From: a virus
Length of the DNA stretch: 64,000 bases
Direction: 5' to 3' (one strand)
Virus record (IMG/VR): IMGVR_UViG_3300035180_002714
Coordinates: 1 to 64,000 of that record
The translations under genes and the position numbers were made by a program. Below, one piece after another: positions 1 to 64,000 of this stretch; positions within the stretch are counted from its first letter, which is position 1, and every line of letters starts with the position of its first letter. The notes under the pieces were generated by a model. That model saw only the letters and a list, made by a program, of their open reading frames with translations. It did not search any database and was not told the origin of the DNA.

Positions 1-209
1 CCTTTGATTGCCAGAGGGGACGCAAACAAGCGCTTCGTGGGAACGGGTGCTGTATCGTAGAAGCGCTGCTTGGTGCTCGGGTCGTATTCGATCGAGGGAG
101 ACTTCTCGTTTACGTCGGACTGGGTCTTGGCGTCCTGTGCGGACGCGACGCGCGTCAGCCCGATCCCCATCACCTCAGTCGAATCGTTGTTGTTGGGAGG
201 GTTAGCCAT
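1..209 (-). CDS. Unknown phage protein, N-terminal part only
   Basis: Reading from ATG at 209 leftwards gives 69 codons without a stop up to the window edge, so the gene is cut. The start overlaps the stop of the sigma-like gene by 8 nt, which fits translational coupling as the last visible gene of the tail operon. The visible part is polar, Asn/Asp-rich at its N-terminus (MANPPNNNDSTEVMGIG) and has no recognisable motif. By position it may be another virion or tail gene; function is not assigned. Confidence 0.75.
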   Translation of the reverse strand, partial: MANPPNNNDSTEVMGIGLTRVASAQDAKTQSDVNEKSPSIEYDPSTKQRFYDTAPVPTKRLFASPLAIK

Positions 210-954
210 GGACCTTCTCCACGTGCTCGATGAGCTTCGCCTTGGCGTAGCTGTATTGGCCCTGCGTCATGTTGAGCTTCTTCTGGATCTCTTGATTCGA
301 GAGTTGCTCAGCACCCCCGTACCCCGTCAGGTGTTCGAAGATTGCCTTCTGCTGTGGAGACAAGTCGTGGTGGATGAAGTCGACGACGTGCTCTTGCTTG
401 TCCGCATCGTAGAGCCCTGCGTCGCCCGTCTCGAAGAGCCCACCCGACTCGAGCAGCTCCTTGCGTCCGATCGACTTGCGGTACTCCTCGACGCGATGCA
501 TCGGCCACCCGAGTTGATCCGCCAGCTCGTCCGTCGTCGGTGCGCGTCCGAGGGCATCCGCCAGATCCGAGTGGGCGACGTTGTAGCTGTGGTAGAGCAA
601 CATCTTGTTCTCGGGTAGCCGTGCGACGTTCTGGTTCGCGTAGCTGAGCCGAGACAGCCGCTGGAGCTGGTTGACGACGTGTGTGCCAAGCGCCGCACCC
701 TTGTTCGGGTCGTAGCTGTGGAACGCCTCCATCGCGAGGCGCTTACCCTCCGACTCGAGCAACGGCCGTGCGAGGGTACCTGCCCACTTGTTGGCTTCAC
801 GGTGGATGAGCGGGTTGACCTGCGCGAGGAGCGCGCTGGCGTTCGCATCCGTCGGGCTCTTCTTCCACGCGTGCCACGCGTCGATGTCCTGCGTTTGGCG
901 GCTCGTGGCAGCCAACTTCGCAAAACGGGCGAGCGTGTTCGGCATGGGTCGCAT
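202..954 (-). CDS. Sigma-70-like RNA polymerase sigma factor
   Basis: 250 aa. Residues ~35-120 resemble the compact N-terminal part of phage-encoded sigma factors: a helical segment, the F-x-S-Y-D-P-N-K-G-A...T-H-V motif near residue 80 (region 2-like), then N-Q-N-V-A-R-L-P-E-N-K. A region-3-like helix-turn-helix follows (LGRAPTTDELADQLGWPMHR, ~130-150), and a region-4-like segment closes the protein (LSNQEIQKKLNMTQGQYSYA, ~215-235). Such proteins redirect host RNA polymerase to phage promoters. It lies inside the tail operon, 4 nt after the M23 gene, which is an unusual place for a regulator and suggests late or virion-linked expression. A second ATG lies 9 nt inside. Assignment rests on motif resemblance only. 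Confidence 0.75.
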   Translation of the reverse strand: MRPMPNTLARFAKLAATSRQTQDIDAWHAWKKSPTDANASALLAQVNPLIHREANKWAGTLARPLLESEGKRLAMEAFHSYDPNKGAALGTHVVNQLQRLSRLSYANQNVARLPENKMLLYHSYNVAHSDLADALGRAPTTDELADQLGWPMHRVEEYRKSIGRKELLESGGLFETGDAGLYDADKQEHVVDFIHHDLSPQQKAIFEHLTGYGGAEQLSNQEIQKKLNMTQGQYSYAKAKLIEHVEKVHG

Positions 955-958
955 GGTA

Positions 959-3900
959 CTAGGTTCTCGGTGTCTTGATGGCCAAGACGTTGTTGCGATA
1001 GGCCAGAAGGATCGCGTCCCAATCGCTTCGGGATTGGGAGAAGCTGGTCGAGGTCAGCCCCGTCACCGCAGGTGAGTCGAGCCCCGTGATGTTGGGCGGC
1101 ACTGCGTCCGGGAGGTCCTGATACACGATGCGGCGGATGCGCGAGAAGTACCGTGCGCCCACGCTATGTGCATGCCCGAATGCGGGGACCTCTCCCTCAC
1201 CTGCGGAGTTGTAGAACACGATGTATTCATCGAGCGTGCAGATAGGCCGCCAGTTGTAGCGCATGGCTGCGTCTCGACTCTCGAAACAGGCGCTAGAGAA
1301 CGCGGTTGGAACTAGCTCTCGGTTAGCGTTGTTTCCGCCCAGGTTATGGGCCACGCGTGTCACAGAGCCGACCGACGTTTGGTTCTTGATGGCCAACACA
1401 GACAAAATCTGTGCGTCAAGGTCTGCCAGCGCCGCCTTGGCGATCGTCAACGGTGGTGTGAGTGTTGCGATAGCCGCTTCCGCTTCCGCGGTCGAGATTT
1501 CCTTGACCAGAGACTGCAGTGCATTGGGATTGAGATTGTCGTCCAACGGCGAGTTCAGCGTGGTAGACGACGCACCAAACGAAGACGTGTTCTGTTTGAT
1601 GATTCCTAGATGAACATCAATCTGCGTTTGTAGCGTCGTGACCTGTATGGCCAACGGGGTCCGTTTGGCTAGCAGTGTCGCGTAGTCCTGTGTCGCTTGC
1701 ACTACAGCGTCATCCGTCGCGGCGTCCGGCCCGTTGACGTAGATAGGTTCGGGTGATGCGCCGGGGACCTTGGCAGCGAATGCCAAGATCTTCCGGAAGT
1801 CGAAGGATGCGTCCTTACCGTAGAGCGGCTGGGCCCCGTAGAACAAGTTCTGGTAGTAGGCCTCGGCCTTGGGAAACGACTGCAGGATCTTGCTGACGTC
1901 GCGAATGGGTTCTTCAGGCGCTGCGCCGCGCGCTGTCGCGTCATTCCTCGAGAACTCTTCGTTCAAGAGTTGAAACATCTCCTGAATCTGACGTCCGTAA
2001 GAGAAGGAGAGCGTAGTGCCGCGCCGACCGTCGTGTGACATCGACTGCTGAACCGTCGTGACGTAGACGAACAGGTCCACGCGAGACGCGCGTTGATCCA
2101 GAATCACCGCTGGAAAGCCGGGGACGACGTAGGGGTTCCACGAGATGGAAGCGGAACCCGTTCGCTTGGCGTAGCGTTCGCGGAAGTACTCGAACTTCGC
2201 GTAGAGCTTGTAGACGGTGTCGGTATCCGTCTGCGTGGCGTCGAAGGCTGCAGGCGTCGGCGTCGGGGGTGTCGGAGCTGCCGGTGCCGGTTGGTTGGAT
2301 GTTGCGGCTTGTGGTGTTGCAGGCGCAGGCGCTGCAGGAGGCAATGCTTGCCCCGCGGTCACATACTCCCACGGGCCCGCCTTCATGTAGGGCGCAGGAT
2401 TAACGAAGTTGGTAGGTCCCGGAAACCAGAGTTCGAAGTGCAAGTGCATCAACTTGGCTTCGTCGCGTGGGGAGTACCCGACGATCCCGAGTGGTGTACC
2501 TGCGGTGACACGCTGTCCCGATGCAGCCCTTTGCGTGGGCTCCATATACATGGAAGACATGTGTGTATAGTACGTGCAGCACTTCAACGGACCGTGGTCG
2601 ATAACAATCGTGTAACCGACCGGCGTTTGACCAGCAGACCATACAACACCATCATGTGCTGCCACGACGGTCACGCCGTTGGGCATGACGAAGCCGCCAC
2701 CCTTGGACCGATTGGGCGTATTCTTCGTCCACGGGTCTGTCGCTTTGTGTTCGAAAAAAAGGTCGAGCCCGGGGTGAACCACACCACGTTCTTTGCCGGG
2801 TGTCGGGTCAAACTCGTGCCCGATAACCGGCTTCCGTCCTTCGAACATCGCGACGGGCCACACCCAACGTCCCGGTAGCGGCAGCGTCGGGTTGGTGTTG
2901 GCCGTCTCGCCAGGCGTTCGAATCGCAGGCGTCGGGAAGTGTGGCTGCGGTGCGGGCGTTGCCCCGGTCTGCGCCGGCGCTGGCGGTGTTGGAGGAATCC
3001 CGCCCACAGGTGTTGGGTTGATGTGGTTCTCCTGGGCACTCAGGAAGAACATCCACGGCGGGATGTCGCGACGGTCCATCACCGGACCCTTGAAGAACTC
3101 CTCGGGGTAGAGGAGGAAGTTCTTCGAGTTGTAGGCGGGGGACGCGTGACGCTCCTTCTCGTAGAGGTCGACCTCCTCGGGGTATCCGATGGCCAGCGCA
3201 TCCAGGATGGTCTGCTTCATCGCGGCGCCCTGCGTGTTCAGGAGCCGGTTGACGGTGCCGTCATTGAAGTAGAGGCGCGTGGGCTGCGTCGCATAGTTCT
3301 CCTCGTACGTCATGTTGAGGAGCTGTGACGGGAAGACGGTGTTGCACGCTGGCGGGATGCTGAACAAGCTCTGTGGCTTGACGAAGTAGTTGGGGATGCG
3401 CTTGGGCTTGGTCTTGCGGCTGTCGAGGCTCAGCGTCGGGACCCACTTCTTCGCGTTCGCCTTGGCCGTCGCGCTCTCGAGCGTGTCTCCGTACTTGATC
3501 GGCGCCTTCGTGACGCTGTCGATGGCAACACCGTTGACGAGCGCGATCTGGTGACCGTTCACGAGGCCCGTGATCAACGTGCCATCGAACGTACGAAGCT
3601 GGTTCCCGGTGACCGTGAGAAGTTGGTCCGTCCAGCCGGGTGCCGGGGCGAGCGTGTGCTCGTTGAAGTTCGTGGGCTGGATGAGGCTCGTTGCCAGGTC
3701 GACGGTGACCAGCGGCATCGACGGGATCATCGCGATCTCGGTCAAGAGCGTCTGAATGACGGTCTCGAGCATGTCCCAGATCGAGCCTGCGTTTTGAACC
3801 GGAGGGATGAGGTTCTTGACGATCGTGCTGACGGCCGAGACGCTTTGAATCGCCTTGAGCGCGGGGAAGATGTTGTCGCTGAACGCAGAAACTTCGTCGA

Positions 3901-4573
3901 AGAACGGCGACGCGACGAACTTGTTGAGGAAGTTGGTCAGCCGTGCCCAGCGTGCAAAGAAGTTGGATGCGGGGATGGCTTGGTGATCGGCGGGGACGCG
4001 CACGTCGAGCATTCCGCGCACGGTGTTGTAGAGGAAGTCAAAGGGGCGCTTGATGAAGTCGACCTTCGCGTCTCCGACCTCGAGCAACCCTTGGGTGAAC
4101 AGCGCGAGGGGATAGACCAGGTGTGAGGAGGGCGTCGACAGGTTGGTGACGCCCTGGGCGGGGTTGGTCGCATCTCCAACGAGATCATCGAACGTGTTCA
4201 GGAAGTGAACCGTCAGCTGTGTGTAGATTGCAATCTGGTTCACGGCTGTGAACATGATCGACCGGCCTGCACCAGTGTTGCGGTAGCCCCACCCGGTGAT
4301 CTCCCCTTCGCCGAACAGACGGAACGCCGGCGCGACGCCGGGTACGACGTCACAGTCATCGAGGTAGAACACAGCGACCTGCACACGGTCTTCAGCCCCG
4401 AGACGCGTCAACGTCGGGTCTGCGGTCATCTCGATCTGCATCTCGGGGACTTGCCAGACGCCATAACGCATCGAGACGGACTTCGCCGGCACTTCGATGC
4501 CGTTGATATAGACGATGAATGCAGCCTGACGCGGCGCACTGGCAGAGAACGTGGTCTTGGAAGCAGTGGTCAT
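959..4573 (-). CDS. Large tail protein with M23 peptidase domain
   Basis: 1204 aa from ATG 4573, which overlaps the upstream stop as ATGA; an in-frame start at 4621 would overlap the neighbour further and lacks this junction. Residues ~1-130 resemble baseplate or tail-hub N-terminal domains. A Pro/Ala-rich linker (~535-575) leads to a zinc endopeptidase domain of the M23/LytM type: H-P-G-L-D near residue 599 and H-L-H-F-E-L near 708 are the metal-ligand motifs. A second Pro/Ala/Thr linker and ~430 further residues follow. M23 domains cleave peptidoglycan cross-bridges, so this is probably a tail-tip lysin that opens the wall during DNA entry. It follows the tape measure by two genes, the usual place for distal tail proteins. 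Confidence 0.85.
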   Translation of the reverse strand: MTTASKTTFSASAPRQAAFIVYINGIEVPAKSVSMRYGVWQVPEMQIEMTADPTLTRLGAEDRVQVAVFYLDDCDVVPGVAPAFRLFGEGEITGWGYRNTGAGRSIMFTAVNQIAIYTQLTVHFLNTFDDLVGDATNPAQGVTNLSTPSSHLVYPLALFTQGLLEVGDAKVDFIKRPFDFLYNTVRGMLDVRVPADHQAIPASNFFARWARLTNFLNKFVASPFFDEVSAFSDNIFPALKAIQSVSAVSTIVKNLIPPVQNAGSIWDMLETVIQTLLTEIAMIPSMPLVTVDLATSLIQPTNFNEHTLAPAPGWTDQLLTVTGNQLRTFDGTLITGLVNGHQIALVNGVAIDSVTKAPIKYGDTLESATAKANAKKWVPTLSLDSRKTKPKRIPNYFVKPQSLFSIPPACNTVFPSQLLNMTYEENYATQPTRLYFNDGTVNRLLNTQGAAMKQTILDALAIGYPEEVDLYEKERHASPAYNSKNFLLYPEEFFKGPVMDRRDIPPWMFFLSAQENHINPTPVGGIPPTPPAPAQTGATPAPQPHFPTPAIRTPGETANTNPTLPLPGRWVWPVAMFEGRKPVIGHEFDPTPGKERGVVHPGLDLFFEHKATDPWTKNTPNRSKGGGFVMPNGVTVVAAHDGVVWSAGQTPVGYTIVIDHGPLKCCTYYTHMSSMYMEPTQRAASGQRVTAGTPLGIVGYSPRDEAKLMHLHFELWFPGPTNFVNPAPYMKAGPWEYVTAGQALPPAAPAPATPQAATSNQPAPAAPTPPTPTPAAFDATQTDTDTVYKLYAKFEYFRERYAKRTGSASISWNPYVVPGFPAVILDQRASRVDLFVYVTTVQQSMSHDGRRGTTLSFSYGRQIQEMFQLLNEEFSRNDATARGAAPEEPIRDVSKILQSFPKAEAYYQNLFYGAQPLYGKDASFDFRKILAFAAKVPGASPEPIYVNGPDAATDDAVVQATQDYATLLAKRTPLAIQVTTLQTQIDVHLGIIKQNTSSFGASSTTLNSPLDDNLNPNALQSLVKEISTAEAEAAIATLTPPLTIAKAALADLDAQILSVLAIKNQTSVGSVTRVAHNLGGNNANRELVPTAFSSACFESRDAAMRYNWRPICTLDEYIVFYNSAGEGEVPAFGHAHSVGARYFSRIRRIVYQDLPDAVPPNITGLDSPAVTGLTSTSFSQSRSDWDAILLAYRNNVLAIKTPRT

Positions 4574-5013
4574 GCGATCAACATCTGGGTTGCGAGACAC
4601 ACGGTCGCGGCCAACGCGCACGTACGGTATCGAGGATATGGCGCCATTGCGTAGAGCCGGATCAATTCGACATAAGACTGTGGAATAGCGGGGACCTCAC
4701 CGAGCGCATCGATTGCGGGCCCGATCAAGTAGCGCTGCAAACGCATGCTTCCATCGATGTCAAGAAAGCGACGACGCTCACACACGTTCGACTCAGGAAC
4801 GTCTGCAGGAAGCGTGATCAGTTTGTTCAGCACCGCGCTGAGTTCGGTCTCGAAGGCCATCTGAAAGACGATCCGTGCGCCTTTCTTCAGGTCGTTCGGA
4901 TCCACGACGGCATACAAGAACCGCTGCCGCAGTTGCTCGAGCGGGTAGGACGGAAGCGGCAACAGGAGCTGCTTCTCGAAGAGGGACGCGGTTCCGTTCC
5001 AACAGGTGGTCAT
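4570..5013 (-). CDS. Unknown tail-module protein
   Basis: 147 aa, no motif recognised. It is a helical, mildly hydrophobic protein rich in Leu and Ala, lying 3 nt after the 373-aa tail gene and overlapping the M23 protein start (ATGA). The position between the tape measure and the hub/lysin suggests a distal-tail or baseplate component. There is no signal peptide or clear membrane segment apart from a C-terminal hydrophobic stretch (ALAATVCLATQMLIA). Confidence 0.8.
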   Translation of the reverse strand: MTTCWNGTASLFEKQLLLPLPSYPLEQLRQRFLYAVVDPNDLKKGARIVFQMAFETELSAVLNKLITLPADVPESNVCERRRFLDIDGSMRLQRYLIGPAIDALGEVPAIPQSYVELIRLYAMAPYPRYRTCALAATVCLATQMLIA

Positions 5014-5016
5014 GGG

Positions 5017-6138
5017 TCACGGCACCGTGCGGAAAGAGGAGTTGGGCGTGGGCGTCAAGACGTTGTTGGCCGGGTTGATCGTTGCGAAGGATTGCTGCGG
5101 TGCTGGGGCCGGCGTTTGAATCGTGCCCTTGGTGTTCGCCGTTGGGTCCAAGCCCGGGCGGTACTGTGCAGCCGCGCCGTCCGTTTGCACCATCGAGTTC
5201 TGGCTCGTGTCGATCACAGTCGTGGGTGCGGGAGTGCCTGCGGCTGACTGACCTGCAGGGATGGGCGGTGTCACCGAGACCGTGCGCACACGCTGGTCGT
5301 TGGCTACGCCCGTCGGCGCCAGCTTGGCGATCTCCGCCTGCGCGGCGAGCTGCACGTATTGCTCGGGACGCATCTTGGTGAACTTGGCGTTGGGCAGGAT
5401 GACGTACTCCTTCACGAGGAAGGAGAACGAGAACTGAACAGCCAGCTCGTTGTCAGCCACCAGAACTTGTTGGTGCGCGTTCATCGTGCCGGACACGATG
5501 ACGGAGTCGTAGCGCAGGCGGGCAAGAGCACCGCGACGTGCGAGCTGTGTGCCTCGGAGCAGCTCGAGGTACGCGCGGGCGAATCCCGAGCGGTGATCGT
5601 CCTGCATCGAGTTGAGCAGGACGCCCGAGTACTGGAACATCGGCGGGCTTTGTCCGTAGTAGAACGCGACGTAGTCGTCTGCGAGAACCTTGTCGACCTG
5701 CATCACTTCTTGGAACGACTCGTTGGCTGACGTCAAGAAGAAGTCGATGAAGCCGGTACCTGCGGAGCCGCCCTTCCCGCTCGAGAGCAGGACCTGCGCG
5801 AGCGCTTTCGTCTCCTGGTTGGGCAGGCTCGCAAGGTAGGCGTCGATGGCCGGGTTGCCTGCGTCGGCAAGCGAGATGTACAGCCGCGCCATCGTGTCGC
5901 GGAACTCCGCGTCACGCAGCCTGCCGTCGTTCCGCGCGTACTTCGGCGTCATCAACGGGTTCGCCCCGAAGACGCCTTGCTGGCCGCGGTTGTACATGTC
6001 CGGCTTGGACGCTGCTGCCGTCACCGCGTTGACTCGCCCTTGCGAGAGCACCGCAAACAGCGTCCCGTCTAGCGTCGAGACGTCCTGCCCCTTGTTGTTC
6101 GCAGGTTCGAACAGACCGAAATCAAGTGGGTTGGCCAT
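5017..6138 (-). CDS. Probable distal tail / virion structural protein
   Basis: 373 aa, ATG start 2 nt after the tape-measure stop. Residues ~1-275 look like a compact mixed fold. The last ~100 residues are Pro/Thr/Ala-rich and low in complexity, typical of a flexible tail-protein extension. No enzyme motif is visible. The order tape measure - this gene - 147 aa gene - M23 hub matches distal-tail proteins in long-tailed phages. That role is inferred from order alone. Confidence 0.8.
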   Translation of the reverse strand: MANPLDFGLFEPANNKGQDVSTLDGTLFAVLSQGRVNAVTAAASKPDMYNRGQQGVFGANPLMTPKYARNDGRLRDAEFRDTMARLYISLADAGNPAIDAYLASLPNQETKALAQVLLSSGKGGSAGTGFIDFFLTSANESFQEVMQVDKVLADDYVAFYYGQSPPMFQYSGVLLNSMQDDHRSGFARAYLELLRGTQLARRGALARLRYDSVIVSGTMNAHQQVLVADNELAVQFSFSFLVKEYVILPNAKFTKMRPEQYVQLAAQAEIAKLAPTGVANDQRVRTVSVTPPIPAGQSAAGTPAPTTVIDTSQNSMVQTDGAAAQYRPGLDPTANTKGTIQTPAPAPQQSFATINPANNVLTPTPNSSFRTVP

Positions 6139-6140
6139 GG

Positions 6141-9100
6141 CTAAAATCTCGACTGTTGGCTGGAGTTGTTGAGTACTTGCTTGAGGGTGGTGACCGACTC
6201 TTGGAAGTCCTTCACCGACGACGAGAACAACACCGTGCTGTCCGCCGTGAGTTGTCCGATGTCCGACGAGCTGGCGTCGCCCTTGGCAACCTTGTCACGC
6301 ATCTCCTCGACTGCGGAGATCTGATCGTCGATAGCCTGTGCGGAGCGGTCGGTGCCGCCGCCGGAGATCTCTTTTGTCTTGGTGACGCCACCAACTTCCG
6401 AGATGACTTTCTGGATTGCTGCGTCTCGATCAGCACCCTTGGGCTTGGCCCTCGCCGCCAGCAGCTTCTTGTGGAGCGCCGGAGATGTGTCTTCGAGGTT
6501 TTTCATCTGCGTGTCCGTCAACCCTTCGACGGCGTCGACCGCGAACTTAGCGTCAGCAAGCCCCTTGTCCCCCACCTTCTCCGACAATGTCTGGAGGAAC
6601 TTCTTCTGGGTGGCACCTTCGAGCGTCATCTCCAGCGCGCCTTCGATTGCTTCGACGCCTTCTCCCGCTTCCTTCGGACTCGCGCCTGTCGTCACGGTCT
6701 TGATGAGGGCTTTACGCGTGTCCTCATCCATATGGCCCATCTTCTCTTCAGCGTCTTCTTTGAGTGCGCTGAACTTGTCACCGTATTCCCCTTGCATGGC
6801 CGTGATGATCGCGTTGGCCTTGTCTTTCTCTGCCGGGGTCGAATTGGCTGCAACGGTGGCGTACGCAGCCGCAAGTGTAAGCATGTCCTTGCCGCGCTTG
6901 GCGAGGTTGCCGTCCTTGTCACGCTCAACGTCTGCCGCACCGAACGTCGCCTTCAGACTCGCCCGCGTCTTCTCGTCGATGGAGATTTCCTCAGAGGTCT
7001 TGTTGAACCACCCGTACTTGGTACCCGTGAGTCCGGCCTTGCGGTACAGCGCCTTGATAGCCTTCTCGTGACCTTCTCGAGAGCGCTTCCAGTCCACACC
7101 GCCGATCGCCTCTTGCACGTCCTTTGCCTTCATCAGTGTTTCGATGTGGCCCTTGTTACCGCCGCGCATGATCTCACGCGTCAGCATGGCGTTGACGGTG
7201 GGCTTGTTGGCCTCGTACTTCTGCGCCGCGTCGCTATCGGAAAAGCCCTGCGACTTGTACATCTCGATGCCCGCTTTACGTAGTTCGCTAGCGCCTACCG
7301 CCGACGCACTGTCTACACCGCTAGCCTTCAGATCGTCGAGGCTCGAACGCAACGTGGTCACAGCCGCCTGCAGGCCCTTGTGTACGTTGAAGTCCTTGTG
7401 TTGGGTGTCTTGCCCCGAGGTCTGAAGCTCGGAGTAGGCTGCCATCGCCTTCTCGCGCGTCATCGCCTCACCGCGTGTGACCGCTTGACCCGCCTCGCTC
7501 ACGTCACGCACGCGTGTAACGGCGTCGCCGACGTTGCCGAACGACGCAAACGGGTGCCAGCCGCCGAAGCTGCCCCGTGAATGGCTTGCGATCTCGACGA
7601 ACCGGTTCTCATCACTCTCGCCCGTGAGGCCAAGCCAGCTAACCATGCGGTTCATCTGCCGGTCCGCGTGCCCGCCAAGACCCTGGGTCGTGCCGATACG
7701 GTCCATGGGGCTCTCGCCAGCGCCTTCGCCGTATTGTCGTCCGAAGCGACGGAGGCCCGCTCGTGCCATGCCACGTTCGCCTTCGGTACGCGCCATCTCA
7801 CCTTCGCTGTAGCGATCGATAAGCTCGCCGCGCCCTGCAGCCGCCTCGTCTTCGTGAACCCGCTCGAAGTGTTCCGAGATCGACCGGAAGGGTGATGAGA
7901 TGGCCTCACTCACGCCCGCACCAAACCGCCCGATCGCACGGCGTGCTCGCGTACCGAGCCCAGGCGTCCGGTACTGCTCGCGACGCGCACGATCTTCATC
8001 GGCGGCATCGCGACGACGGACCTTGAGCTGATCGACCTGTGCGTCCCAGAACTCACGGCTCTCACCCATCTTCGCCATCGTGCGCGATTCGGTCTCCGAC
8101 ATCCCCATCGCACGGAAGCCTACCGCGAGGTCCGCACCATGGCCGATCTTCTGCTGGAGCGCCTGCGCTTGGCGGTACGACATCAGCTGCATCTCGAGCG
8201 GGCTGAGCTTCTGAGCGATCTGGTCCGTGAACTCCTGGGTGCGGTTGGCGAACTCGAGGTTGCCCGAGACGCCGATCTCGCGCCGCTTGGTCGCCGCCAT
8301 CTGCGAGACCTCCTGCATCGAAAGGCCCTGTGCGCGCCGATAGAGGTTCGGATCGACGGTCAGTGCGCCGTGTTTGTCCCGTGTGAGTGACGCCGCGAGG
8401 TAACGACCGTCGTCCATCGCACCGAGCTGCGCCTTCGCCAGGATCTGTGCGACGCCTTGGTGACCGCCAGCGCGCGCCATCTGCAGATCGTTGAGCGCTC
8501 CCGTCGACCCCGCGATGTTTGCTAGACCTGCGCCTGCCTGTCCCGCCATCACACCCGTCGCACCTGCAAGGCCCATCTGTTGGGCCATGCCTGCGCCCAT
8601 CTGACCGTACTGACCCATCTCCGCCTGGGAAACACCGGCCATGCGTGCGAACGCCGCACGGTTCGCAACAGCGCCTGCTTGCGCCGCGAGGCCTTGGAAG
8701 CCCATCGTCCGCATCTCGCCGAGCGAATGGATGGCGTCACGCACATCCGGGTCGCCGGTGATCTTCATCAGCACCTTGACCGCCTTGGAGATCTCCTTGA
8801 CCTTCGCAACGAGCTGGTCCGGTGACTGCGCGCCCGTCAGGAGTCCTTGCTGCCCGGATAGCTGCATGATCTTCATCGCGTCCTGGGAGTTGAACCCCGT
8901 GCGCTCGAAGTCATAGTCACGCTGCATGTGTCGGAGACCTGTCGCAGTCTGACGTGCCGCTGTCGGGTCCATCCCTTGACCCGTCATCATGTTCAAGTTC
9001 GAACCTGACACCATGAACGGTGACGTCATCTGCTGAATCTGTCGTCCACGTGCAAAGTCCTGTGTGACGTTGCCCGTCATCACGCCCGACACAGCTCCGC

Positions 9101-9767
9101 CAATCTTGCCGCCGAGCCACGACCCTGCCATCGTGCCAAGCGGACCCAGTGCCGACCCCAATGCGCCGCCGATCACACTGCCGCCAACACCCATCACGCC
9201 TTCGGTGACGCCTGCCGCCATACTCATCGCGCTTGATTGCGCGTGTTGCATCATTTGCAAGTTGCGCATTGCAGGCGATGCGAAGTGTGCCTGCGGCATC
9301 GTGGGTGCGAACGGGTTGAAGATCGAAGGCATCCGCGGAGCGCCGCCGCCTGCGAAGCCGCCACCAGCAAACGCGCCGCCGCCTGCGAATCCACCGCCTC
9401 CATAGCCGCCCCCGCCGTTCCCGCCACTGAACCCGCCGCCGACCGGCGGTGCCATGAAGGGGTTCATCGCGCCCATGCCGACCATCGCGCTCACCGACGG
9501 CGTCGGAGCTGACGGTGGCGGCTGGTAGCGCGTGACCTGTGCAGCCTGCAGCGTCTGCTGCACCATGTTGTCGTGGCGTTGCAACGCCTGGAGTGCCGCC
9601 TCACCGGGGTGCATCACGGGCGGTGGTGGGGGTGGTGCTTGGAACTGCTGACCCGCGCCGCCCATCGCTTGGGCTTGCGGCATCGGCAGCAATCCAAGGT
9701 TGAATTGCATCGCCGAGAAGCCCGACATCATCTGGCGGATGGTGTCGTTCGACTGCTGGTCTGCCAT
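6141..9767 (-). CDS. Tape measure protein (probable)
   Basis: 1208 aa, the largest gene of the tail operon, placed directly after the frameshifted chaperone pair as in long-tailed phages. The N-terminus is Met/Gln/Pro-rich, then strongly Gly-rich (~105-150). It is followed by a glycine-zipper hydrophobic stretch with repeated G-x3-G (~200-235) like the membrane-active segments of tape measures. The rest is predicted mostly alpha-helical and charged. Using the known rule of about 1.5 A of tail per residue, a tail near 180 nm would be expected. No lytic domain is visible inside it; the M23 domain is on the separate gene at 959-4573. Identity rests on size, composition and synteny. Confidence 0.8.
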   Translation of the reverse strand: MADQQSNDTIRQMMSGFSAMQFNLGLLPMPQAQAMGGAGQQFQAPPPPPPVMHPGEAALQALQRHDNMVQQTLQAAQVTRYQPPPSAPTPSVSAMVGMGAMNPFMAPPVGGGFSGGNGGGGYGGGGFAGGGAFAGGGFAGGGAPRMPSIFNPFAPTMPQAHFASPAMRNLQMMQHAQSSAMSMAAGVTEGVMGVGGSVIGGALGSALGPLGTMAGSWLGGKIGGAVSGVMTGNVTQDFARGRQIQQMTSPFMVSGSNLNMMTGQGMDPTAARQTATGLRHMQRDYDFERTGFNSQDAMKIMQLSGQQGLLTGAQSPDQLVAKVKEISKAVKVLMKITGDPDVRDAIHSLGEMRTMGFQGLAAQAGAVANRAAFARMAGVSQAEMGQYGQMGAGMAQQMGLAGATGVMAGQAGAGLANIAGSTGALNDLQMARAGGHQGVAQILAKAQLGAMDDGRYLAASLTRDKHGALTVDPNLYRRAQGLSMQEVSQMAATKRREIGVSGNLEFANRTQEFTDQIAQKLSPLEMQLMSYRQAQALQQKIGHGADLAVGFRAMGMSETESRTMAKMGESREFWDAQVDQLKVRRRDAADEDRARREQYRTPGLGTRARRAIGRFGAGVSEAISSPFRSISEHFERVHEDEAAAGRGELIDRYSEGEMARTEGERGMARAGLRRFGRQYGEGAGESPMDRIGTTQGLGGHADRQMNRMVSWLGLTGESDENRFVEIASHSRGSFGGWHPFASFGNVGDAVTRVRDVSEAGQAVTRGEAMTREKAMAAYSELQTSGQDTQHKDFNVHKGLQAAVTTLRSSLDDLKASGVDSASAVGASELRKAGIEMYKSQGFSDSDAAQKYEANKPTVNAMLTREIMRGGNKGHIETLMKAKDVQEAIGGVDWKRSREGHEKAIKALYRKAGLTGTKYGWFNKTSEEISIDEKTRASLKATFGAADVERDKDGNLAKRGKDMLTLAAAYATVAANSTPAEKDKANAIITAMQGEYGDKFSALKEDAEEKMGHMDEDTRKALIKTVTTGASPKEAGEGVEAIEGALEMTLEGATQKKFLQTLSEKVGDKGLADAKFAVDAVEGLTDTQMKNLEDTSPALHKKLLAARAKPKGADRDAAIQKVISEVGGVTKTKEISGGGTDRSAQAIDDQISAVEEMRDKVAKGDASSSDIGQLTADSTVLFSSSVKDFQESVTTLKQVLNNSSQQSRF

Positions 9768-9795
9768 TTGGGGTTATTGTAGCGTATTCCAGCAG

Positions 9796-10784
9796 TTACT
9801 TGGCATTCTTCGGGTTTTGGCGATCGTAGAACTCACCCATCCGGTTCAGCCGCTCGATCAGCCGCTCGTCATGCTCACGCTTCGCGACGATCTCTGCTTG
9901 GGCAGCACGGCGCCGCGCGACCTTTCGCTTGAGGACTTCGGGGTCGTACGTCTCTTGGAAGACCTCGGCTGCGTACTCCGCAACGATCCCGCCGAACGCT
10001 TTTCCAGCATCCACATTGAACACGCGCGCGATCATTTTGGCGATCGCATCGACATGAGACACGCGCTCCTGGCGCTCCCGGAAGACCATCTCGCGCATCA
10101 CGCGATCCTCAATAGAACCGTAGGGCGCCAGATGCATGCCGCGCGAGAACAACACCGCGCGTGCGTTGCCTCCCGGGCGACCTAGAAATTTTCGATGGCG
10201 CCCTCCTCGAGGACGGTGCTGATCATACGGTCGAACTTGGTGAGCTTGGTGATGAGCAGCCGCATCGCCGGATCCGACAGGTTCTCGACGTAGCTCAAGC
10301 GGTCGAAGAAGGACTTTTCGATGGCGTCGTGCTTGCTGCCCCGGGGCAGGTGAGTGAACGCGTCGTCGGCGAAGCGCTCGAGCGACGCCGCCAACAGCAA
10401 GCGTGCCAGCAGCTCGCTGTAGTGCACCTCGTACGTCAGGCGCTGGGCTTCGATCTGCTCTTGGGCGCGCTTCGTGTCGCGCGAGTTGCGCGTGCGAAAG
10501 CGGGCCTTGATGGACTTCGTGATCGCGACGTCCTCAGCGTAGTAGCCCTTGAGAAGGACGGCGTCGATGATCTCGGCAGCCTTGACCTTGGTGACGCCGA
10601 TCTCCTTGAGACGCTCTTCGTAGGAGACCATCGGCTTGAGGGTCGCCTCGTCTTGCTGGACGGCCTCCTCGAGCTTTTGCTCGGCGTGGTCGAGCGCGTC
10701 CTTGGTCGGAGAGGTGCCTGCCTTGGGCAGATCGACCACGGGGCGCGAGAAGTCACCGATGCGAGCGTCATCCGTAGTTGGCAT
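9796..10784 (-). CDS. Tail assembly chaperone fusion (G-T type) made by -1 frameshift
   Basis: The frame after the G stop is open from before 10185 to 9796. It is joined in frame to G if ribosomes slip by -1 on A-AAT-TTC at 10191-10185, which immediately precedes the G TAG. The product would be about 329 aa: 200 aa of G sequence with its last codons read on the slip site, then 129 aa from the T frame (basic and helical, ending DRQNPKNAK). In lambda-like tails G and GT chaperones bind the tape measure and recruit tail tube subunits. A separate GTG start at 10155 exists but has no good ribosome site, which favours frameshifting. Confidence 0.75.
10182..10784 (-). CDS. Tail assembly chaperone G-like protein
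   Basis: 200 aa from ATG 10784; an upstream TTG (10799) is possible but weaker. The protein is acidic and helical with coiled-coil-like stretches (ALDHAEQKLEEAVQQDEATL). No enzyme motif is visible. It is the first gene of the tail operon, ahead of the tape measure, and its stop codon is preceded by a canonical -1 slippery heptamer, the hallmark of the G/GT pair. The divergent DinG-like gene starts at 10843, so the tail-operon promoter and the helicase promoter must share the 58 nt between them. Confidence 0.75.
   Translation of the reverse strand: MPTTDDARIGDFSRPVVDLPKAGTSPTKDALDHAEQKLEEAVQQDEATLKPMVSYEERLKEIGVTKVKAAEIIDAVLLKGYYAEDVAITKSIKARFRTRNSRDTKRAQEQIEAQRLTYEVHYSELLARLLLAASLERFADDAFTHLPRGSKHDAIEKSFFDRLSYVENLSDPAMRLLITKLTKFDRMISTVLEEGAIENF
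10185..10191 (-). promoter_or_regulatory. -1 programmed frameshift slippery heptamer AAATTTC
   Basis: Read on the minus strand, the zero-frame codons are GAA-AAT-TTC-TAG. A-AAT-TTC fits X-XXY-YYZ exactly in phase, and the stop codon follows at once. After a -1 slip the next codons are CTA-GGT-CGC, in frame with the downstream open frame to 9796. GC-rich sequence right after the site could form a stimulatory structure, but I did not fold it. Confidence 0.75.
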
Positions 10785-10842
10785 GGAATCTTGGTACAAG
10801 GAACGGACTAGGAAAGCAACCTATCGTCTTGATGTTTATCCC

Positions 10843-12966
10843 ATGAGCAAGGCAGACTCACCCAGCATGCGCACGGTAACCGACTACTTGACCGATCCCG
10901 CGCACGGCTTGGTGCGTGAAGCGCGGCCTCCCCAGATCATCATGGCGAACTCCATCGAGGAGGTTCTTCGAGACGGGGGAGCCTACTTCTGCGAGGCCCC
11001 GGTGGCCACCGGCAAGACCTATGCGTACCTCCTGCCGGCGCTTCTGGCTGCGGGGCGTCGGGTCGTGGTGGCAACGGCCAAAAAAGGGCTTCAGGACCAG
11101 ATCGTCGGCAAAGACTTCCCGACGTTGAAGCGTGTGCTGAACCAGCCCTCCGCGACCGCGATCCCCTTGAAGGGGAAGGGCAACTACGCCTGCGAGTTGT
11201 CCGCGATGACGATCCTCGCCAAGAACCCCGACGACGGCGCGCCGTACATGGACTTCCTCCGGCGTAACCTCTACGGCGATCGGGCCGAGTACCCTGGAAT
11301 GCCCCCGCGATGGTGGGGCTCTGCGTCCGCCGAAGACTGTGTTGGCAAGCGCTGCGACTACTTCGACAACTGCGGCTACGTCCGTCTCAAGCGGGACGTC
11401 TCCCAGTCCAAGCTCATCGTGATCAACCACCACGTGTTGGGGGCCGAGATGTACTTCGGTCACGGCAAGCTGGTGGGCGGGCCGTACGACGTCCTCATCA
11501 TCGACGAGGCGCACACGCTCGCGGCAGGGATCCGCTCGGCGTTCACGCACCGGGTGAGCGAAGATTCGATCACCGCGCTGAACGACTTGCTCAAGCGTAC
11601 GAGCAGCACGTTCCCTTCGATCGGCAAGCTGCTCGAGCCTTGGAAGGCGATGTTCGAGGCGGTGCCCAACCGGCACTACCAAGAGGCCAACGCCAAGGAG
11701 ATCCCGGTCTTCCAACCCGTGCTCGCGCTCGCCGCCATCGACGGGCTGCGCGCCTTGGCGGTCGAGCTGGCCAAGTCCACCGAGGTGTTCTCCAAGGAAG
11801 ACGAGTCCGAAGAACCGCGCGAGTACGCGCCGATCGACGATGGGCTGTCGGAGTTCGACGAAGAGATGCGCGGCATCGAAGTCGACCTGGCACACGAGGC
11901 GGTGCGAAAGGAAGAAGGCAACGCCCGCGACCTCGCGTTCCTCGCGCAAGCCACGCGGCGTGTCGATTCGTTGCTACGCGGCCTACAGACGGCCCAAGGT
12001 GTCGTCGACCCAGACCTCGAGGTCACCAATCCCGAAGAGCAGGCGATGCGCCGGGAACGCATCCTCGCGAACACCGCGATCTACGCGACGCAGGATGACC
12101 GTGGTCGATTCGGCATCAACTGTGCGCCGGTGAGCGTGGGCGGTATTGCGGGCAAGTACTTCAGCGCCATCAAGACGATCGTGGTCTGCAGCGCGACGCT
12201 GGCGGTCAACGACGCCTTCGACCACGTGACCAGCATGACAGGCTTGTCGCCGGCAAAGGCGGAGGTGCTCCCGACGTCGTTCAACTACGACGCGCAGGGC
12301 TTCGTGTTCGTGCCTCGCGAGCTGCCTGCGATCGGACGGAACAACCCTGACTACGCCGTCGTCATGCAGCGCCGTGTCGACATGGCAGTCAAGCTCGTCG
12401 AGCTGTCCGACGGTGGCGCGTTCATCTTGACCACCGCGAACGATGAACTCGATGCGTTCGCTGTCGCGCTCAAGCAACGCTTCCCCGGACGGACGTTCGT
12501 GCAGGGGCATCGCAAGAACCCGTGGGACGGCGATCCGAACGCTGCGCTCAAGTTGTTCAAGGCGACACCCGATTCGATCCTGGTGGGTTCGAAGTCCTTC
12601 TGGGAAGGCGTGGATGTGCCTGGCGGCGCGTTGCGACTCGTCATCATGGCGAAGCTCCCGTTCCCGCAGTTCAACGACCCCATCATCAAGGCGCGAGAAC
12701 GTCTGGCAGGCAAGGACGCCTTCCGTGACGTCCAGATGGTCGACATGTTGATCGACTTGCGCCAAGGCGTGGGGCGCCTGATTCGTAGCAAAGACGACCG
12801 CGGATGCGTCGCCATTCTCGACAGCCGCATCTGGGACAAGACCTACGGAGGCGCTGTTCGACGTGCATTGCCGTGGTCGAACGCTGCGATCACGTCGGAC
12901 ATGAAAGTATGCGAGCGCTTCATCCCGCGGTTCGTCGCGCACTTCCGGCGCACGCCCGCCGCGTGA
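10843..12966 (+). CDS. dinG: DinG/XPD-family DNA helicase
   Basis: 707 aa from ATG 10843; the longer open frame starting at 10636 would overlap the divergent G gene. Superfamily 2 motifs are in order: Walker A P-V-A-T-G-K-T (~residues 49-55), DEAH box L-I-I-D-E-A-H (~218-224), W-E-G-V-D-V-P-G (~590) and Q-G-V-G-R-L-I-R-S (motif VI, ~645). Between motifs Ia and II lie four Cys (Y-A-C near 123, then E-D-C-V-G-K-R-C-D-Y-F-D-N-C near 165-175), placed as the 4Fe-4S ligands of XPD/DinG helicases. DinG unwinds DNA 5'-3' and resolves R-loops and forks, so a role in phage replication or repair is expected. It leads the plus-strand group. Confidence 0.92.
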   Translation: MSKADSPSMRTVTDYLTDPAHGLVREARPPQIIMANSIEEVLRDGGAYFCEAPVATGKTYAYLLPALLAAGRRVVVATAKKGLQDQIVGKDFPTLKRVLNQPSATAIPLKGKGNYACELSAMTILAKNPDDGAPYMDFLRRNLYGDRAEYPGMPPRWWGSASAEDCVGKRCDYFDNCGYVRLKRDVSQSKLIVINHHVLGAEMYFGHGKLVGGPYDVLIIDEAHTLAAGIRSAFTHRVSEDSITALNDLLKRTSSTFPSIGKLLEPWKAMFEAVPNRHYQEANAKEIPVFQPVLALAAIDGLRALAVELAKSTEVFSKEDESEEPREYAPIDDGLSEFDEEMRGIEVDLAHEAVRKEEGNARDLAFLAQATRRVDSLLRGLQTAQGVVDPDLEVTNPEEQAMRRERILANTAIYATQDDRGRFGINCAPVSVGGIAGKYFSAIKTIVVCSATLAVNDAFDHVTSMTGLSPAKAEVLPTSFNYDAQGFVFVPRELPAIGRNNPDYAVVMQRRVDMAVKLVELSDGGAFILTTANDELDAFAVALKQRFPGRTFVQGHRKNPWDGDPNAALKLFKATPDSILVGSKSFWEGVDVPGGALRLVIMAKLPFPQFNDPIIKARERLAGKDAFRDVQMVDMLIDLRQGVGRLIRSKDDRGCVAILDSRIWDKTYGGAVRRALPWSNAAITSDMKVCERFIPRFVAHFRRTPAA

Positions 12967-12968
12967 GT

Positions 12969-12997
12969 TTGCGTAATAAACCCATAAGACCTATCAT
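12969..12997 (+). promoter_or_regulatory. Possible sigma-70-like promoter
   Basis: TTGCGT and TATCAT are separated by 17 nt in the only gap between the DinG-like gene and the regulator. The -10 element ends just 9 nt before the ATG at 13007, so transcription from it would give an almost leaderless mRNA. This is a pattern match only; a phage sigma factor may prefer other sequences. Confidence 0.3.
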
Positions 12998-13006
12998 TCC
13001 GTCGCC

Positions 13007-13213
13007 ATGAGTCGTGACCCTTACGTATCGCTGCTGAAGGAACTCAAAGACAAACGCCTGTCAAAGAACTTGACGCAGGCGGAGGTCGCCGCGGGTATCC
13101 AGCTCAGTCGCGCGCAGTACACCGCCATCGAACAAGGGCGGAGCCTTCTGAACTGGCGCCACCTGCACAAGCTGGCCAAGTTCCTCAAGACCAGCTGGAC
13201 CATCGGCGCATGA
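13007..13213 (+). CDS. Small Cro/C1-type HTH regulator
   Basis: 68 aa. Nearly the whole protein is one XRE/HTH_3 domain: K-N-L-T-Q-A-E-V-A (helix 2), then I-Q-L-S-R-A-Q-Y-T-A-I-E-Q-G-R (recognition helix and the conserved E-x-G) and a final helix L-H-K-L-A-K-F-L-K. Such proteins bind operators as dimers. It has its own short upstream gap (promoter candidate) and overlaps the next gene by 4 nt. The target is unknown; a site near its own promoter is the usual case. Confidence 0.85.
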   Translation: MSRDPYVSLLKELKDKRLSKNLTQAEVAAGIQLSRAQYTAIEQGRSLLNWRHLHKLAKFLKTSWTIGA

Positions 13214-13359
13214 AGGCGGGCCGCCCCAAAGGCACAAAGGTCGTCGTGTGCCCTTGTGGGTGGCGCGTGACTGGGAAGGGCAAATCGGCGAGTTGTACTT
13301 CGTGTGGGCGGCGCGTATCTCTCAACAAGAAACAGCCTCGCATCAAGGCGGTCGCATGA
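13210..13359 (+). CDS. 49-aa zinc-ribbon protein
   Basis: Short gene with ATGA-type overlaps on both sides. The protein has C-P-C-G (residues 14-17) and C-T-S-C-G (29-33), a CxC...CxxC zinc ribbon, in a very basic background (13 Lys/Arg). The opening G-R-P-K-G-T-K resembles an AT-hook, so nucleic-acid binding is plausible. No homologue is recognised. Coupling to RNase HII (start at 13356) suggests co-expression. Confidence 0.7.
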   Translation: MKAGRPKGTKVVVCPCGWRVTGKGKSASCTSCGRRVSLNKKQPRIKAVA

Positions 13360-14024
13360 CGCACAAGTACGTGGTGGGTGTGGATGAATCCGGGTGCGGC
13401 GCTCTGATCGGACCGTTGGTCGTCGTCGCAGTGGCATTCCCTGTCGACGCCGAACGTGTCACATCGATGTGGAAGGGTGTGTACGACGACAAGACCTTGG
13501 TGGCAGGAGACTCGAAGGGCATCAAGAACCCCGCACACCGGGCGGCACTCTCGATTGCGGTGCAGGCGACCTGTTCCGCCGTGACCATCATCGAGAAGAC
13601 GTCCGCCGAGATCGACGCGCGGCTCTTGGGGTCCGTCTTCCCCGAGGCGATCAAGCTGGCGGCCTCGCGGTGTCTCGAGCGCCTGAAGACGCTCGACCCT
13701 TCGCTCGAGCCAGATGACTTTCTGGTCTTGATCGACGGGGACCTCGAACGCCCTGACCTCCCATGTCAGGTCAAGTGCATCCCCAACGGCGACAAGCTCG
13801 ACTGGCACATCGGCGCGGCATCGATCGTCGCGAAGGCAACGCATGACAAGCGGATCGACGAGCTACACAAGGAGTACCCCAACTGGGGTTTCGACAAGAG
13901 CCGCGGGTACCCAACACGCGAGCACAAGGCGCTCTTGGTCAAGCGCGGCCCGACCGTCGCACATCGCAAATCCTACCGTCCCGTGCGTGCGGTGATGCCT
14001 CGTTCTGAAGGGATCGAGGACTGA
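13356..14024 (+). CDS. rnhB: Ribonuclease HII
   Basis: 222 aa from ATG 13356; an upstream in-frame start at 13248 would bury the zinc-ribbon gene. The diagnostic G-V-D-E-S-G-C-G (D10, E11) opens the protein. A third acidic catalytic site is L-I-D-G-D (~residue 125). The C-terminal signature follows: S-I-V-A-K-A-T-H-D-K-R, then W-G-F-D-K-S-R-G-Y-P-T and H-R-K-S-Y. RNase HII cuts RNA in RNA:DNA hybrids and at single ribonucleotides, for primer removal or R-loop clearance. It fits with the nearby DinG-like helicase, another R-loop enzyme. Confidence 0.93.
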   Translation: MTHKYVVGVDESGCGALIGPLVVVAVAFPVDAERVTSMWKGVYDDKTLVAGDSKGIKNPAHRAALSIAVQATCSAVTIIEKTSAEIDARLLGSVFPEAIKLAASRCLERLKTLDPSLEPDDFLVLIDGDLERPDLPCQVKCIPNGDKLDWHIGAASIVAKATHDKRIDELHKEYPNWGFDKSRGYPTREHKALLVKRGPTVAHRKSYRPVRAVMPRSEGIED

Positions 14025-14251
14025 TGGACTTCGACATCCTCAAGCAGCGGGTTCCCCACACGACGTGTGCGCGTTGCCGCAAGAAGTTCAAAGCTGGCGA
14101 TCGCGTCCTGCCGGCACACATCATCTTCAACCCCAACGCGCGGGATCCTCAGACGCAGGAGATGGGGATCCACATGTCGGGCGAGTTCGAGTTCGTTCAC
14201 GCGTCGTGTGTGGACCCGTGTTTGGATGGACGTGTTCTGGTGGTGGCGTGA
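14024..14251 (+). CDS. Small Cys/His protein, unknown
   Basis: 75 aa, starting within the RNase HII stop (TGATG). It has C-A-R-C near residue 15 and V-H-A-S-C near residue 60, a possible CxxC + HxxC zinc site. I do not recognise the family. It is coupled to the following gene through a GTGA overlap. Confidence 0.75.
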   Translation: MDFDILKQRVPHTTCARCRKKFKAGDRVLPAHIIFNPNARDPQTQEMGIHMSGEFEFVHASCVDPCLDGRVLVVA

Positions 14252-14751
14252 GCGACAAGAAGCCGAAGGGGATCGTAGATCCGTGGCGCACAGTCGAACC
14301 CCTAAGGCCCGCACCACGCCTGACACCCCCGTCATCAACACGCAAGCGGATCAACCTAGATGAGGTCGACCGAGACGCAGACCTCGCCATCCCCAACAAG
14401 CAGGTACTGCGGTTCACGCACGTGTGCTTCGACGTAACGTCAACGCGTGTACAGACGGCGAGTGATGCACTCGATGCTTTGGCGGACTGTACTGCGGACC
14501 TGTTCTCTGTACGCGATGTCAGCACCATGTTGACTGCGACAGGAATCGGCGTTCGTTGCAAGGACCGCATGTTCAACGTTCCGACGGAAGACGAAGTGGC
14601 CTCGACGCTCAAGAACGCGACATCCTGTTTCTGGTTCGTACAGAAACCGCTCGACCAGGGCGTGTTGGTGCTTGCACGCATCCTCCGCTCTCCCTACGCA
14701 GCACCAACCTTGCACCGCTATGGCATCACGGTCATGATGACCGCCAGCTAG
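14248..14751 (+). CDS. Unknown 167-aa phage protein
   Basis: GTG start in a GTGA overlap with the previous stop; the same frame is open upstream but overlaps the preceding gene. A disordered basic N-terminus (~1-40, Pro/Arg/Lys-rich) leads to a compact mixed alpha/beta part. No motif is recognised. Confidence 0.7.
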   Translation: MSDKKPKGIVDPWRTVEPLRPAPRLTPPSSTRKRINLDEVDRDADLAIPNKQVLRFTHVCFDVTSTRVQTASDALDALADCTADLFSVRDVSTMLTATGIGVRCKDRMFNVPTEDEVASTLKNATSCFWFVQKPLDQGVLVLARILRSPYAAPTLHRYGITVMMTAS

Positions 14752-14760
14752 GAGACTTCT

Positions 14761-15012
14761 GTGGCCGACAAACCCTGCAAAGACTGTCAGAACTACGACC
14801 CCATCATCCGCGGTGCCAAAGAAGGCCGTCACGGTCGTTGCGCCGTGCAGTCGGTCTATCCGGCCGCCGAACAGAAGGGTCAGATCTTCCCGCCTGGCGT
14901 GGCGCGCGCAGAGCCCGGCGAGCTGGCCAAGCCGGCCATCGTCGTCGGTTCAGAGATCGTGCGGGGCTGCTTGCAGTTCCGGGCCAAGCCCGCGACCAAG
15001 GTGAAGCGATGA
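14761..15012 (+). CDS. 83-aa Cys-containing protein, unknown
   Basis: GTG start with a strong AGGAG 8 nt upstream, at the previous stop. C-K-D-C near residue 6 and single Cys at ~27 and ~70 could make one zinc site. The pattern K-P-C-K-D-C-Q-N-Y resembles small phage zinc-knuckle proteins, but no family is assigned. Confidence 0.75.
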   Translation: MADKPCKDCQNYDPIIRGAKEGRHGRCAVQSVYPAAEQKGQIFPPGVARAEPGELAKPAIVVGSEIVRGCLQFRAKPATKVKR

Positions 15013-15314
15013 GTGAAGAAGAATTCGCCCGGAACGTCTCGAAGTCGCCTGCGAACGTCGAGAAGGCCCGGCAGACGATCGCAGCGGGCGCGATGAACGA
15101 GCATTCGCTCGAGGCAGCGGGCAACGCGGAAGAGATCATCCGCTACCTGGGCGAGCTGTGGGGCGACCGAGGGTTCACGCCCGAACAGTGCGTGTTCGCA
15201 CTCGCGCTCGTGACCATCAACTACCGCGAGAGCCTCCCCGAGAAGTACGGCGGCAAGGCCATGTTCGACCGCATCGCTGCCGAGGCGAGGAAGTACTACG
15301 ATGCCAACCGCTGA
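15009..15314 (+). CDS. Unknown helical protein
   Basis: 101 aa, ATGA overlap with the gene before. It is acidic and alpha-helical with no Cys pairs. The frame is open further upstream, but this start matches the overlap rule seen throughout the region. Function unknown. Confidence 0.75.
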   Translation: MSEEEFARNVSKSPANVEKARQTIAAGAMNEHSLEAAGNAEEIIRYLGELWGDRGFTPEQCVFALALVTINYRESLPEKYGGKAMFDRIAAEARKYYDANR

Positions 15315-15552
15315 CGCGGCGAACCAGTACTTGGCCTACCAGAAGGGCTGGAGCGCCGGCGCTGCGATGCGTGCGATGGATGGGCTGATCACCAGCCACC
15401 ACGACCTGAAGATCGCGGCAGCGTACGACCAGGGCTACAGCGACGGGCGCCTCGCACGCAGCAAGGCGATGCAGGCCGCTGCCGACCGCTACAAGCATCA
15501 GGTCAACATCCTGCGCCTGTGCGACGGCGACGGCGCTGCTGCCGAAGCCTAG
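15301..15552 (+). CDS. Unknown helical protein
   Basis: 83 aa, overlapping the previous gene by 14 nt. Ala-rich, helical, with G-W-S-A-G-A and G-Y-S-D-G-R turns. It ends convergently with the dNMP kinase gene, the two stop codons sharing bases at CTAG (15549-15552). Function unknown. Confidence 0.75.
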   Translation: MPTADAANQYLAYQKGWSAGAAMRAMDGLITSHHDLKIAAAYDQGYSDGRLARSKAMQAAADRYKHQVNILRLCDGDGAAAEA

Positions 15553-16229
15553 GCACGCGCGCGGAGGAACTCGCCGAGGCCCTCGACGGCCTTGGCACGC
15601 AGCACCTCGAGCGACGCGTTGTTGTTGATGACGTAGCTGAACTCGCTGTCCGGGATGGCATCCATCTCCGTCTCGGATGCGTGTCCTGCGAAGCCTTGTG
15701 TACTGTTGTCGGTCGAGGGACGGCGGATGCGCCAGATCTCGCCTCCGGCTTTCTTGATCGCCACCATCTCGGACTTGAATCGGCAGTCGGTGATGGCGAT
15801 GAAGAGCTTCTGGCCATCGAGCATCGCGCTCGCACGCTTGATCGCGTGCTTCACCCACGCGTCCTTGTCGACGCGGCGAACGCCTTCGGTGCCGATGAAC
15901 TGCAGGATCATGCGGTTCGTCCAGAACGACGCGAACGCGGCTGGCGCACCCACCGCCGTGCAGCCGTTGCAGAGGACCTGTGACGTTGCGACGAGCATGC
16001 AGTTGATCGAGCCGCACGCGGGACACTTGAAGAGCGGCAGGTCGGTCACCTTCGCCTTACCCTCCTCGGTGTAGCAGTCGTCGTGGGTGAGTCCGAAGAG
16101 GTCCATGCAGACCTCCTTGAGCTTGTCGGCGAATGCGAACGTCGCTCCCTTCGAGTTGTGCTCGACGAGCATCTGTCCGACGGTGTCCTTACCCGAGTGT
16201 GCTTTGCCGCATAAACCAATCAGACGCAT
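15549..16229 (-). CDS. Deoxynucleoside monophosphate kinase
   Basis: 226 aa. The P-loop G-K-A-H-S-G-K-D-T begins at residue 8. Downstream motifs such as T-D-C-R-F-K-S-E and the S-T-D...H-A-S-E-T-E region resemble phage dNMP kinases of the T4 gp1 type, which phosphorylate dNMPs to feed phage DNA synthesis. An insertion at ~68-92 holds two pairs, C-P-A-C and C-N-G-C, a likely zinc ribbon not found in the classical enzyme. It is the last gene of a short minus-strand group, overlapping the GIY-YIG gene by 10 nt. Confidence 0.85.
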   Translation of the reverse strand: MRLIGLCGKAHSGKDTVGQMLVEHNSKGATFAFADKLKEVCMDLFGLTHDDCYTEEGKAKVTDLPLFKCPACGSINCMLVATSQVLCNGCTAVGAPAAFASFWTNRMILQFIGTEGVRRVDKDAWVKHAIKRASAMLDGQKLFIAITDCRFKSEMVAIKKAGGEIWRIRRPSTDNSTQGFAGHASETEMDAIPDSEFSYVINNNASLEVLRAKAVEGLGEFLRARA

Positions 16230-16876
16230 ACAGTCTCCTTGTTCCGATGTAACCGGCGATTAGGACACGCCGGGATGTTTAGACGTACGCGCCGGGCACG
16301 TACAGCTACTTTAGTAAGGCCCCATTCCTTCGCGAGCGAATAGTCGCTTTGTATCCCCAGCCGACGTAATTCCTTTGCTGAAATGGACGTCTTGTTCCAA
16401 GGCACACCGCCTAACGGGCGCCCTTTACGTGACGGGTCATAAGATGCACGTATGCCAAGACGTACGCGGTGATACCGAATAGCCTCACGTGTCAGACTGC
16501 ATTGTTCAGCAATGCGCGCGTCGGATATTTGGCCGAGTAATCGAACTAATTTCGCAGGGAGGGTTGTCCGTGTATGTGCACCGTTTCCACCGTCGCTCGA
16601 ATTCAGCAAACGACAACCACGTCGCCGAAGCCGTTTGATCCAAGCTCTCTCCATTTTCTGCCAATCAATGGTACCAACGCACAAAACTATCACCACCGGC
16701 TGAAGCCCTCTAACCAGAAGACCGCGTATCCAATCACCAACGCGCGTCTTGTTGCGTCCCGATCGGGCCTTGTACAAGTGATTGTTTCGGCGTGATGGTA
16801 CGGATGTCGTCTTTCCAATATAACGAATGCGCTTTGTAAGCGGATGCGCAAGCCCGTAGATGGTGAAGGACTTCAT
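16220..16876 (-). CDS. GIY-YIG homing endonuclease
   Basis: 218 aa from ATG 16876, which overlaps the upstream stop (16873) by 4 nt. The N-terminal GIY-YIG nuclease core reads T-I-Y-G-L then R-Y-I-G-K-T (~residues 5-25), with a conserved-looking Arg and a Glu further on (M-E-R-A-W-I). The C-terminal part holds two helix-turn-helix-like segments (S-D-A-R-I-A-E-Q-C-S and S-L-A-K-E-W-G-L-T) that probably bind DNA. The third-position composition is more AT-rich than its neighbours, consistent with recent transfer. Confidence 0.85.
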   Translation of the reverse strand: MKSFTIYGLAHPLTKRIRYIGKTTSVPSRRNNHLYKARSGRNKTRVGDWIRGLLVRGLQPVVIVLCVGTIDWQKMERAWIKRLRRRGCRLLNSSDGGNGAHTRTTLPAKLVRLLGQISDARIAEQCSLTREAIRYHRVRLGIRASYDPSRKGRPLGGVPWNKTSISAKELRRLGIQSDYSLAKEWGLTKVAVRARRVRLNIPACPNRRLHRNKETVCV

Positions 16877-17274
16877 TCTAGGTACATGACCCGCACAGGC
16901 CAGAACGGCTGTGGCGGCACACGCCATCCAAAGTCGTCGTCAAACAGGTCTACGAACTGGCGTATCAGGTCGAGGTGTTCCTTGTCGATGCGCCAGCCTG
17001 GGTCTTCTGTCCCACGCCAGAACTTGTCATAACCCTCACGCCCACATGCGGGTCCATCGAACACGATGGCGCGAATCTGTGGGTTGGCGAGGATGTCTCG
17101 CACGATGTCACGCAAGTAACTGCTCGAGTCGCCGATCGCTACTGCTGCCCGTTCGGACCAGCGTTCACGAAGTACGTCGTTTGACCTGAGCATCGGGCAG
17201 GCAACCACGATGACTTGACCCTTGGGGTTCAACGTCACGTAGTTGAGCTTGCTCTGTGGTTTCCACACGCCCAA
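16873..17274 (-). CDS. DUF4346/MtrA-like protein, possibly linked to thymidylate synthesis
   Basis: 133 aa; TTG at 17274 or GTG at 17268 are the start candidates. The core V-A-I-G-D-S...L-R-D-I-V-R-D-I-L-A-N-P-Q-I-R-A-I-V-F-D-G resembles the MtrA/DUF4346 fold, which elsewhere accompanies thymidylate synthases and folate-type cofactor enzymes. The thymidylate synthase ThyX lies 2.3 kb away on the same strand. Family assignment is from memory of the motif and needs a profile search. It is divergent from the GHKL ATPase gene. Confidence 0.5.
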   Translation of the reverse strand: MGVWKPQSKLNYVTLNPKGQVIVVACPMLRSNDVLRERWSERAAVAIGDSSSYLRDIVRDILANPQIRAIVFDGPACGREGYDKFWRGTEDPGWRIDKEHLDLIRQFVDLFDDDFGWRVPPQPFWPVRVMYLE

Positions 17275-17313
17275 CGTTTATCACACAATCACCCTACGAA
17301 CGAAAGAACCACC

Positions 17314-18744
17314 ATGGCCAAGATCCCGCTCGGAATCGACAAGAACTACTGCAGCGGCTGGGGCGTTTTCGCGGGCGTGCGCGAACTGCTTCAGAACACC
17401 AAGGACGCGGACGAAGACGGCTACAAGATGACGATCGAGCACTTCCCGCGCTCGGCGCGGCTGGTGATCTCCAACGCTAACATCTACGTCGATCCCGCCA
17501 AGCTGCTCATCCTAGGGAAGTCCGACAAGGTCCCTGGGCAGAAGCGGGGACAGTACGGCGAGGGCTTCGTCTTGGGGGTGCTCGCGCTCATGCGAAAGGG
17601 TCACGACGTCAAGTTCACCAACGGGGACCTGTCCTGGACCGTCTCGTTCGAGCAACCAGACGTCGGGCATCCGTTCGAGGGTCAGGAGCTGCTGACGTTC
17701 AAGAGCCGGAAGGTCTCGATCCGAGAGTCCGACTTCAAGATCGAGATCGACAACATCCCCACGGAGGTCTGGACCGAGCTGAAGAAGTTGTTCCTGTTCC
17801 TCGACCCGCCCAAGGCAGCTGACACCCTCGAGATGTCGACGGGCACACTGCTGTTGGCACCTGCCCGCAAGGGCCAGGTGTTCTCTCGTGGCATCTTCGT
17901 CAAGGTGTTCGAGGATCTCGCGTGCGGCTATGACATGAAGTTTCTCGAGCTGGATCGCGATCGCAACGCGCTTGACGAATGGTCTCTCCACTACAAGCTC
18001 GGCCACCTGTGGCAGGAGGCGTGCTCGCAGAAGCCCGAGCTGGCCGCGCCTCGCGTCTACGAGATGGCGAAGGCCGATGCCGCCGAGGTCCGACAGCTGA
18101 AGTACCACGCCGACGCCAAGCTCCTGAAGCACGTGCGCGAACGTTTCGAGGAGGAGCAAGGCCCAGACGCCTCGCCGGTGACCACGATGTCAGCCGCGAA
18201 GGAAGCCGAGAGCGTGGGCGCCAAGCCTGTGGTGGTCTCGAACACCCTGCAGGAGCTGCTCGAGAAGGGCGGGCTGTCGGCAGCGACGGTGGCTGCCCGG
18301 ATGGAAGGGACGATCGAAGAACGCTTTGCGCCAGCCGATCTGACGCCGGCAGAGTGGGCAGTCCTCGATCGAGTCACGCCCTTCCTACCGTCGATGTCCG
18401 TGGTGGCGTTCCGCGGGACCAAAGCAGCCTGCCGGCTCATCGACTCGGACAAGATCGTGGGCGTCGAACGACGGCTTCTGGCGGCGCCATTCAAGGAACT
18501 GCTGACGTCGGCGCTGAATGCCGAGGCCAAGCGTCGGAACGTTCAGCCGCTGGACCTCCTCCTCGAGCATGTGGCACGTGAGGTGGAGCCTCCGGCGCAA
18601 CCCGAGGCCCCCGCTTTCGAGATGTGCGACGAGTGCGGGAAGGCTATCCCAGACGGGGAACCTTCGATGATGAACTGCGACCACCATCACTCGTGCTCGT
18701 TGTACGAAGTGTGTCATGCCCCGGCGGAAACCTCGCCCATCTGA
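17314..18744 (+). CDS. GHKL (HATPase_c) ATPase-like protein
   Basis: 476 aa from ATG 17314. The N-box R-E-L-L-Q-N-T-K-D-A-D (Glu24, Asn28) and the G-Q-Y-G-E-G-F lid motif (~residue 76) mark the Bergerat ATP-binding fold shared by Hsp90, MutL and gyrase B. The usual D-x-G-x-G box between them is not evident (I-S-N-A-N-I-Y-V-D instead), so ATP use may be altered. The C-terminus ends in a Cys/His cluster (C-D-E-C, then C-D-H-H-H-S-C), a possible zinc finger. The role is unknown; DNA repair, chaperone and defence-related functions are all possible. Confidence 0.75.
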   Translation: MAKIPLGIDKNYCSGWGVFAGVRELLQNTKDADEDGYKMTIEHFPRSARLVISNANIYVDPAKLLILGKSDKVPGQKRGQYGEGFVLGVLALMRKGHDVKFTNGDLSWTVSFEQPDVGHPFEGQELLTFKSRKVSIRESDFKIEIDNIPTEVWTELKKLFLFLDPPKAADTLEMSTGTLLLAPARKGQVFSRGIFVKVFEDLACGYDMKFLELDRDRNALDEWSLHYKLGHLWQEACSQKPELAAPRVYEMAKADAAEVRQLKYHADAKLLKHVRERFEEEQGPDASPVTTMSAAKEAESVGAKPVVVSNTLQELLEKGGLSAATVAARMEGTIEERFAPADLTPAEWAVLDRVTPFLPSMSVVAFRGTKAACRLIDSDKIVGVERRLLAAPFKELLTSALNAEAKRRNVQPLDLLLEHVAREVEPPAQPEAPAFEMCDECGKAIPDGEPSMMNCDHHHSCSLYEVCHAPAETSPI

Positions 18745-19111
18745 ACCGTCGTGCGCACGCTGCGGGAACGAGACGGACCTCGTTCAGTGGCACGACGGCA
18801 AGGTCTATTGCCCGAGCTGTCTTGACTGCGGTTGTGACGACAGCTTCCAGAAGATCAACGGCACGTGCATCAAGTGCCTACGGGACTTGCACACGATCAT
18901 GACGTTCGAGGGCCCACGACTGCGGGACCCTGAGGTCTACGTGTTCGACGCTTTCAAGGAGTACGGCGTCCGCGCGCACGAGCTGATGACTTGGACCTTC
19001 GAGGAAGAAGAGATCCTCGAGTCCGTGTGGGATGGGGAGAAGCGAAAAGACAGCAAGGACGGACCGAAGTTGGCCCCACCCCATCACCGGACTGAACGCC
19101 AACCGCGTTGA
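18716..19111 (+). CDS. Multi-zinc-ribbon protein, unknown
   Basis: 131 aa, overlapping the GHKL gene by 29 nt. The first 60 residues hold C-A-R-C-G, C-P-S-C-L-D-C-G-C and C-I-K-C, enough for two zinc ribbons; the remainder is acidic. It may partner the GHKL ATPase given the overlap. It ends convergently with the HNH gene (28 nt overlap). Confidence 0.75.
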   Translation: MPRRKPRPSEPSCARCGNETDLVQWHDGKVYCPSCLDCGCDDSFQKINGTCIKCLRDLHTIMTFEGPRLRDPEVYVFDAFKEYGVRAHELMTWTFEEEEILESVWDGEKRKDSKDGPKLAPPHHRTERQPR

Positions 19112-19563
19112 CGCGCAACGATACTAATTGTCGATTGCGCCACGTTGAAACGTTTAGCGAGCTGTGTTTGTGACACATCCCCGCGTTTGAACGCGCGTCG
19201 AATCGCAGCGACTTTGCGGGGCGTGAGCTTCGCGTTCCAGTGGCGGGTTCCGCGTGGCACGCGCCCCTTTGTAGCCGCGTCCCGCATGTTGACGTCTTGG
19301 TCACTGCGAAAAAGATGGCTCGGACGAACACATCGAGGATTGTCACACTTGTGAAGAATGCCGATGCCGCGCGGTGGAAGGCTTCCGTGGTGAAGTAGCC
19401 AAGAGAAACGATGGGCGGCGACCGTGCCTTCCCCCGCGCGCCCTTTGCCGAGATGTCCGTAGCCTTCACCGTTCGTTGACGCGGTCCATAACCAACACCT
19501 CCGCGTCTTTTTGACCTTGGCCCAAAAACGGGTCTTGATGGAGGTAGTTTGGCGCGGTCTCAC
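19084..19563 (-). CDS. HNH homing endonuclease
   Basis: 159 aa, GTG start in a GTGA overlap with the ThyX stop. Motifs are in order: C-W-L-W-T-A-S-T-N-G-E-G-Y-G, A-H-R-F-S-W-L-L, and the HNH core L-H-K-C-D-N-P-R-C-V-R-P-S-H-L-F. A C-terminal helix-turn-helix (S-Q-T-L-A-K-R-F-N-V-A-Q-S-T-I) probably selects the site. Insertion directly behind thyX fits homing into nucleotide-metabolism loci. Confidence 0.88.
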   Translation of the reverse strand: MRPRQTTSIKTRFWAKVKKTRRCWLWTASTNGEGYGHLGKGRAGEGTVAAHRFSWLLHHGSLPPRGIGILHKCDNPRCVRPSHLFRSDQDVNMRDAATKGRVPRGTRHWNAKLTPRKVAAIRRAFKRGDVSQTQLAKRFNVAQSTISIVARQRGWRSVR

Positions 19564-20393
19564 GGTAAACGCCCCCCAAAGTGTTCAGTCTCGAATTCCT
19601 TGCGGTACTGCCGGAAGCCGATGAAGTTGCCACTGCGGTCGGGCGTCGCAAGCGCCTGGGCGACGTGCTCGAACGGGGACCAGTGGCCCGGGTCGCCTGT
19701 TGCGGGGCCCGCACAGAGCCGGTCGTGGAGCTTGATGTCCTCGACAGGGTCACGCTTGCCCTCGTGTGTCAAATACGACACACGTGCACAACGTCCGACC
19801 GAGATCTTCTTTAAGACATCCATGGAGACGTCGTCGGATCCGTCGGTGAGGGGCAGATGCCATTCACCTGCGGCAAGTTCCTGCGGCAGGTTCGACGGTG
19901 CGTGGAACTTCTCCCACATGTCCTTGGCTACCCACGCGATCTCGGGCTGGGCCATGCGGTGGTTCCGCAGGTGGAACCAGTTGTCGAACTCCGTTGCCGA
20001 GAGAATGACAGTGATGAACATCCACGGCTCGATGATGCGGTTGGCGAGCTGTTTGTGGACGCCCAGGCCTGCGAGGTTCCGGCACTGTTGCACCGCAAGG
20101 TCTCGCGCATAAAGCCACTGGGCTTCGGCTTTCTGCCGTTCGGCAGGCGACATCTCGACCTCGGCCTGCATCCCCTTCTGGTTCTTGCCCCAGAAGACCG
20201 GCATCGCTGGATCCTGTTCGACGCGCTCGATGAGCTTCTCGATCGGGATGGCCCGGCTCGACGCGGCGTTGCGACTGAACAGTCGATGGGTCATCAGCTC
20301 GGCGTGCACGAAGCGTGGGTAGGTCAACTCCCAGGTGGTGAGACGTTTGCCGCACGGAGCAATCGAGTCCTTGAGAATGCGTGTGGAGTACAT
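19560..20393 (-). CDS. thyX: FAD-dependent thymidylate synthase
   Basis: 277 aa from ATG 20393, with GGAGG just upstream; longer in-frame starts lack this. Motifs: T-H-R-L-F-S-R-N-A-A-S-S-R (the ThyX dUMP/FAD signature in the form seen in phages), N-R-I-I-E-P-W (~residue 125), R-C-A-R-V-S-Y and H-W-S-P-F-E-H near the C-terminus. ThyX makes dTMP from dUMP using methylene-tetrahydrofolate, FAD and NADPH. With thymidine kinase (61974) and dNMP kinase (15549) it gives the phage its own dTTP supply. An HNH endonuclease is inserted at its 3' end. Confidence 0.9.
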   Translation of the reverse strand: MYSTRILKDSIAPCGKRLTTWELTYPRFVHAELMTHRLFSRNAASSRAIPIEKLIERVEQDPAMPVFWGKNQKGMQAEVEMSPAERQKAEAQWLYARDLAVQQCRNLAGLGVHKQLANRIIEPWMFITVILSATEFDNWFHLRNHRMAQPEIAWVAKDMWEKFHAPSNLPQELAAGEWHLPLTDGSDDVSMDVLKKISVGRCARVSYLTHEGKRDPVEDIKLHDRLCAGPATGDPGHWSPFEHVAQALATPDRSGNFIGFRQYRKEFETEHFGGRLP

Positions 20394-20442
20394 CCATAAC
20401 CTCCGGTTAAATTTGGTATCAGTATCCGATGGAGGAGACGCT

Positions 20443-21012
20443 ATGGCATTAGATGATCTGGAGCAAGCACTCTTCGAAGCGAAGTGGGGAGACGCGGAAG
20501 AAGACGTGATCGAAGTGATCGCCCGGATGCTCGAGCAGCCCCGCGAGGTAGTCGAGCGCGTCCTCTTTCTCGTTGAGGAGGTCAAGGGCGACATCAGTCA
20601 TCGTCTCGTCAATGCGTGTCCAACGCTCAGCACCGACTTGCAGCACGCCCTACGGACCGTTGTACAAGAGGGCGTGGCACGGGTACTCGTGCGCTACGCT
20701 ATCAACAACGACAAGCCGATGTTGGCGCCGTTGCACAAACTCATCAAGGACCCCTATGAGGTCTGCTCGGGGTGTTCCTACTCCATCGACTGCATCGCGA
20801 AGAACTACAGCACGCCGGATCACTGCTTTCGTCAGGGGCCGCCAGTAGGGGTGCGCCCCATGTCGAGGCCCGGCGACTCAACGCATTTGATACGTCTGCG
20901 CGATGGTGCCGCGCTCGTGCATCCCGTCAAGATCAGGAAAGACACCGTCACGGTGACCTGTGCGCACCCTCGCGGTACGTACAAAATCGCAGCAAAGGAT
21001 CTATCGGCATGA
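20443..21012 (+). CDS. Unknown protein with small Cys motif
   Basis: 189 aa from ATG 20443 with GGAGGAG 7 nt upstream. The N-terminal ~110 residues are helical and acidic. C-S-G-C-S-Y-S-I-D-C near residue 110 and a later single Cys may bind zinc. The gene is divergent from thyX, so the 49-nt gap must hold both promoters. No family recognised. Confidence 0.8.
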   Translation: MALDDLEQALFEAKWGDAEEDVIEVIARMLEQPREVVERVLFLVEEVKGDISHRLVNACPTLSTDLQHALRTVVQEGVARVLVRYAINNDKPMLAPLHKLIKDPYEVCSGCSYSIDCIAKNYSTPDHCFRQGPPVGVRPMSRPGDSTHLIRLRDGAALVHPVKIRKDTVTVTCAHPRGTYKIAAKDLSA

Positions 21013-21434
21013 TGGCGTTGAAGATCCTCGACGTGCTCACCACGTCCGAGAAGAAGATCAAGGAAGGCACAGTCGACTGTGGGACCTGCCCCGTCAGCAT
21101 GGCTTGCGCGATCAGCGCGGGCGGTAACGGTTGGAAGTTCGGCTGTTGCGGTTCAACGGCAGTTGAAGTGGGCGTTGACGGCGCGTTGCTCTACATCATG
21201 GACTGTAGCAACAACCACTTCGAGCAGAACAACAAGACGCCTGCGATGCGATGCCCTCTGTGTACGGGGGACATCATCGAGTGGGCTGAGCGGGGCAACG
21301 CGGAAAAGTACCGCTACGTGCGTACGGTACACTCCACAGTCCCAGTCAAGACGCGACTGGACCTATGGCGTAAACGCCTGCTCATCGCGCAGGAGAAGAT
21401 CCGCAAGGAGACCTCGCGCCTGAAAGGAGCCTGA
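21009..21434 (+). CDS. Cys-rich zinc-ribbon protein, unknown
   Basis: 141 aa starting in the previous stop (ATGA). The Cys pattern C-G-T-C...C then C-C-G, and C-P-L-C near residue 78, suggests one or two zinc sites; the C-terminal 50 residues are basic and helical. The next gene starts at its stop (TGATG). Confidence 0.75.
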   Translation: MMALKILDVLTTSEKKIKEGTVDCGTCPVSMACAISAGGNGWKFGCCGSTAVEVGVDGALLYIMDCSNNHFEQNNKTPAMRCPLCTGDIIEWAERGNAEKYRYVRTVHSTVPVKTRLDLWRKRLLIAQEKIRKETSRLKGA

Positions 21435-22141
21435 TGGGGTTCGCAAGGCGAAATTCACTGAATCGCCACAACGAACAACTAGATAAAGCCCTTCGCAACG
21501 GAGGCGTACGACACAAGGGCACGAATACGGAGATCGTCTTCGAGGGCAAGGCTGAGCGCTTCGTTACGTTCGAAGGCCTTCTTTGGACCGCGACTGGTCG
21601 CATGGTCTTCAAGCACCACGATACCCGTGTAATGGCGGTTGATTTCAGCCGTGACATGATCACGGATTTTGGATACACCGGGTACAGCATGACCACGGAC
21701 AAGAACCTGAGGGGCTGGCGCCGTGCGCTCGGCGATGCGGGGTTCCAGGACATGATTAGCTTGGCGTCCGAGACCAACCCGTTTCGTTGGACGAGCAACC
21801 ACAATCGCTGGCCCCGGGGTGCTGGATACGCCGAGGACATGTTCAAGCGCTTCTGCGCACGCGTTCCCTGGACCACCCGGATCGACGGGGAAACCTGGTT
21901 CGTCGGGGCGAAGTACGCCCCCGTGCTCGAAGACCACTTCGACATGTTGCGCCGCGAGATCCTGAGCGATGGGGTGAGCTGGCACTGGTTCACCGCCGAC
22001 TGGAACGAGCGGGGGCAGTGGGAGAAGCGGTTCATCGATGATGTCGCCAAGAAGCGCTGGGAGAAACGGGAGGCCAGGAGGTTGCGCGCCGAAGCGCGGC
22101 AAGCGATCTATGATGCCTCTGTGGAGGCCGCTGCAACATGA
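21434..22141 (+). CDS. Unknown 235-aa protein
   Basis: Rich in Trp and aromatic residues in the middle, with a basic Arg/Ala-rich helical C-terminus (W-E-K-R-E-A-R-R-L-R-A-E-A-R-Q). No recognised motif. It is chained to both neighbours by stop-start overlaps. Confidence 0.78.
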   Translation: MGFARRNSLNRHNEQLDKALRNGGVRHKGTNTEIVFEGKAERFVTFEGLLWTATGRMVFKHHDTRVMAVDFSRDMITDFGYTGYSMTTDKNLRGWRRALGDAGFQDMISLASETNPFRWTSNHNRWPRGAGYAEDMFKRFCARVPWTTRIDGETWFVGAKYAPVLEDHFDMLRREILSDGVSWHWFTADWNERGQWEKRFIDDVAKKRWEKREARRLRAEARQAIYDASVEAAAT

Positions 22142-22389
22142 AGTACTTTAACCTGTATCTCGCCGCGCTCTACGACGCCCTCGAGGCAGGCGGCAAGCAA
22201 GACGTCGTCGACCGCGCGATCGAAGAGATCAACAACCCGACACAGACAGGGCTCGACGCCTATCTGAAAGCACGGAGTGTTGTTCCGTGCGGGGTCTGCG
22301 GAGAGTCGTTCAATCTCGAAGAAGACAAGCCCACGCTCAACGAGGAAGTTCTGTGCCCAAGCTGCAAAAAGACAACGAGCCCATCGTGA
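22138..22389 (+). CDS. Small zinc-ribbon protein
   Basis: 83 aa: a helical N-terminal half, then C-G-V-C-G and C-P-S-C-K 22 residues apart, a classic two-knuckle zinc ribbon. ATGA overlap upstream, GTGA overlap downstream. Function unknown. Confidence 0.78.
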   Translation: MKYFNLYLAALYDALEAGGKQDVVDRAIEEINNPTQTGLDAYLKARSVVPCGVCGESFNLEEDKPTLNEEVLCPSCKKTTSPS

Positions 22390-22535
22390 AGGATAACCTG
22401 TTGCCGTTCCCTTCGCTGCAGGCTGCGCCCCGGGACCCGCCACGCTCCACGGTGTGGCGGGGCCTCCTGTCGTTGGCCCTCATCGGCGCCGGTCTGGGCT
22501 TGTTTGCGTTGACGCTTTGGGCTCTGTTCATGTGA
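22386..22535 (+). CDS. 49-aa single-pass membrane protein
   Basis: GTG start in a GTGA overlap. A Pro-rich N-terminus is followed by one clear membrane helix (L-L-S-L-A-L-I-G-A-G-L-G-L-F-A-L-T-L-W-A-L). Size and topology would suit a phage membrane effector such as a holin-like or spanin-like protein, but there is no lysis neighbour to support this. Confidence 0.65.
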   Translation: MKDNLLPFPSLQAAPRDPPRSTVWRGLLSLALIGAGLGLFALTLWALFM

Positions 22536-22539
22536 CGCC

Positions 22540-23295
22540 ATGCCCGTGCTGACCATCAACGTCTTCGTCTCACCGCGCGCCGCCATCTTGGCAGGCAAGG
22601 TCACGGTGGGGTCCCAGAGCTTCACCCTCACGGAAGAGGCGCTCGCAACCCTCTCTCCAGAGCTACGCCTCGAGCTGGCGATGGCCTACGAGAACAACGA
22701 AGCCATCGGGACCAGCACAGCCGAACCGCCGGTCGTGGAAGCAACGCTGGACGCCATCCGTCCGATTCTCGAAGTCCGTGCACTGCAGCGCAAGCACCTC
22801 GAAAAGGCACAGCAGGTCGAGAGCGCGCGCAAGGCCGAGATGGCCGCCGTGACCTCGCGCGATGCCACCGCCAAGGACAACGCTCGCTCCAAGGCTCTGC
22901 GCCTCTGGATCGAGAAGAATGGCGACGACGAACAGAGGGCTCGGATGGCCGAGGGCTTCCTGCCCGAGGACGAGATTCTCGATGCCGTGACCGACGAGAT
23001 GTTGGACCTGTCGGGCTTCACGGTCTACGAACAGCTTCGTCGCGGCGACGCGTGTGACTGTGGATGTGCTCACTGTGTGACGTTCGAAGTCGGACCTCCG
23101 AAGTACATGGACGCGTTCCAGTTCTCGAAGCTACAAGCAGTTCGTGAAGCAGCGCCCGACGGTGCGACGGTGAACCCCGTCGAACACCGCGCGGCGTGCC
23201 CGGACTGCAAGTGCGTCCCAATCGCAAGAATCTCCGCGCTCATCACCCTGCCGTGGCACGGCTGGGAGCTGGTGCGCGAATTCTTGCTCGCCTAG
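22540..23295 (+). CDS. Unknown protein with C-terminal Cys clusters
   Basis: 251 aa. A beta-type N-terminus (~1-35) is followed by a long charged coiled-coil-like stretch (~75-130). Then come C-D-C-G-C-A-H-C (~170) and C-P-D-C-K-C (~222), which could bind one or two metal ions. No family recognised. Confidence 0.78.
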   Translation: MPVLTINVFVSPRAAILAGKVTVGSQSFTLTEEALATLSPELRLELAMAYENNEAIGTSTAEPPVVEATLDAIRPILEVRALQRKHLEKAQQVESARKAEMAAVTSRDATAKDNARSKALRLWIEKNGDDEQRARMAEGFLPEDEILDAVTDEMLDLSGFTVYEQLRRGDACDCGCAHCVTFEVGPPKYMDAFQFSKLQAVREAAPDGATVNPVEHRAACPDCKCVPIARISALITLPWHGWELVREFLLA

Positions 23296-23309
23296 AAATT
23301 GTCACGCTG

Positions 23310-23329
23310 CGTATCGCTACGGCAATACG
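23310..23329 (+). promoter_or_regulatory. Leader hairpin upstream of the 164-aa gene
   Basis: CGTAT and ATACG form a 5-bp stem around a 10-nt loop in the gap 23296-23343. The stem ends 14 nt before the ATG and just 5' of the Shine-Dalgarno TAGGGAG. Similar placement is seen before 27170, 31476, 37104 and 38816. Confidence 0.35.
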
Positions 23330-23343
23330 TGAAGTTAGGGAGA

Positions 23344-23838
23344 ATGGCTACCAAGCAATGGTGGACGGTCTTCGCCGTCTATGATGACAACGAACAATCC
23401 TACGTAGACCATTTCGAAGCCAAGACCTGGCAAGAGGCGCGTTCCAAGGCGCTGCGCAAAGCTGACGCGGTCATCCTGATCGCCGGCATCGTCCCAGGCA
23501 AAGTTGACTCGGTCGACGTCGACTCCGTCGAGAACGTCGTGCCCATTCGTGGAAAGGGCCACGCGATAGACGTGGCCCACGTCCGCATTTCAACGCGACA
23601 GCTGGTCGTCCCGGCGCGTTGTCCCAAGTGCAAGAAGGACCTTCGGCGTGCGAACGCGATCGTCGAGACCTATTTGACCGCGCACCTGTGGAAGGCGCAC
23701 CTGTCGCACAACGACAAGGACCTCTCTGGAGAGCGGGACGGCGCGATGAACCGCGTGCCCAAACAGGTCATCGATGCAGCGCGCCTCGAGTGCGGGGCTT
23801 GCAGCACCACAATCTGGGATGGTTTCCATGTCGACTAA
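23344..23838 (+). CDS. Unknown protein with zinc-knuckle pairs
   Basis: 164 aa from ATG 23344 (TAGGGAG upstream). The N-terminal ~70 residues look like a small alpha/beta domain (W-W-T-V-F-A-V-Y-D-D...). C-P-K-C near residue 97, two His in the following helix and C-G-A-C near 150 could form a zinc site. It ends convergently with an HNH gene. Confidence 0.78.
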   Translation: MATKQWWTVFAVYDDNEQSYVDHFEAKTWQEARSKALRKADAVILIAGIVPGKVDSVDVDSVENVVPIRGKGHAIDVAHVRISTRQLVVPARCPKCKKDLRRANAIVETYLTAHLWKAHLSHNDKDLSGERDGAMNRVPKQVIDAARLECGACSTTIWDGFHVD

Positions 23839-24554
23839 AGAATGGCGAGTTCTTCGATTGTTTTGACCGCGTATCTTTTAGCGTGTTTAGCGACACGTAC
23901 ACACCGTGCAATGTAGTCAGACGCGGTAGATGCGCCCTTCCCCATGTTACACGCGCGACACGAGATCGTCAGATTACTCGGGCAATCACCTGCACACGGG
24001 TCCATGTGTTCAATGATCGAACCATTCAATACATCACCGCAATACTGACATGTTTTAGCTACACGTAACGCTAAAATCACGATGCGACGGTCACGGTCTG
24101 ACAAATCAAGGTCGCTTGTTCGCGTGCGCAAATACCTTTGACAAGGTTTACAACGGTGTTGTAAAGGCGACCCGGGCATGTAATCGTTTCCACATACATC
24201 GCACTGTTTAACGATGTAGGGCCCGCCCGGAGATCGCGCCCGTTTGAAAACGGGTTTGTTTTTGCGCTTTTCAAGCGTCCAGCGCTGTTGGTAATCCGCG
24301 ACGCACGCGCTGCAGCGCCATGACCTTCCTTTAACGGAAGACAGTTCAACAGGAAACGCCTGTAAGGGTTTTCGTTTAGTGCAAACCCGACACGTTCGTG
24401 TACCGGTTGTGGTGGTTTTCCGGGATTTTCGCCACGTACGCAAATACTCTGCGACGCAGGCACGGCAACGGGTTTCAGGACCTCGTGTCGTCGTGTGAAA
24501 TGCTGAAAGCGGACGGCACTGTTCACATGTAGAACACTTCTTCGTTTCCCGCAT
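23835..24554 (-). CDS. HNH endonuclease with repeated zinc knuckles
   Basis: 239 aa from ATG 24554; the upstream open frame has no supporting start. There are four Cys-pair units of the kind C-x2-C...C-x2-C (residues ~7-35, 55-85, 115-140), like endonuclease VII-type phage HNH proteins. A C-terminal HNH core follows: C-Q-Y-C-G...I-I-E-H-M-D-P...C-R-A-C-N. Codons are more AT-rich than in neighbouring genes, and the gene is alone on the minus strand. Both points suggest a mobile insertion. Confidence 0.82.
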   Translation of the reverse strand: MRETKKCSTCEQCRPLSAFHTTTRGPETRCRACVAEYLRTWRKSRKTTTTGTRTCRVCTKRKPLQAFPVELSSVKGRSWRCSACVADYQQRWTLEKRKNKPVFKRARSPGGPYIVKQCDVCGNDYMPGSPLQHRCKPCQRYLRTRTSDLDLSDRDRRIVILALRVAKTCQYCGDVLNGSIIEHMDPCAGDCPSNLTISCRACNMGKGASTASDYIARCVRVAKHAKRYAVKTIEELAIL

Positions 24555-24584
24555 CGAGGAACCTTGACATGAAACTGCTACGGC

Positions 24585-25400
24585 ATGCCTCCGCAATATA
24601 AACTCAAGAAACTGAGAGAGAAAACGCCCGAAATCCTCGTCGAGGATGTTCCCGATCGTCTGTTCCTTTCGAAGAACGACAAGACAGGCGTTTCGATCAA
24701 CACCAGCATCGCGCTTACTTGCACCGGGATGACGCGCGCATGTAGTGTATACTGCTACGGCCTGGGCGGCCGTATCGCTATGCCAGCGGCGCTGCGACGG
24801 CAGGCCGAGAACGCGGCGCTGTTCGGGATCGACACCCAGGAGTGGGGTCAGCTCGCTGACGAGGCGATGGACATCGCGCACGTCGTGTCGCGTCAGCAGG
24901 ACTTCCTCCGGATGTTTGGCGTGGGAGATCTGCAGCTCGGCAGTGTTTATTTCATAAACCAGCTTGCAGCGTACGCCAAGGCCGTGAAACCTAAGTTTCG
25001 GATTTGGGTTTCGACCCGCAAATTCGACATGGCCGCCAAGCTCGTGGAATCCCCCAACCTACACGTGATGCTCAGCTTCGATGCAACAACGCTCGCGCGA
25101 CACCGCGCTGCAGGGCTAAAGCTCTTGGCCAAACGGCGCCCGCAGTTCTTCGCAGCGTGGGTTCGCTGCACGGATGACGAAGTCATTCCGAAGTGGGTCA
25201 ACGTCGTGTTCGAGGAGCACGCGATCGGACGTGGACGTGCCAAGCGCGCGCCTGATGCTCGGACGTGTCCCGCGACGATTCATGAAGGCCACCCTGACGC
25301 GGTTCCGTTGGAATCCGCCTGTCAAAACTGCATGTACTGCTTCGACACCAAGAAGCGTGCAACCAACACCCCACTCGTAGTCCTACGGAAGAGGAAATGA
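24585..25400 (+). CDS. GP88-like Cys-motif protein (possible Fe-S protein)
   Basis: 271 aa. The stretch T-G-V-S-I-N-T-S-I-A-L-T-C...C-S-V-Y-C-Y-G (~35-65) resembles the C-x-x-x-C-Y motif of the phage GP88 family. R-I-W-V-S-T-R (~145) and a C-terminal C-Q-N-C-M-Y-C-F add a second Cys cluster. The layout recalls radical-SAM-like or Fe-S-binding folds, but no enzyme role is proven for that family. ATGA coupling to the ParB-like gene suggests a joint function. Confidence 0.55.
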   Translation: MPPQYKLKKLREKTPEILVEDVPDRLFLSKNDKTGVSINTSIALTCTGMTRACSVYCYGLGGRIAMPAALRRQAENAALFGIDTQEWGQLADEAMDIAHVVSRQQDFLRMFGVGDLQLGSVYFINQLAAYAKAVKPKFRIWVSTRKFDMAAKLVESPNLHVMLSFDATTLARHRAAGLKLLAKRRPQFFAAWVRCTDDEVIPKWVNVVFEEHAIGRGRAKRAPDARTCPATIHEGHPDAVPLESACQNCMYCFDTKKRATNTPLVVLRKRK

Positions 25401-26380
25401 CGATGACGACCGAGACGGCCAAGTCCAAGTCCAAGAAGCAGGCGTTCGACTTTGCACGCAACTCCATGTGGTCGGTCGACCCTGATGACTTGTGCATCGT
25501 CGGCGGCAAGTGCTTGCCCAAGGACGAGCAGGGGCCCAACGACACCGAGGAGGATGAGGAGAATTCGCTCTACGACGTCCGACTCCACGAGCCGCTGACG
25601 CCCGAGTTCATCAACAACATCTACGCCGTGGGCGTCGACACTCCCATCATCATCGCCAAGCTCGACGATTTCGCGACGGTCGTCGTGGGGCGGTCGCGTG
25701 TGCGCGCAGCCCGCGTGGCGAACAAGCGTCGCAAGGCCAACGGCGAGCCGCTCATCAAGGTCGACTGCAAGATGAAGCGCGATACCGACGTCGGCCTCAT
25801 GGGCACAATGATCTCCGAGAACGAAGCGCGGCGCGACGACGACATGATGACGAAGATCGGCAAGCTCAAGCGCTTCATGAACAAGGGCGTCTCGCCCGAG
25901 GACGCGGCCATCCGCTTCAACGTGACCCTGGCCACCATCAAGAACTGGCTCGCGTTCGACGACAACGCGCTGGCCGTGACGAAGAAGGCGGTCGAGCAGG
26001 GCAAGATCTCGCCGAGCGCGGCAACGACGCTGGCGCGGATCAAGGAGCCCGAGAAGCAGAAGGAGGCGCTCGAGGCGCTGCTCGAACATGCGCCCGCTGG
26101 CAGCAAGGGCTCGACGCGTGCGGCACGCATCGCTGCGAACAATGCGGGCGCGGGCAACGTCACGGGCGTGACCGACAAGAAGACGCTCAAGACGTTCTTG
26201 GCAGCGGTGCAAGACACCTCCCACCCCAACGCCAGCGAGAAGACGTTGGCGTGGTGGGAAGGGGTCGAAGATACGCTCAAGCTGGTGATCGGCGAGGCCG
26301 CCGATCAACGCTTGCGTACGATTCTCATCGGCGTCTACGCCAAGATCAAGGCGGAGGCGAAGAGCAAGGAGAAGAAGTAG
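25397..26380 (+). CDS. ParB-like nuclease/partition-domain protein
   Basis: 327 aa. The ParB/Srx core is visible: L-T-P-E-F-I-N-N-I...G-V-D-T-P-I-I-I-A (~65-90), the phosphate-binding V-V-V-G-R-S-R-V-R-A-A (~98), and E-N-E-A-R-R-D-D (~140). It is followed by a helix-turn-helix (S-P-E-D-A-A-I-R-F-N-V-T-L-A-T-I-K-N-W, ~165-185). Chromosomal ParB proteins are CTP-dependent clamps, while phage versions often act as nucleases or regulators. No parA is seen nearby, so segregation is unlikely. Start ATG lies in the stop of the GP88-like gene. Confidence 0.8.
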   Translation: MTMTTETAKSKSKKQAFDFARNSMWSVDPDDLCIVGGKCLPKDEQGPNDTEEDEENSLYDVRLHEPLTPEFINNIYAVGVDTPIIIAKLDDFATVVVGRSRVRAARVANKRRKANGEPLIKVDCKMKRDTDVGLMGTMISENEARRDDDMMTKIGKLKRFMNKGVSPEDAAIRFNVTLATIKNWLAFDDNALAVTKKAVEQGKISPSAATTLARIKEPEKQKEALEALLEHAPAGSKGSTRAARIAANNAGAGNVTGVTDKKTLKTFLAAVQDTSHPNASEKTLAWWEGVEDTLKLVIGEAADQRLRTILIGVYAKIKAEAKSKEKK

Positions 26381-26382
26381 CC

Positions 26383-26841
26383 GTGGCCAACACCCTCTCG
26401 AGCGGCGTCAGAACGCGTGACAGTGTCATCAAGGGATCGTTCGACCCGCCCTATCGAGTCAACCGTAGCTTCATGCAGCACCACGACGGCGATGGCTTGG
26501 TGCACGTGTGTGGCTGGTGCTACGGCGCCGACGCCTACGTGACGTGCTGCAAGACACGCTTCGGACCTCAGTTCGTCGTCTACAAAGGTCCGACGTGCCT
26601 GCAGTGCATGCTCTGCAAGGGCTGCCCGGCGTGCGTCGACGGTTACGTCCGCGAGGAGACGATGCAGCTGGGGAAGTGGGTCACCAAGGATGCTCGGCAG
26701 CTGTACCCGTTCGAAATGGACGATCAGCACTTGGTCAACTCGATCAAGAAGCTCATCCGCGACGAAGAGCACTTCAAGGACGACTGGCGTGAGTGGCTCG
26801 AGGTTCTTGGTGCTGAAGCGCAGTTGCGAGGAATGAAATGA
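26383..26841 (+). CDS. GVH-CxxC family member, long form
   Basis: 152 aa, GTG start 2 nt after the ParB-like stop. Residues ~37-85 carry the family pattern: D-G-L-V-H, then C-C near residue 55 and G-P-T-C-L-Q-C-M. They continue into a second cluster C-K-G-C-P-A-C. A helical acidic C-terminus (~95-152) is extra. It is the first isolated copy of the family before the arrays. Metal binding is inferred from the His/Cys spacing. Confidence 0.75.
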   Translation: MANTLSSGVRTRDSVIKGSFDPPYRVNRSFMQHHDGDGLVHVCGWCYGADAYVTCCKTRFGPQFVVYKGPTCLQCMLCKGCPACVDGYVREETMQLGKWVTKDARQLYPFEMDDQHLVNSIKKLIRDEEHFKDDWREWLEVLGAEAQLRGMK

Positions 26842-27122
26842 CGACCAAGAAGATCACGGGCCTGTTCGCGTTCTGGAAGTACCGCTCGTTCCCGTTCGTG
26901 CTCGGTGGCACCGTCGTCGAGATGCGTCCCGACGGGGTCGTGCGCACCAAGGAGTACGGGCACATGTGGTTCGTGCCCATCAAGATCATGCCGATCGAGG
27001 CGGGGAAGAAACTCCTCGCGCAGCTCGAGAAGGTGCGGGCCGACGAACACACCGCGCAAGCACGATTCAACGCCGAGTGGGCCGCGAAGATTCACGCCCT
27101 GCTTCCCGAAGTCAAAGGCTAG
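26838..27122 (+). CDS. Unknown 94-aa protein
   Basis: ATGA overlap with the previous gene. A beta-rich N-terminal half (Y-R-S-F-P-F-V-L-G-G-T-V-V-E-M) is followed by a long helix. No Cys pairs and no family recognised. Confidence 0.75.
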   Translation: MTTKKITGLFAFWKYRSFPFVLGGTVVEMRPDGVVRTKEYGHMWFVPIKIMPIEAGKKLLAQLEKVRADEHTAQARFNAEWAAKIHALLPEVKG

Positions 27123-27144
27123 GTTTATCGCGTTGACGAAGCAG

Positions 27145-27161
27145 GATACAGGCATGGTATC
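27145..27161 (+). promoter_or_regulatory. Leader hairpin upstream of the MazG-like gene
   Basis: GATAC and GTATC form a 5-bp stem with a 7-nt loop in the 47-nt gap before 27170, ending 8 nt from the ATG. TTGACG at 27132 upstream could serve as a -35 element. Weak evidence by itself; it follows the leader-hairpin pattern seen elsewhere. Confidence 0.3.
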
Positions 27162-27169
27162 AACGGACG

Positions 27170-27574
27170 ATGACGCCAAACGAATTTCAGAAGCTCTGCC
27201 TACGGACCGAGGTCACGCCTGCCTTCGTGAACATGCCCGCCGCGACGTCTCAGACGCCTGGTGACCATGACCGCCGAGTGGCGCGGCTGCTTCACGGCAT
27301 GATTGGGGTGTGCACCGAAGCCGGTGAGCTTCAGGACATGGTGAAGAAGCACCTGGTGTACGGAAAATCACTGGACCTCACGAACGTGATGGAGGAGTGC
27401 TTCGACGTCATGTGGTACGTGTCCCTCTGCTTGGACGCGGCGGGCTTCTCGATGGAAGAAGCAATGGAACGCGGGATCGCCAAGCTCCGTGCACGCTACC
27501 CGAATGGCTTCACCGAAGAAGCCGCGCTCAATCGTGACCTGGTCAAGGAGCGAACTGAACTCGAGCGACGCTGA
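27170..27574 (+). CDS. MazG-like nucleotide pyrophosphohydrolase
   Basis: 134 aa. The all-helical MazG/dUTPase-like core is clear: E-A-G-E-L-Q-D-M-V-K-K (E-x-x-E metal site), then Y-G-K-S-L-D-L-T-N-V-M-E-E-C-F-D-V-M-W-Y (E-E-x-x-D, second metal site). Phage MazG-like proteins hydrolyse nucleoside triphosphates, often dGTP/dCTP or the alarmone ppGpp, to adjust the nucleotide pool. It is followed without a gap by an HNH endonuclease. Confidence 0.85.
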   Translation: MTPNEFQKLCLRTEVTPAFVNMPAATSQTPGDHDRRVARLLHGMIGVCTEAGELQDMVKKHLVYGKSLDLTNVMEECFDVMWYVSLCLDAAGFSMEEAMERGIAKLRARYPNGFTEEAALNRDLVKERTELERR

Positions 27575-28083
27575 TGCGTGGACGGCGTCCCAACTACGCG
27601 TGGGTAGACATCGCCCCTGCGGAACGCCTTGCCCGCCTCATGCAGAAGGTGAAAAAGCGCCCTGACGGTTGCTGGGAATGGACCGGCAAACGTTTCAAGA
27701 ACGGGTATGGCCAGATCTGCATCTCGTTCGCACCGCGCGAGCACAGGTACTGCCTGGCGCATCGGGTGATGTGGGAACTGCACTGTGGCCCATTGGGCAA
27801 GAAGAAAGCGCTCCACAAATGTGACCGTCCGTGGTGCGTGCGCCCCGCACATCTATTCAAGGGAACAACTCTAGACAACTGTCTAGACATGCACCGCAAA
27901 GGGCGCGGTAACCCTCCCAAGGGTGAAGCACACGTCCGTTCAAAGCTCACGGTTAAAAAGGTGTTGGCTATCCGTGCTGCGGGTGTACGCGGCGACTTGC
28001 ACCGTGTCATCGCTAAGCGTTTTGGTGTCAGTACCAAACAGGTCACCGTCATCATTCAACGTCAACAATGGAAACACGTATGA
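27574..28083 (+). CDS. HNH homing endonuclease
   Basis: 169 aa starting in the MazG-like stop (TGATG). Motifs: C-W-E-W-T-G-K-R-F-K-N-G-Y-G, A-H-R-V-M-W-E-L, the core L-H-K-C-D-R-P-W-C-V-R-P-A-H-L-F, then a basic linker and a helix-turn-helix (H-R-V-I-A-K-R-F-G-V-S-T-K-Q-V). Same architecture as 19084-19563 and the broken copy at 42465-42950. Confidence 0.88.
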   Translation: MRGRRPNYAWVDIAPAERLARLMQKVKKRPDGCWEWTGKRFKNGYGQICISFAPREHRYCLAHRVMWELHCGPLGKKKALHKCDRPWCVRPAHLFKGTTLDNCLDMHRKGRGNPPKGEAHVRSKLTVKKVLAIRAAGVRGDLHRVIAKRFGVSTKQVTVIIQRQQWKHV

Positions 28084-28113
28084 ACAGCGTCACTGACAGA
28101 CCAGACATGTTGC

Positions 28114-28398
28114 GTGTCCGCCTCCGCGACACGGGGGCCTGGTTCAATCCACGGAGGTAGCGGGAACGACTTCGCGACCGCCCTCGTCGTGGCGGAGCAC
28201 GCGGACCGGGCCGCGTTTGCGCGGCAGGCGCTTGCCGTGAAGCTCCGTGAGCTGGATGCCGCGAGCGCTGAACGTGACCGGTACGGCCTGCTGGCCCACA
28301 ACCTCGCCAAGGAGTGCCGCGACCTCGCCAACCACTGTGCGCAGTTCGACGCGGACCTCGACATGGCGATCAACGGACAGCTGCGGAGGGCGCGGTGA
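28114..28398 (+). CDS. Unknown helical protein, start uncertain
   Basis: Up to 94 aa from GTG 28114; GTG 28189 would give 69 aa and contains all the convincing part (an Ala/Asp-rich helix with H-N-L-A-K-E-C-R-D-L-A-N-H-C). A 26-codon open frame (28080-28160) precedes it and could be a leader or remnant. The next gene starts in its stop (GTGA). Confidence 0.55.
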   Translation: MSASATRGPGSIHGGSGNDFATALVVAEHADRAAFARQALAVKLRELDAASAERDRYGLLAHNLAKECRDLANHCAQFDADLDMAINGQLRRAR

Positions 28399-28652
28399 CG
28401 GTCCGCGGCAACTTCTGGGACGGTGAGACGTTCGTCATCATCGAGAACGACAAGAACCGTGTGACCGGCGACAAGGGCGACAACCTGTTCACACAGGTCA
28501 ACGTTTACGAGCGGAACAGCTCTGACTGGGATTGGGTCGAAATCCTCGTCTGGGACTGCCTCGAGTGGCGTGAGCTGGGCAACTGTGCATTCGAGGCCAT
28601 CATGGGTGTCATCGCAAAGGTCGCTGCGGGTGCCCCGATCGAGCTGACGTGA
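28395..28652 (+). CDS. Unknown 85-aa protein
   Basis: GTG start, GTGA overlap. A beta-type acidic protein rich in Trp (W-D-W-V-E-I-L-V-W-D-C-L-E-W). No family recognised. Confidence 0.72.
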   Translation: MTVRGNFWDGETFVIIENDKNRVTGDKGDNLFTQVNVYERNSSDWDWVEILVWDCLEWRELGNCAFEAIMGVIAKVAAGAPIELT

Positions 28653-28831
28653 AGAAGCCGTCACATCACAAACCCAATGACGCCGCCATCATCGTGGCAG
28701 TGTTGTTCGCTATCGCGGCACTCGCGCAGTGCCTTTCTCCAACCCATGGGCAGTCTGTACAAGACGCCTGCGGCGGTTCCGGAAGCCATCCCGTCACGAT
28801 CGGCGGTGCGATGGTCGTCGGATGCAAATGA
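28649..28831 (+). CDS. Small exported or membrane-anchored protein
   Basis: 60 aa, GTG start in a GTGA overlap. A basic N-terminus (K-K-P-S-H-H-K) is followed by a hydrophobic helix A-I-I-V-A-V-L-F-A-I-A-A-L-A-Q-C, then a Cys/Gly-rich tail with three Cys. It looks like a signal peptide or anchor; the L-A-Q-C end is not a standard lipobox. Function unknown. Confidence 0.65.
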   Translation: MKKPSHHKPNDAAIIVAVLFAIAALAQCLSPTHGQSVQDACGGSGSHPVTIGGAMVVGCK

Positions 28832-28849
28832 CATCTCAAAGGACCAAAC

Positions 28850-29677
28850 ATGTACAGATTTCTGGGCTTCGATTTCTTGGTCGACCCTAAGACGCGCGCG
28901 TACCAAGACAAACTCCGCGACAAGGTGATGACGGAGCGTATGGCGACCGCGGTCGACTGGACGCCGACGACCCCGTGGAAGAAGAGCCTGACGCTCAAGG
29001 CGGCGTCGTGGCCCGCGTGGAACCTCTTCGACGTGCAGCCGACGCTGCGCAACAACGCCAACCACGAGACGGAGCCCGAGGGCAAGTTCATGCCCTCGCC
29101 GAGCGGGCAGTTCCTCTACTGTCTGCGGACCCTCCCGTACAAGACGGGCCTGGCCACGCTGCGGGGCTCCAAGCGCGGAAACGTCTACTTCGATGGGCTG
29201 GTGAGCTTCCCGACCCTGCACGAGAAGCGGCCTGACGGCCTGTGGCGCGAGGAGCCGTGGATGTCCATCACGCCGATGGAGATCATCACGCAGCGCCCCG
29301 GAACACGTCTCGCGAAGGGACACACCGTAGTGGCCGGACTTGGCCTGGGCTGGGGCCTCATGGAAGCGCTCAAGAAGCGCACGGTCAAGAAGGTCACGCT
29401 GGTCGAGCGCTCGCAGGAGCTGGTCGACTGGATTCTGCCGCGCGTGCCGGGCATCGATGCCTACCGCCACAAGCTCGAGGTCATCGTCGGTGATGCTCGC
29501 GACGTGCTGTGGACCCTCGAAGCCGACGTCGCCCTCATCGACATCTTCAAGAACTACGGCAGCAACGAGTTCCACGTCAGCGGCGGCGGGAAATACTTCG
29601 GCGGTAAGCCGATGCACATCCCGACAGTGTGGTGTTGGGGATCGGCGATCCTGGGCGACACCAGGAGTCGGTTCTGA
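28850..29677 (+). CDS. Class I SAM-methyltransferase-like protein
   Basis: 275 aa; AAAGGACC lies upstream of ATG 28850. The Rossmann core is visible in the second half: V-V-A-G-L-G-L-G-W-G-L-M-E-A-L (SAM-binding glycine loop, ~165), V-T-L-V-E-R-S (acidic residue after strand 2), V-G-D-A-R-D-V-L (~213) and A-L-I-D-I-F. This order resembles spermidine-synthase-like methyltransferases. Substrate unknown; small-molecule or nucleic-acid modification are both possible. The next gene may begin at CTG in its stop. Confidence 0.65.
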   Translation: MYRFLGFDFLVDPKTRAYQDKLRDKVMTERMATAVDWTPTTPWKKSLTLKAASWPAWNLFDVQPTLRNNANHETEPEGKFMPSPSGQFLYCLRTLPYKTGLATLRGSKRGNVYFDGLVSFPTLHEKRPDGLWREEPWMSITPMEIITQRPGTRLAKGHTVVAGLGLGWGLMEALKKRTVKKVTLVERSQELVDWILPRVPGIDAYRHKLEVIVGDARDVLWTLEADVALIDIFKNYGSNEFHVSGGGKYFGGKPMHIPTVWCWGSAILGDTRSRF

Positions 29678-29895
29678 ACGTCAAGCGCTGGGACATGGTC
29701 CACATCGTCGCGAAGGACGAGCAGCAGGCACGGCAAGTCAACATGTACGGTGACGAGATGCCAACCGCACACGTCGTCATTGCGGTGTGTGGTCGTCGCG
29801 CCAAGATCTATCCCTATGGCCGCAACAAGCTCACAGAAGACGCGCCCACGTGCATCGTGTGCATCGCAGGAGGTTACCGAGATGGACAAGACTGA
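29674..29895 (+). CDS. GVH-CxxC family member, single copy
   Basis: 73 aa if started at CTG 29674, which overlaps the previous stop (CTGA) and has AGGAG 6 nt upstream; no ATG/GTG/TTG fits as well. Family pattern: D-M-V-H-I-V, central V-C-G, then D-A-P-T-C-I-V-C-I-A-G. Isolated from the arrays. Confidence 0.68.
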   Translation: MNVKRWDMVHIVAKDEQQARQVNMYGDEMPTAHVVIAVCGRRAKIYPYGRNKLTEDAPTCIVCIAGGYRDGQD

Positions 29896-30154
29896 GGTCG
29901 TGAAGAAGTTCGCTGAACAGGTGCGCCGCTCGCTCGACGTCGAGCGCATCAAGGGCTACGAGTTCCCCGACAAGTGCGACGTCGGGACTCTCGTGCTCTC
30001 GTACACACCGACGAGCTACAAGGTCAAAGCACGCATCGACAACATGTCCATCGAAGCGACGATCAAGAAGGAGAGCGAGGCCAAGGACATCATGGAGACG
30101 GTGGGGCATCTCGTGGAGCCCTGGCTGATCAGCTACGCTACCAAGAAGCCCTGA
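29882..30154 (+). CDS. Unknown 90-aa protein
   Basis: ATG 29882 with AGGAGG 9 nt upstream, inside the end of the previous gene. A helix-strand-helix pattern; acidic and basic residues alternate. No family recognised. Confidence 0.75.
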   Translation: MDKTEVVKKFAEQVRRSLDVERIKGYEFPDKCDVGTLVLSYTPTSYKVKARIDNMSIEATIKKESEAKDIMETVGHLVEPWLISYATKKP

Positions 30155-30155
30155 C

Positions 30156-30338
30156 ATGCCGCGCGTCAAACTGTGCTCGAACAGCAAGCACGTCTGGACG
30201 AAGTTGCGCGACGACAAGTTCGAGAAGTGCAACTTCTGCGGAACGTTCTTTCCGTGCAAGGGAAAACGCTGCGGGCACGGTGATTGCGACGCGGCTCGAA
30301 AGCTGGGCATCACTGCCTGGTACAAGGAGTGGATGTGA
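30156..30338 (+). CDS. Small zinc-finger protein
   Basis: 60 aa. C-N-F-C-G (residues ~25-29) and C-G-H-G-D-C-D (~44-50) form a likely zinc site in a basic protein. Two further Cys near the N-terminus and at ~38. No family recognised. Confidence 0.72.
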   Translation: MPRVKLCSNSKHVWTKLRDDKFEKCNFCGTFFPCKGKRCGHGDCDAARKLGITAWYKEWM

Positions 30339-30487
30339 AGTCCAAGAACGCATACACGCCGCTCAAGGCGCTGCAGATGGTCTATGACCGTGCCATGGCA
30401 TCGATGATGTGCATCGACCCCAAGACGGAAGCCGCGCTCGAGAAGGTCCGGCTCCACTACGGGCTCAAAGAGTACAAAGGACCATGA
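30335..30487 (+). CDS. Unknown 50-aa helical protein
   Basis: GTG start in a GTGA overlap. Two predicted helices (P-L-K-A-L-Q-M-V-Y-D-R and T-E-A-A-L-E-K-V-R). It overlaps the next gene by 4 nt. Function unknown. Confidence 0.65.
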   Translation: MKSKNAYTPLKALQMVYDRAMASMMCIDPKTEAALEKVRLHYGLKEYKGP

Positions 30488-30654
30488 CGCTGACGCTCGG
30501 CGACATCTATGAACTAGCGGTCGCGTGGTGTCCAAAGAAAGCCCGTTGGCCGCACCTGATAGAGTGCGCAGATACATGGGGCCCTGCTCATGAGCTAGGG
30601 CATGCGCTCATCGAGACCTCGGATCGTTGGCGAAAAGACGGCTACGGTCGCTGA
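30484..30654 (+). CDS. Small protein with HExxH motif
   Basis: 56 aa. H-E-L-G-H near residue 37 matches the zinc-metallopeptidase motif HExxH, but the protein is too short for a whole peptidase domain and has no visible third ligand. It may be a coincidence or a minimal metal-binding protein. Confidence 0.6.
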   Translation: MTLTLGDIYELAVAWCPKKARWPHLIECADTWGPAHELGHALIETSDRWRKDGYGR

Positions 30655-30883
30655 CCCGGCATGGCTCGAGAAGTGGAACGCCGGCAGCGTCGGCAACACG
30701 TGCGCAGGTGTGTTGATTTTGAGCGCGAACATGTGCAAGCGTTCACGTGACCGAGCCTTCCCGACGATGGAGCAGGACAAGAAGACCGTGTTCGAAACAC
30801 ACAAGACGTTCCTCGACCACCATAACAACGCGCAGGTGAAGTCGTGGGAGATGGTCACTGGGCGTTGGAAGAAGCCGCAATGA
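30602..30883 (+). CDS. Unknown 93-aa protein
   Basis: Overlaps the previous gene by 53 nt. After residue ~18 the codons look like genuine coding sequence (W-L-E-K-W-N-A-G...F-L-D-H-H-N-N-A-Q-V-K-S-W-E), so the start could lie a little later than ATG 30602. No family recognised. Confidence 0.65.
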   Translation: MRSSRPRIVGEKTATVADPAWLEKWNAGSVGNTCAGVLILSANMCKRSRDRAFPTMEQDKKTVFETHKTFLDHHNNAQVKSWEMVTGRWKKPQ

Positions 30884-31062
30884 AGGCCCTCCTGAGCGTC
30901 TGGCTTGGCGTCAGCACCGGAATCGGCATCGCTGCACTGGCGCTCAAGGCAGGTCCGTGGCATCGGGCGATCCCGGGTGCGCTTGCCTGGCCGATGTATC
31001 CGTTCTTGATCGCAGGCTCCTGGGTCCGCTATACCCTCCGCCGGAGGGGTCTTGAGCAATGA
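30880..31062 (+). CDS. Small membrane protein
   Basis: 60 aa. Two hydrophobic segments (L-L-S-V-W-L-G-V-S-T-G-I-G-I-A-A-L-A and A-L-A-W-P-M-Y-P-F-L-I-A-G-S-W) suggest two membrane passes, with a basic C-terminus (R-R-R-G). ATGA overlaps on both sides. Function unknown. Confidence 0.68.
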   Translation: MKALLSVWLGVSTGIGIAALALKAGPWHRAIPGALAWPMYPFLIAGSWVRYTLRRRGLEQ

Positions 31063-31229
31063 TCGAACAGTTGTTGAAGAAGCTGGTGGTCCACCTGCCA
31101 CTGCAAACGGTGCAGGGGTGCGCCCGCTTCTTCCTGTGGAAACGCAGCCTCTACATCCAACTGGACCCACGCGCGACAACACGCCGGTGGTCGCTACACC
31201 GCCGCGACGAAAACCCTCTCGGAAACTAG
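31059..31229 (+). CDS. Unknown 56-aa basic protein
   Basis: ATG 31059 lies in the previous stop (ATGA). Helical, Leu-rich N-terminus (I-E-Q-L-L-K-K-L-V-V-H-L), then an Arg-rich tail. The alternative frame through the same bases (from 31052) is Pro-rich, lacks a matching junction and looks like a shadow. No family recognised. Confidence 0.6.
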   Translation: MIEQLLKKLVVHLPLQTVQGCARFFLWKRSLYIQLDPRATTRRWSLHRRDENPLGN

Positions 31230-31231
31230 AT

Positions 31232-31420
31232 ATGTCCCGTCGCCCCGGATCTGCACGTGAGATCGACCTGCAGTCGTTGAAGCAGGCGAGCGCATGTGTG
31301 TCCCGGGCGATGGAGCTGTTCATCAAGAACACGAAGTTCGATGACCCTGAGGCGGTCGCGCAAGCGGAGCTTGCGTGGCGGTTCTTGGACGAGTTCATCG
31401 ACCGACACGGCGACAAGTAA
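31232..31420 (+). CDS. Unknown 62-aa helical protein
   Basis: ATG 2 nt after the previous stop. An acidic, two-helix protein (D-L-Q-S-L-K-Q-A-S-A-C-V-S-R-A-M). It is followed by a 55-nt gap that starts a new unit. Confidence 0.65.
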   Translation: MSRRPGSAREIDLQSLKQASACVSRAMELFIKNTKFDDPEAVAQAELAWRFLDEFIDRHGDK

Positions 31421-31441
31421 CAGGGGACATGCCCCATTTTC

Positions 31442-31461
31442 GTGCGTCGGCAACGACGCGC
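31442..31461 (+). promoter_or_regulatory. Leader hairpin with GCAA tetraloop
   Basis: GCGTCG-GCAA-CGACGC is a perfect 6-bp stem, extendable by a G-U and a G-C pair, closed by a stable GNRA loop. It ends immediately before AGGAG and 14 nt before ATG 31476. Probably a 5' mRNA structure; see the related leaders at 37073 and 38783. Confidence 0.45.
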
Positions 31462-31475
31462 AGGAGAGCATCGCT

Positions 31476-32255
31476 ATGATCACAATGAAGGACGTCGCGA
31501 ACAGGCCTGGTGTCTGTTGGCGCTACGCGGACAGGGATGCGCCTGACCACGACCCGACGTACAACCGGGTACCCAGCGAAAGTGTCCAGACCCCCGACAA
31601 GTGGACGACCTGGGCGATGGAGCCTGCGGACGCGCCCAGCCTCTACACGAAGGAGCACGGCCATCGCCGCGTCGAGCTGCTCGAGCACTGGTCGACGCAT
31701 CCGACGCCGACGCCGCGGAAGGCCCAGTCGTTCGACGTGAAGTACATGACCGTGCGAACCAACGAGGTCCACGCGGGGCAGTGGTATCTCGGCATCTGGT
31801 CGAGGTCGGGCGAAGCGACCAACATCTGCCGGGGCCTGAACAACGGCGCGCTGAACACCTGCGGCTACCGCGCTGATCGAGGACCCATCCAGGACCCGGG
31901 CTTCGTGATCGTGCTGGTCAACACGGTAGGCAAGACCCTGCGGGTGCCCGCAGCCGCGGTGCGGTCGTGCGTCGACCCGATCGACAAGCTGCTCAAGCAG
32001 CGAGTCGACGGCATGGCAGGCGCGATCTGCTTCACGAACTACGAAGGTGCGCAGCGCACCGAATCGCTCGTGCGCACCAACCACGGCTTCGTGAGCACGA
32101 ACGCCGAGTTCCCTCTCAACGAGGACCAGTGCGCGCTCGCGCGGGAGATCTGGCCGTACGCGCTGCGGCTGCGGGTCGCGCGTGCGGAGTACCAGGAGCG
32201 GCATCGCGTCGTCTGCGACGACGTCGATGAGATGCCGAACATGGTCGATGGCTGA
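31476..32255 (+). CDS. Unknown 259-aa protein
   Basis: ATG 31476 with AGGAG 9 nt upstream. Rich in Trp, Tyr and His in the first third; no conserved metal or nucleotide motif recognised. Four Cys are spread without pairing. It leads a unit that runs into the first GVH-CxxC array. Confidence 0.78.
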   Translation: MITMKDVANRPGVCWRYADRDAPDHDPTYNRVPSESVQTPDKWTTWAMEPADAPSLYTKEHGHRRVELLEHWSTHPTPTPRKAQSFDVKYMTVRTNEVHAGQWYLGIWSRSGEATNICRGLNNGALNTCGYRADRGPIQDPGFVIVLVNTVGKTLRVPAAAVRSCVDPIDKLLKQRVDGMAGAICFTNYEGAQRTESLVRTNHGFVSTNAEFPLNEDQCALAREIWPYALRLRVARAEYQERHRVVCDDVDEMPNMVDG

Positions 32256-32682
32256 CTACTACTGCCAGTTCTCGATCGAAGTGTTGCTTCGCAAAGGCAA
32301 GCAGCCCGCTGTTCGGGAGCTGATGGACGAAGGCATGCGCGTCCGCGGTGAGCTGGACGTGCTGCAACGCTACGACGACCTCGAGGCTCACGGCTTCGAC
32401 TTCGACTTCATCTGGGAGGACGCTACCAAGCTCACGATCTACAGCGAGGGACACGGGAGTGTCGACCACGCGGTCCAGTTTATCGAGGAGCTGGTTCACC
32501 GTAACCTTGCAGTTGAGCCGGTGGCGGTTTACTGGGCCAACACGTGCTCCAAGCCTCGCTGGGATTCGTGCGATGGAGGTGGCGCGTTGATCACGAAGCA
32601 GAAGACGCACTGGTTCATTCCTCGACAGCTCATCGACAACAAGTGGATGCGCATCAAGGCCGAAAGGAAGCGCGGTCGATGA
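32248..32682 (+). CDS. Unknown 144-aa protein
   Basis: Overlaps the previous gene by 8 nt. Mixed alpha/beta with a basic C-terminus (R-I-K-A-E-R-K-R-G-R). No family recognised. Confidence 0.75.
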   Translation: MADYYCQFSIEVLLRKGKQPAVRELMDEGMRVRGELDVLQRYDDLEAHGFDFDFIWEDATKLTIYSEGHGSVDHAVQFIEELVHRNLAVEPVAVYWANTCSKPRWDSCDGGGALITKQKTHWFIPRQLIDNKWMRIKAERKRGR

Positions 32683-32933
32683 AACTTCCGAAGAACCGCA
32701 TCAAGCGGATCCACGTCAACCAGAAGAACCTGCGCGCCAACCGCAAAGACGGTGGACATAGACCACTGACCACGATCCAGACGAGCACCGGGCCGGTCTA
32801 TGCCGACCACGTCGACATCAAAGGTGTTTCGGCGCTGGTGAGCCGGCCCGACAAGCCGTTGCCGTGCGGGGCACGGATCTGGATCGAGACACGCGCACAG
32901 GTCAACTACACCCGGAGGAAGTCCCATGGCTAA
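32679..32933 (+). CDS. Unknown 84-aa basic protein
   Basis: ATGA overlap. A highly basic N-terminus (K-L-P-K-N-R-I-K-R-I-H-V-N-Q-K-N-L-R) precedes a small beta-type part. It resembles small phage nucleic-acid-binding proteins in composition only. Confidence 0.72.
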   Translation: MKLPKNRIKRIHVNQKNLRANRKDGGHRPLTTIQTSTGPVYADHVDIKGVSALVSRPDKPLPCGARIWIETRAQVNYTRRKSHG

Positions 32934-33099
32934 AGCCGCGCTCGAGTACGTCCACGTCATCGACAAGAAGACGCGCAAGTCCATCCACGCTGTCGGACCC
33001 ACGACGAGCCCCGAGCGAACCGCACGCGGCATGTCGATCAACCTCGACCACGACAAGTACGAGTTGGCCGTCAGTCCCGAGAAAGAGTGGATCGAGTGA
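32926..33099 (+). CDS. Unknown 57-aa protein
   Basis: ATG 32926 with CGGAGGAA upstream, overlapping the previous gene by 8 nt. Small mixed-charge protein (Y-V-H-V-I-D-K-K-T-R-K-S). The first array member begins in its stop (GTGA). Confidence 0.68.
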   Translation: MAKAALEYVHVIDKKTRKSIHAVGPTTSPERTARGMSINLDHDKYELAVSPEKEWIE

Positions 33100-33329
33100 C
33101 CCTCGGCGAAGTCCTCGCGCGCGCTCGTACACCGCCCCAACTCGGTGACCACGAGATCGTGCAGGGCCCTGACGGCCTTGCACACCTGCTCATCGTCACC
33201 CGCAACGAGAACAAGGACTACCGAGCAAGCCTCGAGTTCATGTGTCACTGCGGCGCGTTGAAGGGGAGCCAGGTCAACGATCTCGAAGTCGCGCCCGAGA
33301 TCACGTGCATGCAGTGCATCCAGTGGTGA
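33096..33329 (+). CDS. GVH-CxxC family member, array 1
   Basis: 77 aa, GTG start. Pattern: P-D-G-L-A-H, then C-H-C-G, then I-T-C-M-Q-C-I-Q-W at the very C-terminus. The 20 residues before the His are helical. First of a run of coupled paralogues to 36527; the next gene starts at the GTGA of its stop. Confidence 0.75.
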   Translation: MTLGEVLARARTPPQLGDHEIVQGPDGLAHLLIVTRNENKDYRASLEFMCHCGALKGSQVNDLEVAPEITCMQCIQW

Positions 33330-33766
33330 CCTGCGGCTGGTGCGGGTCAATCGACACGGACGCGGAGTTCGTCGACAACGGCGTGGGGATGCAGCAGGTG
33401 TCAGCTGGCATGTGCAACCATTGTGGGGCTGTACAGATCAGCCCCTTCAACGCAGAGCAGCACATGCACCCCGAAGACGTGAAGCGGGGGTGGTACGCGA
33501 GCGAGGAAACCCTCGAGGTCATGGGGCGGGACGTTGTTGATCGGCTCGTGCGCGGGTCTGAGGTTCGTGCTCGCGACTACGACAACGGCGAGAGGATGCT
33601 CGTCGAACACGAAGGCACGGTCCACCAAGCGTTCAAGCGCATCTCGTGGTCGGATCCGACGTTTCAGTTCGCGTGCGGAATCGAGACTGCGGTTGCGCAG
33701 TACCCCGCTGTCGACGTCGTCACCTGCTTCAACTGCATCGCCTACGAAATCAAAGGACGTCCATGA
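33326..33766 (+). CDS. GVH-CxxC family member fused to a zinc ribbon
   Basis: 146 aa. N-terminal C-G-W-C-G and C-N-H-C-G form a zinc ribbon (residues 3-35). A helical middle leads to the C-terminal family domain E-G-T-V-H...F-A-C-G-I...V-V-T-C-F-N-C-I-A. Shows the domain can be joined to other metal-binding modules. Confidence 0.75.
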   Translation: MTCGWCGSIDTDAEFVDNGVGMQQVSAGMCNHCGAVQISPFNAEQHMHPEDVKRGWYASEETLEVMGRDVVDRLVRGSEVRARDYDNGERMLVEHEGTVHQAFKRISWSDPTFQFACGIETAVAQYPAVDVVTCFNCIAYEIKGRP

Positions 33767-34143
33767 AGATCGACCTCGAGAAGCTCCGCAAGCTCGCGAC
33801 GATCAAGCACACCCTCGAGCCGGAGTATGACGACTTCACGAAACACTTCGACGACGAGGCGTGTGTCGTGTGGGTTCGAGACCAGCTCGAACGTGGCAAC
33901 GAATGGGCGTGGTGCACTATCAAGGTCTCCGTCTCGTACGGCGGCCTGACGGCTGACGACTACCTCGGTGGCTGCTCGTACGAATCCGAGAAGGACTTCA
34001 TGCACGAGGACGGCTACTTCCCGGACATGGTCACGACGGCCCTGAAGGAGCTGGCGCAAGGCCTCGAGAAGATCGGCAACGACCACGCGATCTGGGAACA
34101 CGACTCGATGTACTGCTTCTGGTGCATCGCGGAGGCTTCGTGA
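33763..34143 (+). CDS. Array-embedded protein with terminal CxxC
   Basis: 126 aa. It lacks the G-x-V-H part but ends M-Y-C-F-W-C-I-A-E-A-S, exactly like family C-termini. The first 100 residues are an acidic mixed fold. Possibly a family member whose His segment has diverged, or a gene that acquired the tail. ATGA/GTGA junctions on both sides. Confidence 0.7.
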   Translation: MKIDLEKLRKLATIKHTLEPEYDDFTKHFDDEACVVWVRDQLERGNEWAWCTIKVSVSYGGLTADDYLGGCSYESEKDFMHEDGYFPDMVTTALKELAQGLEKIGNDHAIWEHDSMYCFWCIAEAS

Positions 34144-34355
34144 CGAAGCGTCTTCGCGACACGCACGGCGTGGTTCATGAGACGAGCCGCACCCAGGGCA
34201 CCTTCGGTGCCCACTACACGACCTGCGAGAACCGCGGCGTTCTCTATGGCCTGGAAGAGCTGGAGGTCCTCGATGACGACACGCCCATCGCATGCTTCTC
34301 GTGCCTTGCAGACGTTTCGCGACAAGGCGGGGATCGTCCACATGACGTTGGGTAG
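34140..34355 (+). CDS. GVH-CxxC family member, array 1
   Basis: 71 aa, GTG start. Pattern: H-G-V-V-H-E-T, central T-T-C-E-N, then P-I-A-C-F-S-C-L-A-D. The C-terminal 14 residues run past the motif into the next gene. Confidence 0.75.
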   Translation: MTKRLRDTHGVVHETSRTQGTFGAHYTTCENRGVLYGLEELEVLDDDTPIACFSCLADVSRQGGDRPHDVG

Positions 34356-34473
34356 CTACGGCGCGAACTCCCTGACCGTGTGTGAAGCAGGTACCGCTAA
34401 CATGGCGTTCATGGGGTTGGAACAGGTCTACGATACGCCGGTCACCTGCATCCTCTGCTTAGGTACACGGTGA
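34273..34473 (+). CDS. GVH-CxxC family member, array 1
   Basis: 66 aa from ATG 34273, overlapping the previous member by 83 nt; TTG 34307 would shorten the overlap. Pattern: K-A-G-I-V-H-M-T, T-V-C-E-A-G, then P-V-T-C-I-L-C-L-G. Next gene starts at its GTGA. Confidence 0.7.
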   Translation: MTTRPSHASRALQTFRDKAGIVHMTLGSYGANSLTVCEAGTANMAFMGLEQVYDTPVTCILCLGTR

Positions 34474-34673
34474 GCCGGCGGTATCGTGACCCGAACGGCG
34501 TTGTGCACGAGACCCGTCGTCCACGGATGCCGATCTTCTTGTGTGAAGAGGAGAACAGCCACTGTAACTACGGGCCGTGCATCTCCGACGAGCAGGACCC
34601 CGCCATAGTCTTCACGACATGCTTGCTGTGTCTCGGAGCGCCGGCACGGTTGCGAGAGCAGCAGGCGTCTTGA
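34470..34673 (+). CDS. GVH-CxxC family member, array 1
   Basis: 67 aa, GTG start. Pattern: N-G-V-V-H-E-T-R, F-L-C-E-E, extra C-x4-C, then F-T-T-C-L-L-C-L-G. Its 3' third overlaps an opposite-strand gene candidate (34612-34857). Confidence 0.72.
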   Translation: MSRRYRDPNGVVHETRRPRMPIFLCEEENSHCNYGPCISDEQDPAIVFTTCLLCLGAPARLREQQAS

Positions 34674-34857
34674 CGAACACGACCGCCTCGATCAGCTCGA
34701 CCAGCCACTGCTCGGCGTCACCGCCGTGTCCCGTGGCCGCGCAAAGCGCTGCCATCCAAGCGAGTGCCTTCGGGCACTGCTCGGTCGAGAACATGGAGTA
34801 GAGGCACGTCCGCATGGCGGTTTCGTTGTTCGAGCGATTATCAGGTAAACGTCGCAT
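34612..34857 (-). CDS. Possible antisense small gene inside array 1
   Basis: 81 aa (or 67 aa from ATG 34815). The minus-strand codons have strong G/C third positions and a protein-like sequence (M-F-S-T-E-Q-C-P-K-A-L-A-W-M-A-A-L-C). The plus strand from 34674 to 34858 has no good gene. It is the only minus gene between 24.6 and 48.4 kb. No Shine-Dalgarno is clear, so this is tentative. Confidence 0.5.
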   Translation of the reverse strand: MRRLPDNRSNNETAMRTCLYSMFSTEQCPKALAWMAALCAATGHGGDAEQWLVELIEAVVFVKTPAALATVPALRDTASMS

Positions 34858-34874
34858 GGAAGGGGGACATCCGC

Positions 34875-35070
34875 ATGTTGCACGATGAAGCAGATGTCGT
34901 CAATCAAATCGACGCACTGGGCCTCGTCCATCGAACGAGGCGGACGTTCTATCGCGGGAGACTCAGCGACCCCCCGATACGCGGCGGCGTGTGACCCGCG
35001 CATCGACGTCGTCGAAACGCTCGACTCCGTCACCTGTTTCCAGTGCCTATGCAAAGAGTTAGCTCCGTGA
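34875..35070 (+). pseudogene. Frameshifted GVH-CxxC family member
   Basis: ATG 34875 with GGAAGGGGGAC upstream gives A-L-G-L-V-H-R-T but stops at 34994. The central Cys and S-V-T-C-F-Q-C-L-C end lie in another frame ending at 35070. Removing one C from the C6 run near 34970 restores one frame with A-A-A-C-D-P and the full pattern. Either real slippage or an assembly error. Confidence 0.65.
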
Positions 35071-35258
35071 AGCGAACCCGCACAGCCCGCACGTTCGACC
35101 GTACCTATATGGGACAGGACGGGCTCCGACACATCGTACAAAAGGACCGTGTCTACGCCGCGTGTGGGCAGTCGGTCGCCTTCGCGAAGTGGTGGGGCGG
35201 CGACAAGACACTCTCGTGCCTGACCTGCATCGCAAGGGAGAATGGCGTCGATGGATAA
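35067..35258 (+). CDS. GVH-CxxC family member, array 1
   Basis: 63 aa, GTG start in the GTGA of the broken copy. Pattern: D-G-L-R-H-I-V, A-A-C-G-Q, then L-S-C-L-T-C-I-A-R. The intact coupling to the previous stop supports the idea that the upstream frame is normally translated to that stop. Confidence 0.75.
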   Translation: MKRTRTARTFDRTYMGQDGLRHIVQKDRVYAACGQSVAFAKWWGGDKTLSCLTCIARENGVDG

Positions 35259-35458
35259 GTCCCACTACTTCTACCTGACGCTCTTCACGGACTACCACGG
35301 CATCGCCCCCTGGTGCTACGGCATGTGCGGGGGCCCTCCCCGTCTGTGGCAAGGCGTATTTCTACAAAAGCTCCTACGAGGTTGAAGCGCCAGGTTTTCC
35401 CACGTGTATCCAGTGCATCGCGATGGTGGACGGCGATTACGTCAAAGGGCCTCAATGA
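35251..35458 (+). pseudogene. Frameshifted GVH-CxxC family member
   Basis: ATG 35251 (or 35242) opens M-D-K-S-H-Y-F-Y and would stop at ~35394. The expected C-terminus (V-C-G-K-A-Y-F...F-P-T-C-I-Q-C-I-A) is in another frame ending at 35458. Deleting one G from the G5 run near 35330 restores a single frame. The His segment reads Y-H-G-I-A rather than G-x-V-H. Confidence 0.6.
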
Positions 35459-35655
35459 TGTTTGTGCGAATCAAAGACGGTCTTGTGCATAAGGTCAAAC
35501 AGTACGAGACCGCGGACCACTACGGTCTGACGGTGTGTCGTGCTTCGTTCACGCAAGACAAAGTACATTCTCGCCTCAATGAGGAAACGTCGCCGGCTAA
35601 GACGTCTAAACCTCCGGTGACGTGTTTGCAGTGCATCGCGAAGGATGGTGTATGA
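35455..35655 (+). CDS. GVH-CxxC family member, array 1 (near consensus)
   Basis: 66 aa, ATG-ATG start. A clear example of the family: K-D-G-L-V-H-K-V near residue 8, T-V-C-R-A, then P-P-V-T-C-L-Q-C-I-A-K-D. Overlaps at both ends. Confidence 0.78.
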   Translation: MMFVRIKDGLVHKVKQYETADHYGLTVCRASFTQDKVHSRLNEETSPAKTSKPPVTCLQCIAKDGV

Positions 35656-36203
35656 AGACGTCGTACAAAGTCAAACGTGGCCACATATGGCATGTGGTGC
35701 ACGAGACGAAGTCGATGCGTACACCGCCGGGCGCCGTGTGGACGTTGTGCGGATCGTACTACGAAGAAGGAGAGTGGGGCGCGCGAACCCCCACATGTCC
35801 GAACTGCCTCAAGGTCGACAACCCCTTGCTTCTCCCTCCACATGCAAAGAGGTATCTCAGGGCGGTCGCCAAGAAGGATCCCTTTCTCCTGAGCGTGCGC
35901 GAGTCGCTTAAAGCGCTCGTACGTGCGGACTATTTGACGCACGAAGGTGAGTTGACTCGTCGGGGTACAATCCTGGTGGAGGACTACCTACGTACGCCGG
36001 TACCTCTGGAGGACGACGCCCGTGTTGTTCACGCGCGTTGGCCTCTCGACAGCTGCCCACGTTGCAACATGAACGGCCGGCTGCTCGACGTCAATCAGAT
36101 GACCACGGAGCGCTACGCCAAGCTTCGAATGGTCGAAGACCAGCTCATGGTAACGTGCTTCCAGTGCATCGCCCGCGGGGACCCTCGTGACGACATATAC
36201 TGA
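35652..36203 (+). CDS. GVH-CxxC family protein with two domains
   Basis: 183 aa. Domain 1 (~8-58): H-V-V-H-E-T, L-C-G-S, T-P-T-C-P-N-C-L. A helical linker (~65-120). Domain 2 (~120-180): A-R-V-V-H-A-R, C-P-R-C-N, then M-V-T-C-F-Q-C-I-A-R. It shows duplication and fusion within the array. Confidence 0.75.
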   Translation: MKTSYKVKRGHIWHVVHETKSMRTPPGAVWTLCGSYYEEGEWGARTPTCPNCLKVDNPLLLPPHAKRYLRAVAKKDPFLLSVRESLKALVRADYLTHEGELTRRGTILVEDYLRTPVPLEDDARVVHARWPLDSCPRCNMNGRLLDVNQMTTERYAKLRMVEDQLMVTCFQCIARGDPRDDIY

Positions 36204-36351
36204 CCACGACGGCGTCGTGCATGTTGTGACCAAGCGGTACCCCGAGTGGACGTGTTGCAACAAACGAATGACGGGCGCGACCGAACGTGGCTCTGGGAAG
36301 TATCCAACGTGCCTGTGGTGTGTGATCAGTCGTCTGTGGACACCTTGGTGA
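36187..36351 (+). CDS. GVH-CxxC family member, array 1 (54 aa)
   Basis: GTG start overlapping the previous gene by 17 nt. Pattern: H-D-G-V-V-H-V-V, W-T-C-C-N, then Y-P-T-C-L-W-C-V-I. The shortest intact member. The next begins in its stop (GTGA). Confidence 0.72.
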   Translation: MTTYTDHDGVVHVVTKRYPEWTCCNKRMTGATERGSGKYPTCLWCVISRLWTPW

Positions 36352-36527
36352 CATGCACGGACGAGGCAGGCCTGGTCCATTTTGCGATCGGGCATGGCAC
36401 CTGGTGTGGATGGTCGAGGGCGTGGGTGGGTGGTGAGTGGCTGGTTGACCCCAAGCCAAAGATGGTGACGTGCCTCGAGTGCATCGCCCAGGAGCAGCGA
36501 AATGTCCGAGCCCCTGCCAAACGCTAA
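36348..36527 (+). CDS. GVH-CxxC family member, end of array 1
   Basis: 59 aa, GTG start. Pattern: E-A-G-L-V-H-F-A, T-W-C-G-W, then M-V-T-C-L-E-C-I-A-Q-E, with a basic C-terminal tail. Overlaps the following frame by 26 nt. Confidence 0.75.
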   Translation: MTCTDEAGLVHFAIGHGTWCGWSRAWVGGEWLVDPKPKMVTCLECIAQEQRNVRAPAKR

Positions 36528-37008
36528 GAAACCGCGGGTCTCGACGCTTCGCCCGGCTATCCGGGCGATTCTCGAACGAACCCGCAAAGCACGCGCCGAA
36601 CTCGACGCATTGATTGGAGAACCTGATGGCACAACCGAGACGGGCGACACGCACTCCGCGTGTGCCGCCCCCGAGCCTTCCACCCCAACCTCCGAGGATG
36701 CTTGTCCGGTGGCCCGACGGAAAGCACCGAAGCTGGACAACAATCGATCACATCGAACGCAGCGCGATCCTAAGCCTGCTCCGCGCGCGCCGACCAACGG
36801 AAGACGTCCTGCAGCTGCACCCGACGGTGACCGTCGGAACCCTCGCCGCCGTCAAGGCGTGGTTCAACCGCTAGCAGTGAAGACGGCTCTTGTCGCCTTG
36901 TTCAAGCCGGGGTTGACGATCGAGCAAGTGATGGCTGAGCACCCGGATGTATCCAAGGGGACGCTCGTGGCCGTCAAAGCAAACGTGACGCGCGGCGCTT
37001 ATAAATAG
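36502..37008 (+). CDS. Unknown protein, long disordered middle (overlapping frames)
   Basis: 168 aa if read throughout. The ends look coding: residues 1-45 are helical and basic, and the last 43 read T-A-L-V-A-L-F-K-P-G-L-T...G-T-L-V-A-V-K. The middle is Pro/Arg-rich and coincides with the better-looking frame at 36626-36874. A separate short gene from GTG 36877 is an alternative for the C-terminal part. Confidence 0.45.
   Translation: MSEPLPNAKKPRVSTLRPAIRAILERTRKARAELDALIGEPDGTTETGDTHSACAAPEPSTPTSEDACPVARRKAPKLDNNRSHRTQRDPKPAPRAPTNGRRPAAAPDGDRRNPRRRQGVVQPLAVKTALVALFKPGLTIEQVMAEHPDVSKGTLVAVKANVTRGAYK
36626..36874 (+). CDS. Small HTH-like protein, nested frame
   Basis: 82 aa. A Pro/Arg-rich N-terminus, then a Trp-containing part and a C-terminal helical motif S-A-I-L-S-L-L-R-A-R...V-G-T-L-A-A-V-K-A-W. 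This C-terminus parallels that of the overlapping 36502-37008 frame (A-L-V-A-L-F...G-T-L-V-A-V-K), so the two may be duplicated domains in tandem. Confidence 0.55.
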   Translation: MAQPRRATRTPRVPPPSLPPQPPRMLVRWPDGKHRSWTTIDHIERSAILSLLRARRPTEDVLQLHPTVTVGTLAAVKAWFNR

Positions 37009-37072
37009 CGCACACGAAACAGGTAAAAGACTGTGTAGAGGACGGGCGCATACTGCGACTGTCTTAACCATT

Positions 37073-37089
37073 GATGGCCACAAGCCATC
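37073..37089 (+). promoter_or_regulatory. Leader hairpin with CACAA loop
   Basis: GATGGC-CACAA-GCCATC lies in the 95-nt gap before 37104, 14 nt from the ATG and just before GAAAGAGAG. The loop is identical to that of the hairpin at 38783, though the stem differs. TAACCA precedes both. Confidence 0.45.
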
Positions 37090-37103
37090 GAAAGAGAGAA
37101 TCT

Positions 37104-37814
37104 ATGTCCGAAGATATGGTCCAGCTCGCGAAGAAGTACGTCGGCAACATCAGCGCCAAGGGGCTTCTGTACGCCGAGGCGATCGACATGCTCGTCAAGG
37201 GACATCAGATGGTCCAGGCGGGAACCGAGGCGCTCCAGCACCTCGAGGGCCGCAAGCCGAAGTCGAAGTCGACGGGCTACGGCGGCACGCAGGGCGGACT
37301 GCTCGTCAAGGCGCCGAAGACCTCGAAGGCCAAGACCTCGAACCCTGACATTCTCGAGGCGCTACACAAGGCGCTGGTGAAGGGGCCGATGACGACCATG
37401 GAGCTGGCTCTGGCCGTGAAGTGTTCCACGTCCTATGTCCGGGTGCTGTTCAGGACGGACAAGACGGTGGTCCGTGTGGGCGGAGGCAACAAGACGCAGT
37501 GGGCGCTGCGCACGGGCTCGATGCCCAAGACGTCGCGCAAGGTCAAGGCGACGGCCGTGGCGGGAAAGACGATCCGCCGGCAGGCGGCGGCGGACGCCGC
37601 TGACCCCGCGCAGCGGAAGAAGGATGAGGACAAGATCCTCGTCATCCTCAAGGACTCGCCGAAGCTCACCATCGGCCCCCTGATGCGGAAGCTCAAGCGG
37701 AGCTTCTACCCCACCGTGCGCGCCATCAAGGCGATGCTCAAGGACGGACGTCTCAAGTTGGCCGAGGCCGAGACCAAGAACGGGCGCAAGCTCGTGACGT
37801 GGGTGCCCGCGTGA
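37104..37814 (+). CDS. DNA-binding protein with two winged-helix-like parts
   Basis: 236 aa from ATG 37104. A helical N-terminus (~1-50), a Lys/Ser linker, then a winged-helix-like part (L-V-K-G-P-M-T-T-M-E-L-A-L-A-V-K-C-S-T-S-Y, ~90-135). A second basic linker leads to another such part (I-L-V-I-L-K-D-S-P-K-L-T-I-G-P-L-M-R-K-L-K, ~180-236). The high Lys content suggests DNA binding, perhaps transcriptional or structural. First gene after the leader hairpin. Confidence 0.65.
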   Translation: MSEDMVQLAKKYVGNISAKGLLYAEAIDMLVKGHQMVQAGTEALQHLEGRKPKSKSTGYGGTQGGLLVKAPKTSKAKTSNPDILEALHKALVKGPMTTMELALAVKCSTSYVRVLFRTDKTVVRVGGGNKTQWALRTGSMPKTSRKVKATAVAGKTIRRQAAADAADPAQRKKDEDKILVILKDSPKLTIGPLMRKLKRSFYPTVRAIKAMLKDGRLKLAEAETKNGRKLVTWVPA

Positions 37815-38518
37815 ACACGGCGGTGCGCGCTCGCCCACGTCACAACAACGTCAGTCCGGTCACCGGACTTCGCTACGCGCGCGTCTATCCGGGCGACGCT
37901 GAAGACAAGCGCGTGGCACAGCTGTTCACCTATCGGCATGCGCTCGAGGCGCCACGGGTTGGGGCCGCAGTGACCCTCTCGGGCACCTCACCCCTGGCGG
38001 AAGTCCTGCTTATGCGGGACTACCTGCAGTGGCCGGGCGAACGGACCTACTTCATCGACTGGGCGAAGGACGCAGGCGCCAAGCCGTTGGTGCTCGCGGG
38101 GTTCAAGGCGATCCGGCGAGAATGGCCAGGGGCCAACGTCGAGCACGGCGACATCAACGACGTGGTGACACGGCTGCCGATGATCGGCTTCGCCAACCTC
38201 GACTTCATGGGCTTCGACCGCACGAGCGTCATGCCGTGCGTGCAGAAGACCATCGAACACCTTGCCCGCGGTGGGGTGATATCGCTAACCTGGTTCCGCG
38301 GCCGCGAGGTCGATGAACCGAATCGGTCTGCGTGGGACGTGTTCGAGGCTGCGCGTGACGTCGAAGATCTCGACTCACGCCGGCGTGTGGGCATCCAGCG
38401 GCTCATCCATCGATGGGCACGTGCTGTGAACGTGACGCTCGAGTGGATGGGCGGGCTGGACTACCAGCACAAACATTCGCCGATGAGCGTCATGGTCTGG
38501 CGCAGAAAGAGGACGTGA
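37811..38518 (+). CDS. Possible SAM-methyltransferase-like protein
   Basis: 235 aa, GTG start in the previous stop. Secondary-structure order resembles a class I methyltransferase: T-Y-F-I-D-W-A-K (strand 2 acid), V-E-H-G-D-I-N-D-V (acidic loop), F-A-N-L-D-F-M-G-F (strand 4), and I-S-L-T-W-F-R. The glycine loop is poorly conserved. Treat as fold-level guess. Confidence 0.5.
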   Translation: MNTAVRARPRHNNVSPVTGLRYARVYPGDAEDKRVAQLFTYRHALEAPRVGAAVTLSGTSPLAEVLLMRDYLQWPGERTYFIDWAKDAGAKPLVLAGFKAIRREWPGANVEHGDINDVVTRLPMIGFANLDFMGFDRTSVMPCVQKTIEHLARGGVISLTWFRGREVDEPNRSAWDVFEAARDVEDLDSRRRVGIQRLIHRWARAVNVTLEWMGGLDYQHKHSPMSVMVWRRKRT

Positions 38519-38706
38519 TGGGGGTCAAGTTCAAGCTCATCGATAACGGCAAGACCGTTGAACTCTCCTTGCGAATCTCATCGATCGCCAACGGGTGGGT
38601 CATCAAAGCAGGTGACAAGCCGTACTTCGTCTTCACCGAAGACGAGGTGCACGAGGCGGTGCGTGGAATGCTCGCAGCATACCTCGAACAGCCCAAGGGC
38701 CCGTGA
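38518..38706 (+). CDS. Unknown 62-aa protein
   Basis: Starts in the previous stop (TGATG). A beta-type N-terminal half and one acidic helix. Followed at once by a terminator, so it ends the unit that starts at 37104. Confidence 0.7.
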   Translation: MGVKFKLIDNGKTVELSLRISSIANGWVIKAGDKPYFVFTEDEVHEAVRGMLAAYLEQPKGP

Positions 38707-38710
38707 GTCC

Positions 38711-38740
38711 GGGGAGCGGACACGTCGTCCGTTCCCCTTT
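38711..38740 (+). terminator. Rho-independent terminator
   Basis: GGGGAGCGGAC (38711) pairs with GTCCGTTCCCC (38727), 11 bp with one G-U, loop ACGTC, followed by TTTCCCTTT. It lies 4 nt after the stop of the 62-aa gene and before the regulator leader. Confidence 0.75.
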
Positions 38741-38782
38741 CCCTTTCGACCTTGCGCTCCACCAGCACAAGACGTAACCAAA

Positions 38783-38803
38783 GACACGACCACAAGTCGT
38801 GTC
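38783..38803 (+). promoter_or_regulatory. Leader hairpin with CACAA loop (possible operator)
   Basis: GACACGAC-CACAA-GTCGTGTC is a perfect 8-bp inverted repeat, ending 12 nt before ATG 38816 and upstream of CAGGA. It may be an mRNA leader structure like the one at 37073, or an operator for the HTH protein it precedes. Confidence 0.5.
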
Positions 38804-38815
38804 AACAGGATAAAC

Positions 38816-40039
<1,224 letters not shown>

Positions 40040-40043
40040 GCAC

Positions 40044-40071
40044 AAGGCGCGCCTGCGGCGCCTTATTTTTT
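40044..40071 (+). terminator. Rho-independent terminator
   Basis: AAGGCGC (40044) pairs with GCGCCTT (40058) around a 7-nt loop, followed by ATTTTTT. It ends the monocistronic XRE-family gene. Confidence 0.8.
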
Positions 40072-40085
40072 GCGCGGGAGATCTA

Positions 40086-40283
40086 ATGAAGACAACCCTG
40101 CGACGTGACCCTGCGACGACGATCGTCCACTACGGTTACGTCAAGCGGTTCGACGATCGCTGGGATGACCGCTGGGTCACCTGCTGCGGACGGGGCTCGG
40201 GCATCGACACAGTGTTCTGGAGCATCACCTTTGAGCCCGAGGGTCCGACGTGCATGTGGTGCGTAGCGAAGGCGTTTATGTGA
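40086..40283 (+). CDS. GVH-CxxC family member, single copy
   Basis: 65 aa, CGGGAG upstream of ATG 40086. Pattern: T-T-I-V-H-Y-G, V-T-C-C-G, then G-P-T-C-M-W-C-V-A-K. Opens a new unit just after the terminator and is coupled to a 35-aa gene. Confidence 0.75.
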   Translation: MKTTLRRDPATTIVHYGYVKRFDDRWDDRWVTCCGRGSGIDTVFWSITFEPEGPTCMWCVAKAFM

Positions 40284-40387
40284 TAAACCTCATCCTCAAC
40301 CTGTTGGGTCTTTTGACCCGTGTCAAAGCACACACTCGAATGCGCGGCGCCGTGCGCGTCGTCAAGTACTGGAGAAAAGCATCGTGA
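40280..40387 (+). CDS. 35-aa micro-protein
   Basis: GTG start in the GTGA of the previous stop, and its own stop forms the GTGA start of the next gene. A hydrophobic N-terminus (I-N-L-I-L-N-L-L-G-L-L) is followed by a very basic tail (R-V-K...R-M-R-G-A-V-R-V-V-K). The double coupling argues it is real; it could act at the membrane. Confidence 0.55.
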   Translation: MINLILNLLGLLTRVKAHTRMRGAVRVVKYWRKAS

Positions 40388-42462
40388 CCACCGACAAGTC
40401 CCTGTCCTTCTACAAGATCGCGACCACGTCCTTTCAGTCCATCGTCAAGTCCTCGCAGGTCTTCGTCACCGACGTGGACGGTGACGTGTTGTGGGAGCGC
40501 TACCTGGCCGCGTTCCCCGAGGGCACGAACCTGACCTTCAAGAAGAAGACCGAGCACGACTGCTCGACGTGCCGGCAGTTCATCCGTCGCGCGGGCAACG
40601 TCGTCTCCGTCGACGACCAGGGTGCCGTCCGCACCGTCTGGGACGAGGCTGCCGAGAAGGCGCCGCATCCGTACAACGTCGTGACCACGGCGCTGCGCGA
40701 CGTCGTGCGCGCTGCGAGCATCTCGGACCTCTTTCGAGTCGGCCAGAAGGAGAACAGCTTCGGCGCCGCCGCGACGCGGTCGATGGACCCCGCCGGCAAG
40801 GCGCTGACCTGGAACCACCTACACACGGACGCGATCCCCAAGACGCTGCAGGCCCTGTCGCCTGACCAGGTTCGTGGCGACTACCGCACGACGGTGCAGG
40901 TCTTCACGCGTGGCCTCGTGGAGCTTGCCCCCTCGGCGCTGGATACGGTGCTCGCGCTCATCGAGGCGAACAACCTGTACCGCGGCGCCGAGCACAAGGC
41001 GGCGGTCGTGCAGTTCATGCAGGCGCAGGATGCGTTTCGAGCCATGCCGCCGTGCACGCAGGACATCTTCACGTGGACCCACGCGACCGGCCCGGCGTCG
41101 CGCTTTCGCAACACTGTGATCGGCACTCTCGTGCAAGACCTCACCGACGGCGTCGACGTCGAGCACGCCGTCAAGAGCTTCGAGACCAAGGTGGCGCCGA
41201 CCAACTACAAGCGCACGACGGCCGTCATCACGCCGGCCATGGTGAAGAAGGCGATGGAGACGATCGAGACGCTGGGCCTCGAGCCGGCACTCGAGCGCCG
41301 CTTCGCCACTATCCACGACATCTCGGTCAACGACGTGAAGTGGGTCGACGGTAGCGTCAAGCCGGCGATGAAGGGTGGCATCGGCGACGTGCTCATGCAG
41401 GCGGCGACGCCAGGTCCCGCGAACACGAAGAAGGACGAAGAGCGCGCCGAGGACATCGGGCTCGAGGCCTTCGTCGAGCGCGTGCTGCCGGAGGCGACGA
41501 GCATGGAGGTTTTGCTCAAGGGCGAGCACCTCGGCAACCTGATGTCGCTGACGGCGCCCGTGAACCCGGAGCCCAAGCAGCTGTTCCGCTGGAACAACGA
41601 CTTCGCTTGGAGCTACGGCGGCAACGTTACCGACTCGATCGCCGAGCGCGTGAAAAAGGCCGGCGGCAAGGTCGAGGGCGCGACCCTGCGCGTGTCGCTG
41701 TCGTGGTTCAACTTCGACGATCTCGACCTGCACATCCACGAGCCGGCGGGACGTGGCGTCGGCGGCCTGCGCGACCACATCTACTTCAGCAACAAGCGCG
41801 GCTCGACCGGCGGCACGCTCGACGTCGACATGAACGCGGGCGATGGCACCACGCGCGAAGCCGTCGAGAACGTCGTCTGGATGGACAAGATGCCGAGCGG
41901 TGCCTACAAGGTCGTCGTCAACAACTTCGCCAAGCGCGAGGCCAGCGATGTCGGCTTCGTGATCGAGGTGGAGTGCGGCGGCAAGCTCTCGCACTTCTCC
42001 TACAACAAGGCGGTCCGCGACAAGCAGGACATCCACGTCGTGACCCTGCACATGAAGGAGGGCCGCATCGAGAGCCTCGAGATGGGCGCCCCGGCGATCA
42101 CGGCGTCGAACATCTCCCAGACGAAGTGGGGGCTGTCGACCGAGCAGTACATCAAGGTCGACGCCGTCACGCTCTCCCCGAACTACTGGGGCGACAACGC
42201 CGTGGGCAACAAGCACACGTTCTTCGTTCTCGCAGGCGCCAGGAACGACGAACCCACGCGCGGCATCTACAACGAGTTCCTGCACCCACGCCTGGAGCCG
42301 CACCGCAAGGTCTTCGAGGTGATCGGCGACAAGACCAAGTGCCAGCCCACTGACGGGCAACTCTCGGGCTTGGGCTTCTCGTCGACGAAGCACACGAACG
42401 TGCTCGTGCGCGTCCAGCAGGGCAAGAAGCAGCGCCTGTTCAACGTCCACGTCGGTTCTTGA
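40384..42462 (+). CDS. Large YfaP-like (DUF2135-type) protein
   Basis: 692 aa, GTG start. Residues ~45-75 hold a C-S-T-C pair. The middle is helical. The region ~425-560 resembles the YfaP/DUF2135 beta-sandwich: L-R-V-S-L-S-W-F-N-F-D-D-L-D-L-H-I-H-E-P, then the acidic D-V-D-M-N-A-G-D-G segment and P-S-G-A-Y-K-V-V-V-N. Large proteins of this kind occur in several phages without known function. The biggest gene of the plus-strand accessory region. Not placed among structural genes, so a virion role is unproven. Confidence 0.65.
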   Translation: MTTDKSLSFYKIATTSFQSIVKSSQVFVTDVDGDVLWERYLAAFPEGTNLTFKKKTEHDCSTCRQFIRRAGNVVSVDDQGAVRTVWDEAAEKAPHPYNVVTTALRDVVRAASISDLFRVGQKENSFGAAATRSMDPAGKALTWNHLHTDAIPKTLQALSPDQVRGDYRTTVQVFTRGLVELAPSALDTVLALIEANNLYRGAEHKAAVVQFMQAQDAFRAMPPCTQDIFTWTHATGPASRFRNTVIGTLVQDLTDGVDVEHAVKSFETKVAPTNYKRTTAVITPAMVKKAMETIETLGLEPALERRFATIHDISVNDVKWVDGSVKPAMKGGIGDVLMQAATPGPANTKKDEERAEDIGLEAFVERVLPEATSMEVLLKGEHLGNLMSLTAPVNPEPKQLFRWNNDFAWSYGGNVTDSIAERVKKAGGKVEGATLRVSLSWFNFDDLDLHIHEPAGRGVGGLRDHIYFSNKRGSTGGTLDVDMNAGDGTTREAVENVVWMDKMPSGAYKVVVNNFAKREASDVGFVIEVECGGKLSHFSYNKAVRDKQDIHVVTLHMKEGRIESLEMGAPAITASNISQTKWGLSTEQYIKVDAVTLSPNYWGDNAVGNKHTFFVLAGARNDEPTRGIYNEFLHPRLEPHRKVFEVIGDKTKCQPTDGQLSGLGFSSTKHTNVLVRVQQGKKQRLFNVHVGS

Positions 42463-42464
42463 AA

Positions 42465-42950
42465 ATGCGGAAACTCACCGCCACACAAATTGCTGCCAAC
42501 TTTTGGCGCCGGGTTCGTAAGAACGGCCCACGCGACTGCTGGGAATGGCAAGCAAGCACGCACAAGCAAGGTTACGGGTCACTCGGCTTCGGCGGGAAAA
42601 CCTACCTTGCACACCGTATAGCGTGAACATTGCGTAACGGTGAGATTCCACCTGGAATGATGGTCTGTCACACGTGCGACAACCCGCCATGCTGCAACCC
42701 TCGTCATCTGTTTCTCGGAACACGTGTCGACAACATGCAAGACATGTATCGGAAGAACAGGTCGAATCACCCAAGAGGTGATCGTACTGGCGGAAGGGTT
42801 TCATCCAAATTGGGATGGAAAACCGTCAAGAGGATTCGCGCTCTCTACACCTCCGGAAAGTTCACGCACCATACGCTGGCCGCCCAGTTCAACGTGTCTC
42901 GCTCGACAATTTCTCGAATCATCAATCACCAACTCTGGTCAAACGCCTAA
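42465..42950 (+). pseudogene. HNH homing endonuclease broken by an in-frame TGA
   Basis: 161 codons in one frame from ATG 42465, interrupted at 42624 by TGA. The sequence reads A-H-R-I-A-stop-T-L-R-N-G; the intact relatives at 27574 and 19084 have Trp or Ser-Trp here, so a TGG-to-TGA change is the likely cause. The HNH core (V-C-H-T-C-D-N-P-P-C-C-N-P-R-H-L-F) and the C-terminal HTH are downstream of the stop; TTG 42630 could restart translation but would lose the N-terminal part. Confidence 0.8.
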
Positions 42951-42969
42951 CCATGCAACGGAGACATCT

Positions 42970-43377
42970 ATGACAAATGACCTGTTCATCTTCGCCACCC
43001 GCAACAAGCTCCGCTTCGCGTCCATCCGCGGGGAGCTGTCCGTCGAGCAGCTGTGGGACGTCCCGCTCCGCTCGCGTGACGACTTCAACCTCAATACCGT
43101 CGCCAAGACCGCCAACAAGGCGCTCAAGGAGATCTCCGAGGAGAGCTTCGTCGAGACGACCAAGACGGCTGCGCACACGCGCTGCGAGGCAGCGATGGAG
43201 ACCGTCAAGTACATCATCGACGTGAAGCTCGCCGAGGAGGAGGCCGCGAAGAACAAGGCGACGAAGAAGCAGGAGAAGGAGAAGCTCCTGGCCATCCTCG
43301 CCGAGAAGCAGGACGGCAAGCTCTCCGAGCTGTCCGAGAAGGAGCTGCAGAAGCGCATCGCGGCGCTGGACGACTAA
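42970..43377 (+). CDS. Small helical phage protein, unknown
   Basis: 135 aa from ATG 42970. The first 80 residues are a mixed fold (L-F-I-F-A-T-R-N-K-L-R-F-A-S), followed by a long Lys/Glu helix (~85-135). The type is common in phages, often near the YfaP-like gene, and functionally uncharacterised. Confidence 0.75.
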   Translation: MTNDLFIFATRNKLRFASIRGELSVEQLWDVPLRSRDDFNLNTVAKTANKALKEISEESFVETTKTAAHTRCEAAMETVKYIIDVKLAEEEAAKNKATKKQEKEKLLAILAEKQDGKLSELSEKELQKRIAALDD

Positions 43378-43468
43378 CCGCTCGACGTCGAAACGGCGGT
43401 AGCTACGAATGCGTCGTCGAGGACGTCGTCCGCGCAGCAATCGAGCATCGCCGAAAGAAGAAGACCTG

Positions 43469-43726
43469 ATGAACGTCTTCAAGTTCCCGGTGACCGACGA
43501 GTTCTACCTGAAGCTCCCGGCCAACACGCAGGTGTTGACTGTGCAGATGCAGGATGGCGTCGCACAGATGTGGGTCGCCTACGAAGGCGACAATCTGGTC
43601 GAGCGACACTTCCGCGTGCTGCCGACGGGTGCGAACCTGAACGGCAAGCTCGACAAGCTCAAGTACATCGGTACGTTCCAGCCAGAGCGCGGCTTGGTGT
43701 TCCACTTGTTCGAGGTCCTGTCATGA
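43469..43726 (+). CDS. DUF7352-like small protein
   Basis: 85 aa from ATG 43469 (GAAAGAAGAAG upstream). A beta-type sequence, with M-W-V-A-Y-E-G-D, R-H-F-R-V-L-P-T-G and Y-I-G-T-F-Q-P-E-R-G-L-V-F-H-L-F-E, like a widespread small phage family of unknown function. The 91 nt before it include a stretch with coding-like codons ending at TGATG (stop 43467) but no usual start codon. Confidence 0.7.
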   Translation: MNVFKFPVTDEFYLKLPANTQVLTVQMQDGVAQMWVAYEGDNLVERHFRVLPTGANLNGKLDKLKYIGTFQPERGLVFHLFEVLS

Positions 43727-44172
43727 GCACGGCGTGCCCGCTACAGCGCAAGACCGTCGTTCAGTGTAAATCGTGCCCGTGGCGCGTCGACTGCATCCCG
43801 GACCGCGACATCCCGAACTACATCCCTGAGCTGCACGAGAAGCTGACCAACACCATCCGCAGCGGCATCGAGACGCTGTTCGAGACCGAGCGTCACACGA
43901 TGGCCTGCCACTACTCCAAGCCTGGGGCCGAGTTCCCGTGCGCGGGGTGGTTGTCGAACCAGCTCGGACGGGGGAACAACGTCGGGGTGCGCATGGCGGT
44001 GATGACGGGCTCGATGCCAGCACCCGAGATCGACGGCCCCCAACACGAACGATTCGAGGACACGCTATGCCGCCCAAGAAGTCCGTCAAAAAGAAAACCC
44101 GGACCGAAGAAGAGTACCAAGAACTCCGCAAAGCCACGATCGCGCTCGCGTCGTGCGTCGACTTCGCGCTGA
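43723..44172 (+). CDS. DUF6283-like Cys protein
   Basis: 149 aa, ATGA overlap. C-K-S-C-P-W-R-V-D-C near residue 15 and D-I-P-N-Y-I-P-E-L-H-E-K-L match the DUF6283 type, a small Cys-motif phage family of unknown role; T-M-A-C-H and P-C-A-G-W follow. The basic C-terminal 35 residues overlap the next gene by 106 nt. Confidence 0.7.
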   Translation: MSTACPLQRKTVVQCKSCPWRVDCIPDRDIPNYIPELHEKLTNTIRSGIETLFETERHTMACHYSKPGAEFPCAGWLSNQLGRGNNVGVRMAVMTGSMPAPEIDGPQHERFEDTLCRPRSPSKRKPGPKKSTKNSAKPRSRSRRASTSR

Positions 44173-44336
44173 AGTTTGACAAACACCTCGGACGCGGCTC
44201 GGGGATGATGGTCAACCTGAAGACCATGGAGAGCATCGGTCCGTGGCAGGAGAAGTTCTTCGATGCCCTCGACATGGTGGGCATCTGCTACGACCGCAAG
44301 GCCTACTACAAGAAGAAGGAGCACAAGCGCCGATGA
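44067..44336 (+). CDS. Unknown 89-aa basic protein
   Basis: ATG 44067 within the previous gene. Lys-rich ends and a helical middle (A-L-A-S-C-V-D-F-A-L-K-F-D-K). No family recognised. ATGA overlap with the next gene. Confidence 0.7.
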   Translation: MPPKKSVKKKTRTEEEYQELRKATIALASCVDFALKFDKHLGRGSGMMVNLKTMESIGPWQEKFFDALDMVGICYDRKAYYKKKEHKRR

Positions 44337-44503
44337 CAGCTGTCGACCTCCGAGTACTGGCTGCGGACAAGGGCCCGCTGTCAGCAAAGAAGCTCAAGCA
44401 GATCCAGCGCTGGCTCGACGCGGACTGGGAGTCGCACGACATCGACCGCGATGCCGTCAAGCTCATCCAGCGACTGCTGGACACCATCACACCGAGGAAG
44501 TGA
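44333..44503 (+). CDS. Unknown 56-aa helical protein
   Basis: Three short helices (S-A-K-K-L-K-Q-I-Q-R-W-L, D-A-V-K-L-I-Q-R-L-L). Coupled at its start; the next gene begins 2 nt after its stop. Function unknown. Confidence 0.68.
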   Translation: MTAVDLRVLAADKGPLSAKKLKQIQRWLDADWESHDIDRDAVKLIQRLLDTITPRK

Positions 44504-44505
44504 CC

Positions 44506-44757
44506 ATGGGGATGTTCGATTCAGTCATGGTGCCTTGCCCCATGTGCGGCGAGTGCGCCGAGTTCCAGTCCAAGGGCGGCGACTGCACGTTGGCAACGTA
44601 CACACTGGATGACGCGCCCGCCAACGTGTTGTCGGACATCGACAAGTACCCCGAGGCCTGCAAGAAGTGCGGGACCGTGTTCGAGGTGACCCTCACGGTC
44701 GTGACGTATGTCAGGACCGTTCCACAGGTGAAGGTTCACGATGGCAAAAAAACGTAA
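44506..44757 (+). CDS. Small zinc-ribbon protein
   Basis: 83 aa. M-F-D-S-V-M-V-P-C-P-M-C-G-E and C-K-K-C-G-T ~40 residues apart form a typical two-knuckle ribbon; the opening M-x-M-F-D resembles a common phage zinc-ribbon group. Overlaps the next gene by 17 nt. Confidence 0.75.
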   Translation: MGMFDSVMVPCPMCGECAEFQSKGGDCTLATYTLDDAPANVLSDIDKYPEACKKCGTVFEVTLTVVTYVRTVPQVKVHDGKKT

Positions 44758-45592
44758 AACCGTGCGCGTGGCTATCCCTCAAGGCGAAGGCCACTACGAC
44801 CTCGTGGAGGTGAGGTGCAAAGCCCGACGTGCGGTGCACGACGGAACGCCGCCGTGCATCTGCGAGCCGAAGAAGTCGAAGAAGCCTAAGACACCTCGGC
44901 CGCCGTGGCCTCTCGGTCCGTCGGTGATCCCGCCACCCATACCCTCAACGATCCTCCCTTTCGCCAACCCTGATACAGGCGCGGCGTGGGAGCACACCCA
45001 CGAGACAACAGGCTCGAACCACTGCAACGCGTGCATCGTCGATGACAGCGCACCTCGCGTGGGAGGTCTCCCCTGGGCGGACTTCGTCCAGGACCTGATC
45101 TCGAAGCTGGGTTTCCAGCCCCGGTATCCTGGCCTCTCCGACGAAGCGCACCTCCGTGAGCTGATCGGGCCGAGGTGGGCCGAGGATGCGAAGAAGAAGT
45201 GGGTCGTCAACTGGACGGTCGATGGCTACCTCGAGCGCCGGCCGCACCTCAAGGCGACGAAGGCAGAGCTGCGTCGGCAGCACACGTGCGTCAAAGACAT
45301 CTCGAGCATCAACTGTCGTGCGTGCAATCGCGGAGTGCCGTACCCGCACGAGTCGCTCGACGAGCTGCTTGGGCGACGTGACACGGGCGATGGTGTGGGC
45401 GCCGAACATCCTGCCTCGCCGCGTTGGTCCGTCTACGTCGACAAGCGCGGCGTGCACTTCGCCATCGACCACCAGAGCTTCACGCTGCGCGAGAACTACG
45501 ATCCCGACGACGGCTGGACGAAGGAGGCCTACTACAAGTGGTGGGCCAAGCAGCTGACCATCGCGTTCAAATGGTTGATGGACGAGCCGTGA
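44741..45592 (+). CDS. Unknown 283-aa protein with Cys/His clusters
   Basis: Basic N-terminus, C-I-C near residue 44, a Pro-rich linker (~50-75), then H-T-H-E-T-T...N-H-C-N-A-C (~87-99). A later H-T-C...I-N-C-R-A-C-N (~185-200) follows, and an aromatic C-terminus. The two H..C..CxxC-like clusters recall the GVH-CxxC pattern but lack G-x-V-H. Function unknown. Confidence 0.72.
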   Translation: MAKKRKTVRVAIPQGEGHYDLVEVRCKARRAVHDGTPPCICEPKKSKKPKTPRPPWPLGPSVIPPPIPSTILPFANPDTGAAWEHTHETTGSNHCNACIVDDSAPRVGGLPWADFVQDLISKLGFQPRYPGLSDEAHLRELIGPRWAEDAKKKWVVNWTVDGYLERRPHLKATKAELRRQHTCVKDISSINCRACNRGVPYPHESLDELLGRRDTGDGVGAEHPASPRWSVYVDKRGVHFAIDHQSFTLRENYDPDDGWTKEAYYKWWAKQLTIAFKWLMDEP

Positions 45593-45858
45593 TCGGGGAC
45601 ACCGTGCGCCTCGAAGGCGCAGTGTTCAAAGTCGAGCACGTCAAGTGCTCTAGAGGGCTCATCCACACCGTCCTGCGCGTCACCAGCAATCGACTGTTCG
45701 TGCCGCACCACCAGCTCGACGGCGCAACGCACAACGCCGAATGGACGAACGAGCCGGTGCTGACGTGCTTCACATGCATCAACCACGTGTGGCGTGACAC
45801 GGAGCTGCGCTATGCCCCCGACGACGACGACTCTGACGACTTCGGAGTAAACGACTGA
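45589..45858 (+). CDS. GVH-CxxC family member, start of array 2
   Basis: 89 aa, GTG start. Pattern: R-G-L-I-H-T-V, then P-V-L-T-C-F-T-C-I-N-H; the central Cys is missing from its usual place, with a Cys earlier (V-K-C-S). An acidic C-terminal tail (D-D-D-D-S-D-D) is unusual for the family. Confidence 0.7.
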   Translation: MIGDTVRLEGAVFKVEHVKCSRGLIHTVLRVTSNRLFVPHHQLDGATHNAEWTNEPVLTCFTCINHVWRDTELRYAPDDDDSDDFGVND

Positions 45859-46073
45859 TGGCGATCTACCTTCTCGCCCGTCGGCCCAAGCACCCTGACA
45901 CCACCGTGCACATCGTGCTCGCGAACACCGACATGCCGTGGGAGTACACGGTCCTGTGCGGAGCGCCGCGTGGCGACCTTGGCTTCGTCGTGGTGAAGCA
46001 TCGCGACCAGAAAGGATTTCCGACATGTCTGACGTGCATCTCGAAGGCCGAGGGGCGCTACGTACGGGTGTGA
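45858..46073 (+). CDS. GVH-CxxC family member, array 2
   Basis: 71 aa, sharing bases with the previous stop. Pattern: T-T-V-H-I-V, V-L-C-G-A, then F-P-T-C-L-T-C-I-S-K. Confidence 0.75.
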   Translation: MAIYLLARRPKHPDTTVHIVLANTDMPWEYTVLCGAPRGDLGFVVVKHRDQKGFPTCLTCISKAEGRYVRV

Positions 46074-46258
46074 TGCCCGTGCGGAGCTACGAGAACCAGC
46101 TCACGGGGCTCGTGCACCTCGCCCACCCGGGTTGGTCGAGCGCGTACTACTACATCGTCTGTGAAGGCGAGGACACTGTGCTTGCATGGGAACAGTGCTG
46201 GGAGGGCACCGTGCCGACGTGCCTGTGGTGCGTCGCGGGAGTGCTTCGTGAACCCTGA
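46073..46258 (+). CDS. GVH-CxxC family member, array 2
   Basis: 61 aa. Pattern: T-G-L-V-H-L-A, I-V-C-E-G, an additional Cys, then V-P-T-C-L-W-C-V-A-G. TGATG start junction. Confidence 0.76.
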   Translation: MPVRSYENQLTGLVHLAHPGWSSAYYYIVCEGEDTVLAWEQCWEGTVPTCLWCVAGVLREP

Positions 46259-46664
46259 GAACATCGCGCGCAACTACCACAAGCTCGAGCCGCGGAACGG
46301 CTACGGCGACGCCGACTACGCCCTCCACGAGCTGGCGCACTTCGTCGTGTTGTTCCGTCGGGCTCCGCGAATGTCGAAGGACGAGATCCAAGACATGCAG
46401 ATGGTGCTCGACGACATGCCCTGCGGCTTCGCTCAGCTCCACGAGCTGCGGGTCATCAAGCTGCAGAGCATCGTGCTCCGCTGTGCCGCGAAGCCCATCC
46501 TCAAGCAGGTCATGTGGGGCATCTACGACGCAGCAGCTGAGCGCAAGCGCGGCCAGAAGGACATCGTGACGTCGTTGTCCAAGGGCATGAAGCTCATGGG
46601 ACGCATCAAGGTCTCGCCCCGTTTGGTCGCAGCGTACAAACACACCATCGAGCGCTTCTCGTGA
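46248..46664 (+). CDS. Unknown helical protein with HExxH
   Basis: 138 aa, GTG start overlapping the previous gene by 11 nt. L-H-E-L-A-H near residue 30 resembles a metallopeptidase HExxH but no other peptidase feature is visible; the rest is helical and basic. It is the one non-family gene inside the front half of array 2. Confidence 0.68.
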   Translation: MNPENIARNYHKLEPRNGYGDADYALHELAHFVVLFRRAPRMSKDEIQDMQMVLDDMPCGFAQLHELRVIKLQSIVLRCAAKPILKQVMWGIYDAAAERKRGQKDIVTSLSKGMKLMGRIKVSPRLVAAYKHTIERFS

Positions 46665-46879
46665 GGCCCGGCGATGACGCGGGCAACTTCGACTGGAGCC
46701 CCGCCTGCGACGTGCTCGGCATCGTGCACTGGACCTGGCATCGCGAACGCTCGAACTACTGGCACCGCCTGTGCCTCGACGAAGGTGCACCCGAGGCTGC
46801 GGGCACCCGCGGTTCCCGCCCGCCGCTCGAGACGCCCGTGACGTGCTTCTGGTGCCTGAGTGTATGGAGTACACTATGA
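46661..46879 (+). CDS. GVH-CxxC family member, array 2
   Basis: 72 aa, GTG start (GTGA). Pattern: L-G-I-V-H-W-T, R-L-C-L-D, then P-V-T-C-F-W-C-L-S. An acidic N-terminus carries one extra Cys. Confidence 0.75.
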   Translation: MRPGDDAGNFDWSPACDVLGIVHWTWHRERSNYWHRLCLDEGAPEAAGTRGSRPPLETPVTCFWCLSVWSTL

Positions 46880-47103
46880 CATGGGGAGCGTCGATCATCG
46901 GGTACTCCGAGCGCCGCATGGGCCCTGACGGCCTCGTTCACATCGCGTCGCGGAACACGTTCGATCATCCGTATGCCGGTTGGTGGGCCTCGAGATGTGG
47001 ACAGTCTTACGTCAAGGCGGAGACGCAGATGAGCCGTGAGACCCGCCACATTCCCACATGCCTGCAGTGCATCGCAGCGATCGAGCCCACGAGGCAACCG
47101 TGA
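46876..47103 (+). CDS. GVH-CxxC family member, array 2
   Basis: 75 aa. Pattern: P-D-G-L-V-H-I-A, S-R-C-G-Q, then I-P-T-C-L-Q-C-I-A-A. ATGA and GTGA junctions. Confidence 0.77.
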   Translation: MTWGASIIGYSERRMGPDGLVHIASRNTFDHPYAGWWASRCGQSYVKAETQMSRETRHIPTCLQCIAAIEPTRQP

Positions 47104-47306
47104 TTCCTGCCCACGCGTACTACTGGACCGACAGGCACGGCCTCGTGCACATCCTGCTCGATGGGTCTTATGTGATGGCGTGCAACGGACTCTACCGTTC
47201 GCCACAGACACGGGAGACGAACAAGATTCCGACGTGTTTCGAGTGCATCGCAGCGGATGCACAGATGGTGTTCATGATCCCGGAGGGTTCGTGGCAGAAT
47301 CCCTGA
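47100..47306 (+). CDS. GVH-CxxC family member, array 2
   Basis: 68 aa, GTG start. Pattern: H-G-L-V-H-I-L, M-A-C-N-G, then I-P-T-C-F-E-C-I-A-A with a 16-residue hydrophobic-polar tail. Confidence 0.76.
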   Translation: MIPAHAYYWTDRHGLVHILLDGSYVMACNGLYRSPQTRETNKIPTCFECIAADAQMVFMIPEGSWQNP

Positions 47307-47464
47307 ATAGTGCATGTACAACATGCGGTGCACAGCGAGGCCGTCCGTGCATCAGTCTGACGTGGCCCGGTTACCAACCGCTGACGTGGTTCCATCGGGA
47401 CCGAGGTCAACATGCCGACAACGCTCTGGAGCGACAAGGCGGGCATCGTACATCTCGGCCCTGA
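47291..47464 (+). CDS. Small zinc-finger protein of the FHxxR type
   Basis: 57 aa, GTG start inside the previous gene and 3' end inside the next. C-T-T-C-G-A-Q-R-G-R-P-C (residues ~9-20) and W-F-H-R-D-R resemble phage zinc-binding proteins with CxxCG...C...FHxxR. Not a GVH-CxxC member. Confidence 0.6.
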   Translation: MAESLNSACTTCGAQRGRPCISLTWPGYQPLTWFHRDRGQHADNALERQGGHRTSRP

Positions 47465-47603
47465 CGACGGCAGCTGGGACTCATACACCCTCTGCACCAG
47501 CCGAGGGTTCGTACATCAGGGCAAGAGCCTGTTCCGCGTGATGGGGGTGGACCGATTCGCGACGTGCATCATGTGCCTTGGGTACCGGAGGGACGATGAT
47601 TGA
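47412..47603 (+). CDS. GVH-CxxC family member, array 2
   Basis: 63 aa, ATG. Pattern: A-G-I-V-H-L-G, T-L-C-T-S, then F-A-T-C-I-M-C-L-G-Y. Overlaps the zinc-finger gene by 53 nt. Confidence 0.75.
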   Translation: MPTTLWSDKAGIVHLGPDDGSWDSYTLCTSRGFVHQGKSLFRVMGVDRFATCIMCLGYRRDDD

Positions 47604-47805
47604 TGATCCGCGGAGCGGGACATCGGTCCATCGGCGGGTGTTGTGCTCGCGCTTCGAGTACTACGGCCTCATGCACGCTGTGCGTCCGCTGGGCAACTAC
47701 GTCCGAACGTTCTGCGACATCTACGTGCCGTGGGAACTAGCCTACGACGAGTACCTGCTTATCACCTGCATCCCGTGTCTCGCAGCCATGAAGGAATACC
47801 GATGA
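47596..47805 (+). CDS. GVH-CxxC family member, array 2
   Basis: 69 aa. Pattern: Y-G-L-M-H-A-V, T-F-C-D-I, then L-I-T-C-I-P-C-L-A-A. An extra Cys in the N-terminal part. Confidence 0.74.
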   Translation: MIDDPRSGTSVHRRVLCSRFEYYGLMHAVRPLGNYVRTFCDIYVPWELAYDEYLLITCIPCLAAMKEYR

Positions 47806-48134
47806 GCCTCGTACCTGAAGACCTGACGAAGTGGGATCTCGAGAACCTCTTGCGTGAGTTCGAACGTTGCGTCAAACTTGAGAAGGCGTTCGATGGCGTC
47901 GGAGGACGCTACCAAAGCCTGATCCACGCCAAAGTCGAGGCCCTGGGCACCGAAGCCATCCGTCGGACCGGGTTGCACCCGAACTGGTGGCGTGTGAAGG
48001 GCGTCGTGCCGTCGTCGTGGACCGACGAGCACGGCATCACACACACTTGGCAGCACTGGATGATCCAACGCAAGCCGGATGATTCACCGCGGATGGTGAC
48101 GTGCCTGCTGTGCATCGCAAAGGAGTTTGTGTGA
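47802..48134 (+). CDS. GVH-CxxC family protein with helical N-terminal domain
   Basis: 110 aa. A helical acidic domain (~1-65, L-E-N-L-L-R-E-F-E-R-C-V-K) precedes the family part: H-G-I-T-H-T-W, no central Cys, then M-V-T-C-L-L-C-I-A-K. Another fusion type within the family. Confidence 0.74.
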   Translation: MSLVPEDLTKWDLENLLREFERCVKLEKAFDGVGGRYQSLIHAKVEALGTEAIRRTGLHPNWWRVKGVVPSSWTDEHGITHTWQHWMIQRKPDDSPRMVTCLLCIAKEFV

Positions 48135-48403
48135 GCTACGTCATCGATGACAAAGGCCTCGTTCACGAGGTCCTCGACAACCGCGGGACGATGTGCGGCA
48201 GCTACCACAGCGCGTGGGCAACCGCAGAGGCAGGATCTGTGGTGACGTGCTTCGCGTGCATGCATCCCGCTATCAGCAAAGACTGCGGGCACACGGACGC
48301 TCGGATCGGAAACTGTCCGTACGCGGCGGACATCCACAATGACAGCACGCAGCGGTGCAAGTGCTGCAGTGATTGCATGCACCAATGTGCGTTGGACATC
48401 TAG
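48131..48403 (+). CDS. GVH-CxxC family protein with Cys-rich tail
   Basis: 90 aa, GTG start. Pattern: K-G-L-V-H-E-V, M-C-G-S, V-V-T-C-F-A-C-M. A second cluster of six Cys and several His follows (residues ~55-88, C-G-H, C-K-C-C-S-D-C-M-H-Q-C). Last of array 2; it ends convergently with the fibre module, overlapping its last stop by 4 nt. Confidence 0.75.
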   Translation: MSYVIDDKGLVHEVLDNRGTMCGSYHSAWATAEAGSVVTCFACMHPAISKDCGHTDARIGNCPYAADIHNDSTQRCKCCSDCMHQCALDI

Positions 48404-49047
48404 GCGAAGAACTCGAGCTTGTCCGGACCGAACTCACCCGGCTTTTCGACCCGCGCAACGTAGGTGAATCCGGGCAGCACCAGGATCGGGTTCACCCACT
48501 TGCCGGCCGCGTTCGTCGTCGTGATGCCCACCGGGCTCGCGAGGTTCCCGACGTCGTAGTCGCTCTTGTAGTAGACCCGCACCTGCGCGTTCTCGATCGG
48601 GCTGCCGCCGGGCGTCATGTACGCCATGTCGCCGGGCAGCGGGTAGTCCGCCGAGATCGCCACCGTGTTCGTGAACGGTGGGGGCGTCGGCACTGCGGCG
48701 CCGCCGAGGTTCAGGTCGAGCAGATCCCACTCGATGACGTCCACCGTGTCAGCGCCACGCGTGAGCTGCACCTGGTAGAAGTAGAGCTGCAGGGGCAGGG
48801 CGGCCGTGTCCGTGGGCAGGAACGTCAGGTCGAGCACCGGCAGGTTCTGCTCGAAGGCGAGGTTGTCGGGGTTGAGCGCCGTCGTGAACTTCAGGACGTT
48901 GCTGACATCCTCGGGCTGGTTCCTCATCAAGAACTGCGCCGTGGCGTCCACGAGCGCAGCCAGCGGGATGGGCTCGCCGTTCTCGTCCACGAGGTCGATG
49001 CTCAGTTTTTTGGTGGTGCCACGGGTCAACGAGATACGGTTCGACAT
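48400..49047 (-). CDS. Probable virion/fibre-associated protein
   Basis: 215 aa from ATG 49047 (AAGGAGC upstream); longer in-frame starts overlap the next gene. The N-terminal 90 residues look like a small phage beta-domain beginning S-L-T-R-G-T-T-K-K-L-S-I-D-L, the C-terminal half like a carboxypeptidase-regulatory or immunoglobulin-like sandwich. Position at the end of the fibre operon suggests a virion component. Confidence 0.7.
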   Translation of the reverse strand: MSNRISLTRGTTKKLSIDLVDENGEPIPLAALVDATAQFLMRNQPEDVSNVLKFTTALNPDNLAFEQNLPVLDLTFLPTDTAALPLQLYFYQVQLTRGADTVDVIEWDLLDLNLGGAAVPTPPPFTNTVAISADYPLPGDMAYMTPGGSPIENAQVRVYYKSDYDVGNLASPVGITTTNAAGKWVNPILVLPGFTYVARVEKPGEFGPDKLEFFA

Positions 49048-49511
49048 CAGCAACGCTCCTTGATCGTTCCCACGATCCGTTGGCTTCGTATCACGCCGGC
49101 GAGCCGTGCTGCGCCGGGCTCTCGCACCACGCCGGTGAGCTTGCTTGAGCGCACGATGCCCGAGAGGCGTGTGGTCTGGGGCTCGCGTGCGACGCCCACG
49201 AGCGGCGTGGTGCTGCGAACGATGCCCGTGAGCTGCGCGACCGGCGAGACCGGCTGGACCATGCGGTCCCAAAAAAAGATCTGCACGACGTCGCCATCCA
49301 CGGGCGCGTTGTCGACCTCGATCGTCCCCGATGCGGGATCCAGCTCGCTGTAGCCGTAGTCGTTGTCGGGGCCGCGTGCGATCGACGGGCTGTGGATGCG
49401 CCCGTTGAGGATGTACGCCGTCGAGCCCGCCACGTAGGGCACGCCCGTTCCGAAGACCCGGTTCGAGCCGTCGATCACGCCCTGCGCAAGGACGATGCGA
49501 GCGTTGGCCAT
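49047..49511 (-). CDS. Small fibre-like protein with internal repeats
   Basis: 154 aa from ATG 49511. The first ~95 residues are a beta-module (A-Y-I-L-N-G-R...I-E-V-D-N-A-P-V-D-G-D-V-V-Q-I-F-F-W) similar to the neighbouring 68-aa protein. The rest consists of six short repeats of the form G-[IV]-V-R-S/E-P-x3-L (T-G-I-V-R-S, V-G-V-A-R-E-P, S-G-I-V-R-S, T-G-V-V-R-E-P, A-G-V-I-R-S). Virion adhesion role inferred. Confidence 0.7.
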   Translation of the reverse strand: MANARIVLAQGVIDGSNRVFGTGVPYVAGSTAYILNGRIHSPSIARGPDNDYGYSELDPASGTIEVDNAPVDGDVVQIFFWDRMVQPVSPVAQLTGIVRSTTPLVGVAREPQTTRLSGIVRSSKLTGVVREPGAARLAGVIRSQRIVGTIKERC

Positions 49512-49515
49512 GGCT

Positions 49516-49722
49516 CTATTGTAGGCGGACCCAGAACGCAACGACGTCGCCAAAGCCTGGCGGGTCGTCGATGCGCACGGAGGAGGCGCTGGTCTCGGTC
49601 CAGCCTACAGAACGAGTACGGCCGTTGATGGCAACAACGGCCGTACCTGGAATCCAGGGGATGGGGGAGGAAAAGTCGCGCCGGGCCCCGTCTGGAGCCT
49701 CGAACGCGACCTGGAACGTCAC
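49516..49722 (-). CDS. Small fibre-like beta-module protein
   Basis: 68 aa, GTG start. A-I-N-G-R-T-R...V-R-I-D-D-P-P-G-F-G-D-V-V-A-F-W-V parallels the N-terminal module of 49047-49511, so the two are likely paralogues. Such D-x-P-x-x-G-D-x-V segments are common in phage fibre tips. Confidence 0.68.
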   Translation of the reverse strand: MTFQVAFEAPDGARRDFSSPIPWIPGTAVVAINGRTRSVGWTETSASSVRIDDPPGFGDVVAFWVRLQ

Positions 49723-49728
49723 GAGCTA

Positions 49729-50100
49729 CTAGCCCGAGACGCCGACTTCGCCTTCGCCGTCGATGGACAGCGCGGTGTTCGCGCTGGCGCCGCCGACGAG
49801 GAAGTCCGTCGCATCGAGGCGAAGCACGCCGTACCAGTCCACGTAGCTGTTCGCCGGGACCGAGACGGCCTGGAAGGCGAACTCGGTGCCGGCCGCGTTC
49901 GCGCCGGTCGCGCCGACCCACAGCGAGACGGTGACCGCGCCCGCGGTCTTGTTCACGACGCGGATGTGGCGCAGGACGACGTACTGCGCGGCCGCGCCTG
50001 CGTTCACGCCACCTGACGCCGCTGCCGGGTTCAGCAGGTTGGTCGTGGTGACGTTGGTGAGCGCGATCGGACCGAAGCGGAAAATCTTGTTGGACGCCAT
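49729..50100 (-). CDS. Probable virion protein
   Basis: 123 aa, Ala/Val/Gly/Asn-rich beta-type sequence, no Cys. Resembles head-fibre or tail-fibre accessory beta-sandwich proteins (V-V-N-K-T-A-G-A-V-T-V-S-L-W-V-G). Role inferred from context. Confidence 0.68.
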   Translation of the reverse strand: MASNKIFRFGPIALTNVTTTNLLNPAAASGGVNAGAAAQYVVLRHIRVVNKTAGAVTVSLWVGATGANAAGTEFAFQAVSVPANSYVDWYGVLRLDATDFLVGGASANTALSIDGEGEVGVSG

Positions 50101-50142
50101 GGCTTTGCCTCCCGAGAATTATAGGGGATCGAAGTTCAGAAA

Positions 50143-50415
50143 CTACACGAAGACGGAAACGGCCACGTCAGCAGCCTGGACCGTGAATGGAGCGGGCATC
50201 ACGGCAGCGGCAGCCACGACCGCGCTCTGGATCGCCGCCTGCCATGCCGCGTTCGACAGGGCGGTGGGGTCGAGGAGCACTTCGACCGCGCTGACCACGC
50301 CCCCTTGTCCCGGGTAGATCTCTGGGTCGAAGACGATGAAGTGCGCGAACACGTGGAAGCCGTTGTCGGTCATACGTTCATCGCTAAGACGGGTCACCAA
50401 GGCACGTGCGGTCAT
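50143..50415 (-). CDS. Unknown 90-aa virion-module protein
   Basis: A polar N-terminus and an Ala/Val-rich C-terminal half (A-I-Q-S-A-V-V-A-A-A-A-V). It lies between tailspike and fibre accessory genes. No family recognised. Confidence 0.68.
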   Translation of the reverse strand: MTARALVTRLSDERMTDNGFHVFAHFIVFDPEIYPGQGGVVSAVEVLLDPTALSNAAWQAAIQSAVVAAAAVMPAPFTVQAADVAVSVFV

Positions 50416-50423
50416 GGGGTCCT

Positions 50424-53400
50424 CTACGGGTTCGCGGGATTGATGATTTCAGCGATGGTCTGCCGAATCGTGAGGGTCTTCGAAGCGCCAGTGGTGATGT
50501 TGACGCTGATGAACTGCTGCGCGGTGGTGCTGTTCCAGGTCGCCATCGTGCCGGTGAGCATGTTGACGATCTGTCCGATGAGGCCGCCGGCGGCACCTGC
50601 CGTTGTGGTGCTCAAGATCGAGCAATCGGCGATCGCGGTCGCTGCTGCGCCCAATGTGCGAATGGTGAACGTGATGACGATGCTGAATTCAGCGACGGTA
50701 GCCAGGCCTGCCGTGGTCGTAAACGTCGCAACCACGCCATCACCTGTCGTGCCCGCGGTGCCGATGCGGATGGTGATGGAGTTGGTGGCAGTGCCCACGG
50801 CGGCCGACGCCCCGCGGATCGTCCAACGTAAAACCGTGCCGACTTGAAAGCCTTGTGGAGGCACCGTGATCAATGACCCGGTAAACAAGGTGAGCGTCGC
50901 AGCTGAGATGGCCTGGTCAGCAACAGAGGTCGATGCGTGCATGACGAGGCCTCCGTTGGGAGTCCACTCGAAGTACACGCCACCCTCTGTCACCGGAATC
51001 GCTTCGCCGTTGCCCAACTGGTAATAGTCCCAGTAATGCGGCTGCGACATCGCGAGCAGTCGCGTGCCGCTGTTGAGCACGCCCATCACATCGACACCGC
51101 CAAGGCCCGCAGAACCCCCGTTGAACTGATTGTTACGGGCAGCAAGCGTTGCGCTCGAGTTCGAACCGTTGAGCCGCACGCCCGGCTTGCGCACCCGGTT
51201 GATCGCGCCATCGGCCGTGATGCTGCCGCCGTTGATCATCGCGTTGATGGTCAGGACGCTGTCGGAGTTGCGGAACTCCATCGCAGCGGGGCCCCACGTC
51301 GTGCCGTGCGAGAACTGGAACATCTCGATGTTCGCGCAACACGTGTTCGCCGTCGTGTCGCCGTCCATGCGGATACACGTGCCGTTGCCCGGCACGGCTT
51401 GCACGACGTTCGAGCCGTTGACGGTGGCCGGTACGTTGATGGCTTCGCCTGCCGAGATCGTGCAGCCCGTGAGAGTCACCGTGCCGCCGCCACCCGTGTA
51501 GTTCACGAGCACGGGGTAGCCCATGTTCGTCTCGACCCAGACGTAGCCCGCGGTCGGTAGCGTGTTGGCAGCGACGGTCAAGCTCTGTGGCGTCGCCGAG
51601 AGCGTCACGGCACTTGTCATCAAGATGGCCGTGGTCACCGGACTCGGCGGGTTGTCGAGCATGCGGACACAGAACCGCTCCATCTTGAAACGCGTGCAGT
51701 CGCGGGCTTCACCGAGCGTGGCCACGACGTTCATGTCGATGCCCACCGCGAGCGCATCGTTCACGAAGAAGTCATGCCAGTGCCCGCCGTGACAAGACAG
51801 CAGTTGAAGACCGATCAGCGCGTTGTTCTGATCACCGTTGCGGCAATCGAGGGTGAGGCCCTCGATGATCGAGCCCGTGTTGGCGGCGTTGCTCGCACCA
51901 GAGACCGCGGTGATTTGGAGCAAGGGTGATGTGAACGAACCGTTCGACGTGCCCCACCAACAGATGTGGGCGCCGCCCTGGCGCGTGTAGTCACCGATGT
52001 CCGTGGTGTACGAACCCGACGGTCCCATGAGGTGGACCGCGTTGGCCGTAACCGTGAGGCCTGCGGTGACGCCGTAGCGCCCCTTGTTGACCACGGGGAA
52101 GTAGACGATGCCGCCCTTGGCCGTCTGCGCGGCGTTGATCGCGTTCTGGATGGCGGTGGTGTTGTCCGTGCCGAACGAAGTGCCTGCGGCCGATGCAGTC
52201 GTGCCTGCGTTGGCCGCGAGCGTCACCGTGCTCGAGGACGTGAACGCCGAGATAGTCGTGGTGAGCTGCCCTGCGGACGCGCCTGCACGCGCCACCGTGA
52301 TGCGCTTGCCGATGTCTTGTGCGGTGAATGGTGTGCTCGTGGCACACACGAGCGTCGCGGTGCCGGTGGTGATGGCACCATCGAACACGGTGACAAGGTC
52401 ATCGCGGGCATCGAACTCGGCCACCACGTCGTAGACCAGGCGTGACGCGATGGCGTTCTGCGGCAGCGCGATCGGATCGAGCGTCGAGTTGTCCGCTTCA
52501 TCGCCGATGAAGATGACCGCAGGTCCCGCAGGTCCCGCGGGCCCCGGTGAGCCGGTGGACCCTTGCTGACCTTGCGGACCGACCTCCCCATCGGCCCCAT
52601 CCTCACCTACGAGGAACGTGGCGACACCCGGCGCTCCCTGCGCACCCGCATTGCCAGACGTTCCCGCGGCACCCGGAGGCCCCACACCGCCGTCATCGCC
52701 ACGATCCGCATCGGTGAGGAAGATGAATCCTTGCGGGCCTTGCGCGCCTGTCGTGCCGGTGGCGCCGGGAGGTCCCGCAGCTCCGGGCGGTCCGGGATCA
52801 CCGTCGGGGCCATCTTCGCCCACGAGAAATGTCGCGACACCCTGCGGTCCGATGCCACCCGTCGCGCCGGTCGCGCCCTGCGGTCCAGCATCACCGGGCT
52901 TGCCGGGCTCGCCGTCTTGTCCGTCCTCACCGACAAGGAACGTCGCAACGCCCTGGGGTCCGATGCTACCTGTCGCCCCTGCCACGCCCTGTGGTCCCAC
53001 GTCGCCGGGCTTGCCGGGCTCGCCGTCCGCACCATCTTCGCCCACGAGAAACGTGGCGGCGCCTTGAGGCCCTTGTGCACCTGTGGACCCGGCAGCGCCC
53101 GCGGTGCCCGCAACGCCAGGCGGCCCTGGGTCACCGTCGTTGCCCGGCTCGGCCTCGAGAAAGACGGCCACACCCTGAGGGCCGATCGCGCCGGTCGTAC
53201 CCTGTGGTCCTGGATCACCCGGCTTGCCGGGTTCACCATCCGCACCGTCTTCGCCGACGAGGAACGTGGCGACACCCTGCGGGCCTGTCCCGCCGGTGGC
53301 GCCTTGAACACCCTGCGGACCTTGCGGACCAAGGTCACCGTCTTGGCCGTCTTCGCCGACGAGGAACGTGGCGACGCCCTGAGGGCCTGACGCGCCTGTG

Positions 53401-54191
53401 GTGCCCTGGATACCTTGCGGCCCCATCGGACCGAGGTCACCGTCTTGACCATCCTCGCCGACGAGGAACGTGGCGGGACCCTGCGGTCCACTCGAGCCGG
53501 TGAGACCTTGGATGCCTTGCGGTCCGGGCTCGCCATCGGCCCCTGGTTCTGCGTCGAGGAAGATCGCGGCGCCTTGTGGCCCCTGCGCACCTGTGGTGCC
53601 CGGCGTGCCCGGCGTGCCCGCGGGTCCCTGTGGACCTTCGCCACCGTCTTGACCATCGTCACCGACGAGGAAGACGGGCGCGCCCTGCGGCCCCTGTGCG
53701 CCCGTGGTGCCCTGAAGACCTTGTGGACCCTGTGGGCCGTCACCACCGTCCTGTCCGTCTTCGCCAACGAGGAAGACGGCAGGACCAACCCCACCGGACG
53801 GCCCTGTTGGTCCGATGCTGCCGGTGGTCTTGAGACCGCCTGTGGAGTCGTAGACCTTCCATCCATCGGAATCGACGATTGCCCAACCGTTGCCCGGGAT
53901 AGTGAAGTTACCCGTGATCTGGTTGATCGCAGCGGTTCCGTTGAGAAAGACCACCACGCCCGCAATGTCGATACCTGCCGTGTTGGCTAGATGAATCGAC
54001 TTGACCAATGTCGCGTTTGGATATGCGGGTGCGGTGTAGACCGTCGCAGCAACATTGCTCAACTGACCTTGAGCGAGTGTCTTGTACGTCGGTTCGCCTT
54101 GCGTAACCTCGGCACCTGCCAAGGTATACGTGATGGTTGCACCAACGCCTGCAACGCCTGCGATCGTCTCTCCGCCGGCCAGTGTCAACAT
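50424..54191 (-). CDS. Collagen-like tailspike with beta-helix (pectate-lyase-type) domain
   Basis: 1255 aa. An N-terminal beta-domain (~1-118), then ~440 residues of collagen-like G-x-y triplets (~120-565) broken at regular intervals by short F-L-V-G-E-D-G-type inserts (about 13). Next a right-handed beta-helix like pectate-lyase superfamily tailspikes: D-N-T-T-A-I-Q-N-A-I-N-A-A-Q and G-G-I-V-Y-F-P (~680-710), then many short Gly/Asn turns. A C-terminal beta-domain (~1095-1255) may trimerise. Probably binds and may cleave host surface glycans. Catalytic acids cannot be picked by eye. Confidence 0.85.
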   Translation of the reverse strand: MLTLAGGETIAGVAGVGATITYTLAGAEVTQGEPTYKTLAQGQLSNVAATVYTAPAYPNATLVKSIHLANTAGIDIAGVVVFLNGTAAINQITGNFTIPGNGWAIVDSDGWKVYDSTGGLKTTGSIGPTGPSGGVGPAVFLVGEDGQDGGDGPQGPQGLQGTTGAQGPQGAPVFLVGDDGQDGGEGPQGPAGTPGTPGTTGAQGPQGAAIFLDAEPGADGEPGPQGIQGLTGSSGPQGPATFLVGEDGQDGDLGPMGPQGIQGTTGASGPQGVATFLVGEDGQDGDLGPQGPQGVQGATGGTGPQGVATFLVGEDGADGEPGKPGDPGPQGTTGAIGPQGVAVFLEAEPGNDGDPGPPGVAGTAGAAGSTGAQGPQGAATFLVGEDGADGEPGKPGDVGPQGVAGATGSIGPQGVATFLVGEDGQDGEPGKPGDAGPQGATGATGGIGPQGVATFLVGEDGPDGDPGPPGAAGPPGATGTTGAQGPQGFIFLTDADRGDDGGVGPPGAAGTSGNAGAQGAPGVATFLVGEDGADGEVGPQGQQGSTGSPGPAGPAGPAVIFIGDEADNSTLDPIALPQNAIASRLVYDVVAEFDARDDLVTVFDGAITTGTATLVCATSTPFTAQDIGKRITVARAGASAGQLTTTISAFTSSSTVTLAANAGTTASAAGTSFGTDNTTAIQNAINAAQTAKGGIVYFPVVNKGRYGVTAGLTVTANAVHLMGPSGSYTTDIGDYTRQGGAHICWWGTSNGSFTSPLLQITAVSGASNAANTGSIIEGLTLDCRNGDQNNALIGLQLLSCHGGHWHDFFVNDALAVGIDMNVVATLGEARDCTRFKMERFCVRMLDNPPSPVTTAILMTSAVTLSATPQSLTVAANTLPTAGYVWVETNMGYPVLVNYTGGGGTVTLTGCTISAGEAINVPATVNGSNVVQAVPGNGTCIRMDGDTTANTCCANIEMFQFSHGTTWGPAAMEFRNSDSVLTINAMINGGSITADGAINRVRKPGVRLNGSNSSATLAARNNQFNGGSAGLGGVDVMGVLNSGTRLLAMSQPHYWDYYQLGNGEAIPVTEGGVYFEWTPNGGLVMHASTSVADQAISAATLTLFTGSLITVPPQGFQVGTVLRWTIRGASAAVGTATNSITIRIGTAGTTGDGVVATFTTTAGLATVAEFSIVITFTIRTLGAAATAIADCSILSTTTAGAAGGLIGQIVNMLTGTMATWNSTTAQQFISVNITTGASKTLTIRQTIAEIINPANP

Positions 54192-56603
54192 TTATCCCGC
54201 CATGAAGAAGAGGAAGCCGTAGTTCGGACGACGTGTCGGCGCCACGTACTCCGTGTCACCTGAGTCACCATCTTGTCCAGGTGGCCCAGGGGCGCCATCG
54301 ACACCGCGCGCGCCGTCCACGCCCTGGCGTCCCGGCGGTCCGTCTTGGCCGTCTTCACCATCGCTGGTGAGGAAGATGGCAGGCCCGGGAGCGCCCGCCG
54401 CGCCCGAGACCGCGGTCAACACGTAGTTGGCGTAGTAGACGGTGATGGTGTGACCGGGCCCGGTCGCGTTCGAGACCCGGACATCGAAGGTGTCACCTGG
54501 TGCGACGCCTTGGACCACGCCCGACACCGTGACCGTCCCAACCTCGGGGGTTGTGGAGGTGTGCTGGGCCACGTGCGTGGCGATCGGGCTGCCGTTCTTG
54601 TAGAGCTGGAAGGTGAGGTCTTGGTTGTTCGCGTCGCACGACAACGACAACGTGCAGATCGTCAGGTACGTCCCGGCGATGCCTGCGACCAGCGTGTCCG
54701 TGCTGAACGTGAAGCCGTTGTTGTCACCCGCCGTCCACCCCGTCGAGATCTGGTAGAACGTGCTCGCGAGCGTCATCGTCGTGACGGCCGACGCAGCGTT
54801 GACCATCTCTCCGTAGGCGGCCACGCCGGTCTGCGCGGGCGCGCCTGCGGCGCCCTGCGGTCCGATCGGACCGGGAGGTCCTTGGATGCCTTCTTGACCG
54901 TCTTCACCGACGAGAAAGACCGCAGGGCCGATCCCGCCGGTGTCGCCGGTCGCGCCTTGTGGACCCGGAGGGCCTTGCGGACCGGAGTCGCCATCCGCAC
55001 CGTCGTCGCCGACGAGGAACGTGGCGACGCCCTGGGGTCCCGACGCACCCGTGGTGCCTTGGATGCCCTGCGCACCTTGCGGACCGAGGTCGCCGTCTTG
55101 CCCATCCTCGCCGACGAGAAAGATCGGCAGGCCCTGGGGACCTGTTGCGCCAGTTGCGCCGGTGAGCCCGGTTGCACCCGGAGCGCCGGGCTCGCCGTCT
55201 TGACCGTCCTCGGCTGCGAGGAAGACCGCAGGCCCAACCGCGCCTGCGCTGCCGGTCGCACCCTGCAGGCCCTGCGCACCTTGCGGACCATCGCCGCCGT
55301 CTTGCCCGTCTTCGCCGACGAGGAAGATGGGCAGGCCCTGCGGACCCACGTTGCCGGTGACGCCCTGCGGCCCTGCGGCACCGGGTGCACCCGGCTCGCC
55401 GTCTTCACCACGCTCAGCATCGAGGAACGTGGCGACACCCTGGGGTCCCTGTGAGCCGGTGGGACCTTGCGGACCTTGTGGACCGATCTCACCGTCGGCG
55501 CCGTCTTCGCCCACGAGGAACGTGGCGACGCCTTGCGGTCCTGTCCCGCCGGTGGCGCCTGGAAGACCCTGCGGCCCCTGCGGACCATCGCCACCATCTT
55601 GGCCGTCTTCGCCGACGAGGAAGATGGGCAGGCCCTGCGGACCGCTCGAGCCCGTCGTGCCCTGCGGACCCGCGGGCCCCATCGGGCCTACGTCACCGTC
55701 GTCACCACGCTCCGCCTCGAGAAAGATCGCGGCGCCCTGCGGCCCTTGTGCGCCGGTGACGCCTTGCGGACCCGGAGGTCCGATCTCACCGTCATCACCA
55801 CGCTCGGCTTCGAGGAACGTTGCGACGCCTTGTGGACCGACCGAACCTGTGGTGCCCTGCGGGCCTGCAGGACCTTGCGGTCCATCGCCACCGTCTTGAC
55901 CGTCTTCGCCGACGAGGAAGATCGGAAGACCCTGCGGACCCACCGCGCCCGTCGTGCCTTGAACACCCTGCGCGCCCTGCGGTCCGATGTCACCGTCTTG
56001 CCCATCTTCGCCGACGAGGAACGTGGCGACGCCCTGTGGGCCACTCGAGCCCGGAAGGCCCTGCGGTCCCATCGGTCCGATCTCGCCGTCGTCACCACGC
56101 TCGGCGGCCAGGAAGATCGCGGCGCCTTGGGGCCCCTGCGATCCGGTGGTGCCTTGTGGCCCGGGAGCGCCGGGCGGACCGACGTCGCCATCTTCACCAC
56201 GCTCGGCCTCGAGAAACGTGGCAACGCCTTGTGCGCCGGTGGGGCCGAGCGGGCCTTGGATACCCTGGACGCCCGGTGGACCCTGCGGACCAAGGTCGCC
56301 GTCTTGACCGTCTTCGCCGACGAGAAACACCGCCGGACCGACAGGCCCGACGTCACCCGTGGTGCCCTGCGCGCCTGGCGCGCCTGGCGGACCGACGTCT
56401 CCGGGTTCACCGTCTTCGGCGGTGAGAAAGACGGCAGGCCCGCGAGGACCTGCATCACCCGTGGTGCCTTGGAGACCGGGTGGACCTTGAGGCCCTTCGT
56501 CACCTTCGGGGCCTTCGATGCCCGCAGGACCTGGCAGACCGGGCGCGACGTTGACGGCGTCGAACTTTCCGGTGAGCGGGTTGAAGATGAACTTGATCGC
56601 CAT
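54192..56603 (-). CDS. Collagen-like fibre with C1q/BclA-type globular domain
   Basis: 803 aa, ending 1 nt before the tailspike start. Residues ~20-585 are G-x-y collagen-like repeats with about 16 regular interruptions of the form A-T-F-L-V or A-I-F-L-E before G/A-E-x-G. A jelly-roll-like globular domain (~595-735) resembles the C1q/BclA type ([14 protein letters not shown]). A final short collagen stretch and an aromatic tip follow. Such proteins form trimeric fibrils, a likely receptor-binding or side fibre. Confidence 0.85.
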
Positions 56604-56605
56604 GG

Positions 56606-56866
56606 CTAGGTCTTGACCACCGAGGTGAGGTTGCCGCCAGCGTACGTGAGCGTGAGCGTCGAGACGACGGCCAGACCCAGCTTGTACACCACTTGGGTGA
56701 GATCTCCGCCGGTATACGAGAGCGCGATGTTGTCGAACTTCGTAGGCACCAGCGAGTTGATGGCCTGCAGGTTCGCCAAGACGTCGAGCTGCGTGGGCTC
56801 GAGGGAGATCGGGCGCGCCGTTCCGTCGGCGTTGCGTACGATGACGTTCGGGTTGTCGTCGCTCAT
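56606..56866 (-). CDS. Unknown 86-aa fibre-module protein
   Basis: ATG 56866 lies in the stop of the 175-aa gene. Beta-type C-terminus with two parallel segments (L-S-Y-T-G-G-D-L-T-Q-V-V and L-T-Y-A-G-G-N-L-T-S-V-V), a short internal repeat. Probably a fibre attachment or chaperone-like protein. Confidence 0.7.
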   Translation of the reverse strand: MSDDNPNVIVRNADGTARPISLEPTQLDVLANLQAINSLVPTKFDNIALSYTGGDLTQVVYKLGLAVVSTLTLTYAGGNLTSVVKT

Positions 56867-57390
56867 GTGATCACACGCGTGCGGGTGGATTCGAACACGG
56901 GCGGTGCGCCGGTGTTGACGATCGTGTCGGTCGACGTGATTCGCACGGTGACTCCGTCTTCTGCGTAGAGCCGCCAGATGATCTGCGTGGGCGCTTGCTC
57001 GACGTTGCGGGTGATGAGCTTCTCGACGATCTTCTTGGCCTTGGTCGCGTCGATGTACCAGGTGATGGCCGTGGGCCACGGCACGCCCGTGATCTCTTTG
57101 TAGCCGCTGGGGTAGCCCTCGACGGGACCTTGGTCGATGAAGTTGATGAGGCGACGCGTCGTGTCGGCCAGGCTCGAGATGCCGGCGCCGACGAAGTCGC
57201 CCTTCCAGATCCCGGCGTCGTTGCCGTAGATGATCCGCTTGATCTGCGAGAGGACGAACTCCTGCAGGTCTTCTTGGGTGACCGAGAGCGCGTCCGCGTT
57301 GAGAATCTGGGCAGCAGACTTCTGGTCGTCGCGTGCGTCAGCGCCACGGACTTCTTTGTAGCGAACGAGGTCCTTCTTCGGCGTCGTCAC
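56863..57390 (-). CDS. Unknown 175-aa virion-module protein
   Basis: Helical first half (K-S-A-A-Q-I-L-N-A-D...Q-E-D-L-Q-E-F-V-L-S-Q-I-K-R-I-I), beta-type second half with several Trp. It precedes the fibre genes, where attachment or connector proteins usually lie. Confidence 0.72.
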   Translation of the reverse strand: MTTPKKDLVRYKEVRGADARDDQKSAAQILNADALSVTQEDLQEFVLSQIKRIIYGNDAGIWKGDFVGAGISSLADTTRRLINFIDQGPVEGYPSGYKEITGVPWPTAITWYIDATKAKKIVEKLITRNVEQAPTQIIWRLYAEDGVTVRITSTDTIVNTGAPPVFESTRTRVIT

Positions 57391-57407
57391 TTCGCAGAAT
57401 TATAGCG

Positions 57408-58220
57408 TCAGGCCTGTCGTCGCGGCGGTCGCACGTGAAGAGGGCGCGGCCGCTCACCGAGCACACGGTCGAGCCACTCTTCGTGGTGGCGTGCGCCAAT
57501 GAAGCCACCGGCGATGTACTTGCGATCGACGAACTCTTGGCGGAGGCGGTTGTTGAGGATGACGAGGCGTTGGCGCACCGAGGCTTGGGAGCGACGGCGG
57601 CTGAGCGCGTCGAGCACGACGTCCCACTCGGGCTTGGTCAGGTAGGTGTGGTGACCGGCGTGCGGGCCGATGGTGCGACGCCCGAACCACTTTCGCAGGG
57701 TCGCATCTTCTTCCACCGTCCAGGGCGGGCCGCGCCAAGCGTCGCCATCACGCTGCTTGCGCTCCCACGGCTCGAGGAGCGGCTTCTTGGGGGGCGCCGG
57801 CTTGATGAGACGCCGATCCTTCTCAGCAGCGTTCCAGAAGGCCAGGAAGGCGTGTGCCATGGCAGGGTGCTCGTGGTAGGCGCGGACCTGCTCAAACACC
57901 GGCTTGCGGTAGTACGTGACGCCGTCGCGTGTGCTGATGTCGACCTGACGGAAGCGCTTCGGACGCATCTGGTCGAAGAGGGCATCCCGTGCCTCCAAGT
58001 CCTGTGTAGGCGTGACAAGGCCTGGTCGGAAGTCGTTGGCGAAGAGCCCGAGCGGGACCTCAAGCTGCCACTGATGCCGTGCTTGCCAGGCATTCAACCC
58101 CGTGAACTCAAACGGGGATTTGTCCTCAAGCAAGCGCGCATTGAGCTGTGCGAAGTGTGTTGAGTCGACCCACTCCATCGGCTTGAAGGAAAACGTGAAA
58201 TGAACTTGGTGTTTCGTCAT
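57408..58220 (-). CDS. SANT/Myb-like domain protein, unknown
   Basis: 270 aa, first gene of the minus-strand fibre unit. Residues ~165-235 contain W-T-V-E-E-D-A-T-L-R-K-W-F-G and a second helix pair ending S-V-R-Q-R-L-V-I-L-N-N, resembling a Myb/SANT-type DNA-binding domain. The N-terminal part is unassigned. A regulator of the fibre unit is possible because it lies next to the large intergenic region. Confidence 0.55.
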   Translation of the reverse strand: MTKHQVHFTFSFKPMEWVDSTHFAQLNARLLEDKSPFEFTGLNAWQARHQWQLEVPLGLFANDFRPGLVTPTQDLEARDALFDQMRPKRFRQVDISTRDGVTYYRKPVFEQVRAYHEHPAMAHAFLAFWNAAEKDRRLIKPAPPKKPLLEPWERKQRDGDAWRGPPWTVEEDATLRKWFGRRTIGPHAGHHTYLTKPEWDVVLDALSRRRSQASVRQRLVILNNRLRQEFVDRKYIAGGFIGARHHEEWLDRVLGERPRPLHVRPPRRQA

Positions 58221-58292
58221 GCGCTCTGCTCACGTGATCAACGGTTTTGGAAACGCCCAAAGGGCTCTCGTTAAGGAGTGAAAGGGTTTACC

Positions 58293-58314
58293 TTGCGGTT
58301 CTAGTAAACCGCAA
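58293..58314. repeat. 8-bp perfect hairpin
   Basis: TTGCGGTT-CTAGTA-AACCGCAA, 6-nt loop, 73 nt upstream of the SANT-like gene start and outside the main inverted repeat. It may be an operator or a leader structure for the minus-strand unit. Confidence 0.6.
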
Positions 58315-58335
58315 CCACAAACAACAACCTAAGTG

Positions 58336-58508
58336 CAACCTAACCGATCGCCGGTATGATTTCGGGTTAGCGCCTAAAAGACGTATTTTTTCGGTTTTTG
58401 CGCACGTTATCTTACGTGTCGTCGTCTCACGTACGTCGGCACACACCAACCTACACCACATGTACCTCGTGCGCTACGCCGAAATCATACCGGTAATCGG
58501 TTAGGTTG
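58336..58508. repeat. 38-nt inverted repeat, arms 34/38 identical
   Basis: Left arm 58336-58373 and right arm 58471-58508 are reverse complements except for two 2-nt blocks; the spacer is 97 nt. The arms share CAACCTAACCGAT, CCGGTATGATTTCGG and TAGCGC. The paired 2-nt mismatches in otherwise identical arms suggest two binding sites of one protein rather than a single hairpin. Confidence 0.85.
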
Positions 58509-58636
58509 CTGTTGGTTCCGCGTTAAATGTTGCGATTTGGCCCCTCCCCCTCGACCCCCTAAACTAAAACCATTATGATCCTAGTATATAGAGTAGAGTA
58601 GAGGCGCCGCGGCGGCCGCAGCGTTTCCTGGGTCCA

Positions 58637-58650
58637 TCCATATTAATGGA
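58637..58650 (+). promoter_or_regulatory. Leader hairpin before array 3
   Basis: TCCAT-ATTA-ATGGA, 20 nt before ATG 58671. Weak, but matches the placement of hairpins before other unit-leading genes. Confidence 0.3.
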
Positions 58651-58670
58651 GTACGAGGTCTAAAACGACA

Positions 58671-59258
58671 ATGTCGAGATCGCCCAACCTATTGATCCCT
58701 CATTCGGCCTCCCGACTGAAGGACCAGCGACCGACCCTCGAGTATCTGACGCGGTACGTCGAAAAGGGTGATGACGCTTCAGACCATTGGTTTTGGAGGC
58801 TTGATTCTGCAGCCAAACATCCACGACGCCTTAGTGCAGGCGGCCAAGCGATCATTTCATGGTCACCCAAGGCCAGTGTTAAGCGTGCAATTTTCTCGGT
58901 TGCACGGTTGCTTATCGAACACTACAAAGGCCCCTTCCCGGAGTACTCAGTTTTCGAGCCTTTGTGTTCGCTTCCGCACTGCGTGAACCCGAACCACTGG
59001 AAGTGGCGTTCGCTGCCCGTCCGCTACCGCTTCCACCCCCTGGCCGAAGGGTGGCGGGTTGCTGAGGTTCGTTCGGGGCGCGTTGTCCAGGCCCGCCTTC
59101 TCCTGGCCGTGCGCGACCAGCACGGCGTCTCCCACACGGTCTCGGCGCCTCCTCACCTCACGTCGCGCTTCGTTGCGATGTGCGATGCCCTCATCATCCC
59201 CGAGGTCTCGGTCGTGCTCGCCTCGAACGCTGTCATCACATGCAAAGGAGGTTGCTGA
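58671..59258 (+). CDS. Degenerate HNH-like protein with GVH-CxxC-like C-terminus
   Basis: 195 aa. Residues ~35-110 follow the layout of HNH_3 endonucleases: H-W-F-W at the start, A-I-F-S-V-A-R-L-L-I-E-H, then P-L-C-S-L-P-H-C-V-N-P-N-H-W. The catalytic H of the usual D-H-x-C is replaced (F-E-P-L-C), so it is probably not a nuclease. The C-terminal part resembles a weak family domain: H-G-V-S-H-T-V, A-M-C-D-A, then A-V-I-T-C-K-G-G-C. First gene after the large intergenic region. Confidence 0.6.
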   Translation: MSRSPNLLIPHSASRLKDQRPTLEYLTRYVEKGDDASDHWFWRLDSAAKHPRRLSAGGQAIISWSPKASVKRAIFSVARLLIEHYKGPFPEYSVFEPLCSLPHCVNPNHWKWRSLPVRYRFHPLAEGWRVAEVRSGRVVQARLLLAVRDQHGVSHTVSAPPHLTSRFVAMCDALIIPEVSVVLASNAVITCKGGC

Positions 59259-59791
59259 TGGGTGCTCGCCTACAACCACACCACGGACGCTCTACGGTAC
59301 TGCCTCCACGTGACCTTGTTGACCCGTTCGTCGAGGTCACCCCGAATCACTGGTACTGGCTCGCGGAGTTCCACGACGATGGCGAAGGTCCTACCGCCAT
59401 CTTTCCATGGTCACCGCCGTATGAAGTCTCCACACAGTTCGTGGTGGCTCGGTTGCTGTGGTGCTGGGAGAACGACGGGGTCGGCATCAAGCGTCTGGTG
59501 CTCAACAATACGTGCGGCTTGGCCACATGTATCAACCCTCGGCATTGGCGCTACGCCAACATGCCCACCGACAAACACTACACGCTCGGCCCAGGCACGG
59601 ACGCACGGTTGCTCGAGTATCCGTATCACCCGAACACCGTGCACATCGTTCGTGCGGAGTCCCCCTACGCGATGTGTGGCGTCTCCATCCGCAAGTTCCT
59701 GACCGCGCGCCACCGAGTCATCACGTGTGATGACTGCTTGAAGGAGTGGCGTGGCTACGGGCGTCCCCTCGAGGAGATCAAGCCGCCGTGA
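59258..59791 (+). CDS. Degenerate HNH-like domain fused to a GVH-CxxC domain
   Basis: 177 aa; AGGAGG 7 nt before ATG 59258. Residues ~25-100: H-W-Y-W-L-A-E, V-V-A-R-L-L-W-C-W, L-N-N-T-C-G-L-A-T-C-I-N-P-R-H-W, again an HNH layout with the catalytic His replaced by Asn. Residues ~120-170: N-T-V-H-I-V, A-M-C-G-V, then V-I-T-C-D-D-C-L-K. A sister of the previous gene. Confidence 0.68.
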   Translation: MGARLQPHHGRSTVLPPRDLVDPFVEVTPNHWYWLAEFHDDGEGPTAIFPWSPPYEVSTQFVVARLLWCWENDGVGIKRLVLNNTCGLATCINPRHWRYANMPTDKHYTLGPGTDARLLEYPYHPNTVHIVRAESPYAMCGVSIRKFLTARHRVITCDDCLKEWRGYGRPLEEIKPP

Positions 59792-59964
59792 ACTATCCCC
59801 ACGTTGTGGATGCTCGAGGTCTTGTGCACTTTCACGTCATCGGCTCTTCGAATAACCACAAGTGCCGCATGAGCGTCTACGTTCCGGGTAGCCATCGGGG
59901 CCCGATCCGTACCGCTCGACCCGTGACGTGCTTCTGGTGCATCGCGGGCAGGAGGTTCCGGTGA
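59788..59964 (+). CDS. GVH-CxxC family member, array 3
   Basis: 58 aa, GTG start in the previous stop. Pattern: R-G-L-V-H-F-H, H-K-C-R-M, then P-V-T-C-F-W-C-I-A-G. GTGA junctions. Confidence 0.76.
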   Translation: MNYPHVVDARGLVHFHVIGSSNNHKCRMSVYVPGSHRGPIRTARPVTCFWCIAGRRFR

Positions 59965-60179
59965 GCTGGGACAACCGCACCCTGCCGGATGTCGTCTGGA
60001 AGGTTGATGGTGTTCGACATGTTGTCGTCGAGTGGTGGAACGACGGCACGTTCGCGTGGGCCACGTTGTGTGAGTCTCACGACACGCTTTGGACGACAAG
60101 CGGTGGCAAGAAGCCGCGCGTCTTCAAGGGCTTCATAACTTGCCTCCAATGTTTGGCAAAAGGCGACGAAGCCCCATGA
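59961..60179 (+). CDS. GVH-CxxC family member, array 3
   Basis: 72 aa, GTG start, GGAGG upstream. Pattern: D-G-V-R-H-V-V, T-L-C-E-S, then F-I-T-C-L-Q-C-L-A-K. Confidence 0.76.
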   Translation: MSWDNRTLPDVVWKVDGVRHVVVEWWNDGTFAWATLCESHDTLWTTSGGKKPRVFKGFITCLQCLAKGDEAP

Positions 60180-60427
60180 CCAAGTTCCGTCGTCCAACAC
60201 CTCACACACCTCCGCCGATGAGCAAGCACGGCCCTTTGCTGCACGTCCCGCGCAGCGGGTTGCCGTGGGCGTTGTGTGATACCCGAGGCGTCGTCCATGT
60301 GCGATATGCGCCTGGTGATGTTGACCGGATTCGCATGCCTGCGTGCGACCCGTACGCGAACGAGACCCTCGAAGATACGCTCGCCGACGTCACGTGTCTC
60401 TGGTGCATCGCAGGAGCCCAACGCTGA
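60176..60427 (+). CDS. GVH-CxxC family member, array 3
   Basis: 83 aa. A Pro-rich N-terminus with an extra L-L-H...L-C segment, then R-G-V-V-H-V-R, P-A-C-D-P, and D-V-T-C-L-W-C-I-A-G. Confidence 0.75.
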   Translation: MTKFRRPTPHTPPPMSKHGPLLHVPRSGLPWALCDTRGVVHVRYAPGDVDRIRMPACDPYANETLEDTLADVTCLWCIAGAQR

Positions 60428-60675
60428 TGGCCTACGTCATGAAGTACACCGACTACGTCCGCATCAAAGGACCCGATCCTGTCGTCCACCTTCGTGATGT
60501 TCGAATGCTCAACCTCGCCATGTGCCGGGGTCGATTCGCTGCATCGTCGATGGACCAGCACTATGACGTGAACGCCGTACCCACGTGCTTCTGGTGCCTC
60601 AGTGGCGCGGATGGCAGTTCGTTGTGTTGGTTCGAGTGGGGTGTTGGTGGGCCGAACCTGGTGACGTCGACGTGA
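60427..60675 (+). CDS. GVH-CxxC family member, array 3
   Basis: 82 aa. Pattern: D-P-V-V-H-L-R, A-M-C-R-G, then V-P-T-C-F-W-C-L-S-G with an aromatic 20-residue tail that overlaps nothing else. Confidence 0.74.
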   Translation: MAYVMKYTDYVRIKGPDPVVHLRDVRMLNLAMCRGRFAASSMDQHYDVNAVPTCFWCLSGADGSSLCWFEWGVGGPNLVTST

Positions 60676-60902
60676 CCGACTGTGTCTTCATCGATAACCT
60701 CGTGCATGAAGTCACGACCGTCCACTTCATTTCCGTACGAGATCATGCACCCGAAGCCAAGCTGAACGTGCGGTGTGGCGGCTATGTCACTGTGCCCCGT
60801 GCGTACGACTGGCGCTGGGGCGGCATCGTGACGTGTCTCTGGTGCATCGCCGACCGCTCACGTCAGCGCATGGACATCATCGAACTCAAGTGCACGATCT
60901 AG
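60672..60902 (+). CDS. GVH-CxxC family member, array 3
   Basis: 76 aa, GTG start. Pattern: D-N-L-V-H-E-V, V-R-C-G-G, then I-V-T-C-L-W-C-I-A-D, ending in a short tail with one more Cys. Confidence 0.75.
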   Translation: MTDCVFIDNLVHEVTTVHFISVRDHAPEAKLNVRCGGYVTVPRAYDWRWGGIVTCLWCIADRSRQRMDIIELKCTI

Positions 60903-60909
60903 GAGAAAC

Positions 60910-61182
60910 ATGATCAAACTACTCACGCAACGCGAGGACGCTGTCGCTGCACTCATCACCGAAGGTCTCTCCAACAAGCTCATCGCAGACAAGCTCGACA
61001 TCAGCGAGCACACGGCGAAGTTCCACGTCGCCAACGTGTGTCAGAAGTTCGGCACGACATCGCGCGTGGTCGTCGCCGTCGAATACACGCTAGCGAAGCT
61101 GCTGTGCTCGATGAACCCAAACACGTGTGCCTCGTGCGAAGCACGACGGCTTCGCGGTGGGATGGTGGACCGACATGTCTAA
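60910..61182 (+). CDS. LuxR/GerE-type HTH regulator
   Basis: 90 aa, AGGAG 6 nt before the ATG. T-Q-R-E-D-A-V-A-A-L-I-T-E-G-L-S-N-K-L-I, then A-D-K-L-D-I-S-E-H-T-A-K-F-H-V and a third helix are a complete GerE HTH; C-A-S-C near the C-terminus adds a possible metal site. No receiver or ligand domain, so a stand-alone DNA binder. Its position right after array 3 makes it a candidate regulator of this unit. Confidence 0.85.
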   Translation: MIKLLTQREDAVAALITEGLSNKLIADKLDISEHTAKFHVANVCQKFGTTSRVVVAVEYTLAKLLCSMNPNTCASCEARRLRGGMVDRHV

Positions 61183-61498
61183 AGAACAGCTCGAAGCACT
61201 TCGAGACCGCATCCTCGCGTCGTTGCATACACAGTTTGCAACGAAGGTCGGGGCGCTCATCGACGCACACGGTCACAACGTCCCGTTCGCTCCGTTCCTA
61301 CACGACCTCGCCAACAACTTGGCGCAAGGGTTCGTGGACGAACCCCCCGTGTCGACTATCACCATCACCCTCGAGGTCGAAGGGGACGCTGATGCGGCGT
61401 CTCAGGTCGTCGAGCACTTTCTCGACGAGGGCACGTTGCAGGACGCCATCAACGAGCACGAGGCTGGCTGCAAGATTCTTTCGGTGGTGTCGTCGTGA
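61175..61498 (+). CDS. Unknown 107-aa protein
   Basis: ATG 61175 overlapping the LuxR-like gene by 8 nt. Helical first half, beta-type acidic second half (T-I-T-I-T-L-E-V-E-G-D). No family recognised. Confidence 0.74.
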   Translation: MSKEQLEALRDRILASLHTQFATKVGALIDAHGHNVPFAPFLHDLANNLAQGFVDEPPVSTITITLEVEGDADAASQVVEHFLDEGTLQDAINEHEAGCKILSVVSS

Positions 61499-61686
61499 AG
61501 ATTCATTGGAACGTCTTCGGCTGGAACATCTACAGCTGGGGGCTCGTGCACATCACCATCCGTAGTCGCGCCGAGGAGATTTTATGCGGTGCGACGTCGC
61601 AGTATGGTCCGCCGATGACTGTGCACGACGATGAGCCCATCACATGTTTCGCGTGTCTCGCACTCGAGGCGTCTCGTGGGGGATGA
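61495..61686 (+). CDS. GVH-CxxC family member, end of array 3
   Basis: 63 aa, GTG start. Pattern: W-G-L-V-H-I-T, I-L-C-G-A, then P-I-T-C-F-A-C-L-A-L. Confidence 0.76.
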   Translation: MKIHWNVFGWNIYSWGLVHITIRSRAEEILCGATSQYGPPMTVHDDEPITCFACLALEASRGG

Positions 61687-61972
61687 CCTGCAGGACGTCT
61701 ACGAGTTCACGTACCAGCGCCTCCTGCGTGCCATCAAGGATGAGATCGACGCGGTCTGTCACGAACGGGGTCTCGCTGGTGATTTCTACGACGTGTTGTC
61801 AGCTGCACACGCGACGCTTGCACAAGAGGTGGGGCGTCTCGAGAAGCTTCTCGAAGAGGGCGCGAAGCTGTGTGGGAAACGTCCGCCCGACCTCGTGAAG
61901 GTTCGGCGCGAGCGGATGGCGCGAGGACGCGGGCTCGCTCTGCATGTGATGCAGAACAAAGGCGACAACTAG
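61676..61972 (+). CDS. Unknown helical protein
   Basis: 98 aa from GTG 61676, overlapping the previous gene by 11 nt. Long helices with heptad-like Leu spacing (L-A-Q-E-V-G-R-L-E-K-L-L-E-E). Basic C-terminus. Function unknown. Confidence 0.7.
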   Translation: MGDDLQDVYEFTYQRLLRAIKDEIDAVCHERGLAGDFYDVLSAAHATLAQEVGRLEKLLEEGAKLCGKRPPDLVKVRRERMARGRGLALHVMQNKGDN

Positions 61973-61973
61973 C

Positions 61974-62561
61974 ATGGCCAAGCTCTACTTCCGCTACGGC
62001 GTCGTCTCCTCGGCCAAGACGCTCAACCTGCTCGCCGTCGCGCACAACTATCAGCTGCAGGGCAAGCGCGTCGTCATCATCAAGCCCAAGCTGGACACGC
62101 GGTTCGGTGAGGACGTCGTCGCATCGCGTTCTGGGCTCTCGGCCAAGGCGGATGTGCTCGTCGACGACGACGGCCTTCCCGACAAGCTGTGGACAGGCAT
62201 CGCGTGCGTGTTGGTTGACGAGGCGCAGTTCCTCACGGCCCGCGTAGTCGATCAGCTTCACAGCGTCGCGCATCACGAGGGCGTGCCCGTCATCTGTTAC
62301 GGGCTGCGCACCGACTTCCGTCGCCGCCTCTTCCCAGCGTCGCAGCGTTTGTTCGAGCTGGCGGACAGCATCGAAGAGGTCAAGACGACCTGCTTTTTCT
62401 GCAACCGCAAGGCGACGTTCAACCAACGGTTGATCGCAGGGGACCAACAGGTGCTGCTCGGCGGGGACGATGTGTATCGCCCAGTGTGCGCGGTGCACTA
62501 TCCGGCCACGCCCGGAGAAGATTTCCACCCAAGGCGAAGCGCTGATGATGCATCACGATGA
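61974..62561 (+). CDS. tdk: Thymidine kinase (TK1-type)
   Basis: 195 aa. P-loop G-V-V-S-S-A-K-T at residues 9-16, Walker B/catalytic V-L-V-D-E-A-Q-F-L (Asp82), then I-C-Y-G-L-R-T-D-F-R. A lid region L-F-E-L-A-D-S-I-E-E-V-K-T-T-C-F-F-C holds the first zinc pair, and a later Cys/His segment P-V-C-A-V-H would complete the zinc site. Makes dTMP from thymidine. Together with ThyX and dNMP kinase it completes a dTTP supply route. Confidence 0.92.
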   Translation: MAKLYFRYGVVSSAKTLNLLAVAHNYQLQGKRVVIIKPKLDTRFGEDVVASRSGLSAKADVLVDDDGLPDKLWTGIACVLVDEAQFLTARVVDQLHSVAHHEGVPVICYGLRTDFRRRLFPASQRLFELADSIEEVKTTCFFCNRKATFNQRLIAGDQQVLLGGDDVYRPVCAVHYPATPGEDFHPRRSADDASR

Positions 62562-62706
62562 CGCTCTCCGTAAACACGCCATCCCGGCGCTACGTGACGC
62601 GGCCATGCAGCCTTGCCGACGTAGCAACTGCGGCACGGTGTGCCTGTGCATGCGTTGCCACGCACGCAAGGCGCTCGAGGTATTGGACCCGTCGTGGCGA
62701 CCGTGA
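62545..62706 (+). CDS. Unknown 53-aa Cys protein
   Basis: ATG 62545 inside the tdk end. C-R-R-S-N-C and C-L-C-M-R-C-H suggest one zinc site. GTGA overlap to the next gene. Confidence 0.65.
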   Translation: MMHHDDALRKHAIPALRDAAMQPCRRSNCGTVCLCMRCHARKALEVLDPSWRP

Positions 62707-62933
62707 AGCGTCGACGACATCGATCTCCGAAGATCCCGCTTGGTCTCGAACACCGAGCCGTCGAGATTACAGGTGACGAGAACGCGCGTATTCCACTTGA
62801 GCGGATGTCACGCTACACGCCTGTGCAACCGAAACCTATATCGTCGTCTCCGTTGGAGACGGCGCGGGCGCACTGCAAGTTCAGCCCTGGCGGGCGTGTC
62901 ATCGACGTCGTTGACCCGGAGGCATCGAAATGA
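62703..62933 (+). CDS. Unknown 76-aa basic protein
   Basis: GTG start in the previous stop. Basic N-terminus (K-R-R-R-H-R-S-P-K), Pro/Ser-rich middle. No family recognised. Its stop overlaps the next start (ATGA). Confidence 0.62.
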   Translation: MKRRRHRSPKIPLGLEHRAVEITGDENARIPLERMSRYTPVQPKPISSSPLETARAHCKFSPGGRVIDVVDPEASK

Positions 62934-63109
62934 CCTGCAACGGACGCCACGAGAAGGGCGACGGTTCCTGGTGGGAGTGCGACGCTCGAGGCATCCCGCT
63001 CGCGCGGGTCTGCTTCAGCTGCATCAAGGACAAGCTCCAGGGCTATCGCCCCGAGGTCCTGAACAACCCGAACTACGAGGCCAACGAGGCCATCGAACCC
63101 GAGGAGTAA
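62930..63109 (+). CDS. CDARGIPL-type small Cys protein
   Basis: 59 aa. C-D-A-R-G-I-P-L-A-R-V-C-F-S-C, then K-L-Q-G-Y-R-P-E-V-L, matches a small protein type common in phages and bacterial prophages. Three Cys and a His near the N-terminus (C-N-G-R-H) make a zinc site likely. Function unknown. Confidence 0.72.
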   Translation: MTCNGRHEKGDGSWWECDARGIPLARVCFSCIKDKLQGYRPEVLNNPNYEANEAIEPEE

Positions 63110-63113
63110 CCAC

Positions 63114-63557
63114 ATGTCTCAGCCTGCCAAATGTATCAAAGACATGACGCCCGAAGAACAGATTGCGAGGCTGTACAAGCAGCGTAACGATTTGTACATG
63201 GTCATTCAAATGCTGACGTGTGGGCACAACGAGCCCGGTCATGGCCCCAAACAGAGCGACGTCGAGAAGTTTGAAGCCATCGCACTGCTGCTCGATATGA
63301 CTGTCGAGGAGTTGCGCTGGATGGTCCTTGGGGAGGATGACCGTCACCCGGTGCACGGCTGTGAGTCAACGAGCGCTGCGTACGCGGATGCCCGACGTAT
63401 TGTTGGTAATACATACGTGGACGAGGGACACAACTTCGAGACGTACGACACCAACAACAATCCGGACGAACCTGGGAACGAGTGGAGCTACGCCCGTTTC
63501 AAGTGGGACTACAACCCGCTACGTGACGCCGCTGAAACCGACGAACCGGAGGAATAG
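63114..63557 (+). CDS. Unknown acidic protein
   Basis: 147 aa. Helical N-terminus (T-P-E-E-Q-I-A-R-L-Y-K-Q-R-N-D-L-Y), one C-G-H, then an acidic, Asn/Asp-rich C-terminus. No family recognised. Confidence 0.75.
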   Translation: MSQPAKCIKDMTPEEQIARLYKQRNDLYMVIQMLTCGHNEPGHGPKQSDVEKFEAIALLLDMTVEELRWMVLGEDDRHPVHGCESTSAAYADARRIVGNTYVDEGHNFETYDTNNNPDEPGNEWSYARFKWDYNPLRDAAETDEPEE

Positions 63558-63560
63558 CGA

Positions 63561-63740
63561 ATGACGGCGTGCAACATCAAGCACCACAGCACGTTGTACC
63601 GCTGCACGTTGCCTATGAACCACAAGGGCAGGCACACGTACCAGTACGGCACCAACGGCCCTGTGCGCTGGCGCCTGACGCGTGCCGAGCGCAGGCAACG
63701 AAAGGAACGCGATGCCGCCCAAGAAGGCAAGACCGCGTAA
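63561..63740 (+). CDS. Unknown 59-aa Cys/His protein
   Basis: C-N-I-K-H-H (residues 4-9), R-C-T and N-H-K-G-R-H form a possible C..H..C..H zinc site; the C-terminal half is a basic helix. Overlaps the next gene by 29 nt. Confidence 0.68.
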   Translation: MTACNIKHHSTLYRCTLPMNHKGRHTYQYGTNGPVRWRLTRAERRQRKERDAAQEGKTA

Positions 63741-63900
63741 GCCTCTCCTCCGTCCGGCCGACATCGCGTGGCAGGCGTTTCAGGCCGGCGCCGCATTGTA
63801 CGTGGGCTACGACATCGAGTACCTGAACACGCAGTTCAAGGCGTGGTGGAAGCGCCACCCACAAACCCTCCCTAGCGGAGAACTCAAGGAAGAATCGTGA
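63712..63900 (+). CDS. Unknown 62-aa protein
   Basis: ATG 63712 with AAAGGA upstream. Basic N-terminus and an aromatic helix (A-L-Y-V-G-Y-D-I-E-Y-L-N-T-Q-F-K-A-W-W). GTGA junction with the next gene. Confidence 0.7.
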   Translation: MPPKKARPRKPLLRPADIAWQAFQAGAALYVGYDIEYLNTQFKAWWKRHPQTLPSGELKEES

Positions 63901-64000
63901 AGTCATCGACCAAGAAGACCGCCGGACCCAAGACCATCCCGTCGCAGCTCCATCTGCCTGGTGGCATCGTCCTCAAGTCCATGCCGTTCAAGATCGTCGA
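63897..64000 (+). CDS. Gene cut by the right window edge
   Basis: GTG 63897 in the previous stop opens 34 codons without a stop to the edge (K-S-S-T-K-K-T-A-G-P-K...). Basic N-terminus, then a beta-type start. Too short to assign. Confidence 0.6.
   Translation, partial: MKSSTKKTAGPKTIPSQLHLPGGIVLKSMPFKIV

Follow-up and report, generated by a model that had tools for sequence, protein, structure and literature searches.

A slippery heptamer abutting a stop codon: a candidate −1 frameshift site in a tail assembly chaperone-like gene of uncultured phages

The 64,000-nucleotide stretch of viral DNA analyzed here (the window; positions 1 to 64,000 of IMG/VR record IMGVR_UViG_3300035180_002714) contains a minus-strand gene that very probably, at a rough probability of 0.88, makes a G/GT-type pair of tail assembly chaperones by programmed −1 ribosomal frameshifting. 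A putative slippery heptamer, A_AAT_TTC, runs directly into the stop codon of this gene, and the stop-adjacent slip layout is, by sequence comparison, conserved through a deep, undescribed phage lineage. This kind of signal is already known in phages, and the compact stop-adjacent design has precedents. We infer the occurrence of slippage, its rate, its stimulators, and the chaperone function of the products from the layout, conservation, and structural models described below.

Slip site and reading frames

The following features of the window are relevant to the analysis.

10182..10784, minus strand: G-like gene, zero-frame product of 200 aa, from ATG 10784 to the stop (translation)
10185..10191, minus strand: slippery heptamer A_AAT_TTC (sequence), where AAT would become AAA and TTC would become TTT on a −1 slip
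10182..10184, minus strand: zero-frame stop TAG, abutting the heptamer (sequence)
9796..10185, minus strand: T-like −1 extension, 129 codons plus stop (translation)
10202..10207, minus strand: internal Shine-Dalgarno-like AGGAGG, candidate 5' stimulator, 10 nt upstream of the heptamer (sequence)
9776..9781, minus strand: −10-like TACAAT, 8 nt ahead of the probable tape measure ATG; TACAAT or TATAAT is kept in near relatives, with a putative promoter role
6141..9767, minus strand: 1208-aa probable tape measure protein, encoded immediately past the fusion stop (position, length, and a Gly/Ala-rich hydrophobic stretch)

The zero-frame open reading frame (ORF) ends with GAA AAT TTC TAG, so that the heptamer is in exact phase and is followed immediately by the stop, as the earlier note had reported. 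From position 10185, the −1 frame reads CTA GGT CGC CCG and continues open to a TAA ending at 9796. The predicted fusion is therefore 200 + 129 = 329 aa long, in agreement with the end point and approximate length given in that note, and its predicted junction peptide is ENFLGRPGGNAR. Under the proposed mechanism, normal termination would release the 200-aa protein, presumably the main product, and ribosomes slipping from AAT-TTC to AAA-TTT would read CTA in place of TAG and complete the 329-aa fusion. UUY codons are very shifty, ranking among the best −1 shifters in Escherichia coli, where U_UUC is the second-best tetramer when accompanied by a strong stimulator (PMC4066793). The next zero-frame stop in the window past the TAG lies about 27 codons downstream. 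The TTG at 10799 chosen by the ORF caller is an unlikely start for the zero-frame gene, the conserved start being ATG 10784.

The site stands out from the background of the genome. The string AAATTTCTAG is present in 1 copy in the window, compared with 0.00 expected from shuffles, and AAATTTY is found twice in the whole 158-kb record (158,425 bases). The record contains 10 strings in which an X_XXY_YYZ heptamer is followed by a stop codon; when an upstream ORF of at least 150 aa and a −1 frame of at least 60 codons were required, the site in the window was the only one that joined the two. Among the genes of the window, AAT accounts for 10% of the Asn codons and CTA for 4% of the Leu codons, and the retention of both, although they are rare, suggests selection. 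Sequencing error was ruled out because the same arrangement is present in contigs from different metagenomes.

The same fusion product would result from transcriptional slippage, with the phage or host RNA polymerase adding a base at the A4T3 run so that some mRNAs encode the fusion directly. The phage apparently encodes its own multisubunit RNA polymerase, which would fit this explanation, but the longest homopolymer run is 4 nt and two relatives have only CATTTC, with a run of 3. Furthermore, the in-phase heptamer, the Shine-Dalgarno-like element, and the stem found in relatives are ribosomal signals, and this alternative appears extremely improbable.

Conservation of the slip site and coding selection in the −1 frame

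Relatives were drawn from IMG/VR uncultured-virus records only. Ten records match the extension at 58 to 100% identity, and additional relatives are at roughly 30% identity (L031 to L034, L046/L054, L048/L056, L053, L057, and L058). After records identical or nearly so across the locus stretch were dropped, 16 distinct relatives remained. The zero-frame 200-aa product is conserved in these 16, and the Phe codon of the slip site together with the −1 continuation is present in all of them, at identities down to about 30%. The stop codon (TAG, or TAA in L046/L054 and L053) directly follows the Phe codon in 15 of the 16 and is displaced by one codon in the remaining one, L058, which reads AAT TTC TCG TAG and thus has the heptamer followed by a single sense codon and then the stop. 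AAATTTY is found in 14 of the 16 distinct relatives. The other two (L033 and L034, both at 2993-3004) carry GCATTTC; their GAG CAT TTC TAG lacks an X_XXY_YYZ heptamer and would allow only the Phe tRNA to re-pair, and their −1 extension is conserved. A search for further relatives of this heptamer-free pair returned the same two records and no others. No relatives were found in bacterial genome contigs, and tblastn against phage and plasmid collections gave nothing usable.

Among near relatives (the near group), none of the last three zero-frame codons shows any variation (0/0/0), compared with 0.23 to 0.28 per position for codons −4 to −9. Third codon positions differ freely among the relatives in which the frameshift arrangement recurs. 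Immediately downstream of the slip, codons 2 to 10 of the −1 frame vary by 0.083/0.123/0.393 at codon positions 1/2/3 in the near group, and the motif L..P....RA....R...L.P.GS is conserved straight after the slip, ahead of any start codon. On comparative grounds, the pattern in codons 2 to 10 is that of a −1 frame selected for its protein sequence, in a segment that precedes every possible start in the window.

These observations bear on whether the second ORF is instead translated as a separate protein from GTG 10155, perhaps by termination-reinitiation, an outcome that the earlier note had named as the alternative to frameshifting. The GTG does exist in the window, as codon 11 of the −1 frame, with GGGAGG 13 nt before it. 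However, independent initiation there is unlikely because coding selection on the −1 frame is already evident ahead of all possible starts, and it is a poor explanation because GTG 10155 is missing in most relatives and some have no ATG or GTG before codons 42 to 58. The first ATG or GTG of the −1 frame falls anywhere between codons 8 and 58, differing among relatives: for example, codon 30 in L010 and L015, 42 in L013, 56 in L057, and 58 in L053 and L054. The invariance of the slip-site codons in the near group, even at synonymous positions, likewise argues against two separate proteins, which we consider highly improbable.

Stimulatory elements and the adjacent stop codon

A candidate 5' stimulator of the predicted frameshift is the AGGAGG located 10 nt upstream of the heptamer, an arrangement that resembles the E. 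coli dnaX signal. GAG makes up 71% of the Glu codons here, so the presence of AGGAGG by itself says little; across 17 sequences, GARGG does not vary at this position. In the window, a ribosomal pause would probably be aided by pairing of AGGAGG with 16S rRNA, and slow decoding of the adjacent stop would perhaps add to it.

Downstream RNA folding, which the earlier note had put forward as a check on frameshifting, gave no significant structure in the window (z = 0.03 against dinucleotide shuffles; z = −0.67 against synonymous shuffles), nor was a long downstream stem detected there (p = 0.71), and an Rfam search of the window gave no match. A downstream stem was also rejected for the clade of the window as a whole (combined p = 0.66). 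Conversely, distant relatives have a strong stem: downstream structure reaches z values of −4.9 (L031), −3.6 (L032), −2.3 (L046), and −2.1 (L048), and a helix of 7 to 13 bp starts 4 to 6 nt past the heptamer, for example AGCCCCGTGGGGG/CCTCCACGGGGCT in L058. The heptamer-free slip region of L033 and L034 is also followed by a long stem. Compared with synonymous shuffles, the stem yields a Fisher combined p of about 5e-8 over five lineages (L013, L049, L051, L054, and L058). Bases pair in 81% of cells, falling to 37 to 61% when the partner is slid by 1 to 3 columns; covariation is modest, and the single-register count understates the stem because its register varies between lineages. Thus, the stem appears to be absent in the clade of the window and present elsewhere, and in the distant relatives it probably accounts for a larger share of the stimulation.

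The position of the stop codon raises the possibility of a variant of programmed −1 frameshifting with the same two products, in which the ribosome has already translocated when it slips and has tRNA-Phe in the P site and the stop in the A site; the supply of release factor would then help to set the yield. The abutment of stop and Phe codon in the window and in 15 of the 16 distinct relatives is consistent with such an event, as are L033 and L034, which can re-pair only the Phe tRNA and yet retain both the stop and the extension. In the umbravirus PEMV, moreover, changing the stop to a sense codon cut frameshifting by 72% in vitro (PMC4737148); the corresponding stop-to-sense results for BYDV conflict between constructs (PMC4737148). 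However, in L058 a sense codon separates the intact heptamer from the stop, conservation of the stop may reflect only selection against a longer short product, and in E. coli U_UUC can shift by itself where no stop adjoins it (PMC4066793). On balance, a slip with the stop already in the A site seems a tentative, rather unlikely variant. More speculative still is the proposal that the adjacent stop contributes functionally to the signal in this lineage: tRNA-Phe alone would re-pair, in the P site, during the wait for release factor, and the ratio of the two chaperones would thereby read the termination capacity of the host.

The group forms a natural comparison set in which the slip site is constant and the stimulators change, from a Shine-Dalgarno-like element without a stem in the clade of the window to a strong stem elsewhere. 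Natural variants that lack half of the heptamer, or that separate the stop from it, make the role of the abutting stop testable in bacteria. If the slip indeed takes place with the stop in the A site, the GAG CAT TTC TAG relatives would represent naturally occurring cases without a heptamer among viruses of bacteria.

Predicted products, gene neighborhood, and known systems

Sequence family searches (Pfam and PHROG) with both products and the next gene gave nothing significant. The AF2 model of the 200-aa product has a pLDDT of 79, and that of the −1 extension is all-helical with a pLDDT of 81; a fold search with the extension domain gave no match. In BFVD, the 200-aa model is closest to two uncharacterized caudoviral proteins (E = 4e-6 and 1.3e-5). 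Next come annotated tail assembly chaperones, namely that of Rhodococcus phage Finch (E = 3.9e-4) and, from Bacillus phage G, gp181 (E = 1.2e-3) and gp182 (E = 4.3e-3). In the PDB, the top hit is 2ob9, the tail assembly chaperone of HK97, but the match is weak (E = 0.16), and hhalign comparisons with the phage G and Finch chaperones are marginal. The 200-aa product is a probable tail assembly chaperone. Weak matches to baseplate hub proteins among the fold hits, together with the lack of a sequence family match, would fit a real frameshift with products of another kind, such as a different tail or baseplate assembly factor. This alternative is improbable, given that the strongest fold matches to named proteins are to tail assembly chaperones, which share both the frameshift layout and the place before the tape measure gene.

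The gene directly after the fusion stop has a counterpart in 10 relatives, 1153 to 1297 aa long, the longest being cut by the locus end. Position, size, composition, and this conserved neighbor make its 1208-aa product a probable tape measure protein. If the pair behaves like lambda gpG/gpGT, the 200-aa chaperone would coat the product of the following gene, the tape measure protein, and the fusion, being rarer, would bring in tail tube subunits via its extra C-terminal domain. The earlier note had placed the pair directly before the tape measure gene as a match to lambda G/GT. The analogy is supported by the layout, the position, and a weak fold match, but the tape measure assignment is only probable, and the gene upstream of the chaperone gene is a divergent plus-strand helicase gene. 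Lambda instead has its major tail protein gene at that place, an order that is usual for these chaperones although membership of the family does not depend on it. Lambda gpG/gpGT resembles the predicted system in that a −1 shift takes place at low level close to the 3' end of the first gene and in acting with the tape measure protein (PMC5009743); it differs in its slip site and shows no sequence similarity.

Parallels are also found in phage G gp181/gp182 (JN638751) and Finch gp46/gp47 (MG962366). Both pairs carry the annotation tail assembly chaperone, with the longer member assembled from two coding pieces, and both are followed by a tape measure gene. The first gene of phage G (L064:1783-1792) ends with TTA AAA AAC TAG, the heptamer A_AAA_AAC abutting the stop. 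Phage G thus shares with the window nested products, a frame shift late in the first gene, a stop abutting the heptamer, Leu as the first −1 residue, a tape measure gene (gp183) next, and a fold match to the 200-aa product. Unlike the window, it has another heptamer, same-strand genes upstream, and no clear sequence similarity. In Finch, a phage with a tail sheath, the frameshift-joined pair also precedes the tape measure gene and also shows a fold match, whereas its heptamer, of the G_GGA_AAA type, is separated from the stop by one sense codon.

Slip sites that abut UAG are also known from the polymerase frameshifts of luteo-, diantho-, and umbraviruses (BYDV, RCNMV, and GRV, the last with AAAUUUU-UAG), where a stem follows a few nucleotides later (PMC4737148). 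The AAATTTT TAG of relative L031 is the same string as the GRV-type AAAUUUU-UAG; however, these cases are in a polymerase gene of eukaryotic RNA viruses and are alike in working without kinship. A few bacterial dnaX genes are thought to carry a stop directly after the shift site (PMC5009743). In phage chaperone data sets, the distance from slip site to stop averages 26 to 36 nt (PMC10885494), which places zero spacing at the short end. The stop-adjacent design, described in the earlier note as unusually compact, is accordingly uncommon but not unique.

The window's phage and its relatives look like contractile-tailed phages. The record contains a sheath-like gene (105-108 kb) and, elsewhere, a hub/lysozyme match, a large terminase, and large tail fibers; a sheath match is present in the records of 10 of the 16 relatives. 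The predicted frameshift supplies a supported function, tail assembly chaperone and, by position, tape measure, in large uncultured contractile-tailed phages whose proteins fall outside known families.

Several other features of the record were noted. Shortly before the chaperone ATG (10799-10784, minus strand) lies TTGTACCA, which is kept in near relatives and also precedes the ATG of an RNA polymerase gene at 137674; as a promoter word it was rejected as too weak (3 copies in 158 kb versus 1.1 expected). Both TTGTACCA and the TACAAT/TATAAT in the 9781-9765 region occur without a Shine-Dalgarno sequence, and leaderless transcripts are a possible explanation. Two proteins matching phage RNA polymerase beta-subunit families (127970-129802 and 132266-137674 of the record, L019), together with a sigma-factor-like protein (202-954 of the window), suggest phage-encoded transcription. 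A 692-aa plus-strand protein (40384-42462) matches phrog_1735, a family without known function, with an E value of 1e-230. The second gene past the one for the probable tape measure protein encodes a 1220-aa minus-strand protein (959-4621) with an M23 peptidase domain, perhaps a tail hub or tip peptidase. Finally, adjacent minus-strand proteins of 1255 and 803 aa (50424-56603) match collagen-like and tail fiber families.
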